Positions 1-64,000 of a stretch of DNA of 64,000 nt are shown one piece after another (the stretch's first letter is position 1; each line of letters opens with the position of its first letter). Origin of the DNA: Usitatibacter rugosus (GTDB lineage Bacteria > Pseudomonadota > Gammaproteobacteria > Burkholderiales > Usitatibacteraceae); contig NZ_CP053069.1 of NCBI RefSeq assembly GCF_013003965.1, positions 2,263,419 to 2,327,418 on the forward strand, given 5' to 3'. Both the position numbers and the translations under genes were made by a program. The notes beneath the pieces were generated by a model. That model made no database searches. It had not been told where the DNA came from and saw nothing but the letters and a program-made list of their open reading frames with translations.

Positions 1-354
1 GCCTCGGGCCTCTACCGCTTCGGTGCGGCGATGGACTGGATGCAGGCAGCCGGTGCCACGCCCGCGGCGATCCACGAGCACGCGCAGCAGCTGCAGGAGC
101 GCTTCCTCGGCGGCCTCGCGTCGATCGGTTCGCCGCGCCTTGCACCCTCGCACCTCGTGCCCGGCATGGGCATCGAGCGTGGCAACTTCCTCACGTTCGA
201 TCTCGACGATGCGGAAGCGGTCCACAAGCGCATCGTGGATGCGGGCATCTACGTCGACCGCCGCGGCCGGCGCGTGCGCTTCGGCTTCGGCGTGTACCAC
301 GACACGGCGAGCGTCGACGCGCTCATCGGTAAGCTCGGCGCCATCCTGCGATAA
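1..354 (+). CDS. Class V aminotransferase, C-terminal fragment
   Basis: The reading frame is open from the first base and ends in TAA, so only the last 117 codons are in the window. The residues fit the C-terminal small domain of class V PLP enzymes (kynureninase, cysteine desulfurase or selenocysteine lyase type): a helix-rich stretch, then GNFLTFDL, then the closing VRFGFGVYHD strand. The PLP lysine lies upstream of the window, so the substrate cannot be assigned. It ends 6 nt before the DUF3429 gene, which suggests co-transcription. Family assignment is from overall pattern only. Confidence 0.6.
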   Translation, partial: ASGLYRFGAAMDWMQAAGATPAAIHEHAQQLQERFLGGLASIGSPRLAPSHLVPGMGIERGNFLTFDLDDAEAVHKRIVDAGIYVDRRGRRVRFGFGVYHDTASVDALIGKLGAILR

Positions 355-360
355 TCGGCC

Positions 361-831
361 ATGTCCCGGCCGCTCGCCTCCGCCCGCATCAAGCGCATCG
401 CGTGGATCCTCGCGATCGCCGGAGTCATCCCGTTCGCCGTCGCCACCGCGTTCATGTTCCGCGGCGAGGCGCACGTGCGCGTGCCGGCCATCGCGGCGCT
501 CATCACCTACTCCGCGGTGGTCCTCTCGTTCCTGGGCGGCATCGAGTGGGGCCTGGCGCTGCGCGAAGAAGCCGGCAACGAAATGACGCGCGCTGTCGCG
601 CTGGGTCTCTCTACCGTTCCTTCGCTCGCCGCCTGGACCGTGCTGTGGCTGAACGGGCCGACGCAGCAGATCGGCACGGCGATCGGGATCTTCGTCTTCG
701 CGTGGGGGGCGGACCAGTACCTCGCTTCGCGCGGATTGCTGCCCACGTGGTTCGTGGACCTGCGAACGGCCATCACCGGCGTGGTGACCGTGATCCTCGC
801 GGTTGCCCTCTGGCGAGTCTGGTCGACCTGA
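361..831 (+). CDS. DUF3429 family membrane protein
   Basis: A 156-residue inner-membrane protein with about five hydrophobic segments. The FLGGIEWGLAL motif after the second segment is the hallmark I associate with DUF3429, whose members have a similar size. Function is unknown in the family. It starts with ATG 6 nt after the preceding aminotransferase. It converges on an S9 peptidase gene, with a long palindromic repeat filling the gap. No catalytic residues are evident. Confidence 0.8.
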   Translation: MSRPLASARIKRIAWILAIAGVIPFAVATAFMFRGEAHVRVPAIAALITYSAVVLSFLGGIEWGLALREEAGNEMTRAVALGLSTVPSLAAWTVLWLNGPTQQIGTAIGIFVFAWGADQYLASRGLLPTWFVDLRTAITGVVTVILAVALWRVWST

Positions 832-846
832 CCAAAGAAGGGCGCT

Positions 847-945
847 ATCCACGGATAAACACGGATAAACACAGATGACTTTCTCGATGTGGGTCAGGAC
901 GACAACGCAAACGCCCTAGACATCCATCCGTGTTTATCCGTGGAT
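847..945. repeat. Long palindromic repeat, family R1 copy 1
   Basis: A 20-bp arm at 847-866 is repeated exactly in inverted orientation at 926-945, with about 60 bp between. Each arm contains two tandem GGATAAACAC-like units. The element fills the gap between the 3' ends of the DUF3429 gene (+) and the S9 peptidase gene (-). Related but longer copies lie at 30256-30375 and 50618-50750, also between convergent genes. As RNA it would fold from either strand, so a bidirectional terminator or 3'-end protector is possible. Confidence 0.85.
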
Positions 946-956
946 GATGCCTTGCC

Positions 957-2939
957 TTATTTCTTTTTCCCGCCAGGGACGACGAAGCGCGAGAGCCACG
1001 CAAAGAACTCCTCATACCAGAGCTTCGAGTTCCGCGGCTTGAGGATCCAGTGGTTCTCATCCGGGAAGAACACCAACCGAGCCGGCACGTCCTTCGCCTT
1101 CAGCGTGTTGTAGTACGCGAGGCCCTGTGAATCCGGCACGCGGTAGTCGAGCAGGCCGTGGATCACCAGCGTCGGCGTCTTCATCCCCTTCGCATGGGCG
1201 CGCGGGTTCTGGGCCTCGACCTTCTTCGAGTCGTCCCAGTAGAAAGCCCCGACCTCCTTCGGATGCCAGTACCAGGCATCGTCGGAGAACATCGCCACCC
1301 AGTCGAAGCAACCCGCATGGCACACGTAGGCCTTGTAGCGGTCGGTGTGCGCGTTCATCCACGCGACCATGTAGCCGCCGTAGCTGCCGCCCGCGGCGAG
1401 CAGGCGGTCCTTGTCGATGAAGCCCTGCTTCAGCATGTAGTCGGTGCCGGCCTCCACGTCGGCGAGCTCGCGCTTGCCGAGCTCGTGCTCGATCGACTCG
1501 AGGTAGCCCTGCCCGAACGACGAAGACCCGTGGTAGTTCACGCACACCACCACGTAGCCCTGCGCGGCGAACACGTGGTTGTTCCAGCGGAAGTGGAAGT
1601 TGTCGCCCCAAGCCGAGTGCGGGCCGCCATGGATGTTGTGCAGCAGCGGCCACTTCTTCTTCGGGTCGAAGTCGGGCGGGTAGATCACCCACATCTGCAC
1701 GCGCTCGCCCTTCCAGCCCTTGATGAAGTGCTCCTCGACCTTGCCGAAGCGGAACTTGGCCATCCGCTTCGCGTTGAACGACTCGATCGGCCGTTCTTCG
1801 CCTGAAGCGTCGAGCGCGAACACCGCGGGCGGCGAGCCCATCGTGTTGCGCACGAACACCGTCATGCCGCCGTTGACGTCGAAGTCGCCGACCGTCCCGC
1901 CCTGGGCGATGACCGTGGGTTGCTTCGCGCCGAGCGGGAAGCGGAAGAGATGCGTGCGGGCGCCGTCCTCGGCATGGAACACCAGCGCGGCGCTGTCGGC
2001 GGTCCAGGCGAGCGGGGCCGCGATGCTGCGGTCCCAGCCGGCGGTGATCACCTTCACGCCCTTCTTGCGGCGGTCGACGAGCGCGACCTGGTCCGCGGCC
2101 ACCGGGCTCTTGCGAAGGTCCTGGGTGAAGAGCGCGATCCACTTGCCGTCGGGCGAATAGCGCGGGCTCCCGTGCGACAGGGGCGAGCGCTCGGTGAGCG
2201 GCGTGACCTTGCGCGTGCGGACCTCGATCGCGGCCACGTGGTAGTCGTGGTCGAAGCGCTTTTCGGCCGCCGGATCGTAGGTGAAGGCGATCTCGGCGCC
2301 ATCGGGCGAGATGTCGTAGTGGTGCGAAGCCGTGTCGTTCCACGGCAGCTCCCATTTCGTGGCCTCGAAGAGGTCGCGGACCTTGCCCGAGCCCACGTCG
2401 ACCACGAAGAGGTGCGGCACGCGGCCGTCGGTGATCCAGTGGTCCCAGAAGCGGTAGGCGGAGTGCTCGGCGACGTGCGCCTTCACCGGATCGTCCTTGC
2501 GGGCCTTCAGCTTCTTCGCCTGGGCTTCGGCGCCCCTCACGTTCGGCCATACCCACGAGACGAACGCAACGCGCTTCGAATCGGGAAACCACTTGATGCA
2601 AGAGACACCCGTGGCGAGCGAGGTCACGCGCCGGGCCTCGCCGCCATCGGGGGCGATCACGTAGAGCTGGGCCTCGTCGTCCTCTTCGCGCCTGGCCACG
2701 AAGGCGATGGTGCCGCCGTCGGGCGACCAGCGCGGCTCGCCGTCCTTTTCACCCGCGTGCGTGAGGCGGCGCGGCTCGCCGCCGAAGGTCGAGAGGAGCC
2801 AGAGGCTCGTGCGGCCCTTGTTGTCCTCCATGTCGTAAGCCGCGACGCTGACGCACGCCTGGGCTCCGTCGGGCGAGAGCGTGGGCTGCGCGGGACGTTC
2901 GATCTTCCAGAGGTCCTCGACGGTGATCCGCTTGGCCAT
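957..2939 (-). CDS. S9 family peptidase (prolyl oligopeptidase type)
   Basis: A 660-residue serine peptidase of the acylaminoacyl-peptidase/dipeptidyl-peptidase IV clan. The N-terminal ~400 residues carry repeated WSPDG/YSPDG blades of a beta-propeller (LSPDGAQ, RWSPDGG, RYSPDGK). The C-terminal alpha/beta-hydrolase domain has GGSYGGY with the nucleophile near Ser519, LLDYRVPD for the acid and DENHW for the histidine. No signal peptide is seen, so it is probably cytoplasmic and acts on short peptides or N-acylated substrates. Transcribed alone; its start lies just beyond a terminator for the hemP operon. Confidence 0.9.
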   Translation of the reverse strand: MAKRITVEDLWKIERPAQPTLSPDGAQACVSVAAYDMEDNKGRTSLWLLSTFGGEPRRLTHAGEKDGEPRWSPDGGTIAFVARREEDDEAQLYVIAPDGGEARRVTSLATGVSCIKWFPDSKRVAFVSWVWPNVRGAEAQAKKLKARKDDPVKAHVAEHSAYRFWDHWITDGRVPHLFVVDVGSGKVRDLFEATKWELPWNDTASHHYDISPDGAEIAFTYDPAAEKRFDHDYHVAAIEVRTRKVTPLTERSPLSHGSPRYSPDGKWIALFTQDLRKSPVAADQVALVDRRKKGVKVITAGWDRSIAAPLAWTADSAALVFHAEDGARTHLFRFPLGAKQPTVIAQGGTVGDFDVNGGMTVFVRNTMGSPPAVFALDASGEERPIESFNAKRMAKFRFGKVEEHFIKGWKGERVQMWVIYPPDFDPKKKWPLLHNIHGGPHSAWGDNFHFRWNNHVFAAQGYVVVCVNYHGSSSFGQGYLESIEHELGKRELADVEAGTDYMLKQGFIDKDRLLAAGGSYGGYMVAWMNAHTDRYKAYVCHAGCFDWVAMFSDDAWYWHPKEVGAFYWDDSKKVEAQNPRAHAKGMKTPTLVIHGLLDYRVPDSQGLAYYNTLKAKDVPARLVFFPDENHWILKPRNSKLWYEEFFAWLSRFVVPGGKKK

Positions 2940-2951
2940 CTCATGCTCCCC

Positions 2952-2982
2952 GAAAAGAAAAACGCACCGGATACCGGTGCGT
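2952..2982 (-). terminator. Rho-independent terminator of the hemP operon
   Basis: A perfect 9-bp stem (2962-2970 with 2974-2982, loop 3 nt) is followed on the minus strand by a T-rich tract, TTTTTCTTTT. It lies about 60 nt past the end of the small gene downstream of hemP and just ahead of the peptidase gene. It should therefore stop hemP transcription from running into the peptidase. Confidence 0.8.
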
Positions 2983-3038
2983 GAAATGGACGCGATTGTA
3001 GCAGCGCGTCCGGCCTCGGGAATCTGGGTGTGGATTGC

Positions 3039-3251
3039 TCAATGCACGGTGGTGGCCCAGGCAGCGGCGAGCTGGCGGCAGGTGTGGCGCACGTGCTCCC
3101 CCACTTGGGGGTGCCGGCCGAGCAGCTGCAGGTGGCGCTCGACCATGCACGCGATGCGCGGACAACCGCTGCGGGCGTGGCAACTCATCAGGTAGATCGC
3201 CGCCGCAAGCAGGCGGTCGGCTTCGCCGGTTTCGGCGGCTTCCACGCTCAC
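3039..3251 (-). CDS. Small cysteine-containing protein coupled to hemP
   Basis: A 70-residue soluble protein that I do not recognise by name. Its GTG start overlaps the hemP TGA stop (GTGA), the usual sign of translational coupling, so it probably works with HemP or is co-regulated by iron. It has a cysteine cluster, SCHARSGCPRIACMVERH, followed by predicted helices. The Cys/His spacing could hold a metal or a disulfide, but nothing shown here proves that. No signal peptide. A terminator follows the gene. Codon use matches its neighbours. Confidence 0.6.
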   Translation of the reverse strand: MSVEAAETGEADRLLAAAIYLMSCHARSGCPRIACMVERHLQLLGRHPQVGEHVRHTCRQLAAAWATTVH

Positions 3252-3424
3252 GCCGTGAGGATCAGTTTTCCCAGGCGGGTGTGGCGCAGGCGGTACTCGC
3301 GCCCGTTGTGGAGGATGACGACCTCCGGGCGGCCCTTCAGCAGCGAGGTGCTCTCGACGACGGGCGTCGGAGGCGAGTCCAGCATCGGGGCGGGAGCGGG
3401 CGAGGTCGGCAGCATCGAGCTCAT
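3248..3424 (-). CDS. hemP: Hemin uptake protein HemP
   Basis: A 58-residue protein that ends in the HemP core: GRPEVVILHNGREYRLR followed by HTRLGKLILTA. Members of this family are linked to hemin uptake and in Burkholderia act as regulators of heme receptor genes (HmuP). The N-terminal 25 residues are Pro/Ser-rich and variable. The gene is divergent from bfd across a Fur-like box and is followed, with a 4-nt overlap, by a small Cys protein. Its ATG has no strong Shine-Dalgarno sequence. Missed by length-limited ORF calling, but the match to the family is clear. Confidence 0.88.
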   Translation of the reverse strand: MSSMLPTSPAPAPMLDSPPTPVVESTSLLKGRPEVVILHNGREYRLRHTRLGKLILTA

Positions 3425-3463
3425 GGTGGGGGCCTTGCGGGGTTGACGGATGCGACAGGACGA

Positions 3464-3492
3464 ATCCTATTGCGAATCTTTCTCATTTGCAA
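3464..3492 (-). promoter_or_regulatory. Candidate hemP promoter
   Basis: On the minus strand, TTGCAA (3487-3492) and TAGGAT (3464-3469) are separated by 17 nt. The Fur-like box falls inside the spacer, which would give iron repression. The -35 hexamer is palindromic and appears to be shared with the bfd promoter on the other strand. Confidence 0.5.
3472..3490. promoter_or_regulatory. Fur-like box
   Basis: On the minus strand GCAAATGAGAAAGATTCGC matches the 19-bp Fur consensus at about 12 of 19 positions, including the central AATGA...ATT core. Its position between hemP and bfd, at the head of an iron gene cluster, supports the call. Confidence 0.55.
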
Positions 3493-3515
3493 GCTCATTC
3501 GTAAACAGCTAGAAT
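3487..3515 (+). promoter_or_regulatory. Candidate bfd promoter
   Basis: TTGCAA (3487-3492) and TAGAAT (3510-3515) are separated by 17 nt. The predicted transcription start is at about 3522, next to the bfd ATG at 3523, and no Shine-Dalgarno sequence is visible, so the transcript may be nearly leaderless. Confidence 0.5.
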
Positions 3516-3522
3516 CCGGTCC

Positions 3523-3732
3523 ATGTACATCTGCAACTGCAACGGCATCACCGAGCGCGAAATCCGCGGCGCCGTGGAGCTCGGCTGCACCACGCTGCAC
3601 GACCTGCGGCGCGACCTCGGCGTGGCCACCTGCTGCGGCAAGTGCGCGCCCGACGCGCGCAAGGTCCTTCGCACCTGCACCCGCAATTGCGCGACCTGCC
3701 CGTCGGAGGCCTTCGCCGGGGGCGACGATTGA
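3523..3732 (+). CDS. bfd: Bacterioferritin-associated ferredoxin Bfd
   Basis: A 69-residue [2Fe-2S] ferredoxin that binds bacterioferritin and donates electrons to mobilise stored iron. Cys4, Cys6, Cys38 and Cys41 fit the family ligand pattern CxC...CxxC; a further Cys37 adjoins the third ligand. The tail (TCTRNCATCP) carries three extra cysteines beyond the usual length of about 64, which is uncommon. The tonB TTG codon overlaps its stop. The partner bacterioferritin gene lies 6.5 kb downstream in the same island. Likely Fur-controlled. Confidence 0.92.
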   Translation: MYICNCNGITEREIRGAVELGCTTLHDLRRDLGVATCCGKCAPDARKVLRTCTRNCATCPSEAFAGGDD

Positions 3733-4376
3733 GGCTCGCCACCGCCGAGGACTACTACCCCAGTAGCGCGAGCTCGAGGGCCACGGTGCTCTCGATGATC
3801 ATCGGGGCCCATGTCATCGCGGGCATCGCCGTGGTCTCCATGGGGGGCGTGGTCTACGTGGCCAAGAACGTCCCCATGCTGGTCCAGATCCTTCCCGAGC
3901 CCGTGGCTCCCAAGCCCGCGACGCCGCTCCGCCCGTTGCCGATGCCGGTCATGAAGCCGCCGGAAATCCGGTTGCCCAACCCGCCGGTGATCGAGAACAC
4001 CATCACCGTCCGGCTGGAAGAAAAACCGGTCCCGCAGGCGCCGGTGCCCGCTCCCGTGGCCGCCGTCGCAGCCGCGAATCCCTCGCCCTCGGTCGAGCCG
4101 CCGCGCGGGGACCTCGCCTATCTCAACAATCCGGCCCCGAGCTACCCGGCGTATGCGAAGCGCGCGCGTGAGCAAGGCGTGGTGATGCTGCGCGTGCGGG
4201 TCGATGCCTCCGGCGGCGTCGAGGGTATCGAGATCCACAAGTCCAGCGGCTCGCAGCGTCTCGACGACGCGGCGCTCGCCGCGGTGAAACGCTGGCGCTT
4301 TGCACCCGCCCGCATGGGCGACCGTCCGATCTCCGGCGTCGCGCTCGTGCCGATCCACTTCCAGCTCGAAGGCTAG
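3729..4376 (+). CDS. tonB: TonB-family energy transducer
   Basis: About 215 residues: a short N-terminus, one membrane helix (VLSMIIGAHVIAGIAVVSMGG), a Pro-rich periplasmic linker and a C-terminal TonB domain (YPAYAKRAREQGVVMLRVRV ... KRWRFAPA). It couples the proton gradient to outer-membrane receptors such as the one 2 kb downstream. The chosen TTG start overlaps the bfd stop (TTGA); an in-frame ATG at 3795 would leave almost no cytoplasmic tail. No exbB or exbD gene is nearby, so these must be supplied from elsewhere. Confidence 0.85.
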   Translation: MRLATAEDYYPSSASSRATVLSMIIGAHVIAGIAVVSMGGVVYVAKNVPMLVQILPEPVAPKPATPLRPLPMPVMKPPEIRLPNPPVIENTITVRLEEKPVPQAPVPAPVAAVAAANPSPSVEPPRGDLAYLNNPAPSYPAYAKRAREQGVVMLRVRVDASGGVEGIEIHKSSGSQRLDDAALAAVKRWRFAPARMGDRPISGVALVPIHFQLEG

Positions 4377-4385
4377 AGCCCCTCC

Positions 4386-6281
4386 ATGCGCTCCCTTCGC
4401 GGGCTTCTCGTCGCCCTTTGCCTGCTCGTGCCCGCTGTCGCCTCCGCGCAGGATGCGGCGCTGGCCGTTCACCTGCTGGACTACATCGCGGTGGACTACG
4501 ACGGCGCCGTCGCGGACGGCAAGGTGAAGAGCGTCGAGGAATACAAGGAGATGACGGAGTTCGCGGCCACCGTCGCCGAAACGATCGCCAAGTTGCCCGC
4601 CACGCCCGGCAAGGAGAAGCTCGATGCCGGCGCGAAGGCGCTCATCGATCGCATCGCGGCCAAGGCCTCGCCGGACGAAGTGGCCGGCCTCGCCCAGCAG
4701 CTCCGCCAGTCCGTGGTGACGGCCTACAAGGTGGCCATCGGTCCGAAGCGCGCCCCCGACCTCGCACGCGGCGCGGCCCTTTTCGCCGAGCATTGCGCCA
4801 CGTGCCACGGGGCCACGGGCCTGGGCGACGGCATCGCCGCCAAGGGCCTCGATCCCGCGCCCACCAACTTCCACGACCGCGAGCGCCAGTCGCTTCGCAG
4901 CGCGCACGGCCTCTACAACACGATCACGCGCGGCGTCGAAGGCACGGCGATGCGCTCGTTCAGGGAGCTCTCCGACGCCGATCGCTGGGCGCTCGCGTAT
5001 GTCGCGTCGAACTTCGGCACCACCGACGACGAGCGCGCCAAGGGCAAGACGCTGCTGGCCAACGACGCGGTGAAGGCGAAGTGGACCTCGCAATCCGCGA
5101 TCGCCGGCCGCACGCCGCGAGAAGTGAAGGCCGATGGCGGCGATGAAGCGCTCGCCGTGCTGGCCTATCTCCGCGCCAATCCTGCCCTGCTCGACCAGGG
5201 CAAGCCCTCGCCGATCGATTTCGCGCGCGACAACCTCGCCCGCAGCGTCGAGCTCTACGCGAAGGGCGATGCCGACGGCGCCACCCAGGCCGCCCTCACC
5301 GCCTACCTCGAGGGCTTCGAGCTGGTGGAATCCTCGCTCGCCACGATCGACGAGCCGCTGGTGCGCCGCGTCGAGAACGCGATGATCGAGTACCGCAACG
5401 CCATCAAGTCCGGCAAGCCCATCGCCGAGGTGCGGGCCCTGGCGAAGAAGGCGGACGATCTCCTCGAGGATTCGCGCGAGGCGCTCTCGGGATCGCTCTC
5501 TCCCACCGCGGCGTTCATCGCGGCGTTCGTGATCCTGCTTCGCGAAGGCCTCGAAGCCGTGCTCGTCGTGGCCGCGCTGCTCGCGTTCCTGCGCCGCGGC
5601 GGCCAGACCCAGGCGCTCAAGTACGTGCACGCGGGATGGATCTCCGCCCTCGCCCTCGGCGCGGTGACCTGGTATGTGGCGACGACGCTGATCGCCATCA
5701 GCGGAGCCCATCGCGAGGTGACCGAAGGCATCACCGGCCTCGTCGCCGCGGCGATGCTCCTTTATGTGGGCTTCTGGCTGCACGACAAGTCGCACGCGCA
5801 GGCCTGGCAGGGCTTCCTGATGCGCGGCGCCCAGGGGATCGAGACCGGGGCCAAGTGGGGCCTGGCGCTCATGGCCTTCCTCGCCGTCTATCGCGAGGTG
5901 TTCGAGACGGTGCTCTTCTACCAGGCCCTGTGGATCCAGGCGCCGGGCGAGCAGCACGCGATCCTGGGCGGCCTCGGCGTGGCGCTCGTGTGCCTCGCGG
6001 CCATCACCTTCGCGATGCTTCGCTATTCGATCCGCATGCCGCTGGGCCTCTTCTTCGGGGTGGGCGGCATCCTGCTCGCCGTGCTCGCGATCATCCTGGC
6101 GGGCAATGGCGTCGCCGCGCTGCAGGAAGCAGGCTGGATCCCGATCACACCCGTCGACTTCATCACGCTGTCCTGGCTCGGCATCCACCCCAACGTGCAG
6201 GCGCTCGCCACGCAGGTCGTGCTGGCGATCGTCGTCGTGGTCCTTCTTCGCGCCTCGCGCCGGAGGGCGGCCGCCCACTGA
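4386..6281 (+). CDS. Cytochrome c / FTR1-family iron permease fusion
   Basis: A 631-residue protein with a signal peptide (cleavage after ASA, near residue 21), a helical periplasmic region with one c-type heme site (CATCHG, near residue 137), and a C-terminal FTR1/EfeU permease of about seven membrane helices. The iron-binding REGLE motif is near residue 386 and a variant REVFE near residue 503. In FTR1 systems iron is oxidised before transport; the fused cytochrome may play that role or pass electrons on, which is inference. It starts 10 nt after tonB and continues the iron operon. Confidence 0.88.
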   Translation: MRSLRGLLVALCLLVPAVASAQDAALAVHLLDYIAVDYDGAVADGKVKSVEEYKEMTEFAATVAETIAKLPATPGKEKLDAGAKALIDRIAAKASPDEVAGLAQQLRQSVVTAYKVAIGPKRAPDLARGAALFAEHCATCHGATGLGDGIAAKGLDPAPTNFHDRERQSLRSAHGLYNTITRGVEGTAMRSFRELSDADRWALAYVASNFGTTDDERAKGKTLLANDAVKAKWTSQSAIAGRTPREVKADGGDEALAVLAYLRANPALLDQGKPSPIDFARDNLARSVELYAKGDADGATQAALTAYLEGFELVESSLATIDEPLVRRVENAMIEYRNAIKSGKPIAEVRALAKKADDLLEDSREALSGSLSPTAAFIAAFVILLREGLEAVLVVAALLAFLRRGGQTQALKYVHAGWISALALGAVTWYVATTLIAISGAHREVTEGITGLVAAAMLLYVGFWLHDKSHAQAWQGFLMRGAQGIETGAKWGLALMAFLAVYREVFETVLFYQALWIQAPGEQHAILGGLGVALVCLAAITFAMLRYSIRMPLGLFFGVGGILLAVLAIILAGNGVAALQEAGWIPITPVDFITLSWLGIHPNVQALATQVVLAIVVVVLLRASRRRAAAH

Positions 6282-6366
6282 TTCGGTTTTTCGAACGCAG
6301 CACCTTCGCGCCAGCCAGCCCTCCGCGGGCAAGCCAGCCTCCAAGCATTTTTTCCGGGAGAGAAAA

Positions 6367-8664
6367 ATGGCACAACGCCCCAGCACCACCCGCAGCATTC
6401 CGTTCCAGACGCGCACCCTCGCCGACGTGATCCGCAACCAGTTCGCCCCCGCGGCATTCGGCCTCGCCTGCGCGCTGCCGCTCGCCGTGATGGCACAGAC
6501 GCCGCCGGCCGAGAAGAAGGACGACAAGGACAAGAAGGAGACGCAGCTCCCCGAAGTGAAGGTGAAGAGCACCGTCGACCCGGGCTTCAAGGTCGAGGTG
6601 ACGACCACGGCCACCAAGACCGAGACGCCGCTTCGCGACATCCCGCAGTTCATCAACACGGTGCCCGAGGCGCTGATCCGCTCGCAGAACGCCACGTCGC
6701 TCTCCGACGCGCTGCGTAACGTCCCCGGCGTGACCTACGCCGCGGGCGAAGGAGGCACGCAGGCGAACCAGGTGTTCTACCTCCGCGGCTTCCCGGCGGG
6801 CGGCGACATCTTCATCGACAGCGTCCGCGACCTCGGCGAATACAACCGCGACCTCTTCGCGACCGAGACGGTGGAAGTCCTGAAGGGCCCGTCCGCGCTG
6901 ATCTTCGGCCGCGGCGCCACCGGCGGCATCATCAACCAGACCTCGAAGGTCCCGGGCGTCATCAGCCGCAACGAAGCCGCGTTCACGTTCGGCAACTTCG
7001 ACCGGAAGCGCCTCACGGCGGACTTCAACGTGCCCGTGGGCGAGGACAATGCCGCGCGCATCGTCGGCCTCTGGGAAGATTCCGGCTCCTACCGCTACCC
7101 GCAGGACGTGAAGCGCTACGGCCTGGCGCCGAGCGTGCGCTTCGGCATCGGCCACCCGCTCGAGATCACGCTGTCCTACTACTACCTCAAGACCGAGGAC
7201 GTGACCGACTACGGCCAGCCTTCGCTTACGCCGGCCTTCACCGGCAACGGCATGTTCGAGATGCCGCCGGTGTCGCCCGAGAACTACTACGGCTACGCCA
7301 AGCACGACTACGCGAACCACGAGACCAACATCTTTACGGCGCGGATCGACTACCGCATCGACCGGAACGTGAGCCTGCGGAACGTCACTCGCCTCGCCAA
7401 GTACGAGCGCCAGGTGGAAGCCACCATCTCCACGCTTTCGGGCACCGACATGAACGGCGCGCCGGTCACGCCGAACACCCCGATGGAGCTGCTGCGCGTC
7501 CAGCGCAACCACGACTCGGGCAGGACGCGCGACAACGACGACACGGCGTTCATCAACCAGACGGACATCAGCTGGAAGCTGCAGACCGGCAGCGTGAAGC
7601 ACACGATCCTCACCGGCATGGAGCTCGCGCGCGAGAAGCTCGATCGCGTGGGCTACGTCCTCGACGCGAACCCCAACCAGGCCGGCACCCAAGCTCCGAC
7701 GTCGTTCACGCCGTTCCTCAACCCGGACCCGAACACCGAGCTCACCTACACCAAGACCCCGGGCGTTCGTGCGCTGGCCGAAGGCACCACCGCGGCCCTC
7801 TACTTCCAGGACCAGTTCGAGTTCAGCGACCAGTGGAAGGCGCTGCTGGGCGTGCGCTACGACCACTTCAAGGCCGAAGCGCGCACCGAGAACATCATCG
7901 CGGGCACCATCGCGACCGGCCCCTTCGACCGCACCGAGAAGATGTGGAGCGGCCGCGGCGGCATCATCTGGCAACCGACGACGACGCAGTCCTATTACGT
8001 CTCGATCGGCAACTCGTACAACCCGTCGGGCGAGCTGGCCGTGTATGGCCAGAACGGCACGAACCTGAACCCGACCAACGAGAACCTCGATCCCGAGAAG
8101 AACGTGGGCTACGAGATGGGTGCGACCTGGGACTTCGCCGACGGCCTGCAGATCCGCAGCGCGATCTTCCGCAACGAGAAGACCAACGCGCGCCGCCTGG
8201 ACGAGACGGGCGCCACCGTGCTGACCGGAAAGCGCCGCGTCGACGGCATCGAGATCCAGTTCGCCGGCAACATCCTGCCCAACTGGGAGGTCTACAGCGG
8301 CATCGCGTTCATGACGGGCAAGATCGTGTCGTCGAACGCGAACCAGGGCAAGACGCCGCTCGGAGTCGCCGATGTCGCTGGCAACGTCTGGACCACGTAC
8401 AAGTTCGCCGGCGGCTGGGAAATCGGCGGCGGCGTGCGCGGCACGTCGGGCTTCTGGCTGAACGACGCCAACACGGGTGAAGTGCCCGCGGCGGCCATCG
8501 TCGACCTGACGGCGGCCTACGTGAAGGCCAACTATGAAGTGCGCCTCAACGTGACCAACGTCGCGGACAAGACGTACTACATTGGGGGTTACCAGAACAA
8601 CCCGAACCGCGTGATCCCCGGCGAGCCGCGTACGTACGCCGTGACCCTGCGCTACTCGTTCTAA
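6367..8664 (+). CDS. TonB-dependent siderophore receptor
   Basis: A 765-residue outer-membrane receptor. It has a long signal region ending ...ALPLAVMAQ (about 44 residues), a plug domain starting TETPLRDIPQFINTVP with VEVLKGPSALIFGRGATGG, and a 22-strand barrel ending in VTLRYSF, a typical C-terminal Phe. The plug resembles the Fiu/FcuA catecholate siderophore class. The ATG at 6367 was chosen because it follows GGGAG and begins the secretion signal. The neighbouring piuC supports a catecholate or hydroxamate iron receptor, since piuC is usually paired with such receptors. Confidence 0.9.
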   Translation: MAQRPSTTRSIPFQTRTLADVIRNQFAPAAFGLACALPLAVMAQTPPAEKKDDKDKKETQLPEVKVKSTVDPGFKVEVTTTATKTETPLRDIPQFINTVPEALIRSQNATSLSDALRNVPGVTYAAGEGGTQANQVFYLRGFPAGGDIFIDSVRDLGEYNRDLFATETVEVLKGPSALIFGRGATGGIINQTSKVPGVISRNEAAFTFGNFDRKRLTADFNVPVGEDNAARIVGLWEDSGSYRYPQDVKRYGLAPSVRFGIGHPLEITLSYYYLKTEDVTDYGQPSLTPAFTGNGMFEMPPVSPENYYGYAKHDYANHETNIFTARIDYRIDRNVSLRNVTRLAKYERQVEATISTLSGTDMNGAPVTPNTPMELLRVQRNHDSGRTRDNDDTAFINQTDISWKLQTGSVKHTILTGMELAREKLDRVGYVLDANPNQAGTQAPTSFTPFLNPDPNTELTYTKTPGVRALAEGTTAALYFQDQFEFSDQWKALLGVRYDHFKAEARTENIIAGTIATGPFDRTEKMWSGRGGIIWQPTTTQSYYVSIGNSYNPSGELAVYGQNGTNLNPTNENLDPEKNVGYEMGATWDFADGLQIRSAIFRNEKTNARRLDETGATVLTGKRRVDGIEIQFAGNILPNWEVYSGIAFMTGKIVSSNANQGKTPLGVADVAGNVWTTYKFAGGWEIGGGVRGTSGFWLNDANTGEVPAAAIVDLTAAYVKANYEVRLNVTNVADKTYYIGGYQNNPNRVIPGEPRTYAVTLRYSF

Positions 8665-8703
8665 AAGTATTCGCGTCCAGCCACCCTAAAGGCAGCCACG
8701 ACC

Positions 8704-9384
8704 ATGCTTCTCCAGATTCCCGGCCTGCTTACGCCGGAACAAGTCGCCCACTTCCGCTCGCGCCTCGACAGCTCGGGTTGGGTGGACGGCAACGTCACCT
8801 CCGGCCACCAGTCGGCCAAGGCGAAGTACAACGAGCAGATCCCGGAAGAAAGCCCGCTGGCGCGCGAGCTGGGCGAGACGATCCTCATCGCGCTGTCGAA
8901 GAACCCGCTCTTCATGTCGGCCGCGTTGCCGAAGCAGGTGTTCCCGCCGCTGTTCAACCGATACCGGGAAGGAATGACCTTCGGCAGCCACGTCGATGCC
9001 GCGATGCGGGGGCACAAGCCGACGGCAGTTCGCATCCGTACCGACATCTCGGCCACGCTCTTCCTGTCGCCACCCTCGGAGTACGATGGTGGGGAGTTGC
9101 TCGTGGAGGACACGTACGGCGTGCAGCGCGTGAAGCTCGAAGCGGGCTCGCTGGTGCTCTACCCGGCCACCAGCCTGCATCGCGTGGAGCCCATCACCCG
9201 GGGTGCCCGCGTGGCGTCCTTCTTCTGGATCCAGAGCATGGTGCGGGAAGACGCGCAGCGCGCCCTGCTCTTCGACCTGGACATGGCGATCGTCCGCCTC
9301 TCCTCCGAACGGCCGGACGATCCGACGCTGGTGTCGCTCACGGGCGTGTATCACAACCTGTTGCGCATGTGGGGGACTCCCTAG
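8704..9384 (+). CDS. piuC: PKHD-type Fe(II)/2-oxoglutarate hydroxylase PiuC
   Basis: A 226-residue dioxygenase of the PiuC/YbiX family. The iron ligands His96, Asp98 and His159 (HVD...LHR) and the 2-oxoglutarate arginine Arg169 are present in the expected order, with DGGELLVED between them. Length equals the family norm. PiuC genes sit beside TonB siderophore receptors, as here; the substrate is not established. It starts 39 nt after the receptor gene and is most likely part of the same transcript. Confidence 0.93.
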
Positions 9385-9404
9385 CCCCCGGAAGGAGCAA
9401 GACC

Positions 9405-9929
9405 ATGAGTTCTTTCCGTTCCATCCTGCTGATCTCGGCAGCGCTGTTCGCAACCGCCGCGCAAGCCGCCGATCCGCCGCGCGTCGAGGTCACGTTCGGC
9501 GACCTCGCCAAGTTCACCGACTTCCGCGTCTCCACGATGGCCAACGTGAAGGAGCGCGAGGGCCTGGCCCACGAGCTGCGCCGCCACCTCGAGCGCGAGG
9601 TCCCCGACCGCATTCCGGCCGGCACCCGCCTGCAGCTCTCGATCACCGACATCGACATGGCGGGCGACTTCCGCCTTGGCGGCGTGGGCCCGAACGAGGT
9701 CCGCGTGGTGAGGGACATGTATCCGCCGCGCATCTCGCTCGACTTCAAGCTGCTGCGCGCCGACGGCGGTACCGAAAAGGAAGGCCACCGCGATCTCCGC
9801 GACTCGTCCTTCATGTGGGGATCGAGCCCGACCAGCGCGGAATCGCTGCGCTTCGAGAAGGATCTCCTCGACAACTGGCTGCAAAAGGAATTCGCGCCGC
9901 CGAAGCGCGCCGCAAACGCGAATCGATGA
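9405..9929 (+). CDS. DUF3016 family secreted protein
   Basis: A 174-residue protein with a clear signal peptide (MSSFRSILLISAALFATAAQA). The mature part begins VEVTFGDLAKFTDFR, the motif I associate with DUF3016, followed by DLRDSSFMWG. Family members are periplasmic and uncharacterised. The ATG at 9405 follows GGAAGGAG. It lies between piuC and bacterioferritin, so a link to iron is likely by position only. Confidence 0.8.
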   Translation: MSSFRSILLISAALFATAAQAADPPRVEVTFGDLAKFTDFRVSTMANVKEREGLAHELRRHLEREVPDRIPAGTRLQLSITDIDMAGDFRLGGVGPNEVRVVRDMYPPRISLDFKLLRADGGTEKEGHRDLRDSSFMWGSSPTSAESLRFEKDLLDNWLQKEFAPPKRAANANR

Positions 9930-9941
9930 CATTCCGCGCGT

Positions 9942-9970
9942 TTGTGGTCACGCACCGCGCCGCCTAAAAT
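9942..9970 (+). promoter_or_regulatory. Candidate bfr promoter
   Basis: TTGTGG (9942-9947) and TAAAAT (9965-9970) are separated by 17 nt and lie 32 nt upstream of the bfr ATG. The -10 matches five of six consensus bases and the -35 three or four. This would let bfr be expressed apart from the Fur-repressed uptake genes, as expected for an iron store. Confidence 0.45.
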
Positions 9971-10001
9971 GTCGCCTGCGAAACCAGCCGGGAGCACGAC
10001 C

Positions 10002-10484
10002 ATGAAGGGCGACAAGAAAGTCATCCAGCTGCTGAACGGGCAGCTCACGCGTGAGCTCACCGCGGTGAACCAGTATTTCCTCCATGCCCGCATGTACAAG
10101 AACTGGGGCCTGAAGAAGATCGGCGACCACGAGTACCACGAGTCGATCGAGGAGATGAAGCACGCGGACAAGCTGATCGAGCGCATCCTCATGCTCGACG
10201 GGCTCCCCAACCTGCAGAACCTCGGCAAGCTCGGCATCGGCGAGAACACGCCGGAGATGCTCGCCTCCGACCTCGAGCTCGAGCGCGGTTCGCAGACGGC
10301 CCTCAAGGAAGACATCGCCTATTGCGAGACCGTGAAGGACTACGTGTCGCGCGAGATCCTCGAGGAAATCCTCGAGGACACGGAAGAGCACATCGACTAT
10401 CTCGAGACCCAGCTCGGCTTGATCGAGCAGGTCGGCATCCAGAACTACCTCCAGTCGCAGATGGATGCGGGGGGCGCGTCCTGA
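10002..10484 (+). CDS. bfr: Bacterioferritin
   Basis: A 160-residue iron-storage ferritin. Met52, the axial heme ligand between subunits, is present, as are ferroxidase residues Glu18, Glu51, His54, Glu94 and His130 in E. coli numbering with no gaps. The sixth ligand, Glu127 in E. coli, aligns with Thr127 here (sequence [10 protein letters not shown]); Glu128 is next to it. The ATG at 10002 matches the family start MKGDKKVI. It overlaps the next gene by one base (TGATG). Its reductase partner Bfd is encoded upstream in the same island. Confidence 0.95.
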
Positions 10485-10819
10485 TGCGCCGTGCGATCGC
10501 GGCTGCCATCCTCGCCTGCGCCCTGCCTGCCGGGGCGCATACGAGCGATTGCTCCAGGCAGTCGGGCGTCGGCAAGGCGCGCTGCGAACGCCACGAGGTG
10601 ATGTACAAGCAGTGCGGGGCGGTGAAGGGCGAGGAGCACTTCGCCTGCGACCGGAGCTACCTGCTGGAGAACCCGCTCAAATGCGAGGGATACGAAGGCA
10701 CGGAGGCCGCGCGCTGTACGAAGGAAGTCACCGCGTTCAAGGCCTGCGAGGCCAACGCCGGCCGCGCGTTCATGAAGTGCGTGCGCAACGCGACGGGCGA
10801 GAGCCCCATGGGACATTGA
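10484..10819 (+). CDS. Secreted 8-cysteine protein with internal duplication
   Basis: A 111-residue protein with a signal peptide ([18 protein letters not shown]). The mature part has exactly eight cysteines in two copies of the same spacing: C-x10-C-x9-C-x10-C, separated by 11 residues. The halves also share residues around the second cysteine (GKARCER / EAARCTK). The pattern resembles CHCH helical hairpins with paired disulfides, which would form in the periplasm. I do not recognise a named family. Its ATG overlaps the bfr stop, suggesting coupled translation, although the two products would be in different compartments. Confidence 0.65.
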
Positions 10820-10820
10820 G

Positions 10821-12005
<1,185 letters not shown>

Positions 12006-12009
12006 GCGC

Positions 12010-12825
12010 CTGCTGATCGCATTCCTGCTCGCCGCTCCGCTCGGCTTGCAGGCCCCGGCTCCTGTGTCCGTCACCGGGCCCGTTCCCCACGAAATCCTTT
12101 CCAAGCGGCCGCTCGTTCCCGCGGCATCTCCGTCGCCCCGCGACTTCCGCGGCTTCGTCGAGGTGCGCCGTGCCTGGCTCTCCGAGACCGCCGTCGCCTA
12201 CGAGGTGTCGCAGGCGCTCGAGGAGTGCTACGCCGTATCGCTTGCGCTCGCTCCTGCCGATCCTTTTGTCGCGGTCGCCGCGCAGCGCTCGTGGGCCGCG
12301 ATGGCCGCCGGCGAGTCGCTCGCCGCACCGTGCCGGGGCTTCGAGGCGCAGCGCATCGATCCCAACGAGGTGCTCGCGCTCCTGCGCCATGCGGCCGACG
12401 GCGGCGAGGCGCGGGCTCGTGCGCGAATGCTGTTGATGCGGGACGTCACCGCTCCGAAGGAAGAAGCGCTCGCCGAAATTCCTGCGCTGCTGGCACACCT
12501 GGATCCGGGCGTGGTGCGCGACGTGGGCGCCTTCCTGGTGCGTGGCGAGACGGAAGTCGTGTTGGGCGAGACTCGGGTGCCCGCGCGCGTGGCCGTCATC
12601 GCGTGGGAGCTCGCCGCGTGCGACCTCGGCTATGCGTGCGGAGCCGACTCGCGCCTCACGCTCGGCCAGTGCGCATTCGGCGGGACTTGCGGCGCGGGAA
12701 GCTACGAGGACGCGCTGTCACGCAGTGAGCCGCGCGAGGATTTCGATGCGGCGCGTGAGATCCGCTCCGGCATCGTTCGCGCGTTGCGGACCAGCGACTG
12801 GCGCTGGCTCGGGATCGCGGCCTAG
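12010..12825 (+). CDS. Secreted hypothetical protein, start uncertain
   Basis: About 270 residues that I do not recognise. The frame begins after the gcdH stop with a hydrophobic run, LLIAFLLAAPLGLQA, that looks like a signal peptide. The only start codons before it are CTG (12010, 12013), and the nearest upstream ATG lies inside gcdH, so the start is unresolved. The C-terminal part has a cysteine group, CDLGYACG...GQCAFGGTC, which could form disulfides after export. A helical middle section (residues about 60-190) may be repeat-like. It converges on the SGNH hydrolase gene. Confidence 0.5.
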   Translation: MLIAFLLAAPLGLQAPAPVSVTGPVPHEILSKRPLVPAASPSPRDFRGFVEVRRAWLSETAVAYEVSQALEECYAVSLALAPADPFVAVAAQRSWAAMAAGESLAAPCRGFEAQRIDPNEVLALLRHAADGGEARARARMLLMRDVTAPKEEALAEIPALLAHLDPGVVRDVGAFLVRGETEVVLGETRVPARVAVIAWELAACDLGYACGADSRLTLGQCAFGGTCGAGSYEDALSRSEPREDFDAAREIRSGIVRALRTSDWRWLGIAA

Positions 12826-12861
12826 CGCGTCACGCGAAATGGCTCGCGATCGCGCGCGCGC

Positions 12862-13662
12862 TCATTTCTCGTAGAACTTCTTCACCGTGTCCGCGGCCAC
12901 CTGCTGCAGGAACGCCGCCATTTCCTTGTCGATCTTCCCGTAGTAGTCGTACTTGTTGCCCACGGGCGACTTGCCGTAGACGCTCGCATAGACCGTGCAC
13001 GCCGCGAGGTAGGTGCCGATGAGCTCGGGATGCGAGCCGTCGAAATCCTTGTGGAGCTGGATGCCGGGGCGGCGCTTGTAGGCCTCCTCGAAGGCGAGGC
13101 CGACGGGGATCACGAGCGCGCCGATCTCATTGCCCACCGACGTGTAGAGGCTCGCTGTCTTGTCGAGGTTGTCCGGCTTCACTTCCTTGTGCGGCTTCAC
13201 GTAGACCTGCGACATGTAGAGCGCGGTCTTGCCGCCGCGAGCCTTGATCACCTTGTCGAACTCGATCGCGGTCTCGCGGAACTTCGCACGGCGCACGTCC
13301 GAGAGCGGCTCTCCACTGCCGCCCTGCAGGATCACGAGCTGGAAGGGCTCCTTCACGCCGATGCGCCCCGGCTTGGTGAGGTAGTCGATGTCGTGGTGCG
13401 CGAGCTCCGCACCGCCGATCGTGGCGGACTTGTAGCTCAACTTCCCCTCGAGCGCGGGATCGGCCGCCGTCACCAGGCGTTGCACGTGGTTGTGCAGGCT
13501 GTCGCCGTAGTAGAAGTAGCTGTTGCCGACGAAGAGCACGCGCGCCGGGTTGTCGACTTGAGGTGCCTTGACGGCCGGGGCCGGCGTGGCGGCGAACGCG
13601 GCGGGAATGAGGGACAGCGCAAGCAGCAGGCGCGCGGCGAACGCGAGCGGTTGAAACGGCAT
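12862..13662 (-). CDS. Secreted SGNH/GDSL-like hydrolase
   Basis: A 266-residue protein with a signal peptide (MPFQPLAFAARLLLALSLIPAAFA). It has the SGNH blocks in a variant form: block I FVGNSYFYYGDSL (Ser), a Gly at IGGAEL, Asn-like QGGSGEP, and block V DGSHPELIGTYLAA with the Asp/His pair. It is likely a periplasmic esterase or acetylhydrolase; the substrate is unknown. The ATG at 13662 was chosen over one 19 codons upstream because it follows GGAGG and begins the signal peptide. Confidence 0.8.
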   Translation of the reverse strand: MPFQPLAFAARLLLALSLIPAAFAATPAPAVKAPQVDNPARVLFVGNSYFYYGDSLHNHVQRLVTAADPALEGKLSYKSATIGGAELAHHDIDYLTKPGRIGVKEPFQLVILQGGSGEPLSDVRRAKFRETAIEFDKVIKARGGKTALYMSQVYVKPHKEVKPDNLDKTASLYTSVGNEIGALVIPVGLAFEEAYKRRPGIQLHKDFDGSHPELIGTYLAACTVYASVYGKSPVGNKYDYYGKIDKEMAAFLQQVAADTVKKFYEK

Positions 13663-13702
13663 GGTCCAGCCTCCGGGAGTTTGTCGAACGAGAGCCAGCG
13701 CC

Positions 13703-14128
13703 TCAGTGCGGAATCTCATCCAGCCCCACTTCCGCTGAAATGGACACCGCGTTCACGCCCTCTTCCTGAAGCTCCGTGGCTTCCTCCGGCGTGACGCGGC
13801 CGCGAATGCCGCGATGCGCCTCTTCGCCGTAGTGGATGCGCCGCGCGATCTCGGCGAACTTGCGGCCGACATCCTCGGTATTGGCCAGCAGGAAGGCGCG
13901 CATCTCGCCGATGGCCTTGTCGCGATCGGTGGGTTGCTGCGCTGCGGGCGCAGGCGCCGCGCCCTGGGTGTGCACGTACGGCGCGGAAGGCCGCTTTTCG
14001 ACGCGCTTCGTGCCGCACGACGGGCACTCGAGGTGCCCGGCGGTGCTCAGCTTGTCGAATGCTTCGGGGGAGGCGTACCAGCCTTCGAAAGCATGGCCGG
14101 CGTTGCAGGCGAGCGCGTAGACGATCAT
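13703..14128 (-). CDS. DUF1178 family zinc-ribbon-like protein
   Basis: A 141-residue protein that starts MIVYALACNAGHAFEGWY with a CPSCG motif near residue 37, the layout of DUF1178. The two cysteine sites could form a small zinc ribbon. The C-terminal half (GEMRAFLLANTEDVGRKFAEIARRIHYGE ) is the conserved helical block. Function is unknown. Start chosen at the family methionine rather than ten codons upstream. It lies 31 nt after the malonyl-CoA decarboxylase stop on the same strand. Confidence 0.82.
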   Translation of the reverse strand: MIVYALACNAGHAFEGWYASPEAFDKLSTAGHLECPSCGTKRVEKRPSAPYVHTQGAAPAPAAQQPTDRDKAIGEMRAFLLANTEDVGRKFAEIARRIHYGEEAHRGIRGRVTPEEATELQEEGVNAVSISAEVGLDEIPH

Positions 14129-14159
14129 GCAGTCAATGTGACGCCGATCGCCCCGCAAA

Positions 14160-15455
14160 TCAAGTGAGGAGCTTTCCGGCCTCGGAGGCCGCGCGGTCCA
14201 CCGTGGAAGAGGACACCACGCGGTGGCGCTTCACGTAGTCCTCGTGGTTGCGCTCGACGTCGCCCAGGTCGTAGACGTAGTTCACCATCAGCCCGAAGGA
14301 TTGCGCGAGGCCCTTGGGCGTCACGTCGGCGAGCCAGTTCACGCGCTCCAGCCGGGCACCGTTGCCGAGGTGGAAGCGCGCCACGGGATCGAGCGCCTGC
14401 GTGCCTTCCCATTCGCGCGCCAGGTAGTGCGACGCAAGCGATTCGAGCGGCGCGCGCAGCTCCTCGGGCGGAAGCGTGCCGGAGTCCACCACGCTGCGCA
14501 GGGCCGCATCCTTGACGCCGCGACGTTGCAGCCATTTGCGGAAGCCCGGGATCGGCGAGAGTGTGGCGAAGATCTTGAGGTTCGGAAGCTCCGCGTGCAG
14601 GTCCGCGGCCACCTGCTTGATGAGGAAGTTGCCGAACGAGATGCCGCGCAGCCCCGACTGGCAGCTCGTGATCGAGTAGAACACCGCGCATTTCGCTCGG
14701 CGCGGATCGCCCACCGTGCTCTCGGGCGCGAGGATCGGGCCCACTGCGGCGGGCAACTCATCGACGAACGCCACCTCCACGAAGATGAGCGGTTCGTCGG
14801 CCAGCGCGGGATGGAAGAAGCCGAAGCAGCGCCGGTCGTTCTCCAGCCGGCGCTTCAAGTCCGGGAAGCCGTGGATCTGGTGCACCGCCTCGTAGGCGAT
14901 GAGCTTCTCGAGCGTGACGGCGGGCGTGCGCCAGTCGATGCGGCGAAGCTCGAGGAAGCCGCGGTTGAACCAGGAGCCGAGCAGGTGCGTCAAGTCCTGG
15001 TCCACGACGGCGAGGTGCGGGTTCGCCTTCAGCTCGTCGAGCAGCGCGTTGCGCAGGCCCACGAGCGCGGCCGTGCCGCCCGGCGCCATGTTCATGCGGC
15101 GGAAGACTTCCTGGCGCGGCGGCTCGACGAAGCGCTGCAGCGCCGCGTGGTTCGCGGGCGACGGGTCGCGGTGCCACGCCTGCGCCGCCTCCAGCACCGT
15201 CTGCCGGTCCGGCGAGAAGTCACGCGCGAGGATCTCGAAGAAGCGTCGGCGGCCTTCGGCTCCGAGGTGCGCGTACATGGTGAGCGAACGGCGGGCGAGC
15301 GCGGCGCCCGTGGCCTCGCCCTTCTCGGAGATGAGCGTTCGCAGCACGCGGGCCAGGCGATCGGCGCGACGCGCGTCCTTCGAGCGCGTCATGTCCAGCG
15401 TGGCCCCGGTGACGGAAGCCACGAGGCGGCGGATCAGGGAACCGGCTTCGGCCAT
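14160..15455 (-). CDS. Malonyl-CoA decarboxylase
   Basis: A 431-residue enzyme that converts malonyl-CoA to acetyl-CoA and CO2. Family blocks include YSITSCQSGLRGISFGNFLI, LSPIPGFRKWL and FHLGNGARLERVNWLAD; His362 fits the catalytic histidine near the C-terminus. It has the N-terminal helical MCD domain (residues about 60-150) and the GNAT-like C-terminal domain. It follows malonyl-CoA synthetase by 3 nt, so the pair forms the standard malonate to malonyl-CoA to acetyl-CoA route. Confidence 0.92.
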   Translation of the reverse strand: MAEAGSLIRRLVASVTGATLDMTRSKDARRADRLARVLRTLISEKGEATGAALARRSLTMYAHLGAEGRRRFFEILARDFSPDRQTVLEAAQAWHRDPSPANHAALQRFVEPPRQEVFRRMNMAPGGTAALVGLRNALLDELKANPHLAVVDQDLTHLLGSWFNRGFLELRRIDWRTPAVTLEKLIAYEAVHQIHGFPDLKRRLENDRRCFGFFHPALADEPLIFVEVAFVDELPAAVGPILAPESTVGDPRRAKCAVFYSITSCQSGLRGISFGNFLIKQVAADLHAELPNLKIFATLSPIPGFRKWLQRRGVKDAALRSVVDSGTLPPEELRAPLESLASHYLAREWEGTQALDPVARFHLGNGARLERVNWLADVTPKGLAQSFGLMVNYVYDLGDVERNHEDYVKRHRVVSSSTVDRAASEAGKLLT

Positions 15456-15458
15456 CTC

Positions 15459-16967
15459 TCACTCTCCCGAATAGCGATCGCGCAGCACGTTCTTCTGCAC
15501 CTTGCCCATGGTGTTGCGCGGCAGCTCGTCCACCACGTGGACCCGCTTCGGAACCTTGAAGTTCGCGAGGCGCTGCTTGAGCGCACCGATCAGCTCCGAC
15601 TCGACGGGCTTCGCTCCCGGCTTCGCGACGACAACGGCCGTGACCGCCTCGCCGAAGTCCGGATGCGGCACGCCCACGACCGCGGATTCCTGCACGCCCG
15701 GCAATTCATCGAGCGCGAGCTCCACCTCCTTCGGATACACGTTGTAGCCGCCGGTGATGATGAGGTCCTTCGAGCGCCCGACGATCGAGAGGTAGCCGTC
15801 CTTCGAGAACGTGCCGACGTCGCCGGTCTTGAAGTAGCCGTCCGCCGTGAACTCCTCCTTGTTCTTCTCCGGCAGGCGCCAGTAGCCCGAGAGCACGTTG
15901 GGGCCGCGCACCTGGATGTGTCCGATGTCGCCGGGCTTGCACCCGTGGCCCGTGTCGTCGACGACTCGCACCTCGGTGCCCGGAAGCGGAAAACCCACGG
16001 TGCCGGCGCGGCGCTCGCCCTCGAGCGGGTTCGAGGTGAGCATCCCGGTCTCGGTCATGCCGTAGCGCTCGAGGATGCGCTGGCCGGTGCGGCGCTCGAA
16101 CTCGGCGTGCGTCTCGGCGAGCAGTGGCGCAGAACCCGAAATGAAGAGGCGCATGTTCGAGCAGGCGTCGCGATCCAGGCCGCCCTCGGCAAGCAGCCGG
16201 GTATAGAAGGTCGGCACGCCCATGAAGACGGTGGACTCCTTGAAGTCCGCGAGTGCGCGCGCCGCGTCGAACTTCGAGTGGAAGCGCATCGCCGTGCCGT
16301 TCATCAGCACGCAATGGCAGGCGACGAAGAGCCCGTGCACGTGGAAGAGCGGCAGCATGTGCACCAGCACATCCGTCGGCCCGAACCCCCAGTAGCGGTG
16401 CAGCACGTCCGCGTTGGAGGCGAGGTTGCGGTGCGAGATCATCGCGCCCTTCGAGCGGCCCGTCGTCCCCGAGGTGTAGAGGATCGCGGCCAGGTCGTCG
16501 GGCTTGCGTTCCACGGTCTTGAACGTTTCGGGGGCCGAGCGGGCCGCGGCCGTGAAGCTGCCGCCGCCGTCCTCGTCCAGCACGAAGAGGTTGCGGATGT
16601 CGTGCTGCGCGCACAGCGCCTGCGTGGAGCCGAGCGAGCGCGGCTGCGAGATCACGGCCCGGGGCTGTGCGTTGCCGAGGAAATAGCCGACCTCGCCTTC
16701 CTGGTACGCGGTGTTGAGCGGCAGGTAGACGAACCCGGCGCGCAGGCACGCGAGATACAGAAGCAGCGCCTCGGCGGACTTCTCGGTCTGCACCGCCACG
16801 CGGTCTCCCGGAACGAGGCCGAGCCCCGTGAGGAACGCGGCATAGCGGGCGCTCGTGGCTTCGGCTTCGGCGTAGCTCACGCGGCGCCCCTCCTCGAGAA
16901 TCAGCAGCGGCGCTCCTCGATCCTTCGGAAAGCGCGACTCGAACAGCGAATAGAGGTTGGCGTCCAT
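15459..16967 (-). CDS. matB: Malonyl-CoA synthetase (AMP-forming)
   Basis: A 502-residue ANL-superfamily ligase that activates malonate with ATP and CoA. The P-loop-like motif is YTSGTTGRSKGAMISH, the adenine motif ERYGMTETGM, the hinge SIVGRSKDLIITGGYNVYP and the C-terminal Lys sits in NTMGKVQKN. Length and the VPTFYTRLL segment match MatB-type enzymes. It is flanked by malonyl-CoA decarboxylase (3 nt) and by a malonate-decarboxylase-like carboxyltransferase, which supports malonate as the substrate. Confidence 0.88.
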   Translation of the reverse strand: MDANLYSLFESRFPKDRGAPLLILEEGRRVSYAEAEATSARYAAFLTGLGLVPGDRVAVQTEKSAEALLLYLACLRAGFVYLPLNTAYQEGEVGYFLGNAQPRAVISQPRSLGSTQALCAQHDIRNLFVLDEDGGGSFTAAARSAPETFKTVERKPDDLAAILYTSGTTGRSKGAMISHRNLASNADVLHRYWGFGPTDVLVHMLPLFHVHGLFVACHCVLMNGTAMRFHSKFDAARALADFKESTVFMGVPTFYTRLLAEGGLDRDACSNMRLFISGSAPLLAETHAEFERRTGQRILERYGMTETGMLTSNPLEGERRAGTVGFPLPGTEVRVVDDTGHGCKPGDIGHIQVRGPNVLSGYWRLPEKNKEEFTADGYFKTGDVGTFSKDGYLSIVGRSKDLIITGGYNVYPKEVELALDELPGVQESAVVGVPHPDFGEAVTAVVVAKPGAKPVESELIGALKQRLANFKVPKRVHVVDELPRNTMGKVQKNVLRDRYSGE

Positions 16968-18218
16968 TCAGAGCGTTTCAATGATGCCCAGCTTCACCTG
17001 CGCGTCGGCCACGCCTGTCTGCACCGCCTCGGCGGCGAGGGCCAGGTTGTCGGGCTCCTGCGTCGCGTCGCCGAGGATCGCCGCGATCGCGGCGCCCGGC
17101 AGCACCTGGACGTGCGCACCGTAGACGACACCTACGTGTGTCGCCGGCGCGGCGAGCGCCACGTACACGCCGCCGCCCGCGCGATCGACGATCGTCATCT
17201 CGATGTGTGCTCCGGAGAGACGCAACGCGGTCAGCGCGAGGCTCATGCCGACGATGAACTCCGAGAGCACCAGCCGTTCGTCGTCGAGGCGCGCCGCGTG
17301 CGATTCGCAGTCGAGCAGCACATGGACGTACGGCACGCGCTTTTCCGCGAGCTTCCACGCGTGCTGTGCGAAGCGCCACGCGCGCTCGGCGCCGACGGGC
17401 CTGCGGCTCATCAGGCCCAGCAGCGCTTCGGTCCGTCCCTCGCGTCGCCCGATGCCGGTCACCAGCCCTTCGCTCTCCTGCGCCTCGTAGCCCTGCGGGA
17501 ACATGCGCTCCAGCTCCTTCCGCTGCACGCCCTCGCCCTGCGGCTCGGTGATCTTCGGAACGCGCGCGGCCAGGGCTTCGTGGCGCATGTGGAAGCTCTC
17601 GAGGGTCTTGCCCGCGGGCGCCAGCGCTTCGCGCAGCCACGGCGTGATGTCCTCTCCGGCTTCCAGCACTCGATTGGCCGCGCTCGCCTTCGCGCGCCCC
17701 GCCGCGGAGAGCGAGGCATCGGCCATCGCCTTGAACGTCTCGTCGAGCGCGCTCGTGCCGGCCGCGGCCGCGATCACCGAGGCGCCGGACATCGAGAGGC
17801 GCGTCGCATGGGCGAAGAGCCGCTGCCGCGCGAGGTGGGCGACCATGCTGGCGCCGCCGTAGCAGTTGTTGCCGAGCACGGCGGCCATCGGCACGCCGGC
17901 CACAGCGGCATCGAGCGCCGCGCGGAAGAGACGGCGGAAGGCGCCCAGTGCGGCCAATCCCTCGGACACCTTGGCGCCCGCGGAATCGAGATAGATCACG
18001 ACGGGCGACTTCTCGACGACCGCGATGCGCAACACGGCCTCGAGGCGCTTGGCTTCGACCGTGCCGATGGATCCGCTCGCCAAGTGGTTGTCGACCAGCG
18101 CGACGTGGACCGTGCGGCCGTCGAGCGTGCCCCGCCCGATCGTGACGTTGCCCGCGCGGTTGCCGACCGCCTCGAAGCCGAGCGCCGACTGCAATGCCGA
18201 GAGCGTCGCCGTGGTCAC
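16968..18218 (-). CDS. Carboxyltransferase-domain protein, malonate decarboxylase beta/gamma-like
   Basis: A 416-residue protein with two crotonase-fold carboxyltransferase halves. The first half has LDSAGAKVSEGLAALGAF and GNNCYGGASMVAHLARQ, as in MdcD or AccD. The second half has DCESHAARLDDERLVLSE and GGGVYVALAAPA, resembling a shortened MdcE gamma subunit. I infer a fused biotin-independent decarboxylase subunit or a related acyl-CoA carboxyltransferase. No MdcA or MdcC (acyl-carrier) gene is present, so the classical complex is incomplete here. The GTG start overlaps the upstream stop (GTGA) and it abuts matB. Confidence 0.6.
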   Translation of the reverse strand: MTTATLSALQSALGFEAVGNRAGNVTIGRGTLDGRTVHVALVDNHLASGSIGTVEAKRLEAVLRIAVVEKSPVVIYLDSAGAKVSEGLAALGAFRRLFRAALDAAVAGVPMAAVLGNNCYGGASMVAHLARQRLFAHATRLSMSGASVIAAAAGTSALDETFKAMADASLSAAGRAKASAANRVLEAGEDITPWLREALAPAGKTLESFHMRHEALAARVPKITEPQGEGVQRKELERMFPQGYEAQESEGLVTGIGRREGRTEALLGLMSRRPVGAERAWRFAQHAWKLAEKRVPYVHVLLDCESHAARLDDERLVLSEFIVGMSLALTALRLSGAHIEMTIVDRAGGGVYVALAAPATHVGVVYGAHVQVLPGAAIAAILGDATQEPDNLALAAEAVQTGVADAQVKLGIIETL

Positions 18219-21112
18219 AGGGCCTCCGCGAGGGCCACGAACGGATGCACGGCACTGCGATCGGCACCCGCCGCGATCTGGTGGCGGCAGCTCGTGCCCG
18301 CCGCGACGATGCGAGCCTGGGGAGCGGCGTGGATCGCCGGGAGCAGAGAGAGTCCTGCCATCTTCATCGACACCTCGTAGTGACCTTTCTCGTAGCCGAA
18401 GGCGCCGGCCATCCCGCAGCAGCCAGACTCGATCGCCTGCACGTTCGCGCCCGGGAGCCCGCGCAGCAGCTCGAGCGTGGCGTCGAACGTGCCGAACGCT
18501 TTCTGGTGGCAGTGGCCGTGCACGCGGATCTCGCGCTCGCCAAGATTCTTCCACGGCACGGAGGTACGTCCCTCGCGGATTTCCGCGGCGAGGTACTCGT
18601 CGGCGAGCCTGGCGGCCCGGGCGAGCTTCTCGACGACCGCATCCCCGGGGAACATCGCGGGATATTCGTCGCGGAACGTGAAGAGGCACGAAGGCTCGAG
18701 GCCCAGGACCGGAACGCCGCGCTCGACGAAGGGCGCCAGCGCATCGATCGTGCGGCGAGCCTCGGCGCGAGCCTCGGCCGTCATCCCGGTTGCAAGATAC
18801 GTCCGCCCGCAACACAGCGGCCGCGAATCGGGGGCGGACGCGGTGACGACGCGATGGCCCGTGGCCTTCAGCACGCGAACGGCCGCGGCGAGGTTGCCGG
18901 GCTCCTGCCAGTTGTTGAACGTGTCGGCGAAGAGCACCACTTCGCGCCCCTCGCCGCCCTGCTCGTGGCGATCCAGCCACGAGACGCCCGACCAGGCGGG
19001 AACGGTGCGACGCCGGTCGATGCCGGCGATCTTCTCCAACAGCCACGGAATGCCCGGGATGCGCGCGCCGACGTTGATCACCGGCGCCAGCCGCGCGGCC
19101 CAGCGCGCATAGCGCGGCATGTGGCCCACGAGGCGGTCGCGCAGCGTGAAGCCGTCGCGCGCCTTGGTATGCGCGAGGAACTCGATCTTCATGCGCGCCA
19201 TGTCCACGCCCGTCGGGCATTCGCGCTTGCAGCCCTTGCACGAGACGCACAGCTCCATCGCTTCGCGCACGGCGGCATCGCCGAGGCCGTCGCGGCCGAG
19301 CTGGCCGGAGACCGCGAGGCGCAGCGTGTTCGCGCGGCCGCGGGTCACGTCGCGCTCGTTTCGCGTGGCGCGGTAGCTCGGGCACATCGTCCCGGCGTCG
19401 AACTTGCGGCAGTGGCCGTTGTTGTTGCACATCTCCACGGCGCCGGCCATGCCGCCCCACGCACTCCAGTCGAGCACCGTCGCGGGAATGTCCGTGCGGT
19501 AGCCGGGCTTGTAGCGGAAGAGCGAGCGGTCATCCTGCTTGGGCGGATTCACGATCTTGCCGGGGTTCATGAGTCCCTTCGGATCGAACCAACCCTTGAT
19601 CTCGGCGAGGCACGCGGTGAGGCGGGGCCCGAAGAACGGCGCGATCCACTCCGAGCGCACGAGGCCGTCGCCGTGCTCGCCGGAGTACGCGCCCTTGTAG
19701 CGGCGCACGAGCTCGGCGGCTTCCTCGGCGATGGCGCGCATGCGTACGGCGCCGTCGCCCTTCATGTTGAGCACCGGCCGCACATGCAGGCAGCCCACCG
19801 AGGCGTGCGCGTAGAACGTGCCCTCGGTGCCGTGCTTGCGGAAGATGTCGTTCAGGTTCGACGTGTATTCGGCGAGGTGCTCGAGGGGCACCGCGCAGTC
19901 CTCGATGAAGGACACGGGCTTCCCGTCCCCCTTCATCGACATCATGATGTTGAGGCCCGCCTTGCGGACTTCCCACACGGCCTTCTGCGCGTTGGCATCC
20001 AGCACGTCCACGACGGAATCGGGGAAGCCGAGGTCGCCCATGAGCTGCGCCAGGCGCTTCACGCCCTCGGCCTGCGGGGCCATCGTGTCGCCGGCGAACT
20101 CCACGAGCAGGATCGCGTCGGGCTCGCCCTTGAGGAACCCCTTCACCGTCTTCTCGAAGGCCGGGATCTTGCGCGAGAGGTCGAGCATCGTGCGGTCGAC
20201 CAGCTCCACGGCGCAGGGCCCGAGCTTCACGATGTGCTGGGCCGCTTCCATGGCGTCGTGGAAGCGCGGGAAGTGCGCGACGCCGAGCGCCTTGTGCTTC
20301 GGCAGCGGCGCCAATTCGAGATGGATGCGCTCCGACCACGCGAGCGTGCCTTCGCTGCCGACCAGCAGCTTCGCAAGGTTGAAATCCGCGGGTGCGAGGC
20401 GATCGAGGTTGTAGCCCGCGACGCGGCGGCCGACCTTGGGGAAACGCTCGGCGATCTCGTCTCGCTCGCGTTCCCACAACGACCGCGCCTTCACGGCGAG
20501 CTCCCGGATGGCCGCATTATCGATTGTCGACTCGGCGCCGAAGCGCCCGCGGACGCCGGTCGCGAGCCAGGCGTCGATCGCCGTCACGCGATCGACCGTG
20601 TTGCCGTACATCAGGGAGCGCGAGCCGCAGGAGTTGTTGCCCGTCATGCCGCCGATCGTCGCCTGCGCCGCGGTGGACACATCGACCGGATACCACAGGC
20701 CCATCGGGCGAAGATGGTTGTTGAGCTGGTCCAGCACCACGCCCGGTTCCACGATCGCGCGCCGTCCCGCGACGTCGACCTCCAGGATGCCGTTGAGATA
20801 CTTCGACGCGTCGATCACCAGCGCCTCGCCCACCGTCTGGCCGCACTGCGAGGTGCCCGCGCCGCGCGGGAGCACCGGAACGCCGGCCTCGATGGCGATC
20901 TGCAGGGCGACGAGCGCTGCGTCGCGCGTTCGCGGAATGGCGACCCCGATGGGCATCACCTGGTAGATGGAGGCGTCCGTGGAGTAGCGGCCGCGCGTGC
21001 CGGCATCGAAGTGCGCCTCGCCGTCCAGCTCTCGGGCCAGGCGCGCCTCGAGCGAGTGCCCGGACGTGGCTCCGCGCGGCATGAAGTGCAGCGGCTGAAC
21101 GGCCGCGCTCAA
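18215..21112 (-). CDS. FAD-linked oxidase with Fe-S and CCG domains (D-lactate dehydrogenase-like)
   Basis: About 965 residues. N-terminal PCMH-type FAD domain (GVPVLPRGAGTSQCGQTVG, GMTGNNSCGSRS), FAD-oxidase C domain (GEHGDGLVRSEW), then a 4Fe-4S module (CVSCKGCKRECP plus MCNNNGHCRK) and two CCG domains (LCCGRTYLATG, SGCCGMAGAFG). This order is that of large membrane-associated 2-hydroxyacid dehydrogenases such as Dld. The TTG start at 21112 follows GAAGGAAAG and overlaps the gntR stop; an ATG at 21082 is the alternative. The substrate could be D-lactate, glycolate, 2-hydroxyglutarate or a malonate-related hydroxyacid. Confidence 0.82.
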   Translation of the reverse strand: MSAAVQPLHFMPRGATSGHSLEARLARELDGEAHFDAGTRGRYSTDASIYQVMPIGVAIPRTRDAALVALQIAIEAGVPVLPRGAGTSQCGQTVGEALVIDASKYLNGILEVDVAGRRAIVEPGVVLDQLNNHLRPMGLWYPVDVSTAAQATIGGMTGNNSCGSRSLMYGNTVDRVTAIDAWLATGVRGRFGAESTIDNAAIRELAVKARSLWERERDEIAERFPKVGRRVAGYNLDRLAPADFNLAKLLVGSEGTLAWSERIHLELAPLPKHKALGVAHFPRFHDAMEAAQHIVKLGPCAVELVDRTMLDLSRKIPAFEKTVKGFLKGEPDAILLVEFAGDTMAPQAEGVKRLAQLMGDLGFPDSVVDVLDANAQKAVWEVRKAGLNIMMSMKGDGKPVSFIEDCAVPLEHLAEYTSNLNDIFRKHGTEGTFYAHASVGCLHVRPVLNMKGDGAVRMRAIAEEAAELVRRYKGAYSGEHGDGLVRSEWIAPFFGPRLTACLAEIKGWFDPKGLMNPGKIVNPPKQDDRSLFRYKPGYRTDIPATVLDWSAWGGMAGAVEMCNNNGHCRKFDAGTMCPSYRATRNERDVTRGRANTLRLAVSGQLGRDGLGDAAVREAMELCVSCKGCKRECPTGVDMARMKIEFLAHTKARDGFTLRDRLVGHMPRYARWAARLAPVINVGARIPGIPWLLEKIAGIDRRRTVPAWSGVSWLDRHEQGGEGREVVLFADTFNNWQEPGNLAAAVRVLKATGHRVVTASAPDSRPLCCGRTYLATGMTAEARAEARRTIDALAPFVERGVPVLGLEPSCLFTFRDEYPAMFPGDAVVEKLARAARLADEYLAAEIREGRTSVPWKNLGEREIRVHGHCHQKAFGTFDATLELLRGLPGANVQAIESGCCGMAGAFGYEKGHYEVSMKMAGLSLLPAIHAAPQARIVAAGTSCRHQIAAGADRSAVHPFVALAEAL

Positions 21113-21804
21113 GCGCTTTCCTTCAGCGCCGCCAGCGCGCGGGCAACGGCTCCGACCTTGTTGGCCAAATGATTCGCGATCTCTCGCTTCAGGCGCGGGA
21201 CATCGCGGGCGAGCAGCGCATCGAGGATCTCCTCGTGCTCCGCGATCGCCTGGTCCCAGCGCTCGCGATTCACGTTCGCCTGGTAGCGCACGCGCCGCAC
21301 GCGGTCGTTCAGCATGCGGTAGGTCTGCGAGAGGACCTCGTTGCCGGCGCAGTCGATGATCCTGAAGTGGATCGCCTGGTTGCGCGCGAAGTACGACTGG
21401 TGGTCCTCGCGGGCGCGGTCGGCGAGCATCTCGAAGTGCAGCGCGCGGATCTCGTTCAGGTCCGCCTCGGTGGCACGCGCGCACGCGATCTCGCCCGCAT
21501 ACCCTTCGAGCGCGCCCATCACCTGCAGCGCGTCACGCACGCGATCCTCGTCGATGGGCGCCACGATCGCCCCGCGGTGCGGAAGCAACTGCACCAGGCC
21601 TTCCGAAGCGAGGCGGCGCGTGGCTTCGCGCAGCGGCGTGCGCGAGATGCCCAGCATGCCGGTCAGCTCACGCTCGTTCAGGCGCGATCCGGCCTTCAGC
21701 TCGCCCTGGATGATGAGATCGCGGAGGCGCCGCGTCGTCTCTTCCTGGAGCGTGTCGTTGGCCTCCGCGGCGACCGGCGCGATGCCTCGCAGGACGGCAC
21801 TCAT
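21109..21804 (-). CDS. GntR-family transcriptional regulator (FCD/FadR subfamily)
   Basis: A 231-residue repressor. The N-terminal winged helix has LKAGSRLNERELTGMLGISRTPLREATRRL, and the helical FCD ligand domain carries the metal/acid-binding residues (DxxxH type; HFRIIDCAGNEVL). FCD members sense small organic acids. It heads the hydroxyacid oxidase/malonate operon by a 4-nt overlap and is divergent from an aminotransferase. The 130-bp gap holds two TTGTATRCAA palindromes, one next to its own ATG, so autoregulation is likely. Confidence 0.88.
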   Translation of the reverse strand: MSAVLRGIAPVAAEANDTLQEETTRRLRDLIIQGELKAGSRLNERELTGMLGISRTPLREATRRLASEGLVQLLPHRGAIVAPIDEDRVRDALQVMGALEGYAGEIACARATEADLNEIRALHFEMLADRAREDHQSYFARNQAIHFRIIDCAGNEVLSQTYRMLNDRVRRVRYQANVNRERWDQAIAEHEEILDALLARDVPRLKREIANHLANKVGAVARALAALKESA

Positions 21805-21806
21805 TT

Positions 21807-21816
21807 TTGTATGCAA
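21807..21816. promoter_or_regulatory. GntR operator site 1
   Basis: TTGTATGCAA lies two bases upstream of the gntR ATG. It differs by one base from the palindrome at 21882 and is centred 75 bp away, about seven helical turns. Position suggests autorepression. Confidence 0.55.
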
Positions 21817-21856
21817 ACCATATACTTGGGGGTGCGAAGAATGGTGCCTCGCAGCA

Positions 21857-21885
21857 TTGACAGTCGTTTTGGCTGTAACTATTGT
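21857..21885 (+). promoter_or_regulatory. Promoter of the glyoxylate aminotransferase gene
   Basis: A perfect -35 TTGACA (21857-21862) and a -10 TATTGT (21880-21885) are separated by 17 nt. GntR site 2 overlaps the -10, so binding there would block transcription. Confidence 0.6.
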
Positions 21886-21891
21886 ATACAA
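21882..21891. promoter_or_regulatory. GntR operator site 2
   Basis: TTGTATACAA is a perfect 10-bp palindrome that overlaps the -10 of the aminotransferase promoter. It pairs with the near-identical site at 21807-21816. Confidence 0.6.
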
Positions 21892-21934
21892 AACATCGCC
21901 CGACTCCGCAAGCCCGCCCTCCGAGGACCTCGCC

Positions 21935-23134
21935 ATGACCCACCGCGCCGGACGCCATTTCCTCCAGATTCCCGGTCCCACCAACGTGCCCGACCGAGTG
22001 TTGCGCGCGATCGACCGCCCCACCATCGACCATCGCGGCCCGGACTTCCAGAAGATCGGCTTCGCGGTCCTGGAGGGCATGAAGCGCGTCTTCCAGACGA
22101 AGCACCCGGTCATCATCTATGCCGGCTCCGGCACCGGCGCCTGGGAAGCCGCGCTGGTGAATACGCTGAATCCCGGCGACAAGGTCCTGATGAGCGAGAC
22201 GGGCCACTTCTCCACGCTGTGGTCGAAGCTCGCGAAGAAGCTCGGGCTCGAGGTCGAAGTGCTGCCCGGCGACTGGCGCCGCGGCGCGGACCACGACGCC
22301 ATCGAGCGGCGCCTCAACGAAGACAAGAACCACGCCATCAAGGCCGTGTGCATCGTGCACAACGAGACCTCCACGGGCGTCACGACGCGCATCCCCCTCA
22401 CCCGCAAGGCCATCGACAACGCCAGGCACCCGGCACTGCTGATGGTCGACACGATCAGCTCGCTCGCCTCGATCGACTACAAGCACGACGAATGGGGCGT
22501 GGACGTCACCGTCGGCGGCTCGCAGAAGGGCCTGATGCTGCCGCCGGGCCTGGGCTTCAACGCGATCTCGGAAAAAGCGCTCGCCGCGCACAAGCAATCG
22601 AAGATGCCGCGCTCGTACTGGGACTGGAGCGAGATCCTCGCCTCCAACGCGACCGGCTACTGGCCCTCCACGCCGGCCACCAACCTCCTCTACGGCCTCG
22701 AGGTCGCGATCGAGATGCTGGAAGAGGAAGGCTACGCAAATGTCTTCTCGCGCCACGATCGGCACGCCGAGGCCACGCGCAGGGCTGTGCGCGCCTGGGG
22801 TCTCGAGATCCTCTGCGCCGTGCCCGAGGAGTACAGCTCCGCCCTCACCGCGGTGATGATGCCGCCCGGCCACGATGCCGACCGCTTCCGCGCGCTGACC
22901 CTCGAGCACTTCGACATGTCGCTCGGCACGGGGCTTTCGAAGCTCGCGAGCAAGGTGTTCCGCATCGGGCACCTCGGCGATTTCAACGACCTCACGCTCG
23001 CCGGTACGTTGGCGGGCGTGGAGATGGGCCTCGCCGTCGCGGGCGTGCCGCACAAGAAAGGCGGCGTGGATGCCGCCCTGGAAAACCTCGTGGCCGAGGC
23101 CGGCAAGCGCGTGGGAGTCAAGCGCGCAGCCTGA
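21935..23134 (+). CDS. Serine/alanine-glyoxylate aminotransferase family
   Basis: A 399-residue class V PLP enzyme. The start MTHRAGRHFLQIPGPTNVP and the stretch YAGSGTGAWEAALVN are typical of serine-glyoxylate aminotransferases. The PLP lysine is near Lys198 in GGSQKGLMLPPGLGF. It transfers an amino group to glyoxylate, giving glycine and hydroxypyruvate or pyruvate. It is divergent from gntR and has an operator over its promoter, so it shares control with the hydroxyacid oxidase operon; a glyoxylate/hydroxyacid theme is inferred. Confidence 0.9.
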   Translation: MTHRAGRHFLQIPGPTNVPDRVLRAIDRPTIDHRGPDFQKIGFAVLEGMKRVFQTKHPVIIYAGSGTGAWEAALVNTLNPGDKVLMSETGHFSTLWSKLAKKLGLEVEVLPGDWRRGADHDAIERRLNEDKNHAIKAVCIVHNETSTGVTTRIPLTRKAIDNARHPALLMVDTISSLASIDYKHDEWGVDVTVGGSQKGLMLPPGLGFNAISEKALAAHKQSKMPRSYWDWSEILASNATGYWPSTPATNLLYGLEVAIEMLEEEGYANVFSRHDRHAEATRRAVRAWGLEILCAVPEEYSSALTAVMMPPGHDADRFRALTLEHFDMSLGTGLSKLASKVFRIGHLGDFNDLTLAGTLAGVEMGLAVAGVPHKKGGVDAALENLVAEAGKRVGVKRAA

Positions 23135-23173
23135 GTTAGAGTGACACCCATAACGAAATAGGAGGAAGTACCG

Positions 23174-24151
23174 ATGTCGAAGCGTTCGATCCTGCGCGGC
23201 ATCGCCGCGGCAGCGCTCCTGGCTGTTTTCGGCTCCGCACACGCACAAACCGCCTGGCCCGAAAAACCCGTTCGCATCATCAACCCCTTCGCCCCCGGCG
23301 GCGGCGTCGATGCATTCGCCCGCCCGCTCGCGGCCAAGCTCGCCCAGCAGACGGGCATGAACTTCGTCGTCGAGAACCAGGGCGGAGCCGGCGGCACGCT
23401 CGGCGCCACCACGGCTTCGCGCGCGGCTCCGGACGGCTACACGTTCTTCGCGGGCGCGATCCACCACGCCATCGGCGAGACGCTCTACACCAACCTCCAG
23501 TACGGCATCGAGAAGGACTTCGTGCCGGTGACCGTGCTCGCGTTCGTCCCGAACGTCATCGTCATCCATCCCAAGCACAATTTCCGCACGCTCAAGGATT
23601 TGATCGACTACGCGAAGGCCAATCCGAACAAGCTCAACTTCGGCTCCGCGGGCAACGGCACGTCGCACCACCTGGTGGGCGAGCTCTTCAAGCTGCAGAC
23701 CGGCACGGACATGACCCACGTGCCCTACAAGGGCGCGGGCCCGATGATGACCGACCTCCTCGGCGGCCAGGTCGACCTCGCCTTCGACGGCATGAGCACC
23801 TCCGCCGCGCCGATCAAGGCGGGCCGCCTTCGCCCGCTCGCCGTCACGACGGCGACGCGCTCGTTCATCGTCCCGGAAGTGCCGACGATGATGGAATCGG
23901 GCTTCAAGGATTTCGAGGTGACCACGTGGTACGCGGTCTGGGCGGTGAAGGGCACGCCCCAGCCCATCATCGACAAGATGTACGCGGAGATCGTGAAGGC
24001 GATCAACACCCCGGAGCTGAAGAACGTGTGGGAGCAACAGGGCGCCACGACCGGCGGCATGCCGCCCGCGGAGTTCGGCAAGTTCGTGCACAGCGAGATC
24101 GAGAAGTGGGCCAAGGTCGTGAAGGCCTCCAAGCTCAAGATCGACCTCTGA
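23174..24151 (+). CDS. Tripartite tricarboxylate transporter substrate-binding protein (Bug/TctC)
   Basis: A 325-residue periplasmic binding protein with signal peptide ending SAHAQ, then WPEKPVRIINPFAPGGGVD, the Bug family start. Other family blocks are NFGSAGNGTSHHLVGELF and HVPYKGAGPMMTDLLGGQVD. These proteins bind carboxylates. The TctA and TctB membrane subunits are absent here, as is common for Bug expansions in Betaproteobacteria. A good ribosome site (AGGAGG) lies 6 nt upstream. Position after the aminotransferase suggests it brings a related carboxylate to the cell. Confidence 0.92.
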   Translation: MSKRSILRGIAAAALLAVFGSAHAQTAWPEKPVRIINPFAPGGGVDAFARPLAAKLAQQTGMNFVVENQGGAGGTLGATTASRAAPDGYTFFAGAIHHAIGETLYTNLQYGIEKDFVPVTVLAFVPNVIVIHPKHNFRTLKDLIDYAKANPNKLNFGSAGNGTSHHLVGELFKLQTGTDMTHVPYKGAGPMMTDLLGGQVDLAFDGMSTSAAPIKAGRLRPLAVTTATRSFIVPEVPTMMESGFKDFEVTTWYAVWAVKGTPQPIIDKMYAEIVKAINTPELKNVWEQQGATTGGMPPAEFGKFVHSEIEKWAKVVKASKLKIDL

Positions 24152-24152
24152 C

Positions 24153-24503
24153 ATGGCGGACATCGAGCTCACGCGAAAGCACGGCCTCGGCCTCGCGGCC
24201 GCGCGCACCGCGGCCGAGAAGATGTCCGACCACCTCTCGAAGAAGTTCGGCCTGCAGGGCCGCTGGGCCGGGGACACGCTGCATTTCGAGCGCCCCGGCG
24301 TCACCGGCAGCCTCGCGATCACCGAGAAGGACCTGGACCTCACCGTCACCCTGGTGGGTTTCCTGATGAAGGCGATGAAGGGCTCGATCGAGCGAGCCGT
24401 GAACGAGGAGCTGGACAAGCTCTTCGCCCAGCCCGCGGCGAAGGAAAAGGAAAGCGCGCCTAAAGCGAAAAAGGCGCCGGCGCCGAAGAAAAAAGGCGCT
24501 TAG
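24153..24503 (+). CDS. Polyhydroxyalkanoic acid system family protein
   Basis: A 116-residue protein whose start, MADIELTRKHGLGLAAARTAAEKMSDHL, and the later SLAITEKDLDLTVTLVGFLM block are those of the PHA granule region family. The C-terminus is a Lys/Ala/Pro-rich tail (KAKKAPAPKKKGA) like that of phasins. It begins one base after the binding-protein stop. Its 3' end overlaps the convergent FFLEE-motif gene by 44 bp. A role at PHA granules is inferred from the family; two phasins occur 10 and 20 kb away. Confidence 0.8.
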   Translation: MADIELTRKHGLGLAAARTAAEKMSDHLSKKFGLQGRWAGDTLHFERPGVTGSLAITEKDLDLTVTLVGFLMKAMKGSIERAVNEELDKLFAQPAAKEKESAPKAKKAPAPKKKGA

Positions 24504-25164
24504 CGATTTCGCGCTCGCGGCTGCCCACGGTCGCGAGGAATGCATCGGCCTCGCCCATCGCGGCGAACGACTCGAAGCCCCGCTCGAGGAACTCCTGCAG
24601 CTCGGAAAGACCCGCCAGTCGTGCCGGCGCGCGCATGAGCTTGAGCGTCTTCGTCACCAGGGGCTTCTTCACGAGCTGTGCGAGGCGATGGCCGGCCTCC
24701 TCCACGCGCGCGATCTGCCGCTCGCGCAGCTCCGGCGTCGAGCTTTCGCGGTAGGCCTTCGCATAGCTCGCCTCGTCGAGCTTCCGCGTTCCCAGCGCCA
24801 TGGCCAGCGCTCTATCGAGCACTTCGGACAGCGCGTCGACTTCGATGGCGAGGGCCGCCGTCTGTACCGCGCTTGCCGGCAGCAGCCGCACCATCGACGG
24901 ATAGATCTTGAGCATCGCCTCGTCGCGGCCGCTGAAGTCCTTCGGGCCGTAGAGGTCCTCGAGGAAGAACTGCGTCGCCTCGACGTAGCGCGGATTGGCC
25001 GCGAGGTCGGCGTAGGTTTGCTGGAGCCGCGCCTGCTGCCATTGCTTCACTTCGAGCAGGCGCTTCGGCGGGGCGGCCTGTGCGTCCTTGCCGCGGAGAG
25101 CCCGCAGCTGGACGAGATGGGCCTTCAGGGCTTCCGGGGACGGCGGCAGGGACGGTTCGATCAC
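24460..25164 (-). CDS. FFLEE-motif hypothetical protein
   Basis: A 234-residue, mostly helical cytoplasmic protein. It contains RYVEATQFFLEDLYGPKDFS, the hallmark of a conserved proteobacterial family of unknown function known for an FFLEE/FFLEDLYG motif. Start is GTG at 25164. Its 3' end overlaps the convergent PHA-family gene. The divergent gap to the aldehyde dehydrogenase gene contains a perfect 16-bp palindrome that may control one or both genes. Confidence 0.68.
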   Translation of the reverse strand: MIEPSLPPSPEALKAHLVQLRALRGKDAQAAPPKRLLEVKQWQQARLQQTYADLAANPRYVEATQFFLEDLYGPKDFSGRDEAMLKIYPSMVRLLPASAVQTAALAIEVDALSEVLDRALAMALGTRKLDEASYAKAYRESSTPELRERQIARVEEAGHRLAQLVKKPLVTKTLKLMRAPARLAGLSELQEFLERGFESFAAMGEADAFLATVGSREREIAKRLFSSAPAPFSL

Positions 25165-25189
25165 GTTTCGGGTTATTCTTACGGGCGAT

Positions 25190-25205
25190 TCAAACGGGCG
25201 TTTGA
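25190..25205. promoter_or_regulatory. 16-bp operator-like palindrome
   Basis: TCAAACGGGCGTTTGA is a 7-2-7 perfect palindrome in the 115-bp divergent gap between the FFLEE gene (-) and the aldehyde dehydrogenase gene (+). Form and size resemble TetR-family operators. No regulator gene lies beside it. Confidence 0.55.
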
Positions 25206-25279
25206 TTTCCTGACTTTCGGCCTCGGTTGAGTTCTGATCTTATCTTATTATTTCAACGACCTACAAGGCATACTTCAAG

Positions 25280-26695
25280 TTGAATCTCGACGATGGATCG
25301 GCCCCGCTGGCCCAGCTTTTCGAGCGCCAGAAGGCCGCCCAGGCCCTGAAGCCCCTGCCTTCCGCCGACGATCGGCGCTCGAGCCTGGAAGCGCTGGAAA
25401 GCCTGCTCCGGGACAACACCGAGGCGCTGGTGAACGCCGTGTCGGACGACTTCGGCGGCCGGTCGCCGCACGAGACGCGGCTGCTCGAGCTCTTCCCCTC
25501 GCTGGAGACAGTGCGCCATGCGCGCCGCCACGTGAAGCGCTGGATGAAGCCCGAGCGCCGCGCCACCAACCTGTGGTTCCTGCCGGGACGCTCGCGCGTC
25601 ATGTTCCAGCCGCTCGGCCTCGTGGGCATCGTGGTCCCGTGGAACTACCCGATCTACCTCGCCGTCGGTCCGATGGCCTCGGCGCTCGCGGCCGGCAATC
25701 GCGTGCTCGTGAAGATGTCCGAGTCCGCACCCGCGACCGGTGCCCTGTTCGCGAAGCTGGTCGCGAGCCGTTTCTCCCCGGAACAGATCGCCGTCGTAAA
25801 TGGCGATGCCGATGTCGCGGCGGCCTTCACGGCGCTGCCCTTCGATCACCTGATCTTCACCGGCTCGACCTCCATCGGACGGCACGTGATGCGCGCCGCC
25901 GCGGAGAACCTCACGCCCGTGACGCTCGAGCTGGGGGGCAAGTCGCCCGCCATCGTGGGCCGCGGCTTTCCCATCGCGGAAGCGGCGAGCCGCGTGCTCT
26001 ACGGCAAGTGCCTGAATGCCGGCCAGACCTGCGTGGCACCCGACTACGTGCTGGTGCCCGAGGAGAGCACCGGGGCGTTCGTGGCCGCGGCGCGCTCCAC
26101 GGTCGAACGGCTCTACCCGACCGTGGCATCGAACCCGGACTACACGGCGATCGTGAACGCGCGCCAGCGCGACCGCCTGATCTCGCTCCTCGACGAAGCG
26201 AAGGCGAAGGGCGCGAACGTGATCGCGCTCGCTCCGGCCGGTGAATCGCCCCTGCCCCCGCGCAAGATCGCCCCGCACCTCGTGCTGGGCGGCCGCGACG
26301 AGATGCGCGTGATGCGAGAGGAGATCTTCGGCCCGGTGCTGCCGATCGTTCCCTACAAGACGCTCGACGAGGCGATGGCGTATGTGAATGCGCGGCCCCG
26401 GCCCCTCGCCCTCTATGTGTTCGAGAACGATTCGAAGGACGTCGATCGCGTGCTCTCCGGAACGGTCTCCGGCGGAGCTTGCGTGAACGAGACGATCGTC
26501 CACCTCGCGCAGGACGACCTGCCCTTCGGCGGCGTGGGCCCGAGCGGCATGGGCCGCTACCACGGGCGCGACGGCTTCGAAGCGCTCTCGGTGAAGAAGT
26601 CGGTGTTCCTCCAGTCGCGCTTCAACGGCCTCAAGCTCTTCCGCCCGCCCTACCGCGAGCGCTTCGAGACGCTGGCGAAATTCCTCTTCCGCTGA
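25280..26695 (+). CDS. calB: Coniferyl-aldehyde dehydrogenase
   Basis: A 471-residue NAD(P)-dependent aldehyde dehydrogenase. It has the active-site Glu region TLELGGKSPAIV and the catalytic Cys in NAGQTCVAPDYVLVP; the DYVL after the Cys and the short C-terminus ending RFETLAKFLF match the coniferyl-aldehyde dehydrogenase subgroup. Typical substrates are coniferyl or other long or aromatic aldehydes. The start is TTG at 25280; no in-frame ATG or GTG lies between the upstream stop and this codon. Two redox genes follow directly, suggesting an alcohol/aldehyde oxidation operon. Confidence 0.85.
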   Translation: MNLDDGSAPLAQLFERQKAAQALKPLPSADDRRSSLEALESLLRDNTEALVNAVSDDFGGRSPHETRLLELFPSLETVRHARRHVKRWMKPERRATNLWFLPGRSRVMFQPLGLVGIVVPWNYPIYLAVGPMASALAAGNRVLVKMSESAPATGALFAKLVASRFSPEQIAVVNGDADVAAAFTALPFDHLIFTGSTSIGRHVMRAAAENLTPVTLELGGKSPAIVGRGFPIAEAASRVLYGKCLNAGQTCVAPDYVLVPEESTGAFVAAARSTVERLYPTVASNPDYTAIVNARQRDRLISLLDEAKAKGANVIALAPAGESPLPPRKIAPHLVLGGRDEMRVMREEIFGPVLPIVPYKTLDEAMAYVNARPRPLALYVFENDSKDVDRVLSGTVSGGACVNETIVHLAQDDLPFGGVGPSGMGRYHGRDGFEALSVKKSVFLQSRFNGLKLFRPPYRERFETLAKFLFR

Positions 26696-26697
26696 CC

Positions 26698-27222
26698 TTG
26701 CTTTCCCGCAGACGCTTCCTCCAGGTGGGCCTCGCCGGCACCGCGCTCCTCGTGGCCGCGCGCTGGCTCGACCGTTCCGCCGCCCCTCCGGCACCGCTGC
26801 ACGTGCTCGACGCCGATCGCGCCCGCGTGATCGAGGCTCTGGTGCCCGCCGTGCTCGCGAATGCGCTGCCGGCCGAGGCCGCGCAGCGGCGGCTTGCGAT
26901 CGCAGAAGTCGTCGCCGCCTTCGACCGCGCCGTCTCGGGGCTTTCCCCCGCGGTGCAGGGCGAGATCGCGGATCTGCTGGGCCTGCTGCACTTCGCGCCG
27001 ACGCGCATCGCGCTGGCCGGGCTCACGAGTCCATGGCAAGAGGCGAGCGTGGAGGACGTGAATGCGTTCCTGTCGCGCTGGCGCACCAGCCGCTTCGACC
27101 TGCTGCGCGCCGGCTACCAGGCGCTCACGCAGCTCATCCAGGCCGCGTGGTACGGCAACCCGCAGTCGTGGGGCGCCATCGGGTATCCCGGCCCGCCGTT
27201 TCGCTTCGAGGCCGCGCCATGA
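26698..27222 (+). CDS. Tat-exported small subunit of a GMC-type dehydrogenase
   Basis: A 174-residue protein with a twin-arginine signal (MLSRRRFLQVGLAGTALLVAA). The rest is helical and resembles gluconate 2-dehydrogenase subunit 3-like partners that accompany GMC flavoproteins (ALTQLIQAAWYGNPQSWGAIGYPGPP). TTG start 2 nt after the calB stop; its own stop overlaps the GMC start (ATGA). It likely carries the flavoprotein, which has no signal of its own, through the Tat system, by analogy with related complexes. Confidence 0.72.
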   Translation: MLSRRRFLQVGLAGTALLVAARWLDRSAAPPAPLHVLDADRARVIEALVPAVLANALPAEAAQRRLAIAEVVAAFDRAVSGLSPAVQGEIADLLGLLHFAPTRIALAGLTSPWQEASVEDVNAFLSRWRTSRFDLLRAGYQALTQLIQAAWYGNPQSWGAIGYPGPPFRFEAAP

Positions 27223-28871
27223 CCGATCTCGCCACGGCGCGCATCGTGCCGATCGTGGATCCCGTGCGCGCCGGAATCGCGAGCGGATGGAAGGTCATCG
27301 ACGCCGCGCGGCTCGAAGCCGACCGCGATCTCGAGGCGGATGTCGTCGTCATCGGCACGGGCGCGGGCGGCGGCGTCACGGCGGAGGTCCTCGCGGATGC
27401 GGGCCTCACCGTGATCCTCGTCGAGGAAGGCCCGCTCAAGACCTCGTCGGACTTCCACATGCGCGAGCGCGAGGCGTATCCGCAGCTCTACCAGGAGAGC
27501 GCCGGGCGCCAGTCGAAGGACAAGTCCATCACGATCCTGCAGGGCCGCTCGGTCGGCGGCTCGACCACCGTGAACTGGACGTCGAGCTTCCGCACGCCCG
27601 CGGCCACGCTCGCCCACTGGCGCGATGCGCGCGGGATCCGCGGATATGGCGAAGCCGAGCTCGTGCCATGGTTCGAGCGCATGGAGGCGAGGCTCGCGAT
27701 CGCGCCCTGGCCCGTGGCGCCGAACGAGAACAACGACGTGCTGCGCCGTGGCTGCGCGGCACTGGGCATTCCCACGGGCGCGATCCGCCGCAACGTGAAG
27801 GGCTGCTGGAACATCGGGTACTGCGGCATGGGCTGCCCCACGAACGCGAAGCAGTCGATGCTGGTGACGACGATCCCCGCGGCGCTCGCGAAGGGTGCGA
27901 CGCTGGTTTATCGCTGCCGCGTCGAGCGCCTGGTCGCGGAGGGCCAGTCCGAACCCGGCGATCGCGTTCGCGAAGGCGCGCGCATCGCGTACGCCGAGGC
28001 GCGGGGCATCGAGAGCGCGGGTTCTTCGCCGGGATCGCATCGCATCCGCCTTCGCGCGCGGCACTTCGTGCTCGCGGCGGGCGCGATCGGATCGCCCGCG
28101 GTCCTGCTGCGAAGCGCCCTGCCCGATCCGCATCTCAACGTGGGGATGCGCACGTTCCTGCATCCCACGCTGGTCTCGGCCGCGATCATGCCGGGCGCCG
28201 TCGAAGCGCATGCGGGCGCTCCGCAGTCGGTCTATTCCGATCACTTCCTCGCCGCCGATCCCGCCACCGGGCCCGCGGGCTTCAAGCTCGAGGCGCCGCC
28301 GGTCCATCCGATCCTGGCCGGCATCACGATGCCGGGCTTTGGCATGGAGCACGCGAAGGCGATGGCGAGCTTCAACAACCTGCAGGTGCTGATCGCGCTG
28401 CTGCGGGATGGCTTTCACACGGACTCGCGCGGCGGCCGGGTTCGCCTGCGCGCTGATGGCTCTCCCGAGCTCGACTACGCGATGACACCATACCTGTGGG
28501 AGGGTGCGCGCCGTGCGTTCCTCGCGATGGCCGAGATCCAGTTCGCGGCCGGCGCGCGCGAGGTGATGCCGCTGCACGAGGGCGCCTCGCGCCTGGGGAG
28601 TTGGGCCGCCACGAAGTCCGCAATCGAATCGCTGCCCATGGAGTCGCTGCGCGCCCGCGTCGTGAGCGCGCACGTGATGGGCGGGTGCGCGATGGGCTCG
28701 AACCCCCGGGAAAGCGTGGTCGACGAGGCCGGACGGCATCATGGGATGGCCAACGTCTCGGTCCACGACGGCTCGCTCTTCCCGACCAGCCTGGGCGCCA
28801 ATCCGCAGCTCACGATCTACGCCCTGGCCGCCCGCCTGGCGACCGGCCTCGCGGGCAAACTCGCCCGTTAA
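27219..28871 (+). CDS. GMC-family FAD oxidoreductase
   Basis: A 550-residue flavoprotein. FAD-binding motif VVVIGTGAGGGVTAEVLADAG near residue 43, GRSVGGSTTVNWTSSF, and the C-terminal active-site region HVMGGCAMGS...HDGSLFPTSLGANPQLT. A cysteine group CWNIGYCGMGCPTNAK is typical of the dehydrogenase subgroup of GMC enzymes. It likely oxidises an alcohol, with the product aldehyde taken on by the adjacent aldehyde dehydrogenase; substrate unknown. No c-type cytochrome gene follows. Confidence 0.88.
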   Translation: MTDLATARIVPIVDPVRAGIASGWKVIDAARLEADRDLEADVVVIGTGAGGGVTAEVLADAGLTVILVEEGPLKTSSDFHMREREAYPQLYQESAGRQSKDKSITILQGRSVGGSTTVNWTSSFRTPAATLAHWRDARGIRGYGEAELVPWFERMEARLAIAPWPVAPNENNDVLRRGCAALGIPTGAIRRNVKGCWNIGYCGMGCPTNAKQSMLVTTIPAALAKGATLVYRCRVERLVAEGQSEPGDRVREGARIAYAEARGIESAGSSPGSHRIRLRARHFVLAAGAIGSPAVLLRSALPDPHLNVGMRTFLHPTLVSAAIMPGAVEAHAGAPQSVYSDHFLAADPATGPAGFKLEAPPVHPILAGITMPGFGMEHAKAMASFNNLQVLIALLRDGFHTDSRGGRVRLRADGSPELDYAMTPYLWEGARRAFLAMAEIQFAAGAREVMPLHEGASRLGSWAATKSAIESLPMESLRARVVSAHVMGGCAMGSNPRESVVDEAGRHHGMANVSVHDGSLFPTSLGANPQLTIYALAARLATGLAGKLAR

Positions 28872-28873
28872 AT

Positions 28874-28903
28874 CCGGGGGTTACGGCCGCCTGATACCCC
28901 CGG
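28874..28903 (+). terminator. Hairpin after the GMC gene
   Basis: A perfect 8-bp GC stem (CCGGGGGT with ACCCCCGG, 14-nt loop) lies 2 nt past the GMC stop. It lacks a clean T-run (TATAATTCCTTTT follows), because the rocD -10 lies there. It may act as a terminator and is overlapped by the rocD promoter. Confidence 0.5.
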
Positions 28904-28909
28904 TATAAT
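28881..28909 (+). promoter_or_regulatory. Candidate rocD promoter
   Basis: A perfect -10, TATAAT (28904-28909), has a weak -35, TTACGG (28881-28886), at 17-nt spacing. Transcription would start at about 28916, exactly where the folded leader begins. Confidence 0.55.
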
Positions 28910-28916
28910 TCCTTTT

Positions 28917-29002
28917 CAGGCCTGCTGCGTTGAGAACGCGGCGCGTGAAACGGCGAGGAGCCGTCGGGGTCCAACCGGTAGCAAAACGGCCCCGGAAAGC
29001 AG
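28917..29002 (+). ncRNA. Structured leader RNA upstream of rocD (candidate cis-regulator)
   Basis: By eye the leader folds as three hairpins inside a closing helix. Closing pairs: CTGCT 28922-28926 with AGCAG 28998-29002. Hairpin A: GCGTT/AACGC, 28927-28939. Hairpin B: ACGGC/GCCGT, 28950-28964, loop GAGGA. Hairpin C: CGGGGTC/GGCCCCG, 28965-28994, with one G-U pair and a 16-nt loop. It ends a few bases before the ribosome site AGAAGGAAG. I could not match it to a riboswitch class I know. Confidence 0.5.
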
Positions 29003-29015
29003 AAGGAAGTGTGTC

Positions 29016-30239
29016 ATGAGCGACAAAATCGCCCTGGAGCGCCGCTACGGCGCCACGAACTACGCACCCCTGCCCATCGTGCTTTCGCGCGGTGAAGGTC
29101 CCTGGCTCTGGGACGACGAAGGCCGCAAATACCTCGACATGCTTTCCGCGTACTCCGCGGTGAGCTTCGGCTACGGCCACCCGAAGATCCTGAAGGCGTT
29201 CACCGACCAAGCCGCGCGCCTCGCGGTGACCTCGCGCGCCTTCCACAGCGACACGCTGCCCCCCTTCCTCGCGAAGCTCTGCGAGGTGACCGGCATGGAT
29301 CGGGCGCTCCCGATGACCACCGGCGCCGAGGGCGTGGAAACCGCCATCAAGTGCGCCCGCAAGTGGGCCTACGTCTCGAAGAAGGTGCCGCGCGACACGG
29401 CCGAGATCATCGTCTGCGACGGCAACTTCCACGGCCGCACGTCGACCATCGTCGGCTTCTCTTCGGAGCCGCAGTATCGCGACGACTTCGGTCCCTACGC
29501 GACGCAGGGCTTCAAGCACGTGCCCTTCGGCGACGCCACGGCTCTCGCCGCGGCCATCACGCCCAACACCGCCGCGTTCCTGGTCGAGCCCGTGCAGGGC
29601 GAGGCCGGCATCGTCGTGCCGCCCGAGGGCTACCTCAAGGAATGCGAGCGCATCTGCCGCGAGCGCAACGTCCTGCTGATCGTGGACGAAGTGCAGACCG
29701 GCCTCGGCCGCACGGGCAAGGTGCTCGCGATCCACCACGAGGGCGTGAAGCCCGACGGCCTCATCCTCGGCAAGGCGCTGGGCGGCGGGTTGATGCCCGT
29801 CTCCGCGTTCCTGGCGCGCGAAGACGTGATGGGCGTGTTCAAGCCGGGCGACCACGGCAGCACCTTCGGCGGCAACGCCCTGGGCGCCGCGGTGGGTCTC
29901 GCTTCGCTGAACGTGCTCCTGGACGAAAACCTCGCGGAACGCAGCGCGACGCTGGGCGACTACCTCCTGAAGAAATTGAAGGCGGTGCAGAGCCCGGTGG
30001 TGACGGACGTGCGCGGCAAGGGCCTGCTGATCGGCGTCGAGCTCGATCCGCGCAAGGTCTCGGCTCGCCGCTTCGTCGAGACGCTGCTCAAGCACGGCGT
30101 GCTGTCGAAAGACACGCACGGCACGGTGGCCCGCTTCGCGCCGCCGCTCATCGTCGAGCGCGCGGATCTCGATTGGGCCGTGGATCGCATTCGCGACGCT
30201 TTGCGCGAGTACGGCCCCGTCTACGAAAAAGCCGCCTGA
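29016..30239 (+). CDS. rocD: Ornithine aminotransferase
   Basis: A 407-residue class III PLP aminotransferase that converts ornithine and 2-oxoglutarate to glutamate semialdehyde and glutamate in arginine breakdown. RocD blocks include SAYSAVSFGYGHPKI, NFHGRTSTIVGFSS, LIVDEVQTGLGRTGK and LGKALGGGLMPVSAFL with the PLP lysine. The C-terminus is of full length. It is a single-gene unit with its own promoter and a folded leader, followed by a long R1 palindrome at its convergent 3' end. Confidence 0.95.
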   Translation: MSDKIALERRYGATNYAPLPIVLSRGEGPWLWDDEGRKYLDMLSAYSAVSFGYGHPKILKAFTDQAARLAVTSRAFHSDTLPPFLAKLCEVTGMDRALPMTTGAEGVETAIKCARKWAYVSKKVPRDTAEIIVCDGNFHGRTSTIVGFSSEPQYRDDFGPYATQGFKHVPFGDATALAAAITPNTAAFLVEPVQGEAGIVVPPEGYLKECERICRERNVLLIVDEVQTGLGRTGKVLAIHHEGVKPDGLILGKALGGGLMPVSAFLAREDVMGVFKPGDHGSTFGGNALGAAVGLASLNVLLDENLAERSATLGDYLLKKLKAVQSPVVTDVRGKGLLIGVELDPRKVSARRFVETLLKHGVLSKDTHGTVARFAPPLIVERADLDWAVDRIRDALREYGPVYEKAA

Positions 30240-30255
30240 CGGCGGGCTTCATTAC

Positions 30256-30375
30256 GGCGAAAGGCGTCCTCCGCAGATAAACGCGGATAAACGCAGATAA
30301 AACCGTGCAGGGCAAAACCCGGGATTCGGTTTATCGGCGTTTATCTGTGTTTATCTGCGGAGGACGCCTTTCGCC
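30256..30375. repeat. Long palindromic repeat, family R1 copy 2
   Basis: Arms of about 50 bp (30256-30305 and 30327-30375) are inverted copies with three mismatches and one indel around a 21-bp loop. Each arm starts GGCGAAAGGCG and contains three tandem GATAAACG-like units. The outer 27 bases of both arms are identical. It fills the gap between the convergent ends of rocD and the molybdopterin subunit gene. Confidence 0.9.
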
Positions 30376-30383
30376 CTAGTCCT

Positions 30384-32546
30384 TTAGACAAGCTTCTGGT
30401 TCTTCAGCGGAAGCTGGCGAACGGGCTTCCCGGTCGCCGCGTGGATTGCGTTCAACACCGCCGGCGCCACGACGCAGATCGTCGGCTCGCCCACGCCACC
30501 CCAGAAGTCATATGTCGGGACGATCACCGTATCCACCTTCGGCATCTCGGCCAGCTTGAGGATCGGGTAGGTGTGGAAGTTGTCCTCGACGATGCGGCCG
30601 TTCTCGACCGTGTTCTCGCCGTAGAGCGTCGCGCTGAGGCCGTAGGCGACCGAGCCCTCCACCTGCGCCGCGATCTGCGCCGGGTTCACCGCATGGCCGC
30701 AGTTCAACGCCAGCACCATGCGATGGACCTTCAGCTCGCCCGCCGGGCTCACCGACACCTCCGCCACCGCGGCGGAATAGCTGCCGTAGCCCATGAACTG
30801 CGCGATGCCGCGATGCACTCCCGGCGGCAGCGGCGTGCCCCACCCGGCCTTCTCCGCCGCGGCATTGAGCACGGCCAGGTGCTTCGGATGCTTCGACATC
30901 AGCGCGCGGCGGAACTCCAGTGGATCCTTGCCCGCCGCCTTCGCCACCTCATCCATGAAGCACTCGGTGTAGACGCCGTTCTGGTTCGTGTTCACGCCGC
31001 GCCACGGGCCCACGGGCACGTGCGTGTTGCGCATCGCGTATTCCACCTGCAGGTTGGGAACGGTGTAGCCGAACTGCGCGTCGCCCGCGGCCTGCCAGAT
31101 GCCCTGGAGCTGGCGCTGGTCCTTGCCCTCGGGATCGAAGTTCGGGTTGACCCATGCGTTGATGGACTGGCCCGACACGCGAATCTGCAGCGCCGTGAGA
31201 TTTCCGGCTTCGTCGAGGCCGGCCGAGAGCTTGCACTGCGAGATGGGCCGGTAGAAATCGTGCGTCGTGTCCTCCTCGCGGCTCCAGATCATCTTGATCG
31301 GCACGCCCGGGAACTGCTTCGCGATCGAGACCGCTTGCTTGGTGTAGTCCTGGTTGCCGCCGCGCCGGCCGAATCCGCACCCGAGGTCGGTGCGATGGAT
31401 CTCGCATTTCTCGAGAGGCACGCCCGCAGCCTCGGCCGCGGCGGCGAGCGAGGCTTCCGCGTTCTGCGTCGGCACCCACACATCCACGCCTTCGGCGGAG
31501 ACCTTCGCCGTGCAGTTCATCGGCTCCATGGTGGAGTGGGCGAGGAATGGCGTGCCATAGATGGCTTCGACGCGCTTGGCGCTCGCCGCCAGTGTCTTCG
31601 GCGCGTCGCCTTCCTTCCAGCCGACGAAGGCCTTCTCGGCTTCGATGCCCGACTTCAGGTGCGCGGCGATGCCGGCACTGTTCACCTTCGCGTTCGGACC
31701 TTCGTCCCAGGTGATGGGCAGCGCGTCGAGCGCCTTCTTGGCGTGCCACCACGTATCGGCCACGACGGCCACGGTGGCGTTGTCGACCTTCACGGCGCCC
31801 TTCACGCCGGGCATTCCCGCGATCGCGACCGCGTCGTAGCTCACGAGCTTGCCGCCGAAGACGGGGCATTGCTTGATCGCGGCGTTCAACATGCCGGGCA
31901 GCTTCACGTCGATCGAATAGACCTTGCTGCCGTCCAGCTTGTCGCGCGTGTCGAGGCGGTTCAGGCCCTGGCCGGCGACCTTCCACGACTTGGGATCCTT
32001 CAGCTTGATGGTCTTCACGTCGGGCGGCGTGAGCTTCGCGGCCTTCGCGGCGACCTTGCCGTACGTGGTCTTCTTCTTCGAGCCCGCGTGCGTGATGACG
32101 CCGTTCTCGACCGTGAGCTCGGAGACCGGGACCTTCCACTCGTCGGCCGCGGCCTGCAGCAACATGATTCGCGCCGCCGCGCCGCCCTGGCGCACGTACT
32201 CGTGCGAGGTGCGGATGCCGCGGCTGCCTCCCGTGCCCATCTCGCCCCACGCGCGCTTGGCGGCGAGGTTGCGTCCGGGGGTTACGCCTTCGGTGGTGAC
32301 CTTGGACCAGTCGCACTCCAGCTCCTCGGCGACGAGCTGGGCCAGGCCGGTGAGCGTGCCCTGCCCCATCTCCGCGCGGGCGATGCGGATCACGCACGTG
32401 TCGTCCGGACGAATGGCGACCCAGAGGTTCACTTCGGTCGCGGCCGCGCTCTTGGCTTCCGCGGAGAACGGGACATGGAGACCGAGGGCGAGGCCACCGC
32501 CCGCGGCGGCGGATGTGACGAGGAATTGCCGGCGGGTGACGTTCAT
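30384..32546 (-). CDS. Molybdopterin-binding subunit of a xanthine dehydrogenase-family hydroxylase
   Basis: A 720-residue large subunit of the isoquinoline 1-oxidoreductase (IorB)/aldehyde dehydrogenase group. It begins with a Tat signal ([17 protein letters not shown]), so it is exported folded. Moco-region motifs include [28 protein letters not shown] and [19 protein letters not shown]. The start overlaps the 2Fe-2S subunit stop (ATGA). No FAD subunit gene is present, which fits the two-subunit IorAB layout that passes electrons to a cytochrome. Substrate unknown: aldehyde or N-heterocycle. Confidence 0.88.
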
Positions 32547-33028
32547 GCCTTGGCTCCTTCCTTCGCCTTCGGCGCCGAGGCGATCTCGGCGGCGCGATGG
32601 ATGGCCTTGCGGATGCGCTGGTAGGTGCCGCAGCGGCAGATGTTGGTCATCGCGGCGTCGATGTCGGCGTCGGTCGGCTTCGCGTTCTTCGCGAGCAGCG
32701 CCGAGGCCGCCATGATCTGGCCCGACTGGCAGTAGCCGCACTGCGGGACGTCCACTTCGGCCCAGGCCTTCTGCACCGCATGCGTGGCGCCCTTCGAGAG
32801 GCCCTCGATGGTGACGATCTTGTCGGTGGCCTTGAGGCTGCCGACCGGCGTCACGCACGAACGGCGCACCTCGCCGTTGATGTGCACGGAACACGAGCCG
32901 CACGCCGCGACGCCACAGCCGTACTTCGTGCCGGTGAGGCCGACCTGCTCGCGCAGGGCCCAGAGCAGCGGCGTGTCGTCCTCCACCTTGACGTCCTGGA
33001 CCTTGCCATTGATGTTGAGCTTCGCCAT
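32543..33028 (-). CDS. 2Fe-2S subunit of a xanthine dehydrogenase-family hydroxylase
   Basis: A 161-residue small subunit with two [2Fe-2S] clusters: plant-type motif CGVAACGSC plus a distal Cys (RRSC), and the helical CGYCQSGQ...CRCGTYQRI domain. Length is normal for IorA-type proteins. It has no signal peptide, so it would be carried out with the Tat-bearing large subunit. It overlaps the large-subunit gene by 4 nt and is first in the operon. Confidence 0.92.
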
Positions 33029-33089
33029 GCGGTGTTCTCCTTGAGCTGGGTTCCCGCCTGCGCGGGAAGGACGGCCTGGCTTCGTGCGG

Positions 33090-34769
33090 CTATGCGGCCT
33101 GGGGCGGTGCGTTCTTCACCTCGCGGCGCAGCACCTTGCCGACGTTGGTCTTCGGGAGCTCCTTCCAGAACTCCACGATCTTGGGAACCTTGTATCCGGT
33201 GAGGTTCTGCTTGCAGTGGTCGAGGATCTGCTGCTTGGTGAGGTCCGGGTCCTTGCGCACCACGGCCACGCGCACCACCTCGCCCGAGCGCTCGTCGGGG
33301 GCGGCCACCGCGCAGACCTCGCGGACACCGGGCAGCATCGCGATCACGTCCTCCACCTCGTTCGGATACACGTTGAATCCGGACACCAGGATCATGTCCT
33401 TCTTCCGGTCGACGATCTTCACGAAGCCCTCGGGCGTCATGAAGCCGATGTCGCCGGTCCGGAAGGCTCCATCCTCCGTCATCACCTTCGCGGTTTCATC
33501 GGGCCGGTTGTAATAGCCCTTCATCACCTGCGGGCCGGCAATGCAGATCTCGCCTGTTTCGCCGAATGGAAGCACGCGCCCGTCGTCGTCGCGGATGGTG
33601 ACGATCGTCGAGGAAATGGGCAGGCCCGCGTAGCCGTTGTACTCCGCGCCCGGGACCATCGGGTTGATGCAGGCGCCGGGGGACGTTTCGGTGAGGCCGT
33701 AGGCCTCCAGCAGCGGCTTGCCCGTCACCTGCTTCCATTTCTCCGCCACCGAGCGCTGCACGGCCATGCCGCCGCCGAGCGACAGTTGCATTTGTGAGAA
33801 CTGCAGCTTGTCGAATCCGGGGGCGTTCAGCAGAGCGTTGAAGAGCGTGTTCACGCCGGTGATGCACGTGAACGGATACTTGGCGAGCTCCTCGACGAAT
33901 TTCGGGATGTCGCGCGGGTTCACGATCAGGATGTTGCGCGCCCCGATCTTCATGAACGTGAGGCAATTCCCGGTGAGCGCGAAGATGTGATACAGCGGCA
34001 GCGCCGTGATGATGATTTCCTGGCCCTCGCGCAGGTCCCCGCCCCACCACGCCGAGGATTGCAGCAGGTTCGCGACGATGTTGCCGTGCGTGAGCATCGC
34101 GCCCTTGGACACACCGGTGGTTCCCCCCGTGTACTGCAGGAAGGCGATGTCGTCGTGCGTGAGCGGCGGTTCGTCCAGCGGCTTGCCGCGGCCCGCGGCG
34201 AGCGCTTCGTTGAAGGCAATGGGATTCGGCAGCGACCACGCCGGCACCATCTTCTTCACGCGCTTCACCACGAAGTTCACGATCGCGCCCTTCGGAAAGC
34301 CCAGCATGTCTCCGAGCTGCGTGGTGACGATGGTCTTCACGCTCGTCTGCGCGACGACTTGCTCCAGCGTCTTCGCGAAGTTCTCGAGGATGACGATGGC
34401 CTCGGCGCCCGAGTCCTTGAGCTGGTGCTCGAGCTCGCGCGGCGTGTAGAGCGGGTTGCAGTTCACCACGACCAGGCCCGCGCGCAGCACCGCGAAGAGC
34501 GCGACCGGGTACTGGAGCAGGTTGGGCATCATGATCGCGACTCGCGATCCGCGCTTGAGGCCGGCGACGTTCTGCAGGTAGGCGGCGAAATCCCGCGACT
34601 GCTGGTCCAGCTCCGCGAAGGAGATCGTGCGGTCCATGCACGTGAAGGCGGGCTTCTGGGCGAAACGCTCGCAGCTCTCGCGGAAGATCTCGCGGATGCT
34701 GCCGTACGAGCCGACGTCGATTTCGGCCGGCACGCCGGGGGCGTACGATTTCAGCCAGGGCTTCTCCAT
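33090..34769 (-). CDS. fadD: Long-chain fatty acid-CoA ligase
   Basis: A 559-residue AMP-forming acyl-CoA synthetase. Motifs: [19 protein letters not shown] (ATP loop), [11 protein letters not shown], and the FadD signature [23 protein letters not shown]; the closing Lys sits in [11 protein letters not shown]. The start [18 protein letters not shown] is typical of proteobacterial FadD. It activates fatty acids for beta-oxidation or, in this genome, for the nearby wax-ester and PHA genes. Divergent from a phasin gene across 85 bp. Confidence 0.93.
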
Positions 34770-34854
34770 GCTTCTCCTCGTATCGTTATAGGTGCCGCGG
34801 CTACCGTCGGCAGTGTAACCGTTAGAATTCGCTACCGCACCCATCGGAGGCACC

Positions 34855-35343
34855 ATGGCCACACGCAAGAAGAAGTCGTCCCGCCGCAGCGCTTCGCGCC
34901 CCGCAGACCTCGCCGGCACGTTCGCCGCCTCGGGCCAGAAGATCTGGCTCGCCGGGCTGGGCGCCTACGAGCGCGCCCGCAAGGAAGGCCCGAAGATGTT
35001 CGACATGCTGGTGACCCAGGGCAAGGCGCTGCGCGGCCAGGCCGCCGCGGCCGCCGACCAGGCGCTGAAGAACGTGCGCGCGCAGGCCGAGAGCGCCTCG
35101 TCGCAGGCCGCCGGCAAGTGGGACAAGCTGGAGCAGGTCTTCGAGGACCGCGTCTCGAAAGCCGTCCACAAGCTGGGGGTCGTCACCGGCAAGGACGTGG
35201 ACGCGCTGATGCGCCAGGTGAACGACCTCACCGCGAGCGTGCGCTCGATGTCGGGCAAGCCCGCGGCGAAGAAGGCCAAGCGCCCCGCGGCGAAGAAGGC
35301 GAAGAAAGCGAAGAAGAAGCCGGCCGCGAAGGCGAAGAAGTAG
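34855..35343 (+). CDS. Phasin-like PHA granule-associated protein with basic tail
   Basis: A 162-residue protein. The N-terminal 100 residues are an amphipathic helical phasin domain (KIWLAGLGAYERARKEGPKM), the next 30 a coiled coil (VDALMRQVNDLTASVRSM) and the last 30 a Lys/Ala/Pro-rich, histone-like tail. This is the PhaF/PhaI layout, in which the tail can bind DNA and help granules segregate. Residues KLEQVFEDRVSKAVHKLGVV are paralogous to the phasin at 44606. Its stop codon abuts that of the convergent ACBP gene. Confidence 0.88.
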   Translation: MATRKKKSSRRSASRPADLAGTFAASGQKIWLAGLGAYERARKEGPKMFDMLVTQGKALRGQAAAAADQALKNVRAQAESASSQAAGKWDKLEQVFEDRVSKAVHKLGVVTGKDVDALMRQVNDLTASVRSMSGKPAAKKAKRPAAKKAKKAKKKPAAKAKK

Positions 35344-35607
35344 CTAGTCCTCGCGGGTGACGCGATCGGCGAGCTTCACGTAGGCCGTCATCGCGTCATC
35401 CGGGCCCATGCCTTTCAGCTTGCCCCAGGCCTCGTACTTGGCGCGGTTCACGAAGTCGGTGAAGCCGGGCTTGTCGCCCTTCACGTCGCCTTCGGTGGCC
35501 TGCTTGTAGTGCGCGTAGAGCTTGAGCTTCATGTCGTTGCCGGGGTCCTTCTTGGCCTTCAGGACGCTCGCGGACGCGGCTTCGAATTTCTTCTTGAGAT
35601 CGGACAT
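35344..35607 (-). CDS. Acyl-CoA-binding protein
   Basis: An 87-residue four-helix ACBP with the family motifs LYAHYKQATEGD and KYEAWGKLKGM. It binds medium and long-chain acyl-CoA in the cytoplasm and can feed acyl-CoA to acyltransferases. Placed between a phasin and the wax ester synthase, it fits a storage-lipid role. Its stop lies directly against the phasin stop (TAG-CTA). Size is normal. Confidence 0.93.
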   Translation of the reverse strand: MSDLKKKFEAASASVLKAKKDPGNDMKLKLYAHYKQATEGDVKGDKPGFTDFVNRAKYEAWGKLKGMGPDDAMTAYVKLADRVTRED

Positions 35608-35665
35608 CCCATCCTCCGGGGAATTGCGGAATCACCAGCCCTAACTTAGCCGAAACCCGCTCGAC

Positions 35666-37258
35666 ATGACAATCAAGAGAGAACGCATCTCCGGCGTCGA
35701 CACCGCCTGGCTGCGGATGGAGCACCCCACGAACCTCATGATGATCGTGGGCGTGATGATGTTCGAGGCGAAGCTGGACCTCGAAGCCGTGAAGCGGATC
35801 ATCGCCTCGCGCTTCCTCGCCTATCGCCGCTTCCGCCAGAAGGCCGTCCAGGATGCGACGGGCGCCTGGTGGGAGGAGGACGCGGACTTCGACATCGATT
35901 CCCACGTCCACCGCACCGGGCTGCCGGGCCGCGGAGGCAAGGCCGAGCTCGAGGCCTTCGTGAGCGACCTCGCCTCCACGCCGCTCGATTTCGCCAAGCC
36001 GCTCTGGCAATTCCACGTCGTCGACAACTACCAGGGCGGCAGCGCCCTCGTGATCCGCATCCACCATTGCTACGCGGACGGCATCGCGCTCGTGCAGGTG
36101 CTGCTGTCGCTCACGGCCGGCACGCCCGAAGCCAGCCTCGAAACCGAGACCGAAGAGATCGACACCGCCGACACGGCCGACGCGGACTTCTGGGGCCAGA
36201 TCCTGAAGCCCGTCGCGGGCGCGCTCGAGAACGCGGGGCGCATCGGCAAGGACCTCGCGGGGCAGGCCCGCGCCTTCGCCGCCAATCCGCAGGCGGCGAG
36301 CGACACGCTGCAAGGCGCCCTCGGCAAGGGTCTCGGCTTCGCGGGCGAGATCGCGAAGCTGGCGACCATGGGTCAGGACTCGCAGACGCGCTTCAAGGGA
36401 GCGCTCGGCGTGAGGAAGCGCGTGGCCTGGGCCGATCCCCTGCCCCTCGACGAAGTGAAGGTGATGGGCAAGGCGCTGGGCTGCTCGATCAACGACGTGC
36501 TGCTCTCGATGGTGGCGGGCGCGCTGCGCGACTACCTCGAAGAGCATGGAGACCCCGTCGACGACGTGAACATCCGCGCCGTGGTGCCGGTGAACCTCCG
36601 CCCGGGCGGAGATGGGCACAAGCTCGGCAACCGCTTCGGCCTCGTCTTCCTCGACCTGCCCGTGGGCGTGGACCATCCGCTGGAGCGCCTCTACGAGCTT
36701 CGCCGCCGCATGCGCGAGCTGAAGGGCTCCTACCAGCCGCTGCTCGCCCTCGGCCTGTTGAATGCGGTGGGCTACGGCCCGCGCGTGATCCAGGAGCAGG
36801 TCACGCACCTGCTGGGGCAGAACGCGAGCGCGGTGATGACCAACGTGCCGGGACCGGCGGCGCCGCTCTACTTCGCGGGCGAGCGCATCACCGAGCAGAA
36901 TTTCTGGGTGCCGCAGTCGGGAAGCATCGGCATGGGGGTCTCGATCCTCTCGTACGACGGGCGCATCCAGTTCGGCGTCATCACCGACGTGGGGCTGGTA
37001 CCCGATCCCAACGAGATCGTCGGGCGCTTCGGCGACGAGTACAACAAGCTCATGTGGCTGACCCTGATGAGTCCTTGGGGTGAAAATCAGGAAGAGGAAG
37101 CCCCAGTCACCCAGGTGTCTGGGGCTTCCTCTGGGGAGCACAAGACCCGAGCGAAAGCGAAGGGAACCACGGCGAAGCTGTCAAAAAATTCTCAAGCGGA
37201 GGGTGAGGCGCCCGCTCCCGACGCCGCGCCTATCCCGAAGCGCTTCAGGAACCTCTGA
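35666..37258 (+). CDS. Wax ester synthase / diacylglycerol acyltransferase (WS/DGAT)
   Basis: A 530-residue acyltransferase with the catalytic HHxxxDG motif as HHCYADG near residues 133-139, and the conserved NDVLLSMVAGALRDYL and NVPGPAAPLYFAG blocks. It esterifies fatty alcohols or diacylglycerol with acyl-CoA. The fatty acyl-CoA reductase at 45121 could supply the alcohol. The domain ends near residue 472; about 58 further residues are Glu/Ala/Lys-rich, and their DNA contains a perfect 13-bp hairpin. It overlaps ridA at the 3' end by 14 bp. Confidence 0.92.
   Translation: MTIKRERISGVDTAWLRMEHPTNLMMIVGVMMFEAKLDLEAVKRIIASRFLAYRRFRQKAVQDATGAWWEEDADFDIDSHVHRTGLPGRGGKAELEAFVSDLASTPLDFAKPLWQFHVVDNYQGGSALVIRIHHCYADGIALVQVLLSLTAGTPEASLETETEEIDTADTADADFWGQILKPVAGALENAGRIGKDLAGQARAFAANPQAASDTLQGALGKGLGFAGEIAKLATMGQDSQTRFKGALGVRKRVAWADPLPLDEVKVMGKALGCSINDVLLSMVAGALRDYLEEHGDPVDDVNIRAVVPVNLRPGGDGHKLGNRFGLVFLDLPVGVDHPLERLYELRRRMRELKGSYQPLLALGLLNAVGYGPRVIQEQVTHLLGQNASAVMTNVPGPAAPLYFAGERITEQNFWVPQSGSIGMGVSILSYDGRIQFGVITDVGLVPDPNEIVGRFGDEYNKLMWLTLMSPWGENQEEEAPVTQVSGASSGEHKTRAKAKGTTAKLSKNSQAEGEAPAPDAAPIPKRFRNL
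37094..37131. other. Perfect 13-bp inverted repeat inside the WS/DGAT tail
   Basis: GAGGAAGCCCCAG (37094-37106) pairs exactly with CTGGGGCTTCCTC (37119-37131) across a 12-nt loop. It lies within the coding sequence for the non-conserved tail, near the convergent ridA end. It has terminator-like strength but no T-run. Confidence 0.7.
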
Positions 37259-37628
37259 CCGCCCCGATCGCGTCCATCTCGACGAGATAGCCATAGTGGA
37301 GCTCGGGCACGGGCACCACCGTGCGCGCGGGCTTGTGCCCGCCGAGCATCTCCGCATAGATCGCGTTGAAGGCGGGCCAGTGCTCGATGCCCGCGATATA
37401 CACCGTGGTGCGAAGGATGAGATCGCGTCCGCTTCCCGCCGCATCCAGCACCGCGATCACGTTCGCGATCACCTGCCGCGCCTGCGCCTCGAAGGTCTCG
37501 AGCATTCCGTCCGGCTGGCCCGGGACCAGCGGCAATTGCCCCGCCACATACACCACGCCCGCATGGATGATCGCCTGCGAATAATGGCCGCGCGCGAGGG
37601 GCGCCGACTCCGTCGATATCGAGTGCAT
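37245..37628 (-). CDS. RidA family protein
   Basis: A 127-residue member of the RidA/YjgF/UK114 enamine/imine deaminase family. Motifs: YSQAIIHAGVVYVAGQLPLVPG and ARTVVPVPELHYGYLVEMDAIG, with the Arg of the active site in KPARTVVPV. It probably acts on reactive enamines from PLP enzymes; here the last block has HYGYLVEMD rather than the strict PLVEIE pattern, so it may be one of the other Rid subgroups. ATG at 37628 begins the conserved part. It is divergent from the DUF1800 operon. Confidence 0.85.
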   Translation of the reverse strand: MHSISTESAPLARGHYSQAIIHAGVVYVAGQLPLVPGQPDGMLETFEAQARQVIANVIAVLDAAGSGRDLILRTTVYIAGIEHWPAFNAIYAEMLGGHKPARTVVPVPELHYGYLVEMDAIGAVRGS

Positions 37629-37656
37629 TTCGAACTCCTTCGTGGGACTCCGTGCC

Positions 37657-37760
37657 CTGTAGCTGTAGGACGACACTGACAAGTGCTTGATCCGACAGGG
37701 CTTCACGCGAACCGCCTGAAAGCGCTGTAGCTGAGCGGCGACACATGGCGTTTGTGTCGC
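37657..37760. promoter_or_regulatory. Upstream activator-like repeats ahead of the sigma-54 promoter
   Basis: Two 20-bp direct repeats, CTGTAGCTGTAGGACGACAC (37657-37676) and CTGTAGCTGAGCGGCGACAC (37725-37744), match at 16 of 20 positions and are 68 bp apart. The second overlaps an inverted repeat, GCGACACA/TGTGTCGC (37738-37745, 37753-37760). They lie about 65-170 bp upstream of the predicted transcription start, the usual place for enhancer-binding-protein sites. Confidence 0.5.
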
Positions 37761-37797
37761 TTGCGGAAATTCGTTGCACATCAACACGTTGATGCAG

Positions 37798-37813
37798 TGG
37801 CACCGAAGTTGCA
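37798..37813 (+). promoter_or_regulatory. Sigma-54 (RpoN) promoter
   Basis: TGGCACCGAAGTTGCA matches the -24/-12 consensus TGGCAC-N5-TTGCW with exact spacing. Transcription would start near 37824, giving a 26-nt leader with GGGAG before the GTG start of the DUF1800 gene. Confidence 0.78.
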
Positions 37814-37849
37814 GTAAGCCCGGCGACCACGACCCTCTGGGAGAATAAC

Positions 37850-40800
37850 GTGAACGCCCAACAACAGTCCCCGCGCCGGCGCCTCGCCGGTTTCGACAAA
37901 CTCATCGCGCTGTTCGCGCTGCTCGTCGCATTGTTCACGAGCCCGCTCGCGAGCGCCGCCAACTACACCGACATCTGGTGGAACTCGGCCGAATCCGGCT
38001 GGGGCGTCACGCTCACGCACCACAACGACAAGCTCTTCGGCGTCTGGTACATCTACGACTCCGCGGGCAAGCCGTACTGGGTCGTGATGTCCGACGGCGT
38101 GTTCTCGAACGAGGGCCGCACCTTCACGGGCTCCATCCACACGACGCGCGGTCCCTCCTACCGCGAAGCGATCTTCCGCTCGCAGAACGTCTCGACCCGC
38201 CAGGTGGGCACGGCGAAGATCGACTTCGACGCGGATGAAGAAAACGCGACCGCGACGTACACGATCGACGGCATGACGTCGACCAAGCGCATCACGCGCC
38301 AGGCCTACGGCATCGCGCCCACCAACTTCGGCGTCGACCACAGCGACATGTGGTGGGACGACAAGGAGTCCGGCTGGGGCCTTTCCGTGAGCCACCACGG
38401 GGACAACATCTTCGCGGTCTGGTACACGTACGGCGAGGACGGCAAGCCGCTGTGGGTCGTGATGCCGGGTGGCGTGCTCAACGGCAATACCTTCACCGGC
38501 ACCATGTACACGACGACCGGCTCGCCCTACATGGCCGGCTTCGACGCGAAGCAGACGCAGGTGACGCCGGTCGGAACGGCGAAGATCACCTTCAACGGCA
38601 CGCAGGGTCTCTTCGAAAGCGACTTCAAGGGCTTCCAGCAGTTCAAGCAGATCAAGCGCCTCGCCTTCGGCAAGGAATCCTCCAACAAGAAGCCCACGAT
38701 CCAGCTCGCGGCCACGGCCGGCGCAAGCCCGCTCGTCGCTCCGGCCACCGTGACGCTCAAGGCGACCGCGGCCGACTCCGACGGCACCGTCTCGAAAGTG
38801 AGCTTCTTCCAGGGCTGCAACATGATCGGCGCCGACTCGGCCGCGCCGTACGAATTCACGGTCTCGAACCTGCCCGCGGGCAAGTACTACTTCTCCGCGC
38901 GCGTGAGCGACGACAAGGGCGGCACGGCGCTCGCCTCGACGCAGATGATCGAGGTGAAGTCCGGCACCGGGGGAGGCACCCCCGGAGGCGGTGGTGGCGG
39001 CGGCAGCGGCACGAACAAGGCGCCGACCGTCTCGATCACCGCACCGGTGGCCAACGCGCAGTTCGCGCAGGGCGCCAGCATCACGATCGTCGCCACGGCG
39101 GCGGATAGCGACGGCACGGTCGCCAAGGTGGAATTCCTCGCCGGAGCCACGAAGGTGGGCGAGGCTCTCGCCTCGCCGTGGCAGGTGACCTGGTCGGCCG
39201 TTCCCGCGGGCGCCTACAGCCTCACGGCGGTGGCGACCGACGACAAGGGTGCGACCAAGACCTCGAGCGCGATCAGCGTCACGGTGATCCCGCCGGCGAT
39301 CGTCGTCGACGCGGCCACGAAGGACGCGGCCCGCTTCCTCACGCAGGCGACCTTCGGCATCAAGAGCATCGCCGAGATCGACGCCCTCAAGTCGCAGGGC
39401 TACGAGGGCTGGCTCAACCAGCAGTTCGCGCTGGGCTGGAGCTCGCATGTCGGCTACGTCGACCTGCGCGTGGCGGTCAACGAGAAGCCCGACGAGGAGC
39501 GCGCCTACGAGGCGATCTGGCAACAATGGCTCCTCGACAACGGCCAGCTTCGCGCCCGCATGGCCTTCGCGCTCTCCGAGATCTTCGTGATCTCGAACAT
39601 CGCGCCGGACCTGGACACGTACGCGATGGCCTCGTACATGGACATGCTGAACAAGAACGCCTTCGGCAACTACCGCCAGCTCCTGGAGGACGTGACGCTG
39701 CATCCGGCCATGGGCTACTACCTCAACATGATCGGCAGCAAGAAGGCCGACCCGGCGAAGGGCACGCACCCGAACGAGAACTTCGCGCGCGAGGTGATGC
39801 AGCTCTTCTCGATCGGCCTCTACAAGCTGAACGCCGACGGCACCCGCGTGATCGAGGGCGGGCTTCCGGTCAACACCTATGACCAGACGGTGATCGGCGG
39901 GATGGCGGCCGCGTTCACGGGATGGAACTTCGCGGGCAACGACACCAGCAACGCCGCGATCTTCAACCCGGCCAAGGAGAACTGGCGCGACCCGATGGTG
40001 GCGTGGGAGATGTGGCACGACACCAACGCGAAGACGATCTTCAACGGCATCGTGATCCCGGCGGGCGGCAACGCGCGCGGCGACATGAAGGCCGTCCTGG
40101 ACGCGCTCGCCAACCACCCGAACGTGGGACCGTTCGTCGGGCGCGAGCTGATCCAGCGCTTCGTCACCTCCAACCCGAGCCCGGCCTACATCGGGCGCGT
40201 GGCGGCGGCGTTCAACAACAACGGCTCGGGCGTCCGCGGCGACCTGCGCGCGACGCTGCGCGCGGTGCTGATGGACCCGGAGGCGCGGGACGTGAACAAG
40301 GCCGCGACCGACCCGACGTTTGGCAAGCAGCGCGAGCCCGTGATCCGCTTCGCGAACTTCCTGCGCGGCCTGAACGCCACGAGCCCGTCGGGACGCAACA
40401 AGATCTGGTACCTGGACAGCGCCGACGAGGGGCTGAACCAGAGCCCGCTCCTCTCCCCGAGCGTCTTCAACTTCTTCTCGCCGAACTACCGGCAGCCGGG
40501 ACCCCTGTCCGCCGCGAACCTGGTCGCGCCGGAGTTCCAGATCACCACCGAGACGAGCATGGTGGGCGGCCTCAACTTCTTCTCGAAGCTGGTGAAGAAC
40601 GGCTCCTACGGCAGCGGCGACACCAAGCTCACGATGAATCTCGCCGAGCTGAACGCGCTGGCCAACACGCCGGGGGCGCTGGCCGATCGCCTGAGCCTGC
40701 TGTTCATGAACGGGATGATGTCCGAGGGGCTCCGCAGCACGATCGTGAGCACGCTGGGCGCCATGCCGGCGATGAAGACCAACGACACGACGGTCACCGA

Positions 40801-40861
40801 CCGGGTAAGGGCGGCGCTGATCCTGGTCTCGCTCTCGCCCGACTTCGTGATCCAGAAATAA
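37850..40861 (+). CDS. Secreted multidomain DUF1800 protein with Ig-like domains
   Basis: A 1003-residue exported protein; GTG start preceded by GGGAG. Signal peptide to about residue 34 (LASAAN). Residues 37-280 hold two copies of a module marked IWWNSAESGWGVTLTHH and MWWDDKESGWGLSVSHH, each followed by FxVWYxYxxxGKPxWVVM. Then come a bacterial Ig-like domain (281-368), a Gly-rich linker, a second Ig-like domain (389-478) and the DUF1800 domain (about 490-1003; RARMAFALSEIFVIS, NFAREVMQLFSIGLY). DUF1800 and DUF1501 genes are nearly always paired; function unknown. Confidence 0.88.
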   Translation: MNAQQQSPRRRLAGFDKLIALFALLVALFTSPLASAANYTDIWWNSAESGWGVTLTHHNDKLFGVWYIYDSAGKPYWVVMSDGVFSNEGRTFTGSIHTTRGPSYREAIFRSQNVSTRQVGTAKIDFDADEENATATYTIDGMTSTKRITRQAYGIAPTNFGVDHSDMWWDDKESGWGLSVSHHGDNIFAVWYTYGEDGKPLWVVMPGGVLNGNTFTGTMYTTTGSPYMAGFDAKQTQVTPVGTAKITFNGTQGLFESDFKGFQQFKQIKRLAFGKESSNKKPTIQLAATAGASPLVAPATVTLKATAADSDGTVSKVSFFQGCNMIGADSAAPYEFTVSNLPAGKYYFSARVSDDKGGTALASTQMIEVKSGTGGGTPGGGGGGGSGTNKAPTVSITAPVANAQFAQGASITIVATAADSDGTVAKVEFLAGATKVGEALASPWQVTWSAVPAGAYSLTAVATDDKGATKTSSAISVTVIPPAIVVDAATKDAARFLTQATFGIKSIAEIDALKSQGYEGWLNQQFALGWSSHVGYVDLRVAVNEKPDEERAYEAIWQQWLLDNGQLRARMAFALSEIFVISNIAPDLDTYAMASYMDMLNKNAFGNYRQLLEDVTLHPAMGYYLNMIGSKKADPAKGTHPNENFAREVMQLFSIGLYKLNADGTRVIEGGLPVNTYDQTVIGGMAAAFTGWNFAGNDTSNAAIFNPAKENWRDPMVAWEMWHDTNAKTIFNGIVIPAGGNARGDMKAVLDALANHPNVGPFVGRELIQRFVTSNPSPAYIGRVAAAFNNNGSGVRGDLRATLRAVLMDPEARDVNKAATDPTFGKQREPVIRFANFLRGLNATSPSGRNKIWYLDSADEGLNQSPLLSPSVFNFFSPNYRQPGPLSAANLVAPEFQITTETSMVGGLNFFSKLVKNGSYGSGDTKLTMNLAELNALANTPGALADRLSLLFMNGMMSEGLRSTIVSTLGAMPAMKTNDTTVTDRVRAALILVSLSPDFVIQK

Positions 40862-40872
40862 GGGAGGACAAC

Positions 40873-42252
40873 ATGACGAACCGCAGAGACTTCCTCAAGA
40901 AACTCGGCACCGCGGGCATCGGTGTCGGCGGCCTGGGCGCCTGGAGCGACCTTCAACGCATCGCTGCGGCCGCGAGCCTGGAGCCGAGCCCCAAGGCCGC
41001 GGGCGAGGACTACCGGGCGATGGTGTGCGTCTTCCTGTTCGGCGGGAACGACGCCAACAACATGGTCATACCCACGTCGACGACCGAGTACCAGCAGTAC
41101 GCCACGGGCCGCACGCCCACGCTGGCGCTGCCGCTGAACTCGCTGCGCGCCCTCAACGTGTCGAACACGCCCGGGCGCACCTTCGGGCTGCACAACTCGA
41201 TGACGGGCCTCCAGGGCGTGTTCAACGCGGGCAAGGCGGCCGTGGTGGCCAACGTGGGCCCGCTGCTGGCTCCGACGTCGCGGGCCGACCTGCAGGCGCG
41301 CCGCGTGCCGATCCCGCAGGACCTCTACTCGCACAGCGACCAGCAGGCGCAGTGGCAGAGCTCGATCTCCGACGGCGCTCCGCGCTCCGGATGGGGCGGG
41401 CGCGTGGGCGACCTGATGAAGGATGCCAACGGCACCAACAACAGCTCCACGCTGATCTCGGTGTCGGGCAACAACCTCTTCGAGGTCGGCACCACGCTCA
41501 CCTCGTTCAAGGTCTCGCCCGGCAACCATTTCGGATTCGACTTCTACAAGGGCGCCTCGTCGAACGACGCCCTGTCGAAGGGCATCACGGACCTGCTGGG
41601 GCTGCCGAGCGCCAACCTGTTCGACGGCGCGTGGAAGGACGTCATCCACCGCGCGATCCAGAACCAGCAGGTGCTGGCCTCGGCGCTGGCCGCCGTGCCC
41701 CCGTTCACCACGGTGTTTCCCAATACGGGGCTCGGCAACCAGATGCAGATGATCGCGCGCCTCGTGTCGGTGCGGGCGGCGCTGGGCCTGAAGCGCCAGG
41801 TGTTCTTCGCCTCCATCGGCGGCTTCGATACGCATGGCGACGAGCAGATCGGCCGCCAGTCGGAGCTGCTGGGCGAGGTGAGCAACGCCCTCACCGCCCT
41901 CTACAACGCGACCGTGGAGCTGAACTGCTCCGACCTGGTGACGAGCTTCACCGCCTCGGACTTCAACCGCACCTTCCCCTCCAACGGCAAGGGGTCCGAT
42001 CACGCGTGGGGCAGCCACCACGTCGTCGTGGGCGGCGCCGTGCAGGGCGGGAAGATGTACGGCACGTTCCCGACGCTGGTGAAGGGCGGGCCGGACGACA
42101 CGGGCGGCGGCGGGCTGTGGATCCCCACGACGTCGGTGGACCAGTACGGCGCCACGCTCGCTCGCTGGTTCGGCGTGGACGTGGGCGGGGTCAACACGAT
42201 CTTCCCGAACCTGGCCCGCTTCCCGGCGGCCAACCTGGGATTCCTGGGGTAG
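40873..42252 (+). CDS. Tat-exported DUF1501 protein
   Basis: A 459-residue protein with a twin-arginine signal (TNRRDFLKKLGTAGIGVGG). The DUF1501 core has FLFGGNDANNMVIP near the start, IGGFDTHGDE and DFNRTFPSNGKGSDHAWGSHH, resembling the sulfatase/alkaline phosphatase-like fold with Asp/His metal residues. It follows the DUF1800 gene by 11 nt with a GGGAGGA ribosome site. The pair likely acts in the periplasm or on the surface; partners and substrate are unknown. A strong terminator follows. Confidence 0.9.
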   Translation: MTNRRDFLKKLGTAGIGVGGLGAWSDLQRIAAAASLEPSPKAAGEDYRAMVCVFLFGGNDANNMVIPTSTTEYQQYATGRTPTLALPLNSLRALNVSNTPGRTFGLHNSMTGLQGVFNAGKAAVVANVGPLLAPTSRADLQARRVPIPQDLYSHSDQQAQWQSSISDGAPRSGWGGRVGDLMKDANGTNNSSTLISVSGNNLFEVGTTLTSFKVSPGNHFGFDFYKGASSNDALSKGITDLLGLPSANLFDGAWKDVIHRAIQNQQVLASALAAVPPFTTVFPNTGLGNQMQMIARLVSVRAALGLKRQVFFASIGGFDTHGDEQIGRQSELLGEVSNALTALYNATVELNCSDLVTSFTASDFNRTFPSNGKGSDHAWGSHHVVVGGAVQGGKMYGTFPTLVKGGPDDTGGGGLWIPTTSVDQYGATLARWFGVDVGGVNTIFPNLARFPAANLGFLG

Positions 42253-42273
42253 TGCCCTCGCGGGGCAGCAAAA

Positions 42274-42301
42274 GAAACGGGCCGCGCTTGCGGCCCGTTT
42301 C
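42274..42301 (+). terminator. Terminator between DUF1501 and SWIB genes
   Basis: A perfect 12-bp stem, GAAACGGGCCGC with GCGGCCCGTTTC, and a 4-nt loop. It is flanked by A-rich (AAAAG) and T-ending sequence, so it can work for both convergent genes. Confidence 0.8.
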
Positions 42302-42335
42302 ACTTCGGTATCCCGGAAAACCCGGGGCGCCGGAC

Positions 42336-42710
42336 TTACTTCAGGTGCTTGGAGACCAGCTTGGTCATCTCGAACATGGACACCTGCTTCTTGCCACCGA
42401 AGACTTCCTTCAGCTTGTCGTCGGCGTTGATCATGCGACGGTTGGCCTTGTCCTGAAGGTTGTTCTTCTTGATGTAGGCCCACAGCTTGCTGGTGACTTC
42501 GGTGCGCGGCATGGCGCCCGAGCCGATGACGGCGGCCAGCGAGGAGCTCGTGTTCATGGGCTTCATGAAGGCGGCGTTCGGCTTGCGCTTCTTCGCAGCG
42601 GCCTTCTTCGCCGGCTTCTTGGCGGCGACTTTTTTCACCGTGGACTTCTTCGCGGCGGGCTTCTTAGCCGCCGGCTTCTTCGCTGCTTTCTTTGCTTTCT
42701 TAGCTGCCAT
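42336..42710 (-). CDS. SWIB/MDM2 domain protein with histone H1-like N-terminus
   Basis: A 124-residue protein. Residues 1-45 are Lys/Ala/Pro repeats (AAKKPAAKK), as in histone H1-like proteins, and residues 50-124 form a SWIB domain (LAAVIGSGAMPRTEVTSKLW, INADDKLKEVFGGKK). Such fusions occur in Betaproteobacteria and Chlamydiae; DNA compaction or topology control is suggested by composition only. The ATG at 42710 follows GGAGGAAT. It has a long AT-richer upstream region with a 6-8-6 inverted repeat (42739-42758). Confidence 0.85.
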   Translation of the reverse strand: MAAKKAKKAAKKPAAKKPAAKKSTVKKVAAKKPAKKAAAKKRKPNAAFMKPMNTSSSLAAVIGSGAMPRTEVTSKLWAYIKKNNLQDKANRRMINADDKLKEVFGGKKQVSMFEMTKLVSKHLK

Positions 42711-42874
42711 TAGTGATTCCTCCAATCTGGAAAATGCGTTGAGTTCTTAAGTACTCAATCTCGCCCCCTGGGCGTGACAAGCGAGAGGATGCAAGAGGCG
42801 AAAACAACTTGTCAATGGTTTTCCCTCTGAAAACCGTGTTTTCTCCCTCTGAGCGTGTCGTCGAAGCCACAGCT

Positions 42875-43654
42875 TTACGCCAGCTCGGCCCTCGCCATCT
42901 CGACGTCGAGCTTCTCCATGGCGTCCCTCGGCTTCATCGCAGCCGCCTTGGCATAGAGCTTTCCCGCCTCGGCGAGCTTCGCCTTGCCGTAGAGGAGAAC
43001 CAGCCCGTTGGCGTATTCGATGTGTGCGATCGGCGACGCCGGCGCGAGCTTGAGCGCCTTCTGGAAATGCTCATCGCCCTTCTCCCGCTTGGCTCCGTAG
43101 GTGAGGCCGCCGACCAGCGCGCCCACCTTGTCGATGATCTCGGCGTGGTACGCGCCCATCGCGATATGCGCCTCGGCGTGCTTGGGCGCGAGCTTGAGCG
43201 CCGCCTCGAGGGCGGTGCGGATCTTGCCGCCGTAGCCCTGCGCGAGCGCCTTCGCCACCGAGATCCGCTGGCTGTAGCGGCCGGCGGCGTAGGCGTAGAG
43301 GTAGTGGGCGTTGGCGTTCTTCGGCTCGTCCTGGGCCTGCTGCGCGGCGCGCTCCATCGCCTCCTCGAAGAGCGCGACCTTCGCCGCGTCCTTCGGCTCC
43401 ACGCCGTTGGCGTAGATCGCCTGCGCCTTATTTGCCGCGGTGATTCCCGCGCCACCGGCGTCGAGCCCCACCACGACGGCGTCGGCGAACTTGCCCTGGT
43501 GGAAGAGGCGCCAGGCCTCCTGCGCGCCCGCTTCCTTCGGCCACGGCTCCGCGTCGCCCTGGTGCAACGCGTCCCAGTGCTTCTTCAGGGCGTCGCCCGC
43601 GAAGGCGAACTCCTTGGTCGGATGCGGAAACGCTGCCCACTTCGGCTTGGCCAT
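42875..43654 (-). CDS. TPR-repeat hypothetical protein
   Basis: A 259-residue soluble helical protein. It contains tetratricopeptide-like units (NAHYLYAYAAGRYSQRISVA, HAEAHIAMGAYHAEIIDKVG, SPIAHIEYANGLVLLYGKAK) and no signal peptide. I know similar proteins in Betaproteobacteria but no function. The ATG at 43654 begins MAKPKWAAFPHPTKEF. It follows the TetR gene on the same strand by 17 nt, so the two are probably co-transcribed. Confidence 0.7.
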   Translation of the reverse strand: MAKPKWAAFPHPTKEFAFAGDALKKHWDALHQGDAEPWPKEAGAQEAWRLFHQGKFADAVVVGLDAGGAGITAANKAQAIYANGVEPKDAAKVALFEEAMERAAQQAQDEPKNANAHYLYAYAAGRYSQRISVAKALAQGYGGKIRTALEAALKLAPKHAEAHIAMGAYHAEIIDKVGALVGGLTYGAKREKGDEHFQKALKLAPASPIAHIEYANGLVLLYGKAKLAEAGKLYAKAAAMKPRDAMEKLDVEMARAELA

Positions 43655-43671
43655 GGTCGGCTCCTTGGGTT

Positions 43672-44343
43672 CTATTCGAGGTAGTTGCGGCTCAGCTGCT
43701 CGAGGTGATCGCGCGCGGCGCCCACGAGGTACGGCGAGACGAGGGCCATCACCTGGTAGGCGCCGAGGCCCAGGTCGCCCTCGACGGAGCGCACCCGCGC
43801 CCCGCGCAGCGACTGGAAGTTCAGCCAATAGGTGGCCACGACGAGGACGTTGCGAGCGACGGTGTGGATCTCGGCCGGGGTGGCGCGAAGCGAACGGCTG
43901 CGCACCAGCGACCCGCAGAGGGCCACCACGGTCTCGTGCTTGGTGTCGACGATGCGGTTGAAGTGCTCGCGCAGCTTCCGGTTGCGGGCGAGCAGGTCGT
44001 CCAGGTTCCGGTAGAGGAAGCGGAACTCCCAGATCGCTTCCAGCATGAGATGGAGGTAGAGCCAGAGGTCCTCGATCGCCGCCGGCCCCTCGCGCACGTC
44101 CGCGGGCCCGATGCCGATGCGCTGCTCGAACGCCCGGAACAGGTGCTCGACGATCTCGTCCTTGTTGCGGAAGTGGTAGTACAGGTTGCCGGGGCTCATC
44201 CCCAGCTCGCCGGCGATCATGCCGGTCGTCACGTGCGGCTCGCCGCGCTCGTTGAAGAGCCGCAGGCTCTCCGCGAGCACCCGTTCACGCGTCCGTTGCG
44301 TGCGGACCGCGTTGCCGTCGAGCGACGTTCGGGGCTTGGCCAT
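43672..44343 (-). CDS. TetR-family transcriptional regulator
   Basis: A 223-residue repressor with an N-terminal helix-turn-helix (TTGMIAGELGMSPGNLYYHFRNKDEIVEHLF). The C-terminal domain is the type found in TetR regulators near PHA and lipid genes. It lies 260 bp from a phasin gene and less than 1 kb from the fatty acyl-CoA reductase; the interval between those two holds a 15-bp TAGGGACCGTCCCTA palindrome that is a plausible operator for it. Ligand unknown; acyl-CoA is a reasonable guess. Confidence 0.87.
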   Translation of the reverse strand: MAKPRTSLDGNAVRTQRTRERVLAESLRLFNERGEPHVTTGMIAGELGMSPGNLYYHFRNKDEIVEHLFRAFEQRIGIGPADVREGPAAIEDLWLYLHLMLEAIWEFRFLYRNLDDLLARNRKLREHFNRIVDTKHETVVALCGSLVRSRSLRATPAEIHTVARNVLVVATYWLNFQSLRGARVRSVEGDLGLGAYQVMALVSPYLVGAARDHLEQLSRNYLE

Positions 44344-44417
44344 CGGGCGCTATGGTACCCGGACGCTCCGCGGCGGTTGCCGGCAAGGGCCGAACGCTCC
44401 GCTGGATGGACCCCTTG

Positions 44418-44593
44418 AACCACGGAGGCACGGAGACACGGAGACACGGAGGGCCACGGAGAAAATCATGGCGGGTCCTGCAAGATGCCGACGTCGGTGA
44501 ATCGCGGCCGCCTGCAAACTGCCGACCCTTCAAGCTTTCCTCCGTGGCCCTCCGTGCCTCCGTGCCTCCGTGCCTCCGTGCCTCCGTGGTTCA
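44418..44593. repeat. Long palindrome built from CACGGAG units
   Basis: The left arm (44418-44463) has five tandem CACGGAG-type units; the right arm (44536-44593) has six or seven CCTCCGTG units in inverted orientation. The outer ends (AACCACGGAG / CTCCGTGGTT) and the inner ends (GGGCCACGGAG / CTCCGTGGCCC) match exactly; arms differ by unit number. The 72-bp centre is unique. It lies between the TetR gene and a phasin gene on the same strand. Confidence 0.88.
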
Positions 44594-44605
44594 GGCTAAA
44601 ACGAG

Positions 44606-44989
44606 TCAGGCACGAGCGCGGGAGCGCGACATGCGATCGACCTTGGCCTGGAGCTGGGCGACCTGGCGCGACAGCGCCTTCACGTCCTTCGTGGTCGGCA
44701 CGCCGAGCTTCGCGATGGCGCGCGAGACACGCTGCTCGAACACCTTCTCGAGGCTGCTCACGGCGGCGACGGTGCGCGCACGGGCTTCCTCGACGCGGGC
44801 GACGGCGACGTCGCGGGCGTTGCCGGCGGCTTCACGGGCGGCGTTCGCGCGCTCGCTCGAGGCGGCCTGGAAAGCGGCGCCTTGCTGGGCGATCGAGGCG
44901 AGGGTCTTGCGCACCGAGGCGCGCGCCTTCTGCATCGTGGTGGCGGGGGTGACGCGGGTCTTGCGGACGGTACGGGTCTTGCGGGCCAT
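44606..44989 (-). CDS. Phasin-like PHA granule-associated protein
   Basis: A 127-residue basic helical protein. The N-terminus is Arg/Lys/Thr-rich (ARKTRTVRKTRVTPA), the middle an Ala-rich amphipathic helix, and the C-terminal part (VFEQRVSRAIAKLGVPTTKD then VKALSRQVAQLQAKVDRM) aligns closely with the phasin at 34855. The long basic tail of that paralog is missing here and the positive charge lies at the N-terminus instead. It is divergent from the fatty acyl-CoA reductase gene. PHA or lipid-body surface role inferred. Confidence 0.82.
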   Translation of the reverse strand: MARKTRTVRKTRVTPATTMQKARASVRKTLASIAQQGAAFQAASSERANAAREAAGNARDVAVARVEEARARTVAAVSSLEKVFEQRVSRAIAKLGVPTTKDVKALSRQVAQLQAKVDRMSRSRARA

Positions 44990-45030
44990 GGAGGCTCCTT
45001 TCGGGGATCGGTTCATCACGGGCAGGAGCT

Positions 45031-45045
45031 TAGGGACCGTCCCTA
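45031..45045. promoter_or_regulatory. TetR-type operator palindrome
   Basis: TAGGGACCGTCCCTA is a 7-1-7 perfect palindrome in the 131-bp divergent gap between the phasin gene and the fatty acyl-CoA reductase gene. A possible -10 for the reductase (TATCAT, 45073-45078) lies 27 bp downstream. The TetR gene nearby is the likely regulator. Confidence 0.55.
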
Positions 45046-45120
45046 GAGCCCGGGTTCTAAAGTTTTCCGGGGTATCATTCGACGCAAAACGAACCCCTAC
45101 GCCGCAGGAGAAATCCCCCA

Positions 45121-47114
45121 TGGCATACCTCGTCACCGGCGGGACCGGTTTCATCGGCCGCTTCCTCATCGACAACCTCGTCGAGCGCGAAGGACCGGTG
45201 TACGTGGTCGTGCGCAAGGGGTCGGTGAAGAAGCTGGAGGCGCTGAAGGCCCGCTGGGGCACCGCCGCCGAGCGCGTGATCCCGGTGGTGGGTGACCTCG
45301 CCAAGCCGAAGCTGGGCCTCTCCACGGCCGACATGGCGAAGCTGAAGGGCAAGGTGAAGCACTTCTTCCACCTCGCCGCCATCTACGACCTCTCCGCCGA
45401 CGCCGCGAGCCAGGAGACGGCGAACATCGAAGGCACGAGGAACGCGGTCGAGCTCGCCGAGGCGGTGAACGCCGGCTGCTTCCACCACGTGAGCTCCATC
45501 GCCGCCGCCGGACTCTACGACGGCGTCTTCCGCGAGGACATGTTCGAGGACGCGGAGGACAAGGACCACCCCTACTTCCACACCAAGCACGAGTCCGAGG
45601 GGATCGTGCGCAGGGAATCGAAGGTCCCCTTCCGCATCTACCGCCCCGGCATCGTCGTCGGCCATTCGAAGACCGGCGAGATCGACAAGATCGACGGGCC
45701 GTATTACTTCTTCAAGCTGATCCAGAAAATGAGGAACGCCCTGCCCCCGTGGGTGCCGACGGTCGGCATCGAGGGCGGGCGGATCAACATCGTGCCGGTC
45801 GACTTCGTCGCCGACGCGATCGACCACATCGCGCACAAGAAGGGCCTGGACGGCGGCTGCTTCCATCTCACCGACCCCGAGCCCATGCGCGTGGGCGAGG
45901 TCCTGAACGCCTTCGCCAAGGCCGCGCACGCCCCGCAGATGACGATGCGGCTGAACGCCAAGATGTTCAGCTTCATCCCCTCCTTCGTGCTGGATGCCGC
46001 GATGTCGCTCGCTCCCGTGCGGCGCATCCAGAAGCAGCTCCTCGCGGATCTCGGCATCCCGAAGGACATGTTCACGTTCATCAACTATCCGACGCGGTTC
46101 GACAACCGCGAGGCAGCCAAGGCGCTGAAGGGCTCCGGCATCGAGGTGCCGCGCCTCGAGGATTACGCCTGGCGCCTGTGGGATTACTGGGAGCGCCACC
46201 TCGACCCGGACCTCTTCATCGACCGGTCGCTCGCCGGCAAGGTGAAGGACAAAGTGGTTGTCGTAACCGGCGGGACCTCGGGCATCGGCGAGGCGACGGC
46301 GTACAAGCTCGCGGAGGCCGGAGCCCGCGTCGTGGTCGTGGCGCGCGATGCCGAGAAGGCCGTGCCGGTGATGGCGAAGATCAAGGCCGATGGCGGCGAC
46401 GGGACGTTCGTCTCCTGCGACCTCTCCAGCCTGGAGGACTGCGACAAGCTCGTGGCCACGGTGCTGAAGAAGTTCGGGCGCTGCGACTACCTGGTGAACA
46501 ACGCCGGGCGCTCGATCCGCCGCGGCATCGCCTCCAGCTACGACCGCTTCCACGACTTCGAGCGGACGATGCAGCTGAACTACTTCGGGAGCCTGCGCCT
46601 GATCATGGGCTTCCTGCCGTCCATGGTGGCGCAGAACGCCGGCCACATCATCAACATCTCCTCGATCGGCGTGCTGACGCGGGCGCCGCGCTTCTCGGCC
46701 TACGTCTCGTCGAAGGCAGCGCTCGATGCCTTCGCCGACTGCGCTGCATCCGAATTCATAGACAACAACGTACATTTCACCACCATCAACATGCCGCTGG
46801 TGCGCACGCCCATGATCGCGCCGACCAAGCTCTACAACCACGTGCCGACGCTCTCGCCGGAGCAGGCGGCCGACCTCGTGGTGGAAGCGGTGGTCTACAA
46901 GCCGGTGCGCATCGCCACCCGCCTGGGCATCTTCGGCGAGATCCTGCACGCCGTGGCGCCGAAGGCCACGCAGATCATCCTCAACACCGCGTTCCGCATG
47001 TTCCCGGACTCGGGTGCCGCGCAGGGCAAGAAGAAGGACGGCGAGGCGAAGGAAGTCGAGCTGACACCCGAGCAGATCGCCTTCGCGCAGATCACCCAAG
47101 GCATCCACTGGTAA
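45121..47114 (+). CDS. Fatty acyl-CoA reductase, alcohol-forming (two SDR domains)
   Basis: A 664-residue protein. An N-terminal extended SDR/NAD-binding-4 domain (TGGTGFIGRFL; active-site YFHTK) is fused to a C-terminal classical SDR domain (TGGTSGIGEA near residue 382; NNAGRSIRRG; active-site YVSSK). Long segments such as RFHDFERTMQLNYFGS and ISSIGVLT.APRFSAYV.SK agree with my recall of the Marinobacter reductase Maqu_2507, which reduces acyl-CoA to fatty alcohol with NADPH. Length also matches. With WS/DGAT it completes a wax-ester route. Confidence 0.85.
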
Positions 47115-47122
47115 GGACTCCC

Positions 47123-47602
47123 ATGCCCAACACGCTCACGCTCAAGCCCGGCGACAAGGCCCCGTTCTTCGAGGGGCTCTCCACCGACGAGGGCGCCAAG
47201 ATCTCGCTGAAGACCTTCGCCGGCAAGAAGCTCGTGCTGTACTTCTATCCGAAGGACGACACGCCGGGCTGCACGGCGCAGGCGTGCTCGTTGCGCGACG
47301 CGAACGCGGAGCTGATCGCCAAGGGCGCGGGCGTGCTCGGCGTCTCGACCCAGGGCGTGGTGTCGCACCAGAAGTTCTCGTGGAAGTACAAGCTCAACTT
47401 CCCGCTGCTCGCCGACACCGACGGCGCCGTGGGCCGGGCCTATGGGGTGCTGGGCGGCGACGGCATCGTGAACAAGCTGAAGACCGCGGCGGGGCTCGCC
47501 GATCGCGTGACGTTCCTGATCGACGAGAACGGGATCATCACGCACATCCTGGACAAGCCCGACACCGACCGCCACGCCGAGGAAGTGCTGGCCCTGCTCT
47601 AG
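47123..47602 (+). CDS. bcp: Thiol peroxidase, Bcp/PrxQ type
   Basis: A 159-residue peroxiredoxin that reduces hydroperoxides with thioredoxin. The peroxidatic Cys50 and resolving Cys55 form the CxxxxC motif of the PrxQ subgroup (DDTPGCTAQACSLRD). It starts 8 nt after the acyl-CoA reductase gene, so it may be co-transcribed and protect lipid metabolism from peroxides; the last is inference. Its end overlaps the convergent lipase gene by 4 bp. Confidence 0.92.
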   Translation: MPNTLTLKPGDKAPFFEGLSTDEGAKISLKTFAGKKLVLYFYPKDDTPGCTAQACSLRDANAELIAKGAGVLGVSTQGVVSHQKFSWKYKLNFPLLADTDGAVGRAYGVLGGDGIVNKLKTAAGLADRVTFLIDENGIITHILDKPDTDRHAEEVLALL

Positions 47603-48525
47603 GGCTTCGGCAGCGCGCCCGCTTCGCGCAGCGCCGCGACCACCGCCGCATGCAGCGGCGGCGCCGCAACGATCCCCACGTGTCCCCAGCCGTGCAGCGC
47701 GATGTTCGTCGCCTGCGGGAGACGGCTGGTCTCCTGCGGCGCCACCAGGTTGTCGTGCACCGAGTAGATCGAGGTCGTCGGGCAAGCCGGACCCCGCCCG
47801 CCTTCGGCCGCCTCGAGTACGCGGAGGAAATCGCTGCCCTGCCTCATCTGCCTCGCATTGGCGCCCAGGCCCAGTTTCGCGATCGCCGTCCCGTGGTGCG
47901 GGCTCGCGATCGTGACCAGCCTCGCCACGCGCTGCGCTCCGTGGCGCGCGAGCCACGCCCGCGTCACCAGCCCGCCCATGCTGTGGCACACCAGCACGAC
48001 CTGCGGGTGGCCCGAAGCGGCCAGGAGGCGCTGGACCTCGGCCTCGAGCTGGTCGACCAGCGGCTCGATGGATCCGAAGAGGCCGCGGAAGTTGAAGGTG
48101 TGGACCTCGGCGCCCGCGCGATCCATCGCATCGACCACCGGACGCATCAATCCGCGGTTGGAGAGATAGCCGTGCACGGTGAGGACGGGAACATGCGGTC
48201 CACCCGAGGGAGGATCGGCCCGCACCAGCACCGACTCGAAGGGCAGCCAGGCGAAGTTGTCCACGAGCATCGCTCGCCATTCGTCCAGGACGACCCGCAC
48301 GCCGCCCGTGAAACCGACCTGCTGCCCGGGCTCGCGCGGCGAGCGATTCGCATGGGCGACGAGGCTCGAGGTGACCACGATGAGGAGGCGAACGCCCAGC
48401 GATACGGCGACGAGGAAGGCCCCCACCGCCGCCAGGTTCCAGCCGCACCGGTGGAGCCAGGCCCCCAGGGCGATGGCGATGAGGAGCTCGGCGGCGAGCT
48501 GGGCGCGGACCAGGGTGGAGAGCAT
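47599..48525 (-). CDS. Membrane-anchored alpha/beta hydrolase, lipase-like
   Basis: About 308 residues. Two hydrophobic helices near the N-terminus (LAAELLIAIALGAWL, AVGAFLVAVSLGVRLLIVV) anchor the protein; the catalytic part has VHGYLSN (oxyanion), nucleophile CHSMGGLVTRAWL, ASPHHGT and a final HGWGHVGI histidine. This resembles triacylglycerol lipase/PGAP1-like hydrolases. It might act on storage or membrane lipids. The start at 48525 is chosen; an ATG at 48564 (13 codons upstream) is possible. Confidence 0.78.
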   Translation of the reverse strand: MLSTLVRAQLAAELLIAIALGAWLHRCGWNLAAVGAFLVAVSLGVRLLIVVTSSLVAHANRSPREPGQQVGFTGGVRVVLDEWRAMLVDNFAWLPFESVLVRADPPSGGPHVPVLTVHGYLSNRGLMRPVVDAMDRAGAEVHTFNFRGLFGSIEPLVDQLEAEVQRLLAASGHPQVVLVCHSMGGLVTRAWLARHGAQRVARLVTIASPHHGTAIAKLGLGANARQMRQGSDFLRVLEAAEGGRGPACPTTSIYSVHDNLVAPQETSRLPQATNIALHGWGHVGIVAAPPLHAAVVAALREAGALPKP

Positions 48526-48598
48526 GGAGGGCCGCAGTATAGATGTTAAGATTTCGCCGGCCATTTCCGGCTGTCTCCCTCCCCGAAGAAGAGTTCGA

Positions 48599-50620
48599 AT
48601 GCCGCTTTACGCCGCGACGATTTTCCTGAGCGCCTTCCTGCTCTTCCTGGTCCAGCCCCTCCTCGCCAAGCAGATCCTCCCGTGGTTCGGAGGCACGGCC
48701 GTCGTCTGGACCACCTGCATGGTGTTCTTCCAGTTCGTGCTGCTGCTGGGTTACGCCTACTCGCACTGGATCACCACGCGCGTGGCGCAGCCCAAGCAGA
48801 ACTGGGTTCACCTCGCGATCCTCGCGGCCAGCCTCGCCTTCATGCCGATGATGCCGGACGCGATGTGGAAGCCCGACGGCACGGAGAACCCGGTCGTTCG
48901 CATCCTGGCGCTCCTCTTCGCGACCGTGGGCCTGCCCTATTTCATGCTGTCCTCGACCAGCCCGCTGCTGCAGGCGTGGTTCGCCCGGGCGTATCCGGGC
49001 ACGAGCCCGTACCGGCTCTTCGCCCTCTCCAACTTCGCCTCGATGCTGGCGCTCCTGGGCTACCCGCTGCTGATCGAGCCGCGCTTCGACAATCCGGACC
49101 AGTCGAAGGTGTGGAGCATCGGCTACGCGGGCTTCGTGGTGCTCTGCGCGGTGCTCACCTGGAAAGCGCGCTCGCTCGCGCCGCTGGCGCACACCCCGAC
49201 GGAAGAAGCCCCGGCCATGCAGGAGCCGCGCCCCACCGCGGGCCGCATCGCGCTCTGGCTCACCCTCTCGGCCATGGGCTCGGTGGTGCTCCTCGGTGTC
49301 TCGAACCACCTCACGCAGAACGTCTCGTCGATCCCGTTGCTGTGGGTGGTGCCGCTCGCGATCTACCTCCTCACGTTCATCCTCTGCTTCGAGGGACGCG
49401 ACTGGTACAAGCGCGATGCCTACCTGGGCTTCCTCGTCTGGATCCTGTGCGTGATGGCGTGGTTCCTCGCCGACAAGAGCCTGCAATTCGAGCTCCTGTG
49501 GCAGATCGCCGTGTTCACCGTGGGCCTCTTCTTCGTGTGCATGTTCTGCCACGGCGAGCTGGCGCGGCTACGCCCCGGACCGCGGCACCTCACGCTCTTC
49601 TATCTCATGGTGTCGCTGGGCGGCGTCGTGGGCGGCGTGCTGGTGGGCATCGTCGCTCCGGTGACGCTGCCGGGCTTCCTCGAGCTGGAGATCGCGCTCG
49701 TGATCGTGGCGCACCTGGCGCTCGCGCTGAACCTCGGTCGCGCCGTGCCCATCGTGGCCATGTTCGCGCTGGTCGCGGTGTTCACGACCGGAGCGCTGGT
49801 CTATCGCGTCCACACGTTCATGCAGGACACGATCCACATCGAGCGCAATTACTACGGCGTGCTTCGGGTCAAGGAAACGACCTCGCGCCTCGAGGACGAG
49901 GAGGCGCGCTACCGCTCGCTGGTGCACGGGGCGATCCTGCACGGCGAGCAGTGGCTGAACGAGAAGTACCGCCGCTCGGCGACGACCTACTATCGCGGCG
50001 GCTCCGGCATCGGGATGGCGATCCTGGCCCACGAGGGATTGCCGATCAAGGTCGGCGTGATCGGCCTGGGCACCGGCACGCTCGCCGTCTATGGCGATGC
50101 GGACGACGTCTACCGCTTCTACGACATCAATCCCGCGGTCGAGCGCATCGCCAACACGTACTTCACGTACCTGAAGGATTCGAAGGCGAAGATCGAGTTC
50201 GTGCTGGGCGACGCCCGGCTGCAGCTGGAGCGGGAAGCCCCGCAGCAGTTCGACGTGCTCGCCGTGGACGCCTTCACGGGCGACTCGATCCCGACCCACC
50301 TCATCACCGACGAGGCCGTGGCCGCGTTCCTGCGCCACATGAAGCCCGATGGCGTGATCGCCTACCACGTGTCGAACCGCTTCCTGGATCTCAAGCCGGT
50401 GCTGCTGGCGATCGCGGAGAAGCAGGGCCTGGAGTACGCCTACGTGGACCAGCGCTCGAACGACGGCGACACCACCAGCGACTGGGTGCTGCTCTCACGC
50501 ACGAAGAAGATCATCCTGCGGCCCGAGATCGTCGCCTCCACCGAGCCCGTTGCGCCGCAACCTGGCTGGCGCCTTTGGACCGACGCCTACAACAACCTGC
50601 TCCAGGTGTTTAAACACTAA
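48599..50620 (+). CDS. Spermidine synthase-like membrane protein
   Basis: A 673-residue protein. The first ~400 residues have 10 or more membrane helices (LLFLVQPLLAKQILPWFGG at the start is typical), and the C-terminal ~250 form a Rossmann methyltransferase/spermidine-synthase fold (VGVIGLGTGTLAVYG, YDINPAVERIAN, GDARLQLE, VDAFTGDSIPTHLIT). Family members are annotated as fused MFS/spermidine synthases; whether they make polyamines is unproven. The TAA stop is part of the R1 repeat that follows. Confidence 0.85.
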   Translation: MPLYAATIFLSAFLLFLVQPLLAKQILPWFGGTAVVWTTCMVFFQFVLLLGYAYSHWITTRVAQPKQNWVHLAILAASLAFMPMMPDAMWKPDGTENPVVRILALLFATVGLPYFMLSSTSPLLQAWFARAYPGTSPYRLFALSNFASMLALLGYPLLIEPRFDNPDQSKVWSIGYAGFVVLCAVLTWKARSLAPLAHTPTEEAPAMQEPRPTAGRIALWLTLSAMGSVVLLGVSNHLTQNVSSIPLLWVVPLAIYLLTFILCFEGRDWYKRDAYLGFLVWILCVMAWFLADKSLQFELLWQIAVFTVGLFFVCMFCHGELARLRPGPRHLTLFYLMVSLGGVVGGVLVGIVAPVTLPGFLELEIALVIVAHLALALNLGRAVPIVAMFALVAVFTTGALVYRVHTFMQDTIHIERNYYGVLRVKETTSRLEDEEARYRSLVHGAILHGEQWLNEKYRRSATTYYRGGSGIGMAILAHEGLPIKVGVIGLGTGTLAVYGDADDVYRFYDINPAVERIANTYFTYLKDSKAKIEFVLGDARLQLEREAPQQFDVLAVDAFTGDSIPTHLITDEAVAAFLRHMKPDGVIAYHVSNRFLDLKPVLLAIAEKQGLEYAYVDQRSNDGDTTSDWVLLSRTKKIILRPEIVASTEPVAPQPGWRLWTDAYNNLLQVFKH

Positions 50621-50750
50621 GGCGAAAGGCGCCCTCCGCAGATAAACACAGATAAACGCAGATGAAAAACCTTGAGGGGTTTGGCCCTTCAAGTTTTTGA
50701 CTTTATCCGCGTTTATCTGTGTTTATCTGCGGAGGACGCCTTTCGCCTTA
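50618..50750. repeat. Long palindromic repeat, family R1 copy 3
   Basis: Arms of 46 bp (50618-50663 and 50705-50750) are inverted copies with two mismatches. Both begin TAAGGCGAAAGGCG and contain GATAAACAC/GATAAACGC units. The TAA at each outer end is the stop codon of the flanking convergent gene, so the element reaches from one stop to the other. The outer 27 bases match those of copy 2. Confidence 0.92.
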
Positions 50751-51680
50751 ACCGAGTGCGGCAGCGACGCGCTCCGCGATGAGCGCGCTCACGCGCTCGT
50801 TGGACTCGATGGTCACCCCGGCGATGTGCGGCGTGAGCAGCACGTTGGGGGCGCCCGCCAGCGGATTGCCCGCCGGCAGCGGCTCTTCGTCGAAGACATC
50901 GAGCGCAGCCGCGCCCAGCCGGCCTTCCTGCAGCGCAGCCGCCAGCGCGCCTTCGTCCACCACCCCACCGCGTGCCGTGTTGATGAGGATGGCGCCGCGC
51001 TTCATCAGCGCCAGGCGCTCGGCGTTGAGGAGGTTTCGCGTCGAAGGGGTGAGCGGGATGTGCAGCGAGACGACGTCGGATTCAGCGAGGAGCTGCTCCA
51101 GCGTCCGGCGCTCCACGCGCTGCTCTTTCCACGCGGGCGCATCCGGGCCCAGCAGGGGATCGTGCGCGATGACGCGAACGCCCAGCGGCGTGATCTTGCG
51201 GGCCGTGAGCCGGCCGATGCCGCCGAAGCCGATGAGCCCCAGCACCTTGCCCGTGAGGTCGCGGCCCTGCGAGAGCATCTGGCGCGGCCAGCGCCCCGAG
51301 GCGACGGCGGCCGTGGAGAGGTAGCCCGCGCCGCGCAGCAGGATCATCGACGTGGCGATGACGTACTCCGCGACGGAATCCGCGTTGGCGCCGGTGGCGG
51401 GGATCACCGTGATGCCCCGAGCCTCGCATGCGTCCACGTCGATGTTGTCCAGGCCCACACCGAGCCGGCCCACGACGCGAAGCCTTCCGGCGGCGGCCAA
51501 GGCCGCGCCGCGCACCTGCGTACGGTTGCGCACGATCCACGCATCGGCGTTGGCGACGGCCGTGGCGAGGGCCGCGGGATCGTCGACCAGCGCGGGGCGG
51601 TAGTCGACCTCGAAGGAGCCCTTCAGCCTTTCGACCGCGGGCGTGTCCATGAACTCACTGATGACGATGCGGGCGCTCAT
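50748..51680 (-). CDS. D-isomer 2-hydroxyacid dehydrogenase
   Basis: A 310-residue NAD-dependent dehydrogenase of the SerA/glyoxylate-hydroxypyruvate reductase family. Motifs: GRLGVGLDNIDVDAC, GLIGFGGIGRLTARK (NAD), NTARGGVVDEGAL with the active Arg/Glu region, and LLTPHIAGVTIESNE with the catalytic His. It lacks the SerA regulatory ACT domain. Substrate could be a hydroxypyruvate, glyoxylate or another 2-oxoacid. It is followed by an R1 repeat that supplies its stop codon. Confidence 0.9.
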   Translation of the reverse strand: MSARIVISEFMDTPAVERLKGSFEVDYRPALVDDPAALATAVANADAWIVRNRTQVRGAALAAAGRLRVVGRLGVGLDNIDVDACEARGITVIPATGANADSVAEYVIATSMILLRGAGYLSTAAVASGRWPRQMLSQGRDLTGKVLGLIGFGGIGRLTARKITPLGVRVIAHDPLLGPDAPAWKEQRVERRTLEQLLAESDVVSLHIPLTPSTRNLLNAERLALMKRGAILINTARGGVVDEGALAAALQEGRLGAAALDVFDEEPLPAGNPLAGAPNVLLTPHIAGVTIESNERVSALIAERVAAALG

Positions 51681-51687
51681 GCAGCCA

Positions 51688-52770
51688 TCATGACCGGCCC
51701 TTGTCGCGCTCGGCAAGTGTCTCGAGGTGCGCCGTGACTTCCTCGCGGTCGTGGTAGAGCTGCTTGATGCGCAGGCGCGCGGGGATCTCGCCCAGGCCGG
51801 CATCGATGCGCTCGCGGCACAGCTGCACCTCTTCCCAGCGCTTCTTCATCGGCAGCTTCAGGTTGAAGATCGTCTCGCGGCACGATCCGTCGCGGATCCA
51901 GCGCGCGGCAAGGTCGGCGATGCGCGAGGGCTTCTCGACCATGTCGCAGACCATCCAGTCGACCGGATCCTTGGGTCGGTAGTGGAACGCATCCTCGCGC
52001 CAATGCTTCACCAGGCCGGTCTCCAGCAATGCGGGATCCATCGGCCCGTTGTCGATCGCCAGGACCTTCACGTGGCGCTGGGCGAGCTGCCACGTCCAGC
52101 CGCCGGGCGAGGCGCCCAGGTCCACGGCCGTCATGCCGGGCGTGATGCGCTTCGCGGTCTCCTCGTTGCCGAGGAAGACCATCAGGGCCTCGGCCAGCTT
52201 GAGCGTGGAGCGCGACGGCGCGCCGCGCGGCATGCGTAGCCGCGGGATACCCATCGGCCACGGCGAGCTGTTGGCGATCGCGGAGACGCCCACATAGCAC
52301 GCCGTGCCGCCGACGAAGAAGATGTGCAGCCGGTCGGGCGAGCGCGGCTCGTCCAGCACCACGCCGGCCTTCGCGAGGGCGCGCTCGAGGTGCGGCATCA
52401 GCGGCTTGATCAGCGAGGAAAGCGCCTTGCCGTCGTTCGTGTCCGGCATGTCGACGTGCAAGCCCTGGAAGCGCGTGCCCCGTTCACGGGCGGCGGCGAC
52501 GATCGGGCCGATGCGGTCGCCCACCGGAAGGTCGGAGACGAGCGTCGCGTAGCGGATGAGCTGGCGCGCGAAGATGAGCGACGAGAACTCGATCCCGGTG
52601 GCGAGCGCCTCGGCCGCCGCGGGCTCGTGGGCCTGGAAGACGGCGAAGCCGCTGTCGGGCTTCGCGCGGACGAAGCCCTCGACCTCGCAGCGCGCCGCCT
52701 CCGCCGTGATCTCCTGGGCCACCTCGCGCTCGAAGCCGGCCCGGCAGTAGATGACCATGGACTCAGCCAT
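51688..52770 (-). CDS. rlmM: 23S rRNA (cytidine-2498-2'-O)-methyltransferase RlmM
   Basis: A 360-residue rRNA methyltransferase (YgdE). The N-terminal THUMP-like part carries GLHVDMPDTNDGKALSSL, and the Rossmann part has VDLGASPGGWTWQLAQR (SAM) and MVCDMVEKPSRIADLA; the K-D-K-E set includes Lys in FNLKLPMKKRW. Length equals that of E. coli RlmM. The start overlaps the GNAT gene stop by 8 nt. A later in-frame ATG five codons on is possible. Confidence 0.93.
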   Translation of the reverse strand: MAESMVIYCRAGFEREVAQEITAEAARCEVEGFVRAKPDSGFAVFQAHEPAAAEALATGIEFSSLIFARQLIRYATLVSDLPVGDRIGPIVAAARERGTRFQGLHVDMPDTNDGKALSSLIKPLMPHLERALAKAGVVLDEPRSPDRLHIFFVGGTACYVGVSAIANSSPWPMGIPRLRMPRGAPSRSTLKLAEALMVFLGNEETAKRITPGMTAVDLGASPGGWTWQLAQRHVKVLAIDNGPMDPALLETGLVKHWREDAFHYRPKDPVDWMVCDMVEKPSRIADLAARWIRDGSCRETIFNLKLPMKKRWEEVQLCRERIDAGLGEIPARLRIKQLYHDREEVTAHLETLAERDKGRS

Positions 52771-53272
52771 GCAGGGGCTTCTCGAGGAGGATCACGTCGC
52801 CCGCGAACTCTTCCAGCGTCTTCCGCTCGCCCGTCTCGACGAATCCGAGGTGCCGCCAGAAGCCGAAGGCATTCGCGTTGGTCTCGACGATGCCGATGCG
52901 CATCGAGGTGCCGTGCGGCGAGGAACGCGCGGTCGCCTCGAGCGCGCAGCAAGCGGCTCGCGCAAACCCGTGGCCCCGCTCGCGCTCCGAGACCGCGAGG
53001 AATCCGATCATCGACTGGCCGGGGCGCTTCCACCCGAGGACCAGGCTTGCGAGGCCGACCATGCGGCCCTGGGAATAGATGCCGTACGAGCGCACGTCCT
53101 CGGGCGGGATGCCGGGGACCTCCGCGTGGAAGAAGTCTTTGACTTCCCCGGGGCCCGCCAGGCGGCCCTGCACGGCCCGGTAGTAGTCGGGACACTCCGC
53201 CATCACGCGCGCGACCTCGGCCTCGCGTTCGGGGGTGGCCTCGCGGAACTGCACGAGCTCGATCGACCCCAT
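52763..53272 (-). CDS. GNAT-family N-acetyltransferase
   Basis: A 169-residue acyltransferase. The fold shows GFLAVSERERGHGFARAACCA, a variant of the acetyl-CoA pyrophosphate loop, and VETNANAFGFWRHLGFVETG, the typical C-terminal motif. Substrate is unknown. It lies 2 nt after tatD and overlaps rlmM, so it belongs to this small operon. Start ATG at 53272. Confidence 0.85.
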   Translation of the reverse strand: MGSIELVQFREATPEREAEVARVMAECPDYYRAVQGRLAGPGEVKDFFHAEVPGIPPEDVRSYGIYSQGRMVGLASLVLGWKRPGQSMIGFLAVSERERGHGFARAACCALEATARSSPHGTSMRIGIVETNANAFGFWRHLGFVETGERKTLEEFAGDVILLEKPLHG

Positions 53273-53274
53273 CG

Positions 53275-54057
53275 TCACGCCGCCGCGGGCCGGGCGTTCC
53301 TGAAGAGCGCGAAGAAGTTCTTCGTGGTCGCTTCCGCCACCGCTTCGAGCGGGACCTCCTTCAGGCGCGCGACCTCCTCGGCCACGTGGCGCACGAACGA
53401 CGGCTCGTTGGTCTTGCCGCGATGGGGCACGGGCGCGAGATACGGCGAGTCGGTCTCGACCAGCATGCGGTCCAGCGGCACCTGCTTCGCGACCTCCTTC
53501 AAATCCCTGGCGTTCTTGAACGTGACGATCCCGGAGAACGAGATGTAGAAGCCCAGGTCGATGGCCGCCTTCGCCACGTCCCACGTCTCCGTGAAGCAAT
53601 GCATGACGCCGCCCACGTCCCGCGCGCCCTCCTCGTCCAGGATGCGCACCGTGTCCGCCGCCGACTGGCGCGTGTGGATCACGAGCGGCTTCGCGCAGGC
53701 GCGTGCTGCCCGGATGTGCCTGCGAAAGCGCTCGCGCTGCCAATCGAGGTCGCCCTCGACGCGGAAGTAGTCGAGGCCCGTCTCGCCGATCGCGACGACC
53801 TTCGGGTCGTCGGCCATCGCGAGCAGCTCCTCCACGGAAGCTTCGCGGCCGTCACCGCGCTCGTCGGGATGCACGCCCGCGGAGCACCAGAGGTTGGGCT
53901 GCGAGCGCGCAACGTCGCGAACCGCGGGGAAGGTCTCGAGCGTGGTGCTGATGGTCAGTGCGTGCGTGATGCCGTTCTCACGCATGCGCGCGAGGACGCC
54001 ATCGAGGTCGGACCGCAGCTCGGGGAAATCGAGGTGGCAATGGGAGTCGACGAACAT
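53275..54057 (-). CDS. TatD-family metal-dependent hydrolase (YcfH type)
   Basis: A 260-residue TIM-barrel DNase-like hydrolase. Metal ligands: FVDSHCHLDF, IGETGLDYF, VIHTRQ, GVMHCFTET and VETDSPYLAP. The YcfH group lies next to holB and pilZ in many Betaproteobacteria; here cfa and a palindromic repeat separate it from pilZ. The protein likely has 3'-5' deoxyribonuclease or related activity by family. Confidence 0.92.
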   Translation of the reverse strand: MFVDSHCHLDFPELRSDLDGVLARMRENGITHALTISTTLETFPAVRDVARSQPNLWCSAGVHPDERGDGREASVEELLAMADDPKVVAIGETGLDYFRVEGDLDWQRERFRRHIRAARACAKPLVIHTRQSAADTVRILDEEGARDVGGVMHCFTETWDVAKAAIDLGFYISFSGIVTFKNARDLKEVAKQVPLDRMLVETDSPYLAPVPHRGKTNEPSFVRHVAEEVARLKEVPLEAVAEATTKNFFALFRNARPAAA

Positions 54058-54085
54058 GCTCCCATTTTACGGGTTCGTTTCGTTT

Positions 54086-54361
54086 ACGGCTGCGCCGACA
54101 CGCAGATGCCCACCCTGGGACAGAAGAAAGCCGCCAAACAGGCGGCTTCAGGACAAGACGGGGTCACGCAGATGGCCGCAGATAACCCCCTGTTTGTGAC
54201 TCAGGGCGGCGAGACGCGAGAAATGAATCACCGCTCGACGCTATTGAGATACCTCCAAGGTTTTATCTGCGGCCATCTGCGTAACCCTGTCCTATCCGGA
54301 AGGCGCCTCCGGGCGCCTTTCTTCTGTCCAAGGGTGGGCATCTGCGTGTCGGCGCAGCCGT
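54086..54361. repeat. Nested palindromic element with two hairpins
   Basis: This fills most of the only gene-free gap over 300 bp (54058-54366). Outer arms, 54086-54126 and 54321-54361, are 41-bp inverted copies with one mismatch. Inner arms, 54165-54186 and 54263-54284, are inverted copies with one mismatch built on GCAGATGGCCGCAGATAA. Between outer and inner arms on each side sits a short perfect hairpin: AAGCCGCC/GGCGGCTT (54128-54148) and AAGGCGCC/GGCGCCTT (54300-54319). The centre (54187-54262) is unique. No ORF of note lies inside. Confidence 0.92.
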
Positions 54362-54366
54362 GAAAC

Positions 54367-55551
54367 TCAGCGGTACATCCAGTCCCGCGTGAGCGGCATT
54401 TCGGAGCGCCCCGGCTGCGTCTCCTTCGTGGCAAGCACCTGGTGGATGGAGATCCAGCGCTGCTCGAACGCATGCGCGCAGCCCGCGAGATAGAGGCGCC
54501 AGGTGCGGGCGATGCGCTCGCTCGACGCGGCCGACGCCTCGGCGAGCCGCGCCTCGAAGTTGGCGCTCCAGTGCGAGAGCGTCTTCGCGTAGTGCGGCCG
54601 CAGGGTCTCGACGTCGTGGACCTCGAAGTCCGCGTCGCTCATCTCCTTCACGACGAGGTGCAGGTGCGGCAGCTCGCCCCGGGGGAAGATGTGGCGGTCG
54701 ATGAACTCGCCGGCGCCCAGGCCCAGCGAGCGGTTGCCGGTATCCGAGGTGGTGATGCCGTGGTTCAGGAACGCCCCGCCCTCGCGCAGCAGGCGGCGGA
54801 CGCATTGGAAATAGGTCGGCAGGTTCTTCAAGCCCACGTGCTCGAACATGCCGACGCTCGCCACGCGGTCGTAGGTCCCGTGGTGATCGCGGTAGTCCTC
54901 GAGCAGGACGCGGCACTGGTCCTGGAGGCCCGCGGCGCGGATGCGCTCGTTGGCGAGGCGATACTGGTTCTCGGAGAGCGTGATGCCCGTCGCGTTCACG
55001 CCGTAAGCGCGGGCTGCGTGCATGACGAGCGCGCCCCAGCCGCAACCCACGTCGAGGAAGCGGTCGCCGGGCTCCAGCCGCAGCTTGTGGCAGATGTGGT
55101 CGAGCTTCTGCACCTGCGCCTGCGCCAGCGTGTCGGACTCGCTGTGGAAGTAGGCACATGAATAGACCATGCGCGAGTCGAGCCAGAGCGCGTAGAACTC
55201 GTTGGAGACGTCGTAGTGATGCGCGATCGCCTGGCGGTCGCCGCGGCGCGTGTGCAGCGCGGCGCGCGGGCCCGAGCGCCCGAAGAGCCCGTCACCCGTC
55301 GAACGGGACAGTGCCTCCGCCGTGCGGATGGCGGCGCCGATATCCCCTTCGAAGTCGATGTCGCCCTCGATGTACGCCTCAGCGAGGCTGAGGAGGCTCG
55401 GACGTCGCAGCGCGAGCGCCGCACCCGGGTGCTTCACGCGCAGCGTGGCGCTCGGGGAATCGGAGAGGGCGAAATCGCGGCCGTCCCAGAGCACGACGCG
55501 CACGGGAGCCTGCACATGGCCAAGACGCTTGGCGGGATCGAATCCGAACAA
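54367..55551 (-). CDS. cfa: Cyclopropane-fatty-acyl-phospholipid synthase
   Basis: A 394-residue SAM-dependent enzyme that adds a methylene bridge to unsaturated acyl chains of membrane phospholipids. It has an N-terminal lipid-binding part (LSLAEAYIEGDIDFEGDI), HYDVSNEFYALWLD, the SAM motif FLDVGCGWGALVMHAA and GMFEHVGLKNLPTYF. Length is normal. It interrupts the usual pilZ-tatD neighbourhood and is followed by the nested palindrome, which suggests later insertion together or separately. Confidence 0.94.
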   Translation of the reverse strand: MFGFDPAKRLGHVQAPVRVVLWDGRDFALSDSPSATLRVKHPGAALALRRPSLLSLAEAYIEGDIDFEGDIGAAIRTAEALSRSTGDGLFGRSGPRAALHTRRGDRQAIAHHYDVSNEFYALWLDSRMVYSCAYFHSESDTLAQAQVQKLDHICHKLRLEPGDRFLDVGCGWGALVMHAARAYGVNATGITLSENQYRLANERIRAAGLQDQCRVLLEDYRDHHGTYDRVASVGMFEHVGLKNLPTYFQCVRRLLREGGAFLNHGITTSDTGNRSLGLGAGEFIDRHIFPRGELPHLHLVVKEMSDADFEVHDVETLRPHYAKTLSHWSANFEARLAEASAASSERIARTWRLYLAGCAHAFEQRWISIHQVLATKETQPGRSEMPLTRDWMYR

Positions 55552-55605
55552 GGCGACCTCCTCACGGTTGCCGGTACGCGCCCGGCAGCCCGCGAGGGCC
55601 GACGA

Positions 55606-55971
55606 TCAGAGCGTGTGCGTCGGCCGCGAGGACTGCAGTGCGCCGGCGAGAAGTCCTTCGACTTTCTTGCGGAAGTCCCGGGCCTGCTCGCTGTCCTGCA
55701 GTTGGATGCCGATCCCCTGCGGACGGTTCCCGGCCGTGTGCGCCGGGTTCACCCAGGCGACGATGCCCTGGAGGGAGATGCGCGACGGATCGTCCAGCAG
55801 CGAGAGGAGGACGATCACCTCTTCGCCGAGGCGGTGGTCGCGGTTGCTGGGAAGGAAGAGCCCGCCGCCCTTCAGCAAGGGGATCCAGGCCGCGTAGAGC
55901 GAGGCCTTGGACCGGATCACCAGGGAGAAGACCCCAGGCCGGTGTGCGGTGGCGGTGTCGGCTGTGCTCAT
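55606..55971 (-). CDS. pilZ: PilZ domain protein (type IV pilus type)
   Basis: A 121-residue PilZ homologue with the block GGLFLPSNRDHRLGEEVIVLLSLLDDP and GIVAWVNPAH. The c-di-GMP motif RxxxR and (D/N)xSxxG are not evident, as in the pilus assembly protein PilZ, which does not bind c-di-GMP. Its ATG directly follows the holB TAG, the conserved holB-pilZ order. It is probably required for type IV pilus extension. Confidence 0.9.
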   Translation of the reverse strand: MSTADTATAHRPGVFSLVIRSKASLYAAWIPLLKGGGLFLPSNRDHRLGEEVIVLLSLLDDPSRISLQGIVAWVNPAHTAGNRPQGIGIQLQDSEQARDFRKKVEGLLAGALQSSRPTHTL

Positions 55972-56982
55972 CTATCGGGTACCCGATGTAGCCCGATTGT
56001 AGGACATGAGCAGGTGCTCGGCCAGCAGCCGGGCATTCAGGGGGTGCGAGGCCAGCCGGCGGGCGGCCCGCAGCTCGCGCTCGAGGTCGTAGAGGCGCTC
56101 GGGGTCGGCGGCCCGCGCCTTGGCCTGTGCCGCGGGGACCAGGTCCACGTGGTGGCGCACCGAAGCGCCCGCCCGCACCCGCATGAGGTCGTGGACCCAG
56201 GTTTGCATCCAGTACACGGTGCGGTCGAGCGCGGGCCGGTCGATGCGCTCGGCGAATGTCAGGGGCTCCGCGCCCGAGGCCCGCGAGAGCTCCGCCAGCA
56301 CCTTGCGGCGCAGCTGCATCTCCTCGGGGGCGGCGAGGTCGCGGGCCAGGAGCGGCGCGCCTCCGGCCACGGCGAGCGCGGTGCGCGGGTCTTCCACGCC
56401 TTCGGCCTTCAGCCAGGCCAGCGCCTCGGCCTCGACCGGCATGGGGAGCACGAGGGCACGGCAGCGGCTGCGGATGGTCGGCAGCAGGCGTGCGGGCTGG
56501 TCGCTCACGAGCACGATGAGCGTCGAAGGCGGCGGCTCCTCGAGGGTCTTCAGCAATGCGTTGGCCGCCCCGGGATGCATCGCCTCGGCCGGACGGATCA
56601 CCAGCACCCGCAGCCCCGCACGGTGCGTGGAGAGCGAGATGAAATCCGCCTGCGCGCGGATCTGGTCGATCTTGATGACCACGCTCTTCTTGGTGTCGGC
56701 CTTGGCCGTCTCGGCCTCGCCTTCCGCATCCTCTTCGGCGGCTTCGGGAATCACCTCGCGATAGTCGGGATGGTTGCCCTGCGAGAACCAATGGCAGGAC
56801 GAACACGTACCGCAGGCGAAGGCGCCCTTGGGCGATTCGCACAGCACGGCGTTGGCGAGTGCCTTGGCGAACTCACTCTTGCCGATGCCCGAGCGGCCCT
56901 GCACCAGGAGCGCGTGCGGCAGGCGCGTGCGATCGGCGAGCAGGCGCTCCAGCGCGGCGCGATGCCAGGGATACGGTGTCAT
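55972..56982 (-). CDS. holB: DNA polymerase III subunit delta prime
   Basis: A 336-residue clamp-loader subunit. The AAA+ domain has GRSGIGKSEFAKAL (an intact P-loop, unlike E. coli HolB), a zinc module CGTCSSCHWFSQGNHPDY, and ALLKTLEEPPPSTLIVLVSD. An acidic insertion (EAAEEDAEGEAETAKAD) precedes the KIDQIR helix. It overlaps tmk by 4 nt and is followed directly by pilZ, in a conserved operon. Confidence 0.93.
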   Translation of the reverse strand: MTPYPWHRAALERLLADRTRLPHALLVQGRSGIGKSEFAKALANAVLCESPKGAFACGTCSSCHWFSQGNHPDYREVIPEAAEEDAEGEAETAKADTKKSVVIKIDQIRAQADFISLSTHRAGLRVLVIRPAEAMHPGAANALLKTLEEPPPSTLIVLVSDQPARLLPTIRSRCRALVLPMPVEAEALAWLKAEGVEDPRTALAVAGGAPLLARDLAAPEEMQLRRKVLAELSRASGAEPLTFAERIDRPALDRTVYWMQTWVHDLMRVRAGASVRHHVDLVPAAQAKARAADPERLYDLERELRAARRLASHPLNARLLAEHLLMSYNRATSGTR

Positions 56983-57599
56983 GCGAGGACCGGGGCCAAC
57001 GCGGCCTCGAGGCGGGCGCGAACCTGTTCGAAGGATCCGGACGCGTCGATGACGCGGATGCGCGCGGGCTCGTCGCGTGCGCGTTCGAGGTAGGCGCCGC
57101 GCACGCGGCGGAAGAAGTCGGTCTTCTCGCGCTCGAAGCGGTCGGGCGTGCGCTGCTGGCCCTGCTGGCGTTCGGCCGCGAGCGCCGGATCCACGTCGAA
57201 GAGGAAGGTGGCGTCGGGCACCGGGGCCGGCTCGAGGGCCTTCACGAGGGCATCGAAGGTGGCGCGCGGCAGGCCATGGCCACCGCACTGGTAGGCGTAC
57301 GTGGAGTCGATGAAGCGGTCGCAGATCACCCACTCACCGGCGGCGAGCGCGGGCTCGATCACTTTCGTCACGTGTTCCGATCGTGCGCCGAACATGAGGT
57401 AGGCCTCGGCGCGCACGCCCATCGGCTCGTGCAAGACGATCTTGCGCACATCCTCGCCCACGCGGGTGCCTCCGGGCTCGCGCGTGTCGATCACGTGCAC
57501 GCCCCTCTCCCGCACCTGGTCGGCGATGAACTGGACGTGCGAGGACTTGCCCGCACCGTCGATGCCTTCCAGCGTGATGAATCGCCCGCGCATCCTCAT
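56979..57599 (-). CDS. tmk: Thymidylate kinase
   Basis: A 206-residue kinase for dTMP to dTDP. P-loop GIDGAGKSSH, dTMP-binding TREPGGTRVGEDVR, DRFIDSTYAYQ and the LID Arg region RTPDRFEREKTDFF. Start ATG at 57599 overlaps the mltG stop (ATGA); a second ATG two codons later would also work. Its own end overlaps holB by 4 nt. Confidence 0.94.
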   Translation of the reverse strand: MRMRGRFITLEGIDGAGKSSHVQFIADQVRERGVHVIDTREPGGTRVGEDVRKIVLHEPMGVRAEAYLMFGARSEHVTKVIEPALAAGEWVICDRFIDSTYAYQCGGHGLPRATFDALVKALEPAPVPDATFLFDVDPALAAERQQGQQRTPDRFEREKTDFFRRVRGAYLERARDEPARIRVIDASGSFEQVRARLEAALAPVLA

Positions 57600-58591
57600 C
57601 CTTTCCCGAGCTGGTATTTTGCCACCGCGCGGTTGTGCTCCTCGAGGGTGCGCGAGAACTGGTGCGTGCCGTCGCCCTTGCCGACGAAATAGAGATAGTC
57701 GGACTTCGCGGGACGCGTCGCCGCGGCGAGGGAGGCCGCCCCGGGCATCGCGATCGGCGTGGGCGGCAGGCCATCGCGCGTGTACGTATTCCACGGCGTG
57801 TCGGCGGAGAGGTCCTTCTTGCGGATGTTGCCGTCGAAGGTGGCACCCATGCCGTAGATCACCGTGGGATCGGTCTGCAGGCGCATCCCTTTCCTCAGGC
57901 GGTTCACGAACACGCTCGCGACGAGGGGACGCTCCGCGGCGGCGCCCGTTTCCTTCTCGACGATCGAGGCGAGGATCAGGGCCTCGTAGGGATTGGCGAG
58001 CGGCACGTCGGGATCGCGAGCCTGCCAGGCCTCGGCCAGGCGCTTCTTCATCGCGGCGTGCGCGCGCTTGAGGACATCCGCATCCGCCGTGCCCGGATCG
58101 AAGCGATACGTGTCGGGGAAGAGCCAGCCTTCGAGGGAGCCTTCCGGCAGGCCGGCGGCCGCGCGCACTTCGTCCTTCGATTTGCCGGGCAGCGTCTGCT
58201 TCAGGCGCGGCTGCAGCGCGAGCGCCGCCAGCCATTGGCGCACGGTCGTACCTTCGATGAACGCGATGTCCACGTTGACCACGTCGCCGCGATTCAGCTT
58301 GTCCAGCAGCTCGATCGGCGTCATCGGAGCGTCGAGGCGATACGTGCCGGCCTGCATCGCGCGGTCCTTGCCGAGGATGCGAGCGAGGATCCAGAAGGAG
58401 TTCGCGTCGGGCAGGAGGCCTTCGTCGGAGAGGCGGCGCGAGACGCCGCGCAGCGAGGCTCCGGGCCGCACGTGGAACTCGTAGCCCGGCACCGGCGGCT
58501 GGAGGGCCTTCGAGGCGAACAGCGCGAGCCACGCGGCCGCGCCGAGCAGCGAGGCCAGGACCAGCAGGATGAGGACCTTAAGCTTTCGCAT
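57596..58591 (-). CDS. mltG: Endolytic transglycosylase MltG (YceG)
   Basis: A 331-residue inner-membrane lytic transglycosylase that cuts nascent peptidoglycan. An N-terminal helix (VLILLVLASLLGAAAWLALF), LysM-like subdomain (GASLRGVSRRLSDEGLL), EGTTVRQW and the catalytic Glu in ILASIVEKETGA are all present, then NTYTRDGLPPTPIAMPG. Start at 58591 lies within pabC (14-nt overlap). Confidence 0.93.
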   Translation of the reverse strand: MRKLKVLILLVLASLLGAAAWLALFASKALQPPVPGYEFHVRPGASLRGVSRRLSDEGLLPDANSFWILARILGKDRAMQAGTYRLDAPMTPIELLDKLNRGDVVNVDIAFIEGTTVRQWLAALALQPRLKQTLPGKSKDEVRAAAGLPEGSLEGWLFPDTYRFDPGTADADVLKRAHAAMKKRLAEAWQARDPDVPLANPYEALILASIVEKETGAAAERPLVASVFVNRLRKGMRLQTDPTVIYGMGATFDGNIRKKDLSADTPWNTYTRDGLPPTPIAMPGAASLAAATRPAKSDYLYFVGKGDGTHQFSRTLEEHNRAVAKYQLGKG

Positions 58592-59399
58592 CGTCGGCGG
58601 CGATCTCTGACTGGAAGCGGCGCGTGAGGGACCCGACCGGCCATTTCTTCTCGCCCAGTGCCACGACCGGCCACAGGCCGATGAGGCTGTTGGCGAGGAA
58701 GACTTCGTCGGCTTCTTCCAGCTCGGCGAAGGCGACATCGCGCACGTCGCAGGTGATGCCGCCGGCGGCCGCGAGGTCGCGCACGCGGTCGCGCTGCGCA
58801 CCGGCCACGCCGCAGCGCGTGAGCAGCGGCGTCACGAGCGCGCCGGCGACGACCAGGAACACGTTGCTCATCGTGGCCTCGACGAGGCGCCCTTCGCGAT
58901 CGCACAGCAGGCCTTCGCGGATCGACGCATCGAACCACTCCGAGCGCGCGAGCACGTTTTCCAGGCGATTGAGCGTCTTCACGCCGGCCAGGCGCGGCTG
59001 CTCGGAGAGCACGAGGTCGCAGCGCCGGACGCGAATGCCATCGCGTGCCAGCTCGGCCGGGTATTCAGGAGGATCGAATGCGGCCACGATTCGGCGCGCG
59101 ACCGTCTCCGTGGGCTTCGAGTAGCCGCGGCCGGACGTGCCGCGCGTGACGGTGATCTTAACCACCGCTTCACGCGGCGCAACGCGCGCGATCTCGCTTC
59201 GCAGCACGGCTTCGTCGGGAACGGGGATGTCGAGCGCCTGGCAATCGTGCGCGAGGCGGCGGAAATGGCGATCCCAGTTGAGCGCCCGGCCCGCGCGAAC
59301 CTCGAGCGTGCGGAAGATGCCGTCGCCGAAGGCGAGGCCGCGGTCCAGCACCGTCACCGTGGATGCGGCGACGCCGTCGACAAGGATGGAGGCCGTCAT
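58578..59399 (-). CDS. pabC: Aminodeoxychorismate lyase
   Basis: A 273-residue class IV PLP enzyme that makes 4-aminobenzoate for folate. DRGLAFGDGIFRT near the start, the PLP lysine Lys141 in AGVKTLNRLENVLA, EATMSNVFLV and the closing EEADEVFLANSLIG (a Leu-Ile variant of the usual TNSL) fit PabC. Placed between fabF and mltG, the standard order. Confidence 0.92.
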   Translation of the reverse strand: MTASILVDGVAASTVTVLDRGLAFGDGIFRTLEVRAGRALNWDRHFRRLAHDCQALDIPVPDEAVLRSEIARVAPREAVVKITVTRGTSGRGYSKPTETVARRIVAAFDPPEYPAELARDGIRVRRCDLVLSEQPRLAGVKTLNRLENVLARSEWFDASIREGLLCDREGRLVEATMSNVFLVVAGALVTPLLTRCGVAGAQRDRVRDLAAAGGITCDVRDVAFAELEEADEVFLANSLIGLWPVVALGEKKWPVGSLTRRFQSEIAADDAKA

Positions 59400-59418
59400 G
59401 CGAGCGGCCCGCCCGGCG

Positions 59419-60654
59419 CTAGCGCAACCGGCGGAACGCGAGGGTTCCGTTCGTACCGCCGAACCCGAAGGAGTTCGAGAGCGCGAAATCGATCTTCATG
59501 TCGCGCGCCGTGTTGGCCACGTAGTCCAGGTCGCAAGCGGGATCCTGGTTGAAGATGTTCATCGTGGGCGGCGACTTCTGGTGGTGGATGGCCAGCACCG
59601 TGATCACCGCCTCCAGCCCGCCGGCCGCACCCAGGAGGTGGCCGTGCATCGACTTGGTGGAATTCACCGCGATCTTGTAGGCGTGGTCGCCGAGGGCGGC
59701 CTTGATCGCGGCGGTCTCGTTCGAATCGCCCAGCGGCGTGGAGGTGCCGTGCGCGTTCATGTATTGGATCTCGTCGGCGTTGGCGCCGGCGTTGCGCAGT
59801 GCCGCGAGCATGGCGCGGCGGGGACCATCCATGTTGGGCGCGGTGATGTGGTTCGCGTCGGCGCTCATGCCCATGCCGGCGAGCTCGCAGTAAATGCGCG
59901 CACCGCGCTTCTTCGCGTGCTCGTATTCCTCGAGGATCATTACGCCGGCGCCCTCGCCCAGGACGAAGCCGTCACGGTCCTTGTCGAACGGACGCGAAGC
60001 GGTCGCGGGGTCGTCGTTGCGCTCGGAGAGCGCGCGGCAGGAGCAGAAGCCGCCCATGCCGGACATGTTGATGGTGGCTTCGGCACCGCCGGCGATCATC
60101 ACGTCGGCATCGCCGTACTCGATGACGCGGCCGGCATCGCCGATGCAATGCGAGCTCGTGGTGCAGGCCGAGACCATCGAGAGGTTCGGGCCCTTGGCGC
60201 CGAACTGGATGGAGACCATGCCGGCCACCATGTTGATGATCGAGCCGGGCACGAAGAACGGCGAGATACGCCGCGGGCCCTTGGCGATCATCTCGCGGAT
60301 GTTGTCCTCGATCATCGGCAGCCCGCCGATGCCCGAGCCCATGTTCACGCCGACGCGCTCCGCGTTCGATTCGTCGATGGTGAGGCCCGCATCCGCGAGC
60401 GCCATCTTGGTCGCGGCGAGGCCGAAGTGGATGAACGTGTCGGAGCGCTTGGTCTCCTTGGGCGGCATCCAGTCGACGGCGTTGAAGCCCTTCACTTCCG
60501 CGGCGATGCGGGTGGGAAGCACCGACGCGTCGAAACGCGTGATGGGGCCGACGCCGCTCACGCCCTTCAGCAGGTTCTCCCAGGCCGGCTCGATGCCGAT
60601 GCCGACGGGGGAGACCACGCCGAGGCCGGTCACGACGACTCTACGCTTGGTCAT
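59419..60654 (-). CDS. fabF: 3-oxoacyl-ACP synthase II
   Basis: A 411-residue condensing enzyme for acyl chain elongation. The catalytic triad is present: Cys in SMVSACTTSSHCIGDA, His in NAHGTSTPLGDSNE and His in STKSMHGHLLGAAGG. The GFGGTNGTLAF end is typical. It follows acpP by 95 nt, a gap that contains a GC-rich hairpin. Confidence 0.96.
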   Translation of the reverse strand: MTKRRVVVTGLGVVSPVGIGIEPAWENLLKGVSGVGPITRFDASVLPTRIAAEVKGFNAVDWMPPKETKRSDTFIHFGLAATKMALADAGLTIDESNAERVGVNMGSGIGGLPMIEDNIREMIAKGPRRISPFFVPGSIINMVAGMVSIQFGAKGPNLSMVSACTTSSHCIGDAGRVIEYGDADVMIAGGAEATINMSGMGGFCSCRALSERNDDPATASRPFDKDRDGFVLGEGAGVMILEEYEHAKKRGARIYCELAGMGMSADANHITAPNMDGPRRAMLAALRNAGANADEIQYMNAHGTSTPLGDSNETAAIKAALGDHAYKIAVNSTKSMHGHLLGAAGGLEAVITVLAIHHQKSPPTMNIFNQDPACDLDYVANTARDMKIDFALSNSFGFGGTNGTLAFRRLR

Positions 60655-60718
60655 TCGGTCACTCCGGAACGCGACAGGGGATCGCGGGATTTGCGGAGGC
60701 CGCGGACGCGGCCCCGGG

Positions 60719-60744
60719 AGCGGCGGGCCGAGGCCCGCGCCGCT
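60719..60744 (-). terminator. Hairpin between acpP and fabF
   Basis: An imperfect GC-rich stem, AGCGGCGGGCC (60719-60729) with GGCCCGCGCCGCT (60732-60744), follows the acpP stop on the minus strand. There is no T-run. It may slow transcription or protect the very abundant acpP mRNA from decay. Confidence 0.4.
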
Positions 60745-60749
60745 TGCTG

Positions 60750-60986
60750 TTACTTGACGTGCGTCTTCACGTAGTCGATCGCCTGCTGCACGTTGGTGAT
60801 CTTCTCCGCTTCCTCGTCGGGGATCTCGCACTCGAATTCCTCTTCGAGGGCCATCACGAGCTCCACGTTGTCCAGGGAATCTGCGCCAAGGTCTTCGACG
60901 AAGGAGGATTCATTTTTCACGTCCGCTTCGGCAACACCCAGTTGCTCGGCGACGATTTTCTTGACTCGGGCTTCGAGGTTGTCCAT
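60750..60986 (-). CDS. acpP: Acyl carrier protein
   Basis: A 78-residue acidic ACP. Ser37 in [18 protein letters not shown] is the 4'-phosphopantetheine site. Length, charge and position between fabG and fabF are standard. Ribosome site GGAGGAAG is strong. It carries growing acyl chains in the fatty acid cycle. Confidence 0.98.
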
Positions 60987-61036
60987 CTACTTCCTCCGCT
61001 TCTGTTTAGGTGCGAAAAAACGCGACATTCTACCAT

Positions 61037-61777
61037 CTAATCCATGTACAACCCACCATTCACGTGCACCGTGGAACCGGTCACGTAGCCTGCATTCGGC
61101 GAGCAGAGAAACAATACGGCCTGCGCAACGTCATCCACGCGCCCCAGGCGTCCCAGCGGGACGTTTTCCACCAGTTTCCTGGCCTGGTCTTCGCCCAGCG
61201 CGCGCGTCATGTCCGTGTCGATGAAGCCGGGCGCCACGCAGTTCACCGTGATGTTCCGGCTGCCGACCTCGCGCGCGAGCGACTTCGTGAAGCCGATGGT
61301 GCCCGCTTTCGAGGCCGCGTAGTTGGCCTGGCCCGCATTGCCCATGTGGCCCACGACGGAGGTCACGTTCACGATGCGCCCCGTCCGTGCCTTCATCATC
61401 CCGCGCAGGACCGCGCGCGAGAGCGTGAAGACGCTCTTCAGGTTGGTGGCCTGTACGTCGTCCCACTCCTCGTCCTTCATGCGGGCGAGGAGATTGTCCT
61501 TCGTGATGCCGGCGTTGTTGACCAGGATCCCGACCGGACCGAATTCCGCGGCCACCGCGTCGGCGAACGCCGCGCAAGCGGCCGAATCGCGCACGTCCAG
61601 CACCTTGCCCGTGCCCTTGGCGCCGGCGTCGGCGAGCCACTTTGCAATTCCTTCCGCGCCCTTCTCCGAGGTCGAGGTGCCGATGACGATGGCCCCGGCC
61701 TTCGAGAGTGCGTGGAGGATGCCTTCGCCGATGCCGCGGCTGGCGCCGGTGACGATCGCGACTTGTCCGTTGAGCAT
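61037..61777 (-). CDS. fabG: 3-oxoacyl-ACP reductase
   Basis: A 246-residue SDR enzyme that reduces 3-oxoacyl-ACP with NADPH. TGASRGIG (cofactor), NNAGITKDNLLARMKDEEW (FabG signature), NVTSVVG (Ser) and YAASKAG (Tyr/Lys) are present. Start ATG at 61777 chosen for fit to the family. It lies 5 nt after fabD. Confidence 0.96.
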   Translation of the reverse strand: MLNGQVAIVTGASRGIGEGILHALSKAGAIVIGTSTSEKGAEGIAKWLADAGAKGTGKVLDVRDSAACAAFADAVAAEFGPVGILVNNAGITKDNLLARMKDEEWDDVQATNLKSVFTLSRAVLRGMMKARTGRIVNVTSVVGHMGNAGQANYAASKAGTIGFTKSLAREVGSRNITVNCVAPGFIDTDMTRALGEDQARKLVENVPLGRLGRVDDVAQAVLFLCSPNAGYVTGSTVHVNGGLYMD

Positions 61778-61782
61778 GCGTT

Positions 61783-62709
61783 CTAACCCTGGGTGGCGGC
61801 CGCGGTGAGCGCGGCCGTATCGTTGATGGCGATGACTTCGGCGTCTCCCGCGATGCGCTTGGAGAGCCCGGTGAGCACCTTGCCCGGCCCGCACTCGACC
61901 ATGCGCGTGACGCCATGGCTCGCGAGGAACTGCACCGTTTCGATCCAGCGCACGGGGTTATAGAGTTGCTCGACGAGGGCCTGGCGGATCCGCGTGGGGT
62001 CGTCGAAGGCCTGCACGTCGCGGTTCTGCACGACCGGGACCTGCGGCTTGCCCATCGGCAGCGCGGCGAGGCGCTCGGCCAGCCGATCGGCGGCCGGCTT
62101 CATGAGGCTGCAGTGCGACGGCGCGCTCATCGGCAGCATCACGGCCCTCTTGGCACCCTTCTCCTTCGCCGCGGCCATGCCACGCTCCACCGCGGTGCGA
62201 TGGCCGGCGATCACGATCTGCCCGGGGGAATTCAGGTTCGCGGGCTCGAGCACTTCGCCTTGCGCGGCGGCGGCGCACACCTCGCGGATGGCGGGCTCGT
62301 CGAGACCGAGGATCGCGGCGATACCGCCGGTGCCTTCGGGTACGGCTTCCTGCATGGACTGCGCACGGAAGCGCACGAGCGGCACGGCGTCTTCGAATTT
62401 CAGCACGCCGGAAGCGACCAGTGCGGTGTATTCACCGAGGCTGTGCCCGGCGAAGTACGCGGGCATCGCGCCGCCCTTCTCGCGCCAGGCACGCCAGCAC
62501 GCCACGCCGGCGATCAGCATCACGGGCTGCGTGTTGACGGTCTGGTTCAGCGCTTCGGCCGGCCCCTCGGTGACCATCTTCCAGTAGTCGACGTCCACGA
62601 GCGCGGACGCCTCGCGAAACGTCTTCTCGACCACGGGAAGATCGGCGAAGCCCTGCATCATGCCGAGCGATTGGGAGCCTTGTCCGGGAAAGAGGATGGC
62701 GAGGGTCAT
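61783..62709 (-). CDS. fabD: Malonyl-CoA-ACP transacylase
   Basis: A 308-residue enzyme that loads malonyl groups on ACP. Catalytic Ser90 in AGHSLGEYTALVASG, QSMQEAVPEGTGGIAAILG, and the His in SAPSHCSLM. It uses malonyl-CoA, so in principle draws on the same pool as the malonyl-CoA decarboxylase encoded at 14160. Start ATG at 62709; 7 nt after fabH. Confidence 0.96.
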   Translation of the reverse strand: MTLAILFPGQGSQSLGMMQGFADLPVVEKTFREASALVDVDYWKMVTEGPAEALNQTVNTQPVMLIAGVACWRAWREKGGAMPAYFAGHSLGEYTALVASGVLKFEDAVPLVRFRAQSMQEAVPEGTGGIAAILGLDEPAIREVCAAAAQGEVLEPANLNSPGQIVIAGHRTAVERGMAAAKEKGAKRAVMLPMSAPSHCSLMKPAADRLAERLAALPMGKPQVPVVQNRDVQAFDDPTRIRQALVEQLYNPVRWIETVQFLASHGVTRMVECGPGKVLTGLSKRIAGDAEVIAINDTAALTAAATQG

Positions 62710-62716
62710 GAGGGGA

Positions 62717-63676
62717 TCAATAACGGAGGAGGACGGAGCCCCAGGTGAACCCACCGCCCACGCCCTGCAGCAGGACGAGGTGGCCGGGCTTCACGCGGCC
62801 GTCGCGCGCGGCGACGTCCAGGGCGAGCGGAATGGAGGCGGCCGACGTGTTGGCGTGCCGGTCGACGGTGATGATGCATTTGTCCTCGGCGAGGCCGAGC
62901 TTCTTGCCGACGAACGAGATGATGCGGACATTGGCCTGGTGCGCGATGTACGCGTCGAGATCGGCGACCGCGAAGCCCTGCCCCGCGAGCGTGCTGCGGG
63001 CACTTTGCTCCAGCACGCGCACCGCGAGCTTGAACACGGCCTGGCCGTCCATCTTGAGCGTCGGGTCGCCGGTGATGCAGCCGCGGTCGACGTGGCCGGG
63101 CGTGTTGAGGATCTTCGCGTGGCGGCCGTCGGCATGCAGCTCGGAGGCGAGGATGCCGGGCTTGTCGGAGGCCTCGAGCACGATCGCGCCCGCGCCATCG
63201 CCGAAGAGCACGCAGGTGCCGCGGTCTTTCCAATCGAGGATGCGCGAGAAAACTTCCGCGCCCACGACCAGCGCGCATTTGTGCGCACCGGACTTGATGA
63301 AGAGATCGGCCGTGGCGAGCGCGTAGACGAAGCCCGAGCACACGGCCTGCACGTCGAACGCGGCGCCCTTCGTGACGCCCAGCTTCGCCTGCAGCAGGCA
63401 CGCGGACGACGGGAACACCATGTCCGGCGTGGACGTGGCGAGGATGATGAGGTCGACGTCCTCGGGCGTGCGGCCCGCGGCCGCGAGCGCGTTGCGGCAG
63501 GCGTGAAGCGCGAGATCGCTGGTGCACTCGCCCTCGGCCGCGATGTGCCGCTGGCGGATGCCGGTGCGCTCGACGATCCACTCGTTGCTGGTCTCGACGA
63601 TCTTCGACAGCTCGTCGTTCGAGACGACGTTCGCGGGCAGGTACGAGCCGGTGCCGGTGATGCGCGAAAAGGTCAT
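62717..63676 (-). CDS. fabH: 3-oxoacyl-ACP synthase III
   Basis: A 319-residue initiating condensing enzyme. Catalytic Cys113 in [13 protein letters not shown], His in [11 protein letters not shown] and Asn in [13 protein letters not shown]. Start overlaps the plsX stop (ATGA). It joins acetyl-CoA with malonyl-ACP to begin fatty acid synthesis. Confidence 0.97.
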
Positions 63677-64000
63677 GCGGCGGCCTCGTCGGCGGGCTTC
63701 GCAGCCTCGGCGGGCTTTGCCGCGAGCAGTCCCAGCTCGTGCAGGCGCGTGATCTCCTGGCCGATGCGGTCGTTCACGCCGTGCGTGATCTCGGAGGCGG
63801 CGCGCGCGAGCGCAGTGCGAAACGCCAGGCGATCGGCCGATCCGTGGCTCTTCACCACGATGCCGCGCAGGCCCAGCAAGGCGGCGCCGTTGTAGCGGCG
63901 ATGGTCGAGGCGGCGGCGGAAGCGCTTGATGACGCCGTAGGAGACCGCGGCGGCGAGCTTCGAGAGGACGCCGCGCGTGTACTCCTCCTTCAGGAAGTCG
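63673..64000 (-). CDS. plsX: Phosphate acyltransferase PlsX, C-terminal part
   Basis: Partial: the gene enters from beyond the right edge and its last ~108 codons are here. Reading from the edge, [17 protein letters not shown], then [19 protein letters not shown], then [17 protein letters not shown] match the PlsX C-terminus. PlsX makes acyl-phosphate from acyl-ACP for phospholipid synthesis. The stop overlaps fabH by 4 nt. The tail ([14 protein letters not shown]) is longer and Ala-rich compared with E. coli. Confidence 0.93.

Follow-up and report, generated by a model that had tools for sequence, protein, structure and literature searches.

It was found that the region upstream of a DUF1800 gene in Usitatibacter rugosus is very likely a GlrR-activated, sigma-54-dependent promoter of a two-gene DUF1800-DUF1501 operon. 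The analyzed DNA (the window) is a stretch of 64 kb corresponding to positions 2263419-2327418 of a 4.56-Mb single-contig genome, and its relevant features are collected in Table 1. At the level of sequence comparison, I established the predicted promoter, its putative upstream sites, their fixed geometry and conservation, the presence of GlrR with GlrK-like and QseG-like genes, and the sharing of the sites with a promoter located beside glrR. Given the matrix and composite-pattern results described below, the region is best read as a promoter that GlrR, a cell-envelope stress regulator, activates with sigma-54 and help from IHF, and that is tied to envelope homeostasis in these Usitatibacter-like soil bacteria rather than to nitrogen or motility. 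DUF1800 and DUF1501 genes occur as pairs across many bacteria, and no role is known for either. Among the papers searched, none mentions DUF1800 together with RpoN.

Table 1. Features of the DUF1800-DUF1501 operon and its upstream region (positions in the window)
Feature	Position	Strand	Basis or remark
ridA, RidA-family gene (Ribonuc_L-PSP), divergent neighbour	37245..37628	-	ATG preceded by AAGGAG
Distal upstream activating site TGTAGCTGTAGGACGACA (TGT-N12-ACA)	37658..37675	.	14.4 bits with independent GlrR matrix; at -140
Proximal upstream activating site TGTAGCTGAGCGGCGACA (TGT-N12-ACA)	37726..37743	.	16.2 bits with GlrR matrix
8-7-8 inverted repeat GCGACACA/TGTGTCGC	37738..37760	.	Real, not conserved
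IHF-like element CATCAACACGTTG	37779..37791	+	8/9 fixed positions of WATCAANNNNTTR; presumed IHF site
-24/-12 sigma-54 promoter TGGCACCGAAGTTGCA (TGGCAC-N5-TTGCA)	37798..37813	+	Consensus match and conservation in relatives
Predicted transcription start	37824	+	From sigma-54 promoter geometry, about 12 nt past the GC of the -12 element
Ribosome-binding site GGGAG	37839..37843	+	Sequence
DUF1800 gene (GTG start), exported protein	37850..40861	+	PF08811, E 3e-84
DUF1501 gene, Tat-type exported protein (RRDFLKK)	40873..42252	+	PF07394, E 6e-26; Tat-signal model match
Perfect hairpin AAACGGGCCGC-GCTT-GCGGCCCGTTT closing the two-gene operon	42275..42300	+	Terminator-like, short T run

An initial annotation had described an RpoN consensus with exact spacing, and this was borne out; TGGCACCGAAGTTGCA matches the consensus at 11/11 positions, with GG and GC ten bases apart (GG-N10-GC). 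It is the sole exact match in the window. Since two matches with at most one mismatch were found there against 0.79 expected, the -24/-12 motif by itself is only mildly surprising. Genome-wide, six exact matches were found (two with the reversed control), and RpoN is encoded in the genome. The expected start lies 26 nt ahead of the GTG codon and is followed by a ribosome-binding site, in agreement with the annotation. Two 20-bp direct repeats, 37657-37676 and 37725-37744 (in a longer form, 37654-37676/37722-37744), lie to within a base where they had been reported and are indeed identical at 16/20 positions. When the intergenic region was shuffled, about 1% of the shuffles gave a repeat pair of this quality and about 4% a perfect 8-bp inverted repeat. 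These elements are singly only mildly unusual; the case rests on comparison with relatives.

In several genera of the family, DUF1800 orthologs are immediately preceded by sites such as TGGCACCGAAGTTGCA, TGGCACTGAAGTTGCA, TGGCATCAAAGTTGCC, and TGGCACACCGATTGCA. Thus, the proposal of a sigma-54 promoter for this operon gains support from the retention of the putative -24/-12 site in relatives, and this conservation lifts the predicted site above chance, although the relatives are not independent and the counts overstate the evidence. In three congeners, the best-conserved parts of the ridA-DUF1800 interval are the distal repeat (whose GTAGCTGTAGGACGACA is identical in all three), the -24/-12 element together with flanking sequence, and the ribosome-binding site, while the proximal repeat is partially conserved. 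Among named organisms, Betaproteobacteria bacterium GR16-43 has the closest relative of the DUF1800 gene (72% identity). A -24/-12 site matching at least 9/11 positions was absent upstream of the paralogs of about 45% identity covered by the first scan, and most DUF1800 genes taken from other Burkholderiales are without such a promoter.

Both 20-bp repeats contain TGTA-N10-GACA, that is, TGT-N12-ACA. The published GlrR/QseF site is TGTN12ACA, which acts with IHF at sigma-54 promoters (PMC6075780), and the site has also been given as TGTC-N10-GACA (PMC4987338, PMC8745638). The suggestion that the direct repeats are enhancer sites is supported by this content and by their matrix scores. A distance of 72 bp separates the proximal site from the T of TGGCAC, and this position is kept in most orthologs. 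Measured from the T of TGGC, the best or tied-best TGTC-N10-GACA match falls between -70 and -72 in 9/12 ortholog promoters; two others have it two helical turns farther out, at -91 or -93. When spacers of 2 to 19 between TGTC and GACA were scanned, N10 yielded 13 matches of at least 7/8, and the next best spacing yielded five. The window's two sites reach only 7/8 in this stricter form; they have A at position 4, where 98% of the sites used for training the matrix have C, which counts against GlrR. A third, overlapping TGT-N12-ACA at 37664-37681 scored -4.0 with the matrix and was not counted. The 8-7-8 inverted repeat exists as annotated, but it is an improbable activator site, being unconserved even in the two nearest relatives; it is probably incidental. 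IHF-like elements were found at -18/-19 in 10/12 DUF1800 promoters, with a summed score of 96 against a null maximum of 79 (p 0.065 for the window copy).

The GlrR site matrix was trained on 36 sites from 18 loci beside glrR, and the DUF1800 promoters took no part in it. Since the training sites were chosen as the best TGTC-N10-GACA match near two expected positions, the matrix leans to this consensus. It detected a strong site in 12/12 DUF1800 promoters (p<=0.006 against Markov shuffles), and the L077 promoter, overlooked at first, likewise has a site pair. Among other sigma-54 promoters, a comparable match was found in 2/17, both of them pilA copies of this genome with the match farther upstream; these two matches speak against GlrR. 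I also searched 28 family genomes for a composite pattern of an upstream activating site plus promoter, by which the GlrR regulon was sampled. It gave 25 matches and none in the reversed control. Sixteen lie beside glrR, and seven stand before known orthologs or genes alignable with DUF1800 (L168, L173, L174, L188, L171, L172, and L177, with a modest DUF1800 match of 38% for L172). One is probable (L176, where the contig runs out early and the gene that follows shares the N-terminal family), and one precedes a different exported protein (L189). The promoter link thus extends to a second group of DUF1800 genes, which includes some paralogs scored as negative, or left unreached, in the first scan. 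The annotation had proposed looking for the repeat beside other -24/-12 promoters and for the matching enhancer-binding protein. The element was found beside glrR itself, and the sites fit GlrR, a copy of which this genome encodes.

The genome has seven strong enhancer-binding proteins. One of them (L009) is GlrR: over 425 aa, it is 57% identical to the E. coli protein, and the others show 32-47% identity, the higher values only across the ATPase domain that all have in common. L009 and E. coli GlrR have an identical recognition-helix region, RNRTEFYKLL, although the 628 bits scored by L009 fall short of the 763-bit NCBIfam cut-off for the GlrR equivalog. The glrR gene is adjoined by a GlrK-like kinase gene with HisKA/HATPase domains and by a gene for a 187-aa QseG-like lipoprotein in the QseG position. 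GlrR is present in 12/12 genomes having a DUF1800 ortholog of at least 50% identity and in 20/28 family genomes overall, a co-occurrence with a probability of 0.004 if the genomes were independent, which they are not. A point against GlrR is that in G018, which has a promoter-like copy (L080), no GlrR match was found at E<=1e-120. Some 165-240 nt beyond glrR, nearly all family genomes have a sigma-54 site accompanied by two sites at about -93 and -158. These paired sites resemble TGTC-N10-GACA, mostly at 8/8 in the GlrR loci that reach far enough.

Could another protein act on the same elements? The sigma-54 promoter might be driven by PilR, NtrC, a PrsR-like protein, or L011, L012, or L013, the GlrR likeness being a shared half-site preference. 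The presence of seven candidates, similar TGTCGCC..GGCG elements at two pilA promoters, and the G018 case would allow this, but the element is missing from the tandem pilA promoters of two congeners and from the third pilA of this genome, and the window sites agree with the glrR-side ones in sequence and layout. NtrC sites have a different published consensus. PrsR was considered because of the PEP-CTERM literature; that PrsR/RpoN regulon likewise has a sigma-54 site and a distal activator motif before exported-protein genes, but its motif 1 contains TTTACA (PMC1569441), which is absent from 37629-37849. Neither the DUF1800 nor the DUF1501 protein matched a PEP-CTERM model, and the PrsR control was dropped. 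Control by an activator other than GlrR is unlikely. The conditions originally suggested (nitrogen, motility, or polymer use) were not supported; the putative enhancer sites fit GlrR rather than NtrC, PilR, or PrsR.

The repeats might instead belong to the divergent ridA gene as an operator or a sigma-70 promoter, leaving only the -24/-12 site to DUF1800. The distal copy, 29 bp away from the start of ridA, forms the best-conserved block in the three congeners and was found only beside ridA. However, the proximal copy is in place in a genus without ridA there, in which DUF1800 directly follows the end of a wax-ester-synthase-like gene, and the distal copy too matches the GlrR matrix. It is thus quite doubtful that the repeats concern ridA alone; the distal site, being also within the ridA promoter region, may serve both genes. 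A chance -24/-12 match, with the operon read from an ordinary promoter, is highly improbable; chance would supply about one near match in 64 kb, but the placement of promoter and upstream sites is kept in 12-13 relatives, and the composite pattern is absent from the control.

If GlrR is the activator, an envelope-related signal would cause a GlrK-type kinase to phosphorylate GlrR, which would bind the two TGT-N12-ACA sites. A bend at the IHF-like element, probably made by IHF, would bring GlrR to the RNA polymerase-sigma-54 complex at the -24/-12 site. ATP hydrolysis would then open the promoter, transcription would start near the predicted position, and the DUF1800 and Tat-exported DUF1501 proteins would be made for the envelope.

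The two genes had been called an export operon. Both families were confirmed, but the products are exported proteins and not an export machine. The DUF1800 protein consists of an N-terminal signal-like helix, repeats, Big_7 Ig-like domains, and a C-terminal DUF1800 domain; its structure model is good and confident (pLDDT 81) and had no match in the PDB. The N-terminal YTDIWWN..GWG repeats (window 37850-38800) have about 40 matching places in the genome and mark a large family of exported proteins there. The predicted DUF1501 fold has a low-confidence likeness to the alkaline phosphatase/sulfatase/LtaS superfamily, which is only suggestive since the match is weak (TM about 0.3). DUF1501-DUF1800 pairs beside bacterial chitin synthases share the adjacency of the genes and a Tat-exported DUF1501 protein (PMC5122149). 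Their regulation is not described there, and no chitin synthase is present among the neighbouring genes scanned here. In enterics, GlrR functions in homeostasis of the cell envelope and of amino sugars (PMC6075780, PMC7073468), the amino-sugar link being known in E. coli (PMC7073468). Together, the chitin-synthase neighbourhood of those published pairs, this link, and the DUF1501 likeness suggest possible work on an envelope polymer.

The enterobacterial GlrR/QseF promoters of glmY and rpoE also combine a sigma-54 site, several TGTN12ACA sites, and help from IHF (PMC6075780, PMC4987338), and the GlrK-QseG-GlrR gene set is common to both systems. In contrast, the target here is a DUF1800-DUF1501 protein operon, the first half-site is TGTA, and an RNA-like gene follows glrR instead of preceding glrK as glmY does. 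This candidate small RNA gene, with a predicted RNA of ~134 nt, lies directly after glrR at G000:C1:1318822-1318967 (minus strand; L135, about 5.8-6.0 kb), with relatives in L137-L155. In most loci, it is an element of 111-138 nt after the glrR-side sigma-54 promoter with its paired GlrR-type sites; two loci have only its 3' part. It has an invariant GTGCGCCTT stretch and a terminator, and in seven sequences, 16/40 predicted pairs are changed on both sides in a compensatory manner. It matched no Rfam family at threshold, and a model of it, searched in 399 genomes with strict filters, was found only in Usitatibacteraceae. The small RNAs NcS25 and S17 were considered as relatives, and their papers give no GlrR link. 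I tentatively speculate that GlrR of Usitatibacteraceae might run a small conserved envelope module, consisting of an undescribed glrR-side small RNA (a possible functional counterpart of GlmY) and of DUF1800-DUF1501 operons that would make or fix an amino-sugar-containing envelope polymer. With a named activator whose signalling system has been studied, the role of DUF1800 and DUF1501 becomes testable, and the results show a possible GlrR regulon outside the enterics, including the RNA-like gene beside glrR.

When a stricter composite pattern was searched across 399 genomes of the order, 41 matches were obtained, against none in the control. Among the 30 of these loci that were read (L190-L219), about a third come after genes resembling glrR, and many stand before genes of small exported proteins; judged by eye, and not by profile, these include BON-like, bactofilin-like, glycine-zipper-like, and EF-hand-like sequences. 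The pattern in other Burkholderiales fits an envelope role for GlrR. None of the 30 loci read outside the family matched DUF1800; thus, the DUF1800 link is particular to Usitatibacteraceae. Some of the outside matches, with oxidoreductase-like targets and TGTCA-type sites, may belong to other regulators.

Genes for a wax ester synthase/DGAT (window 35666-37258) and an AMP-binding enzyme (33090-34919) lie beside the operon, and the end of a WS/DGAT-like gene precedes DUF1800 in another genus too. Elsewhere in the genome, an exact sigma-54 site precedes the gene of a 52-aa membrane protein (G000:C1:2258101, L005), a few kb from the two divergent enhancer-binding protein genes L011 and L012. Three tandem pilA-like genes (G000:C1:1494262, 1495034, and 1495824) each have their own sigma-54 site, and GlrR-like elements lie farther upstream of two of them.
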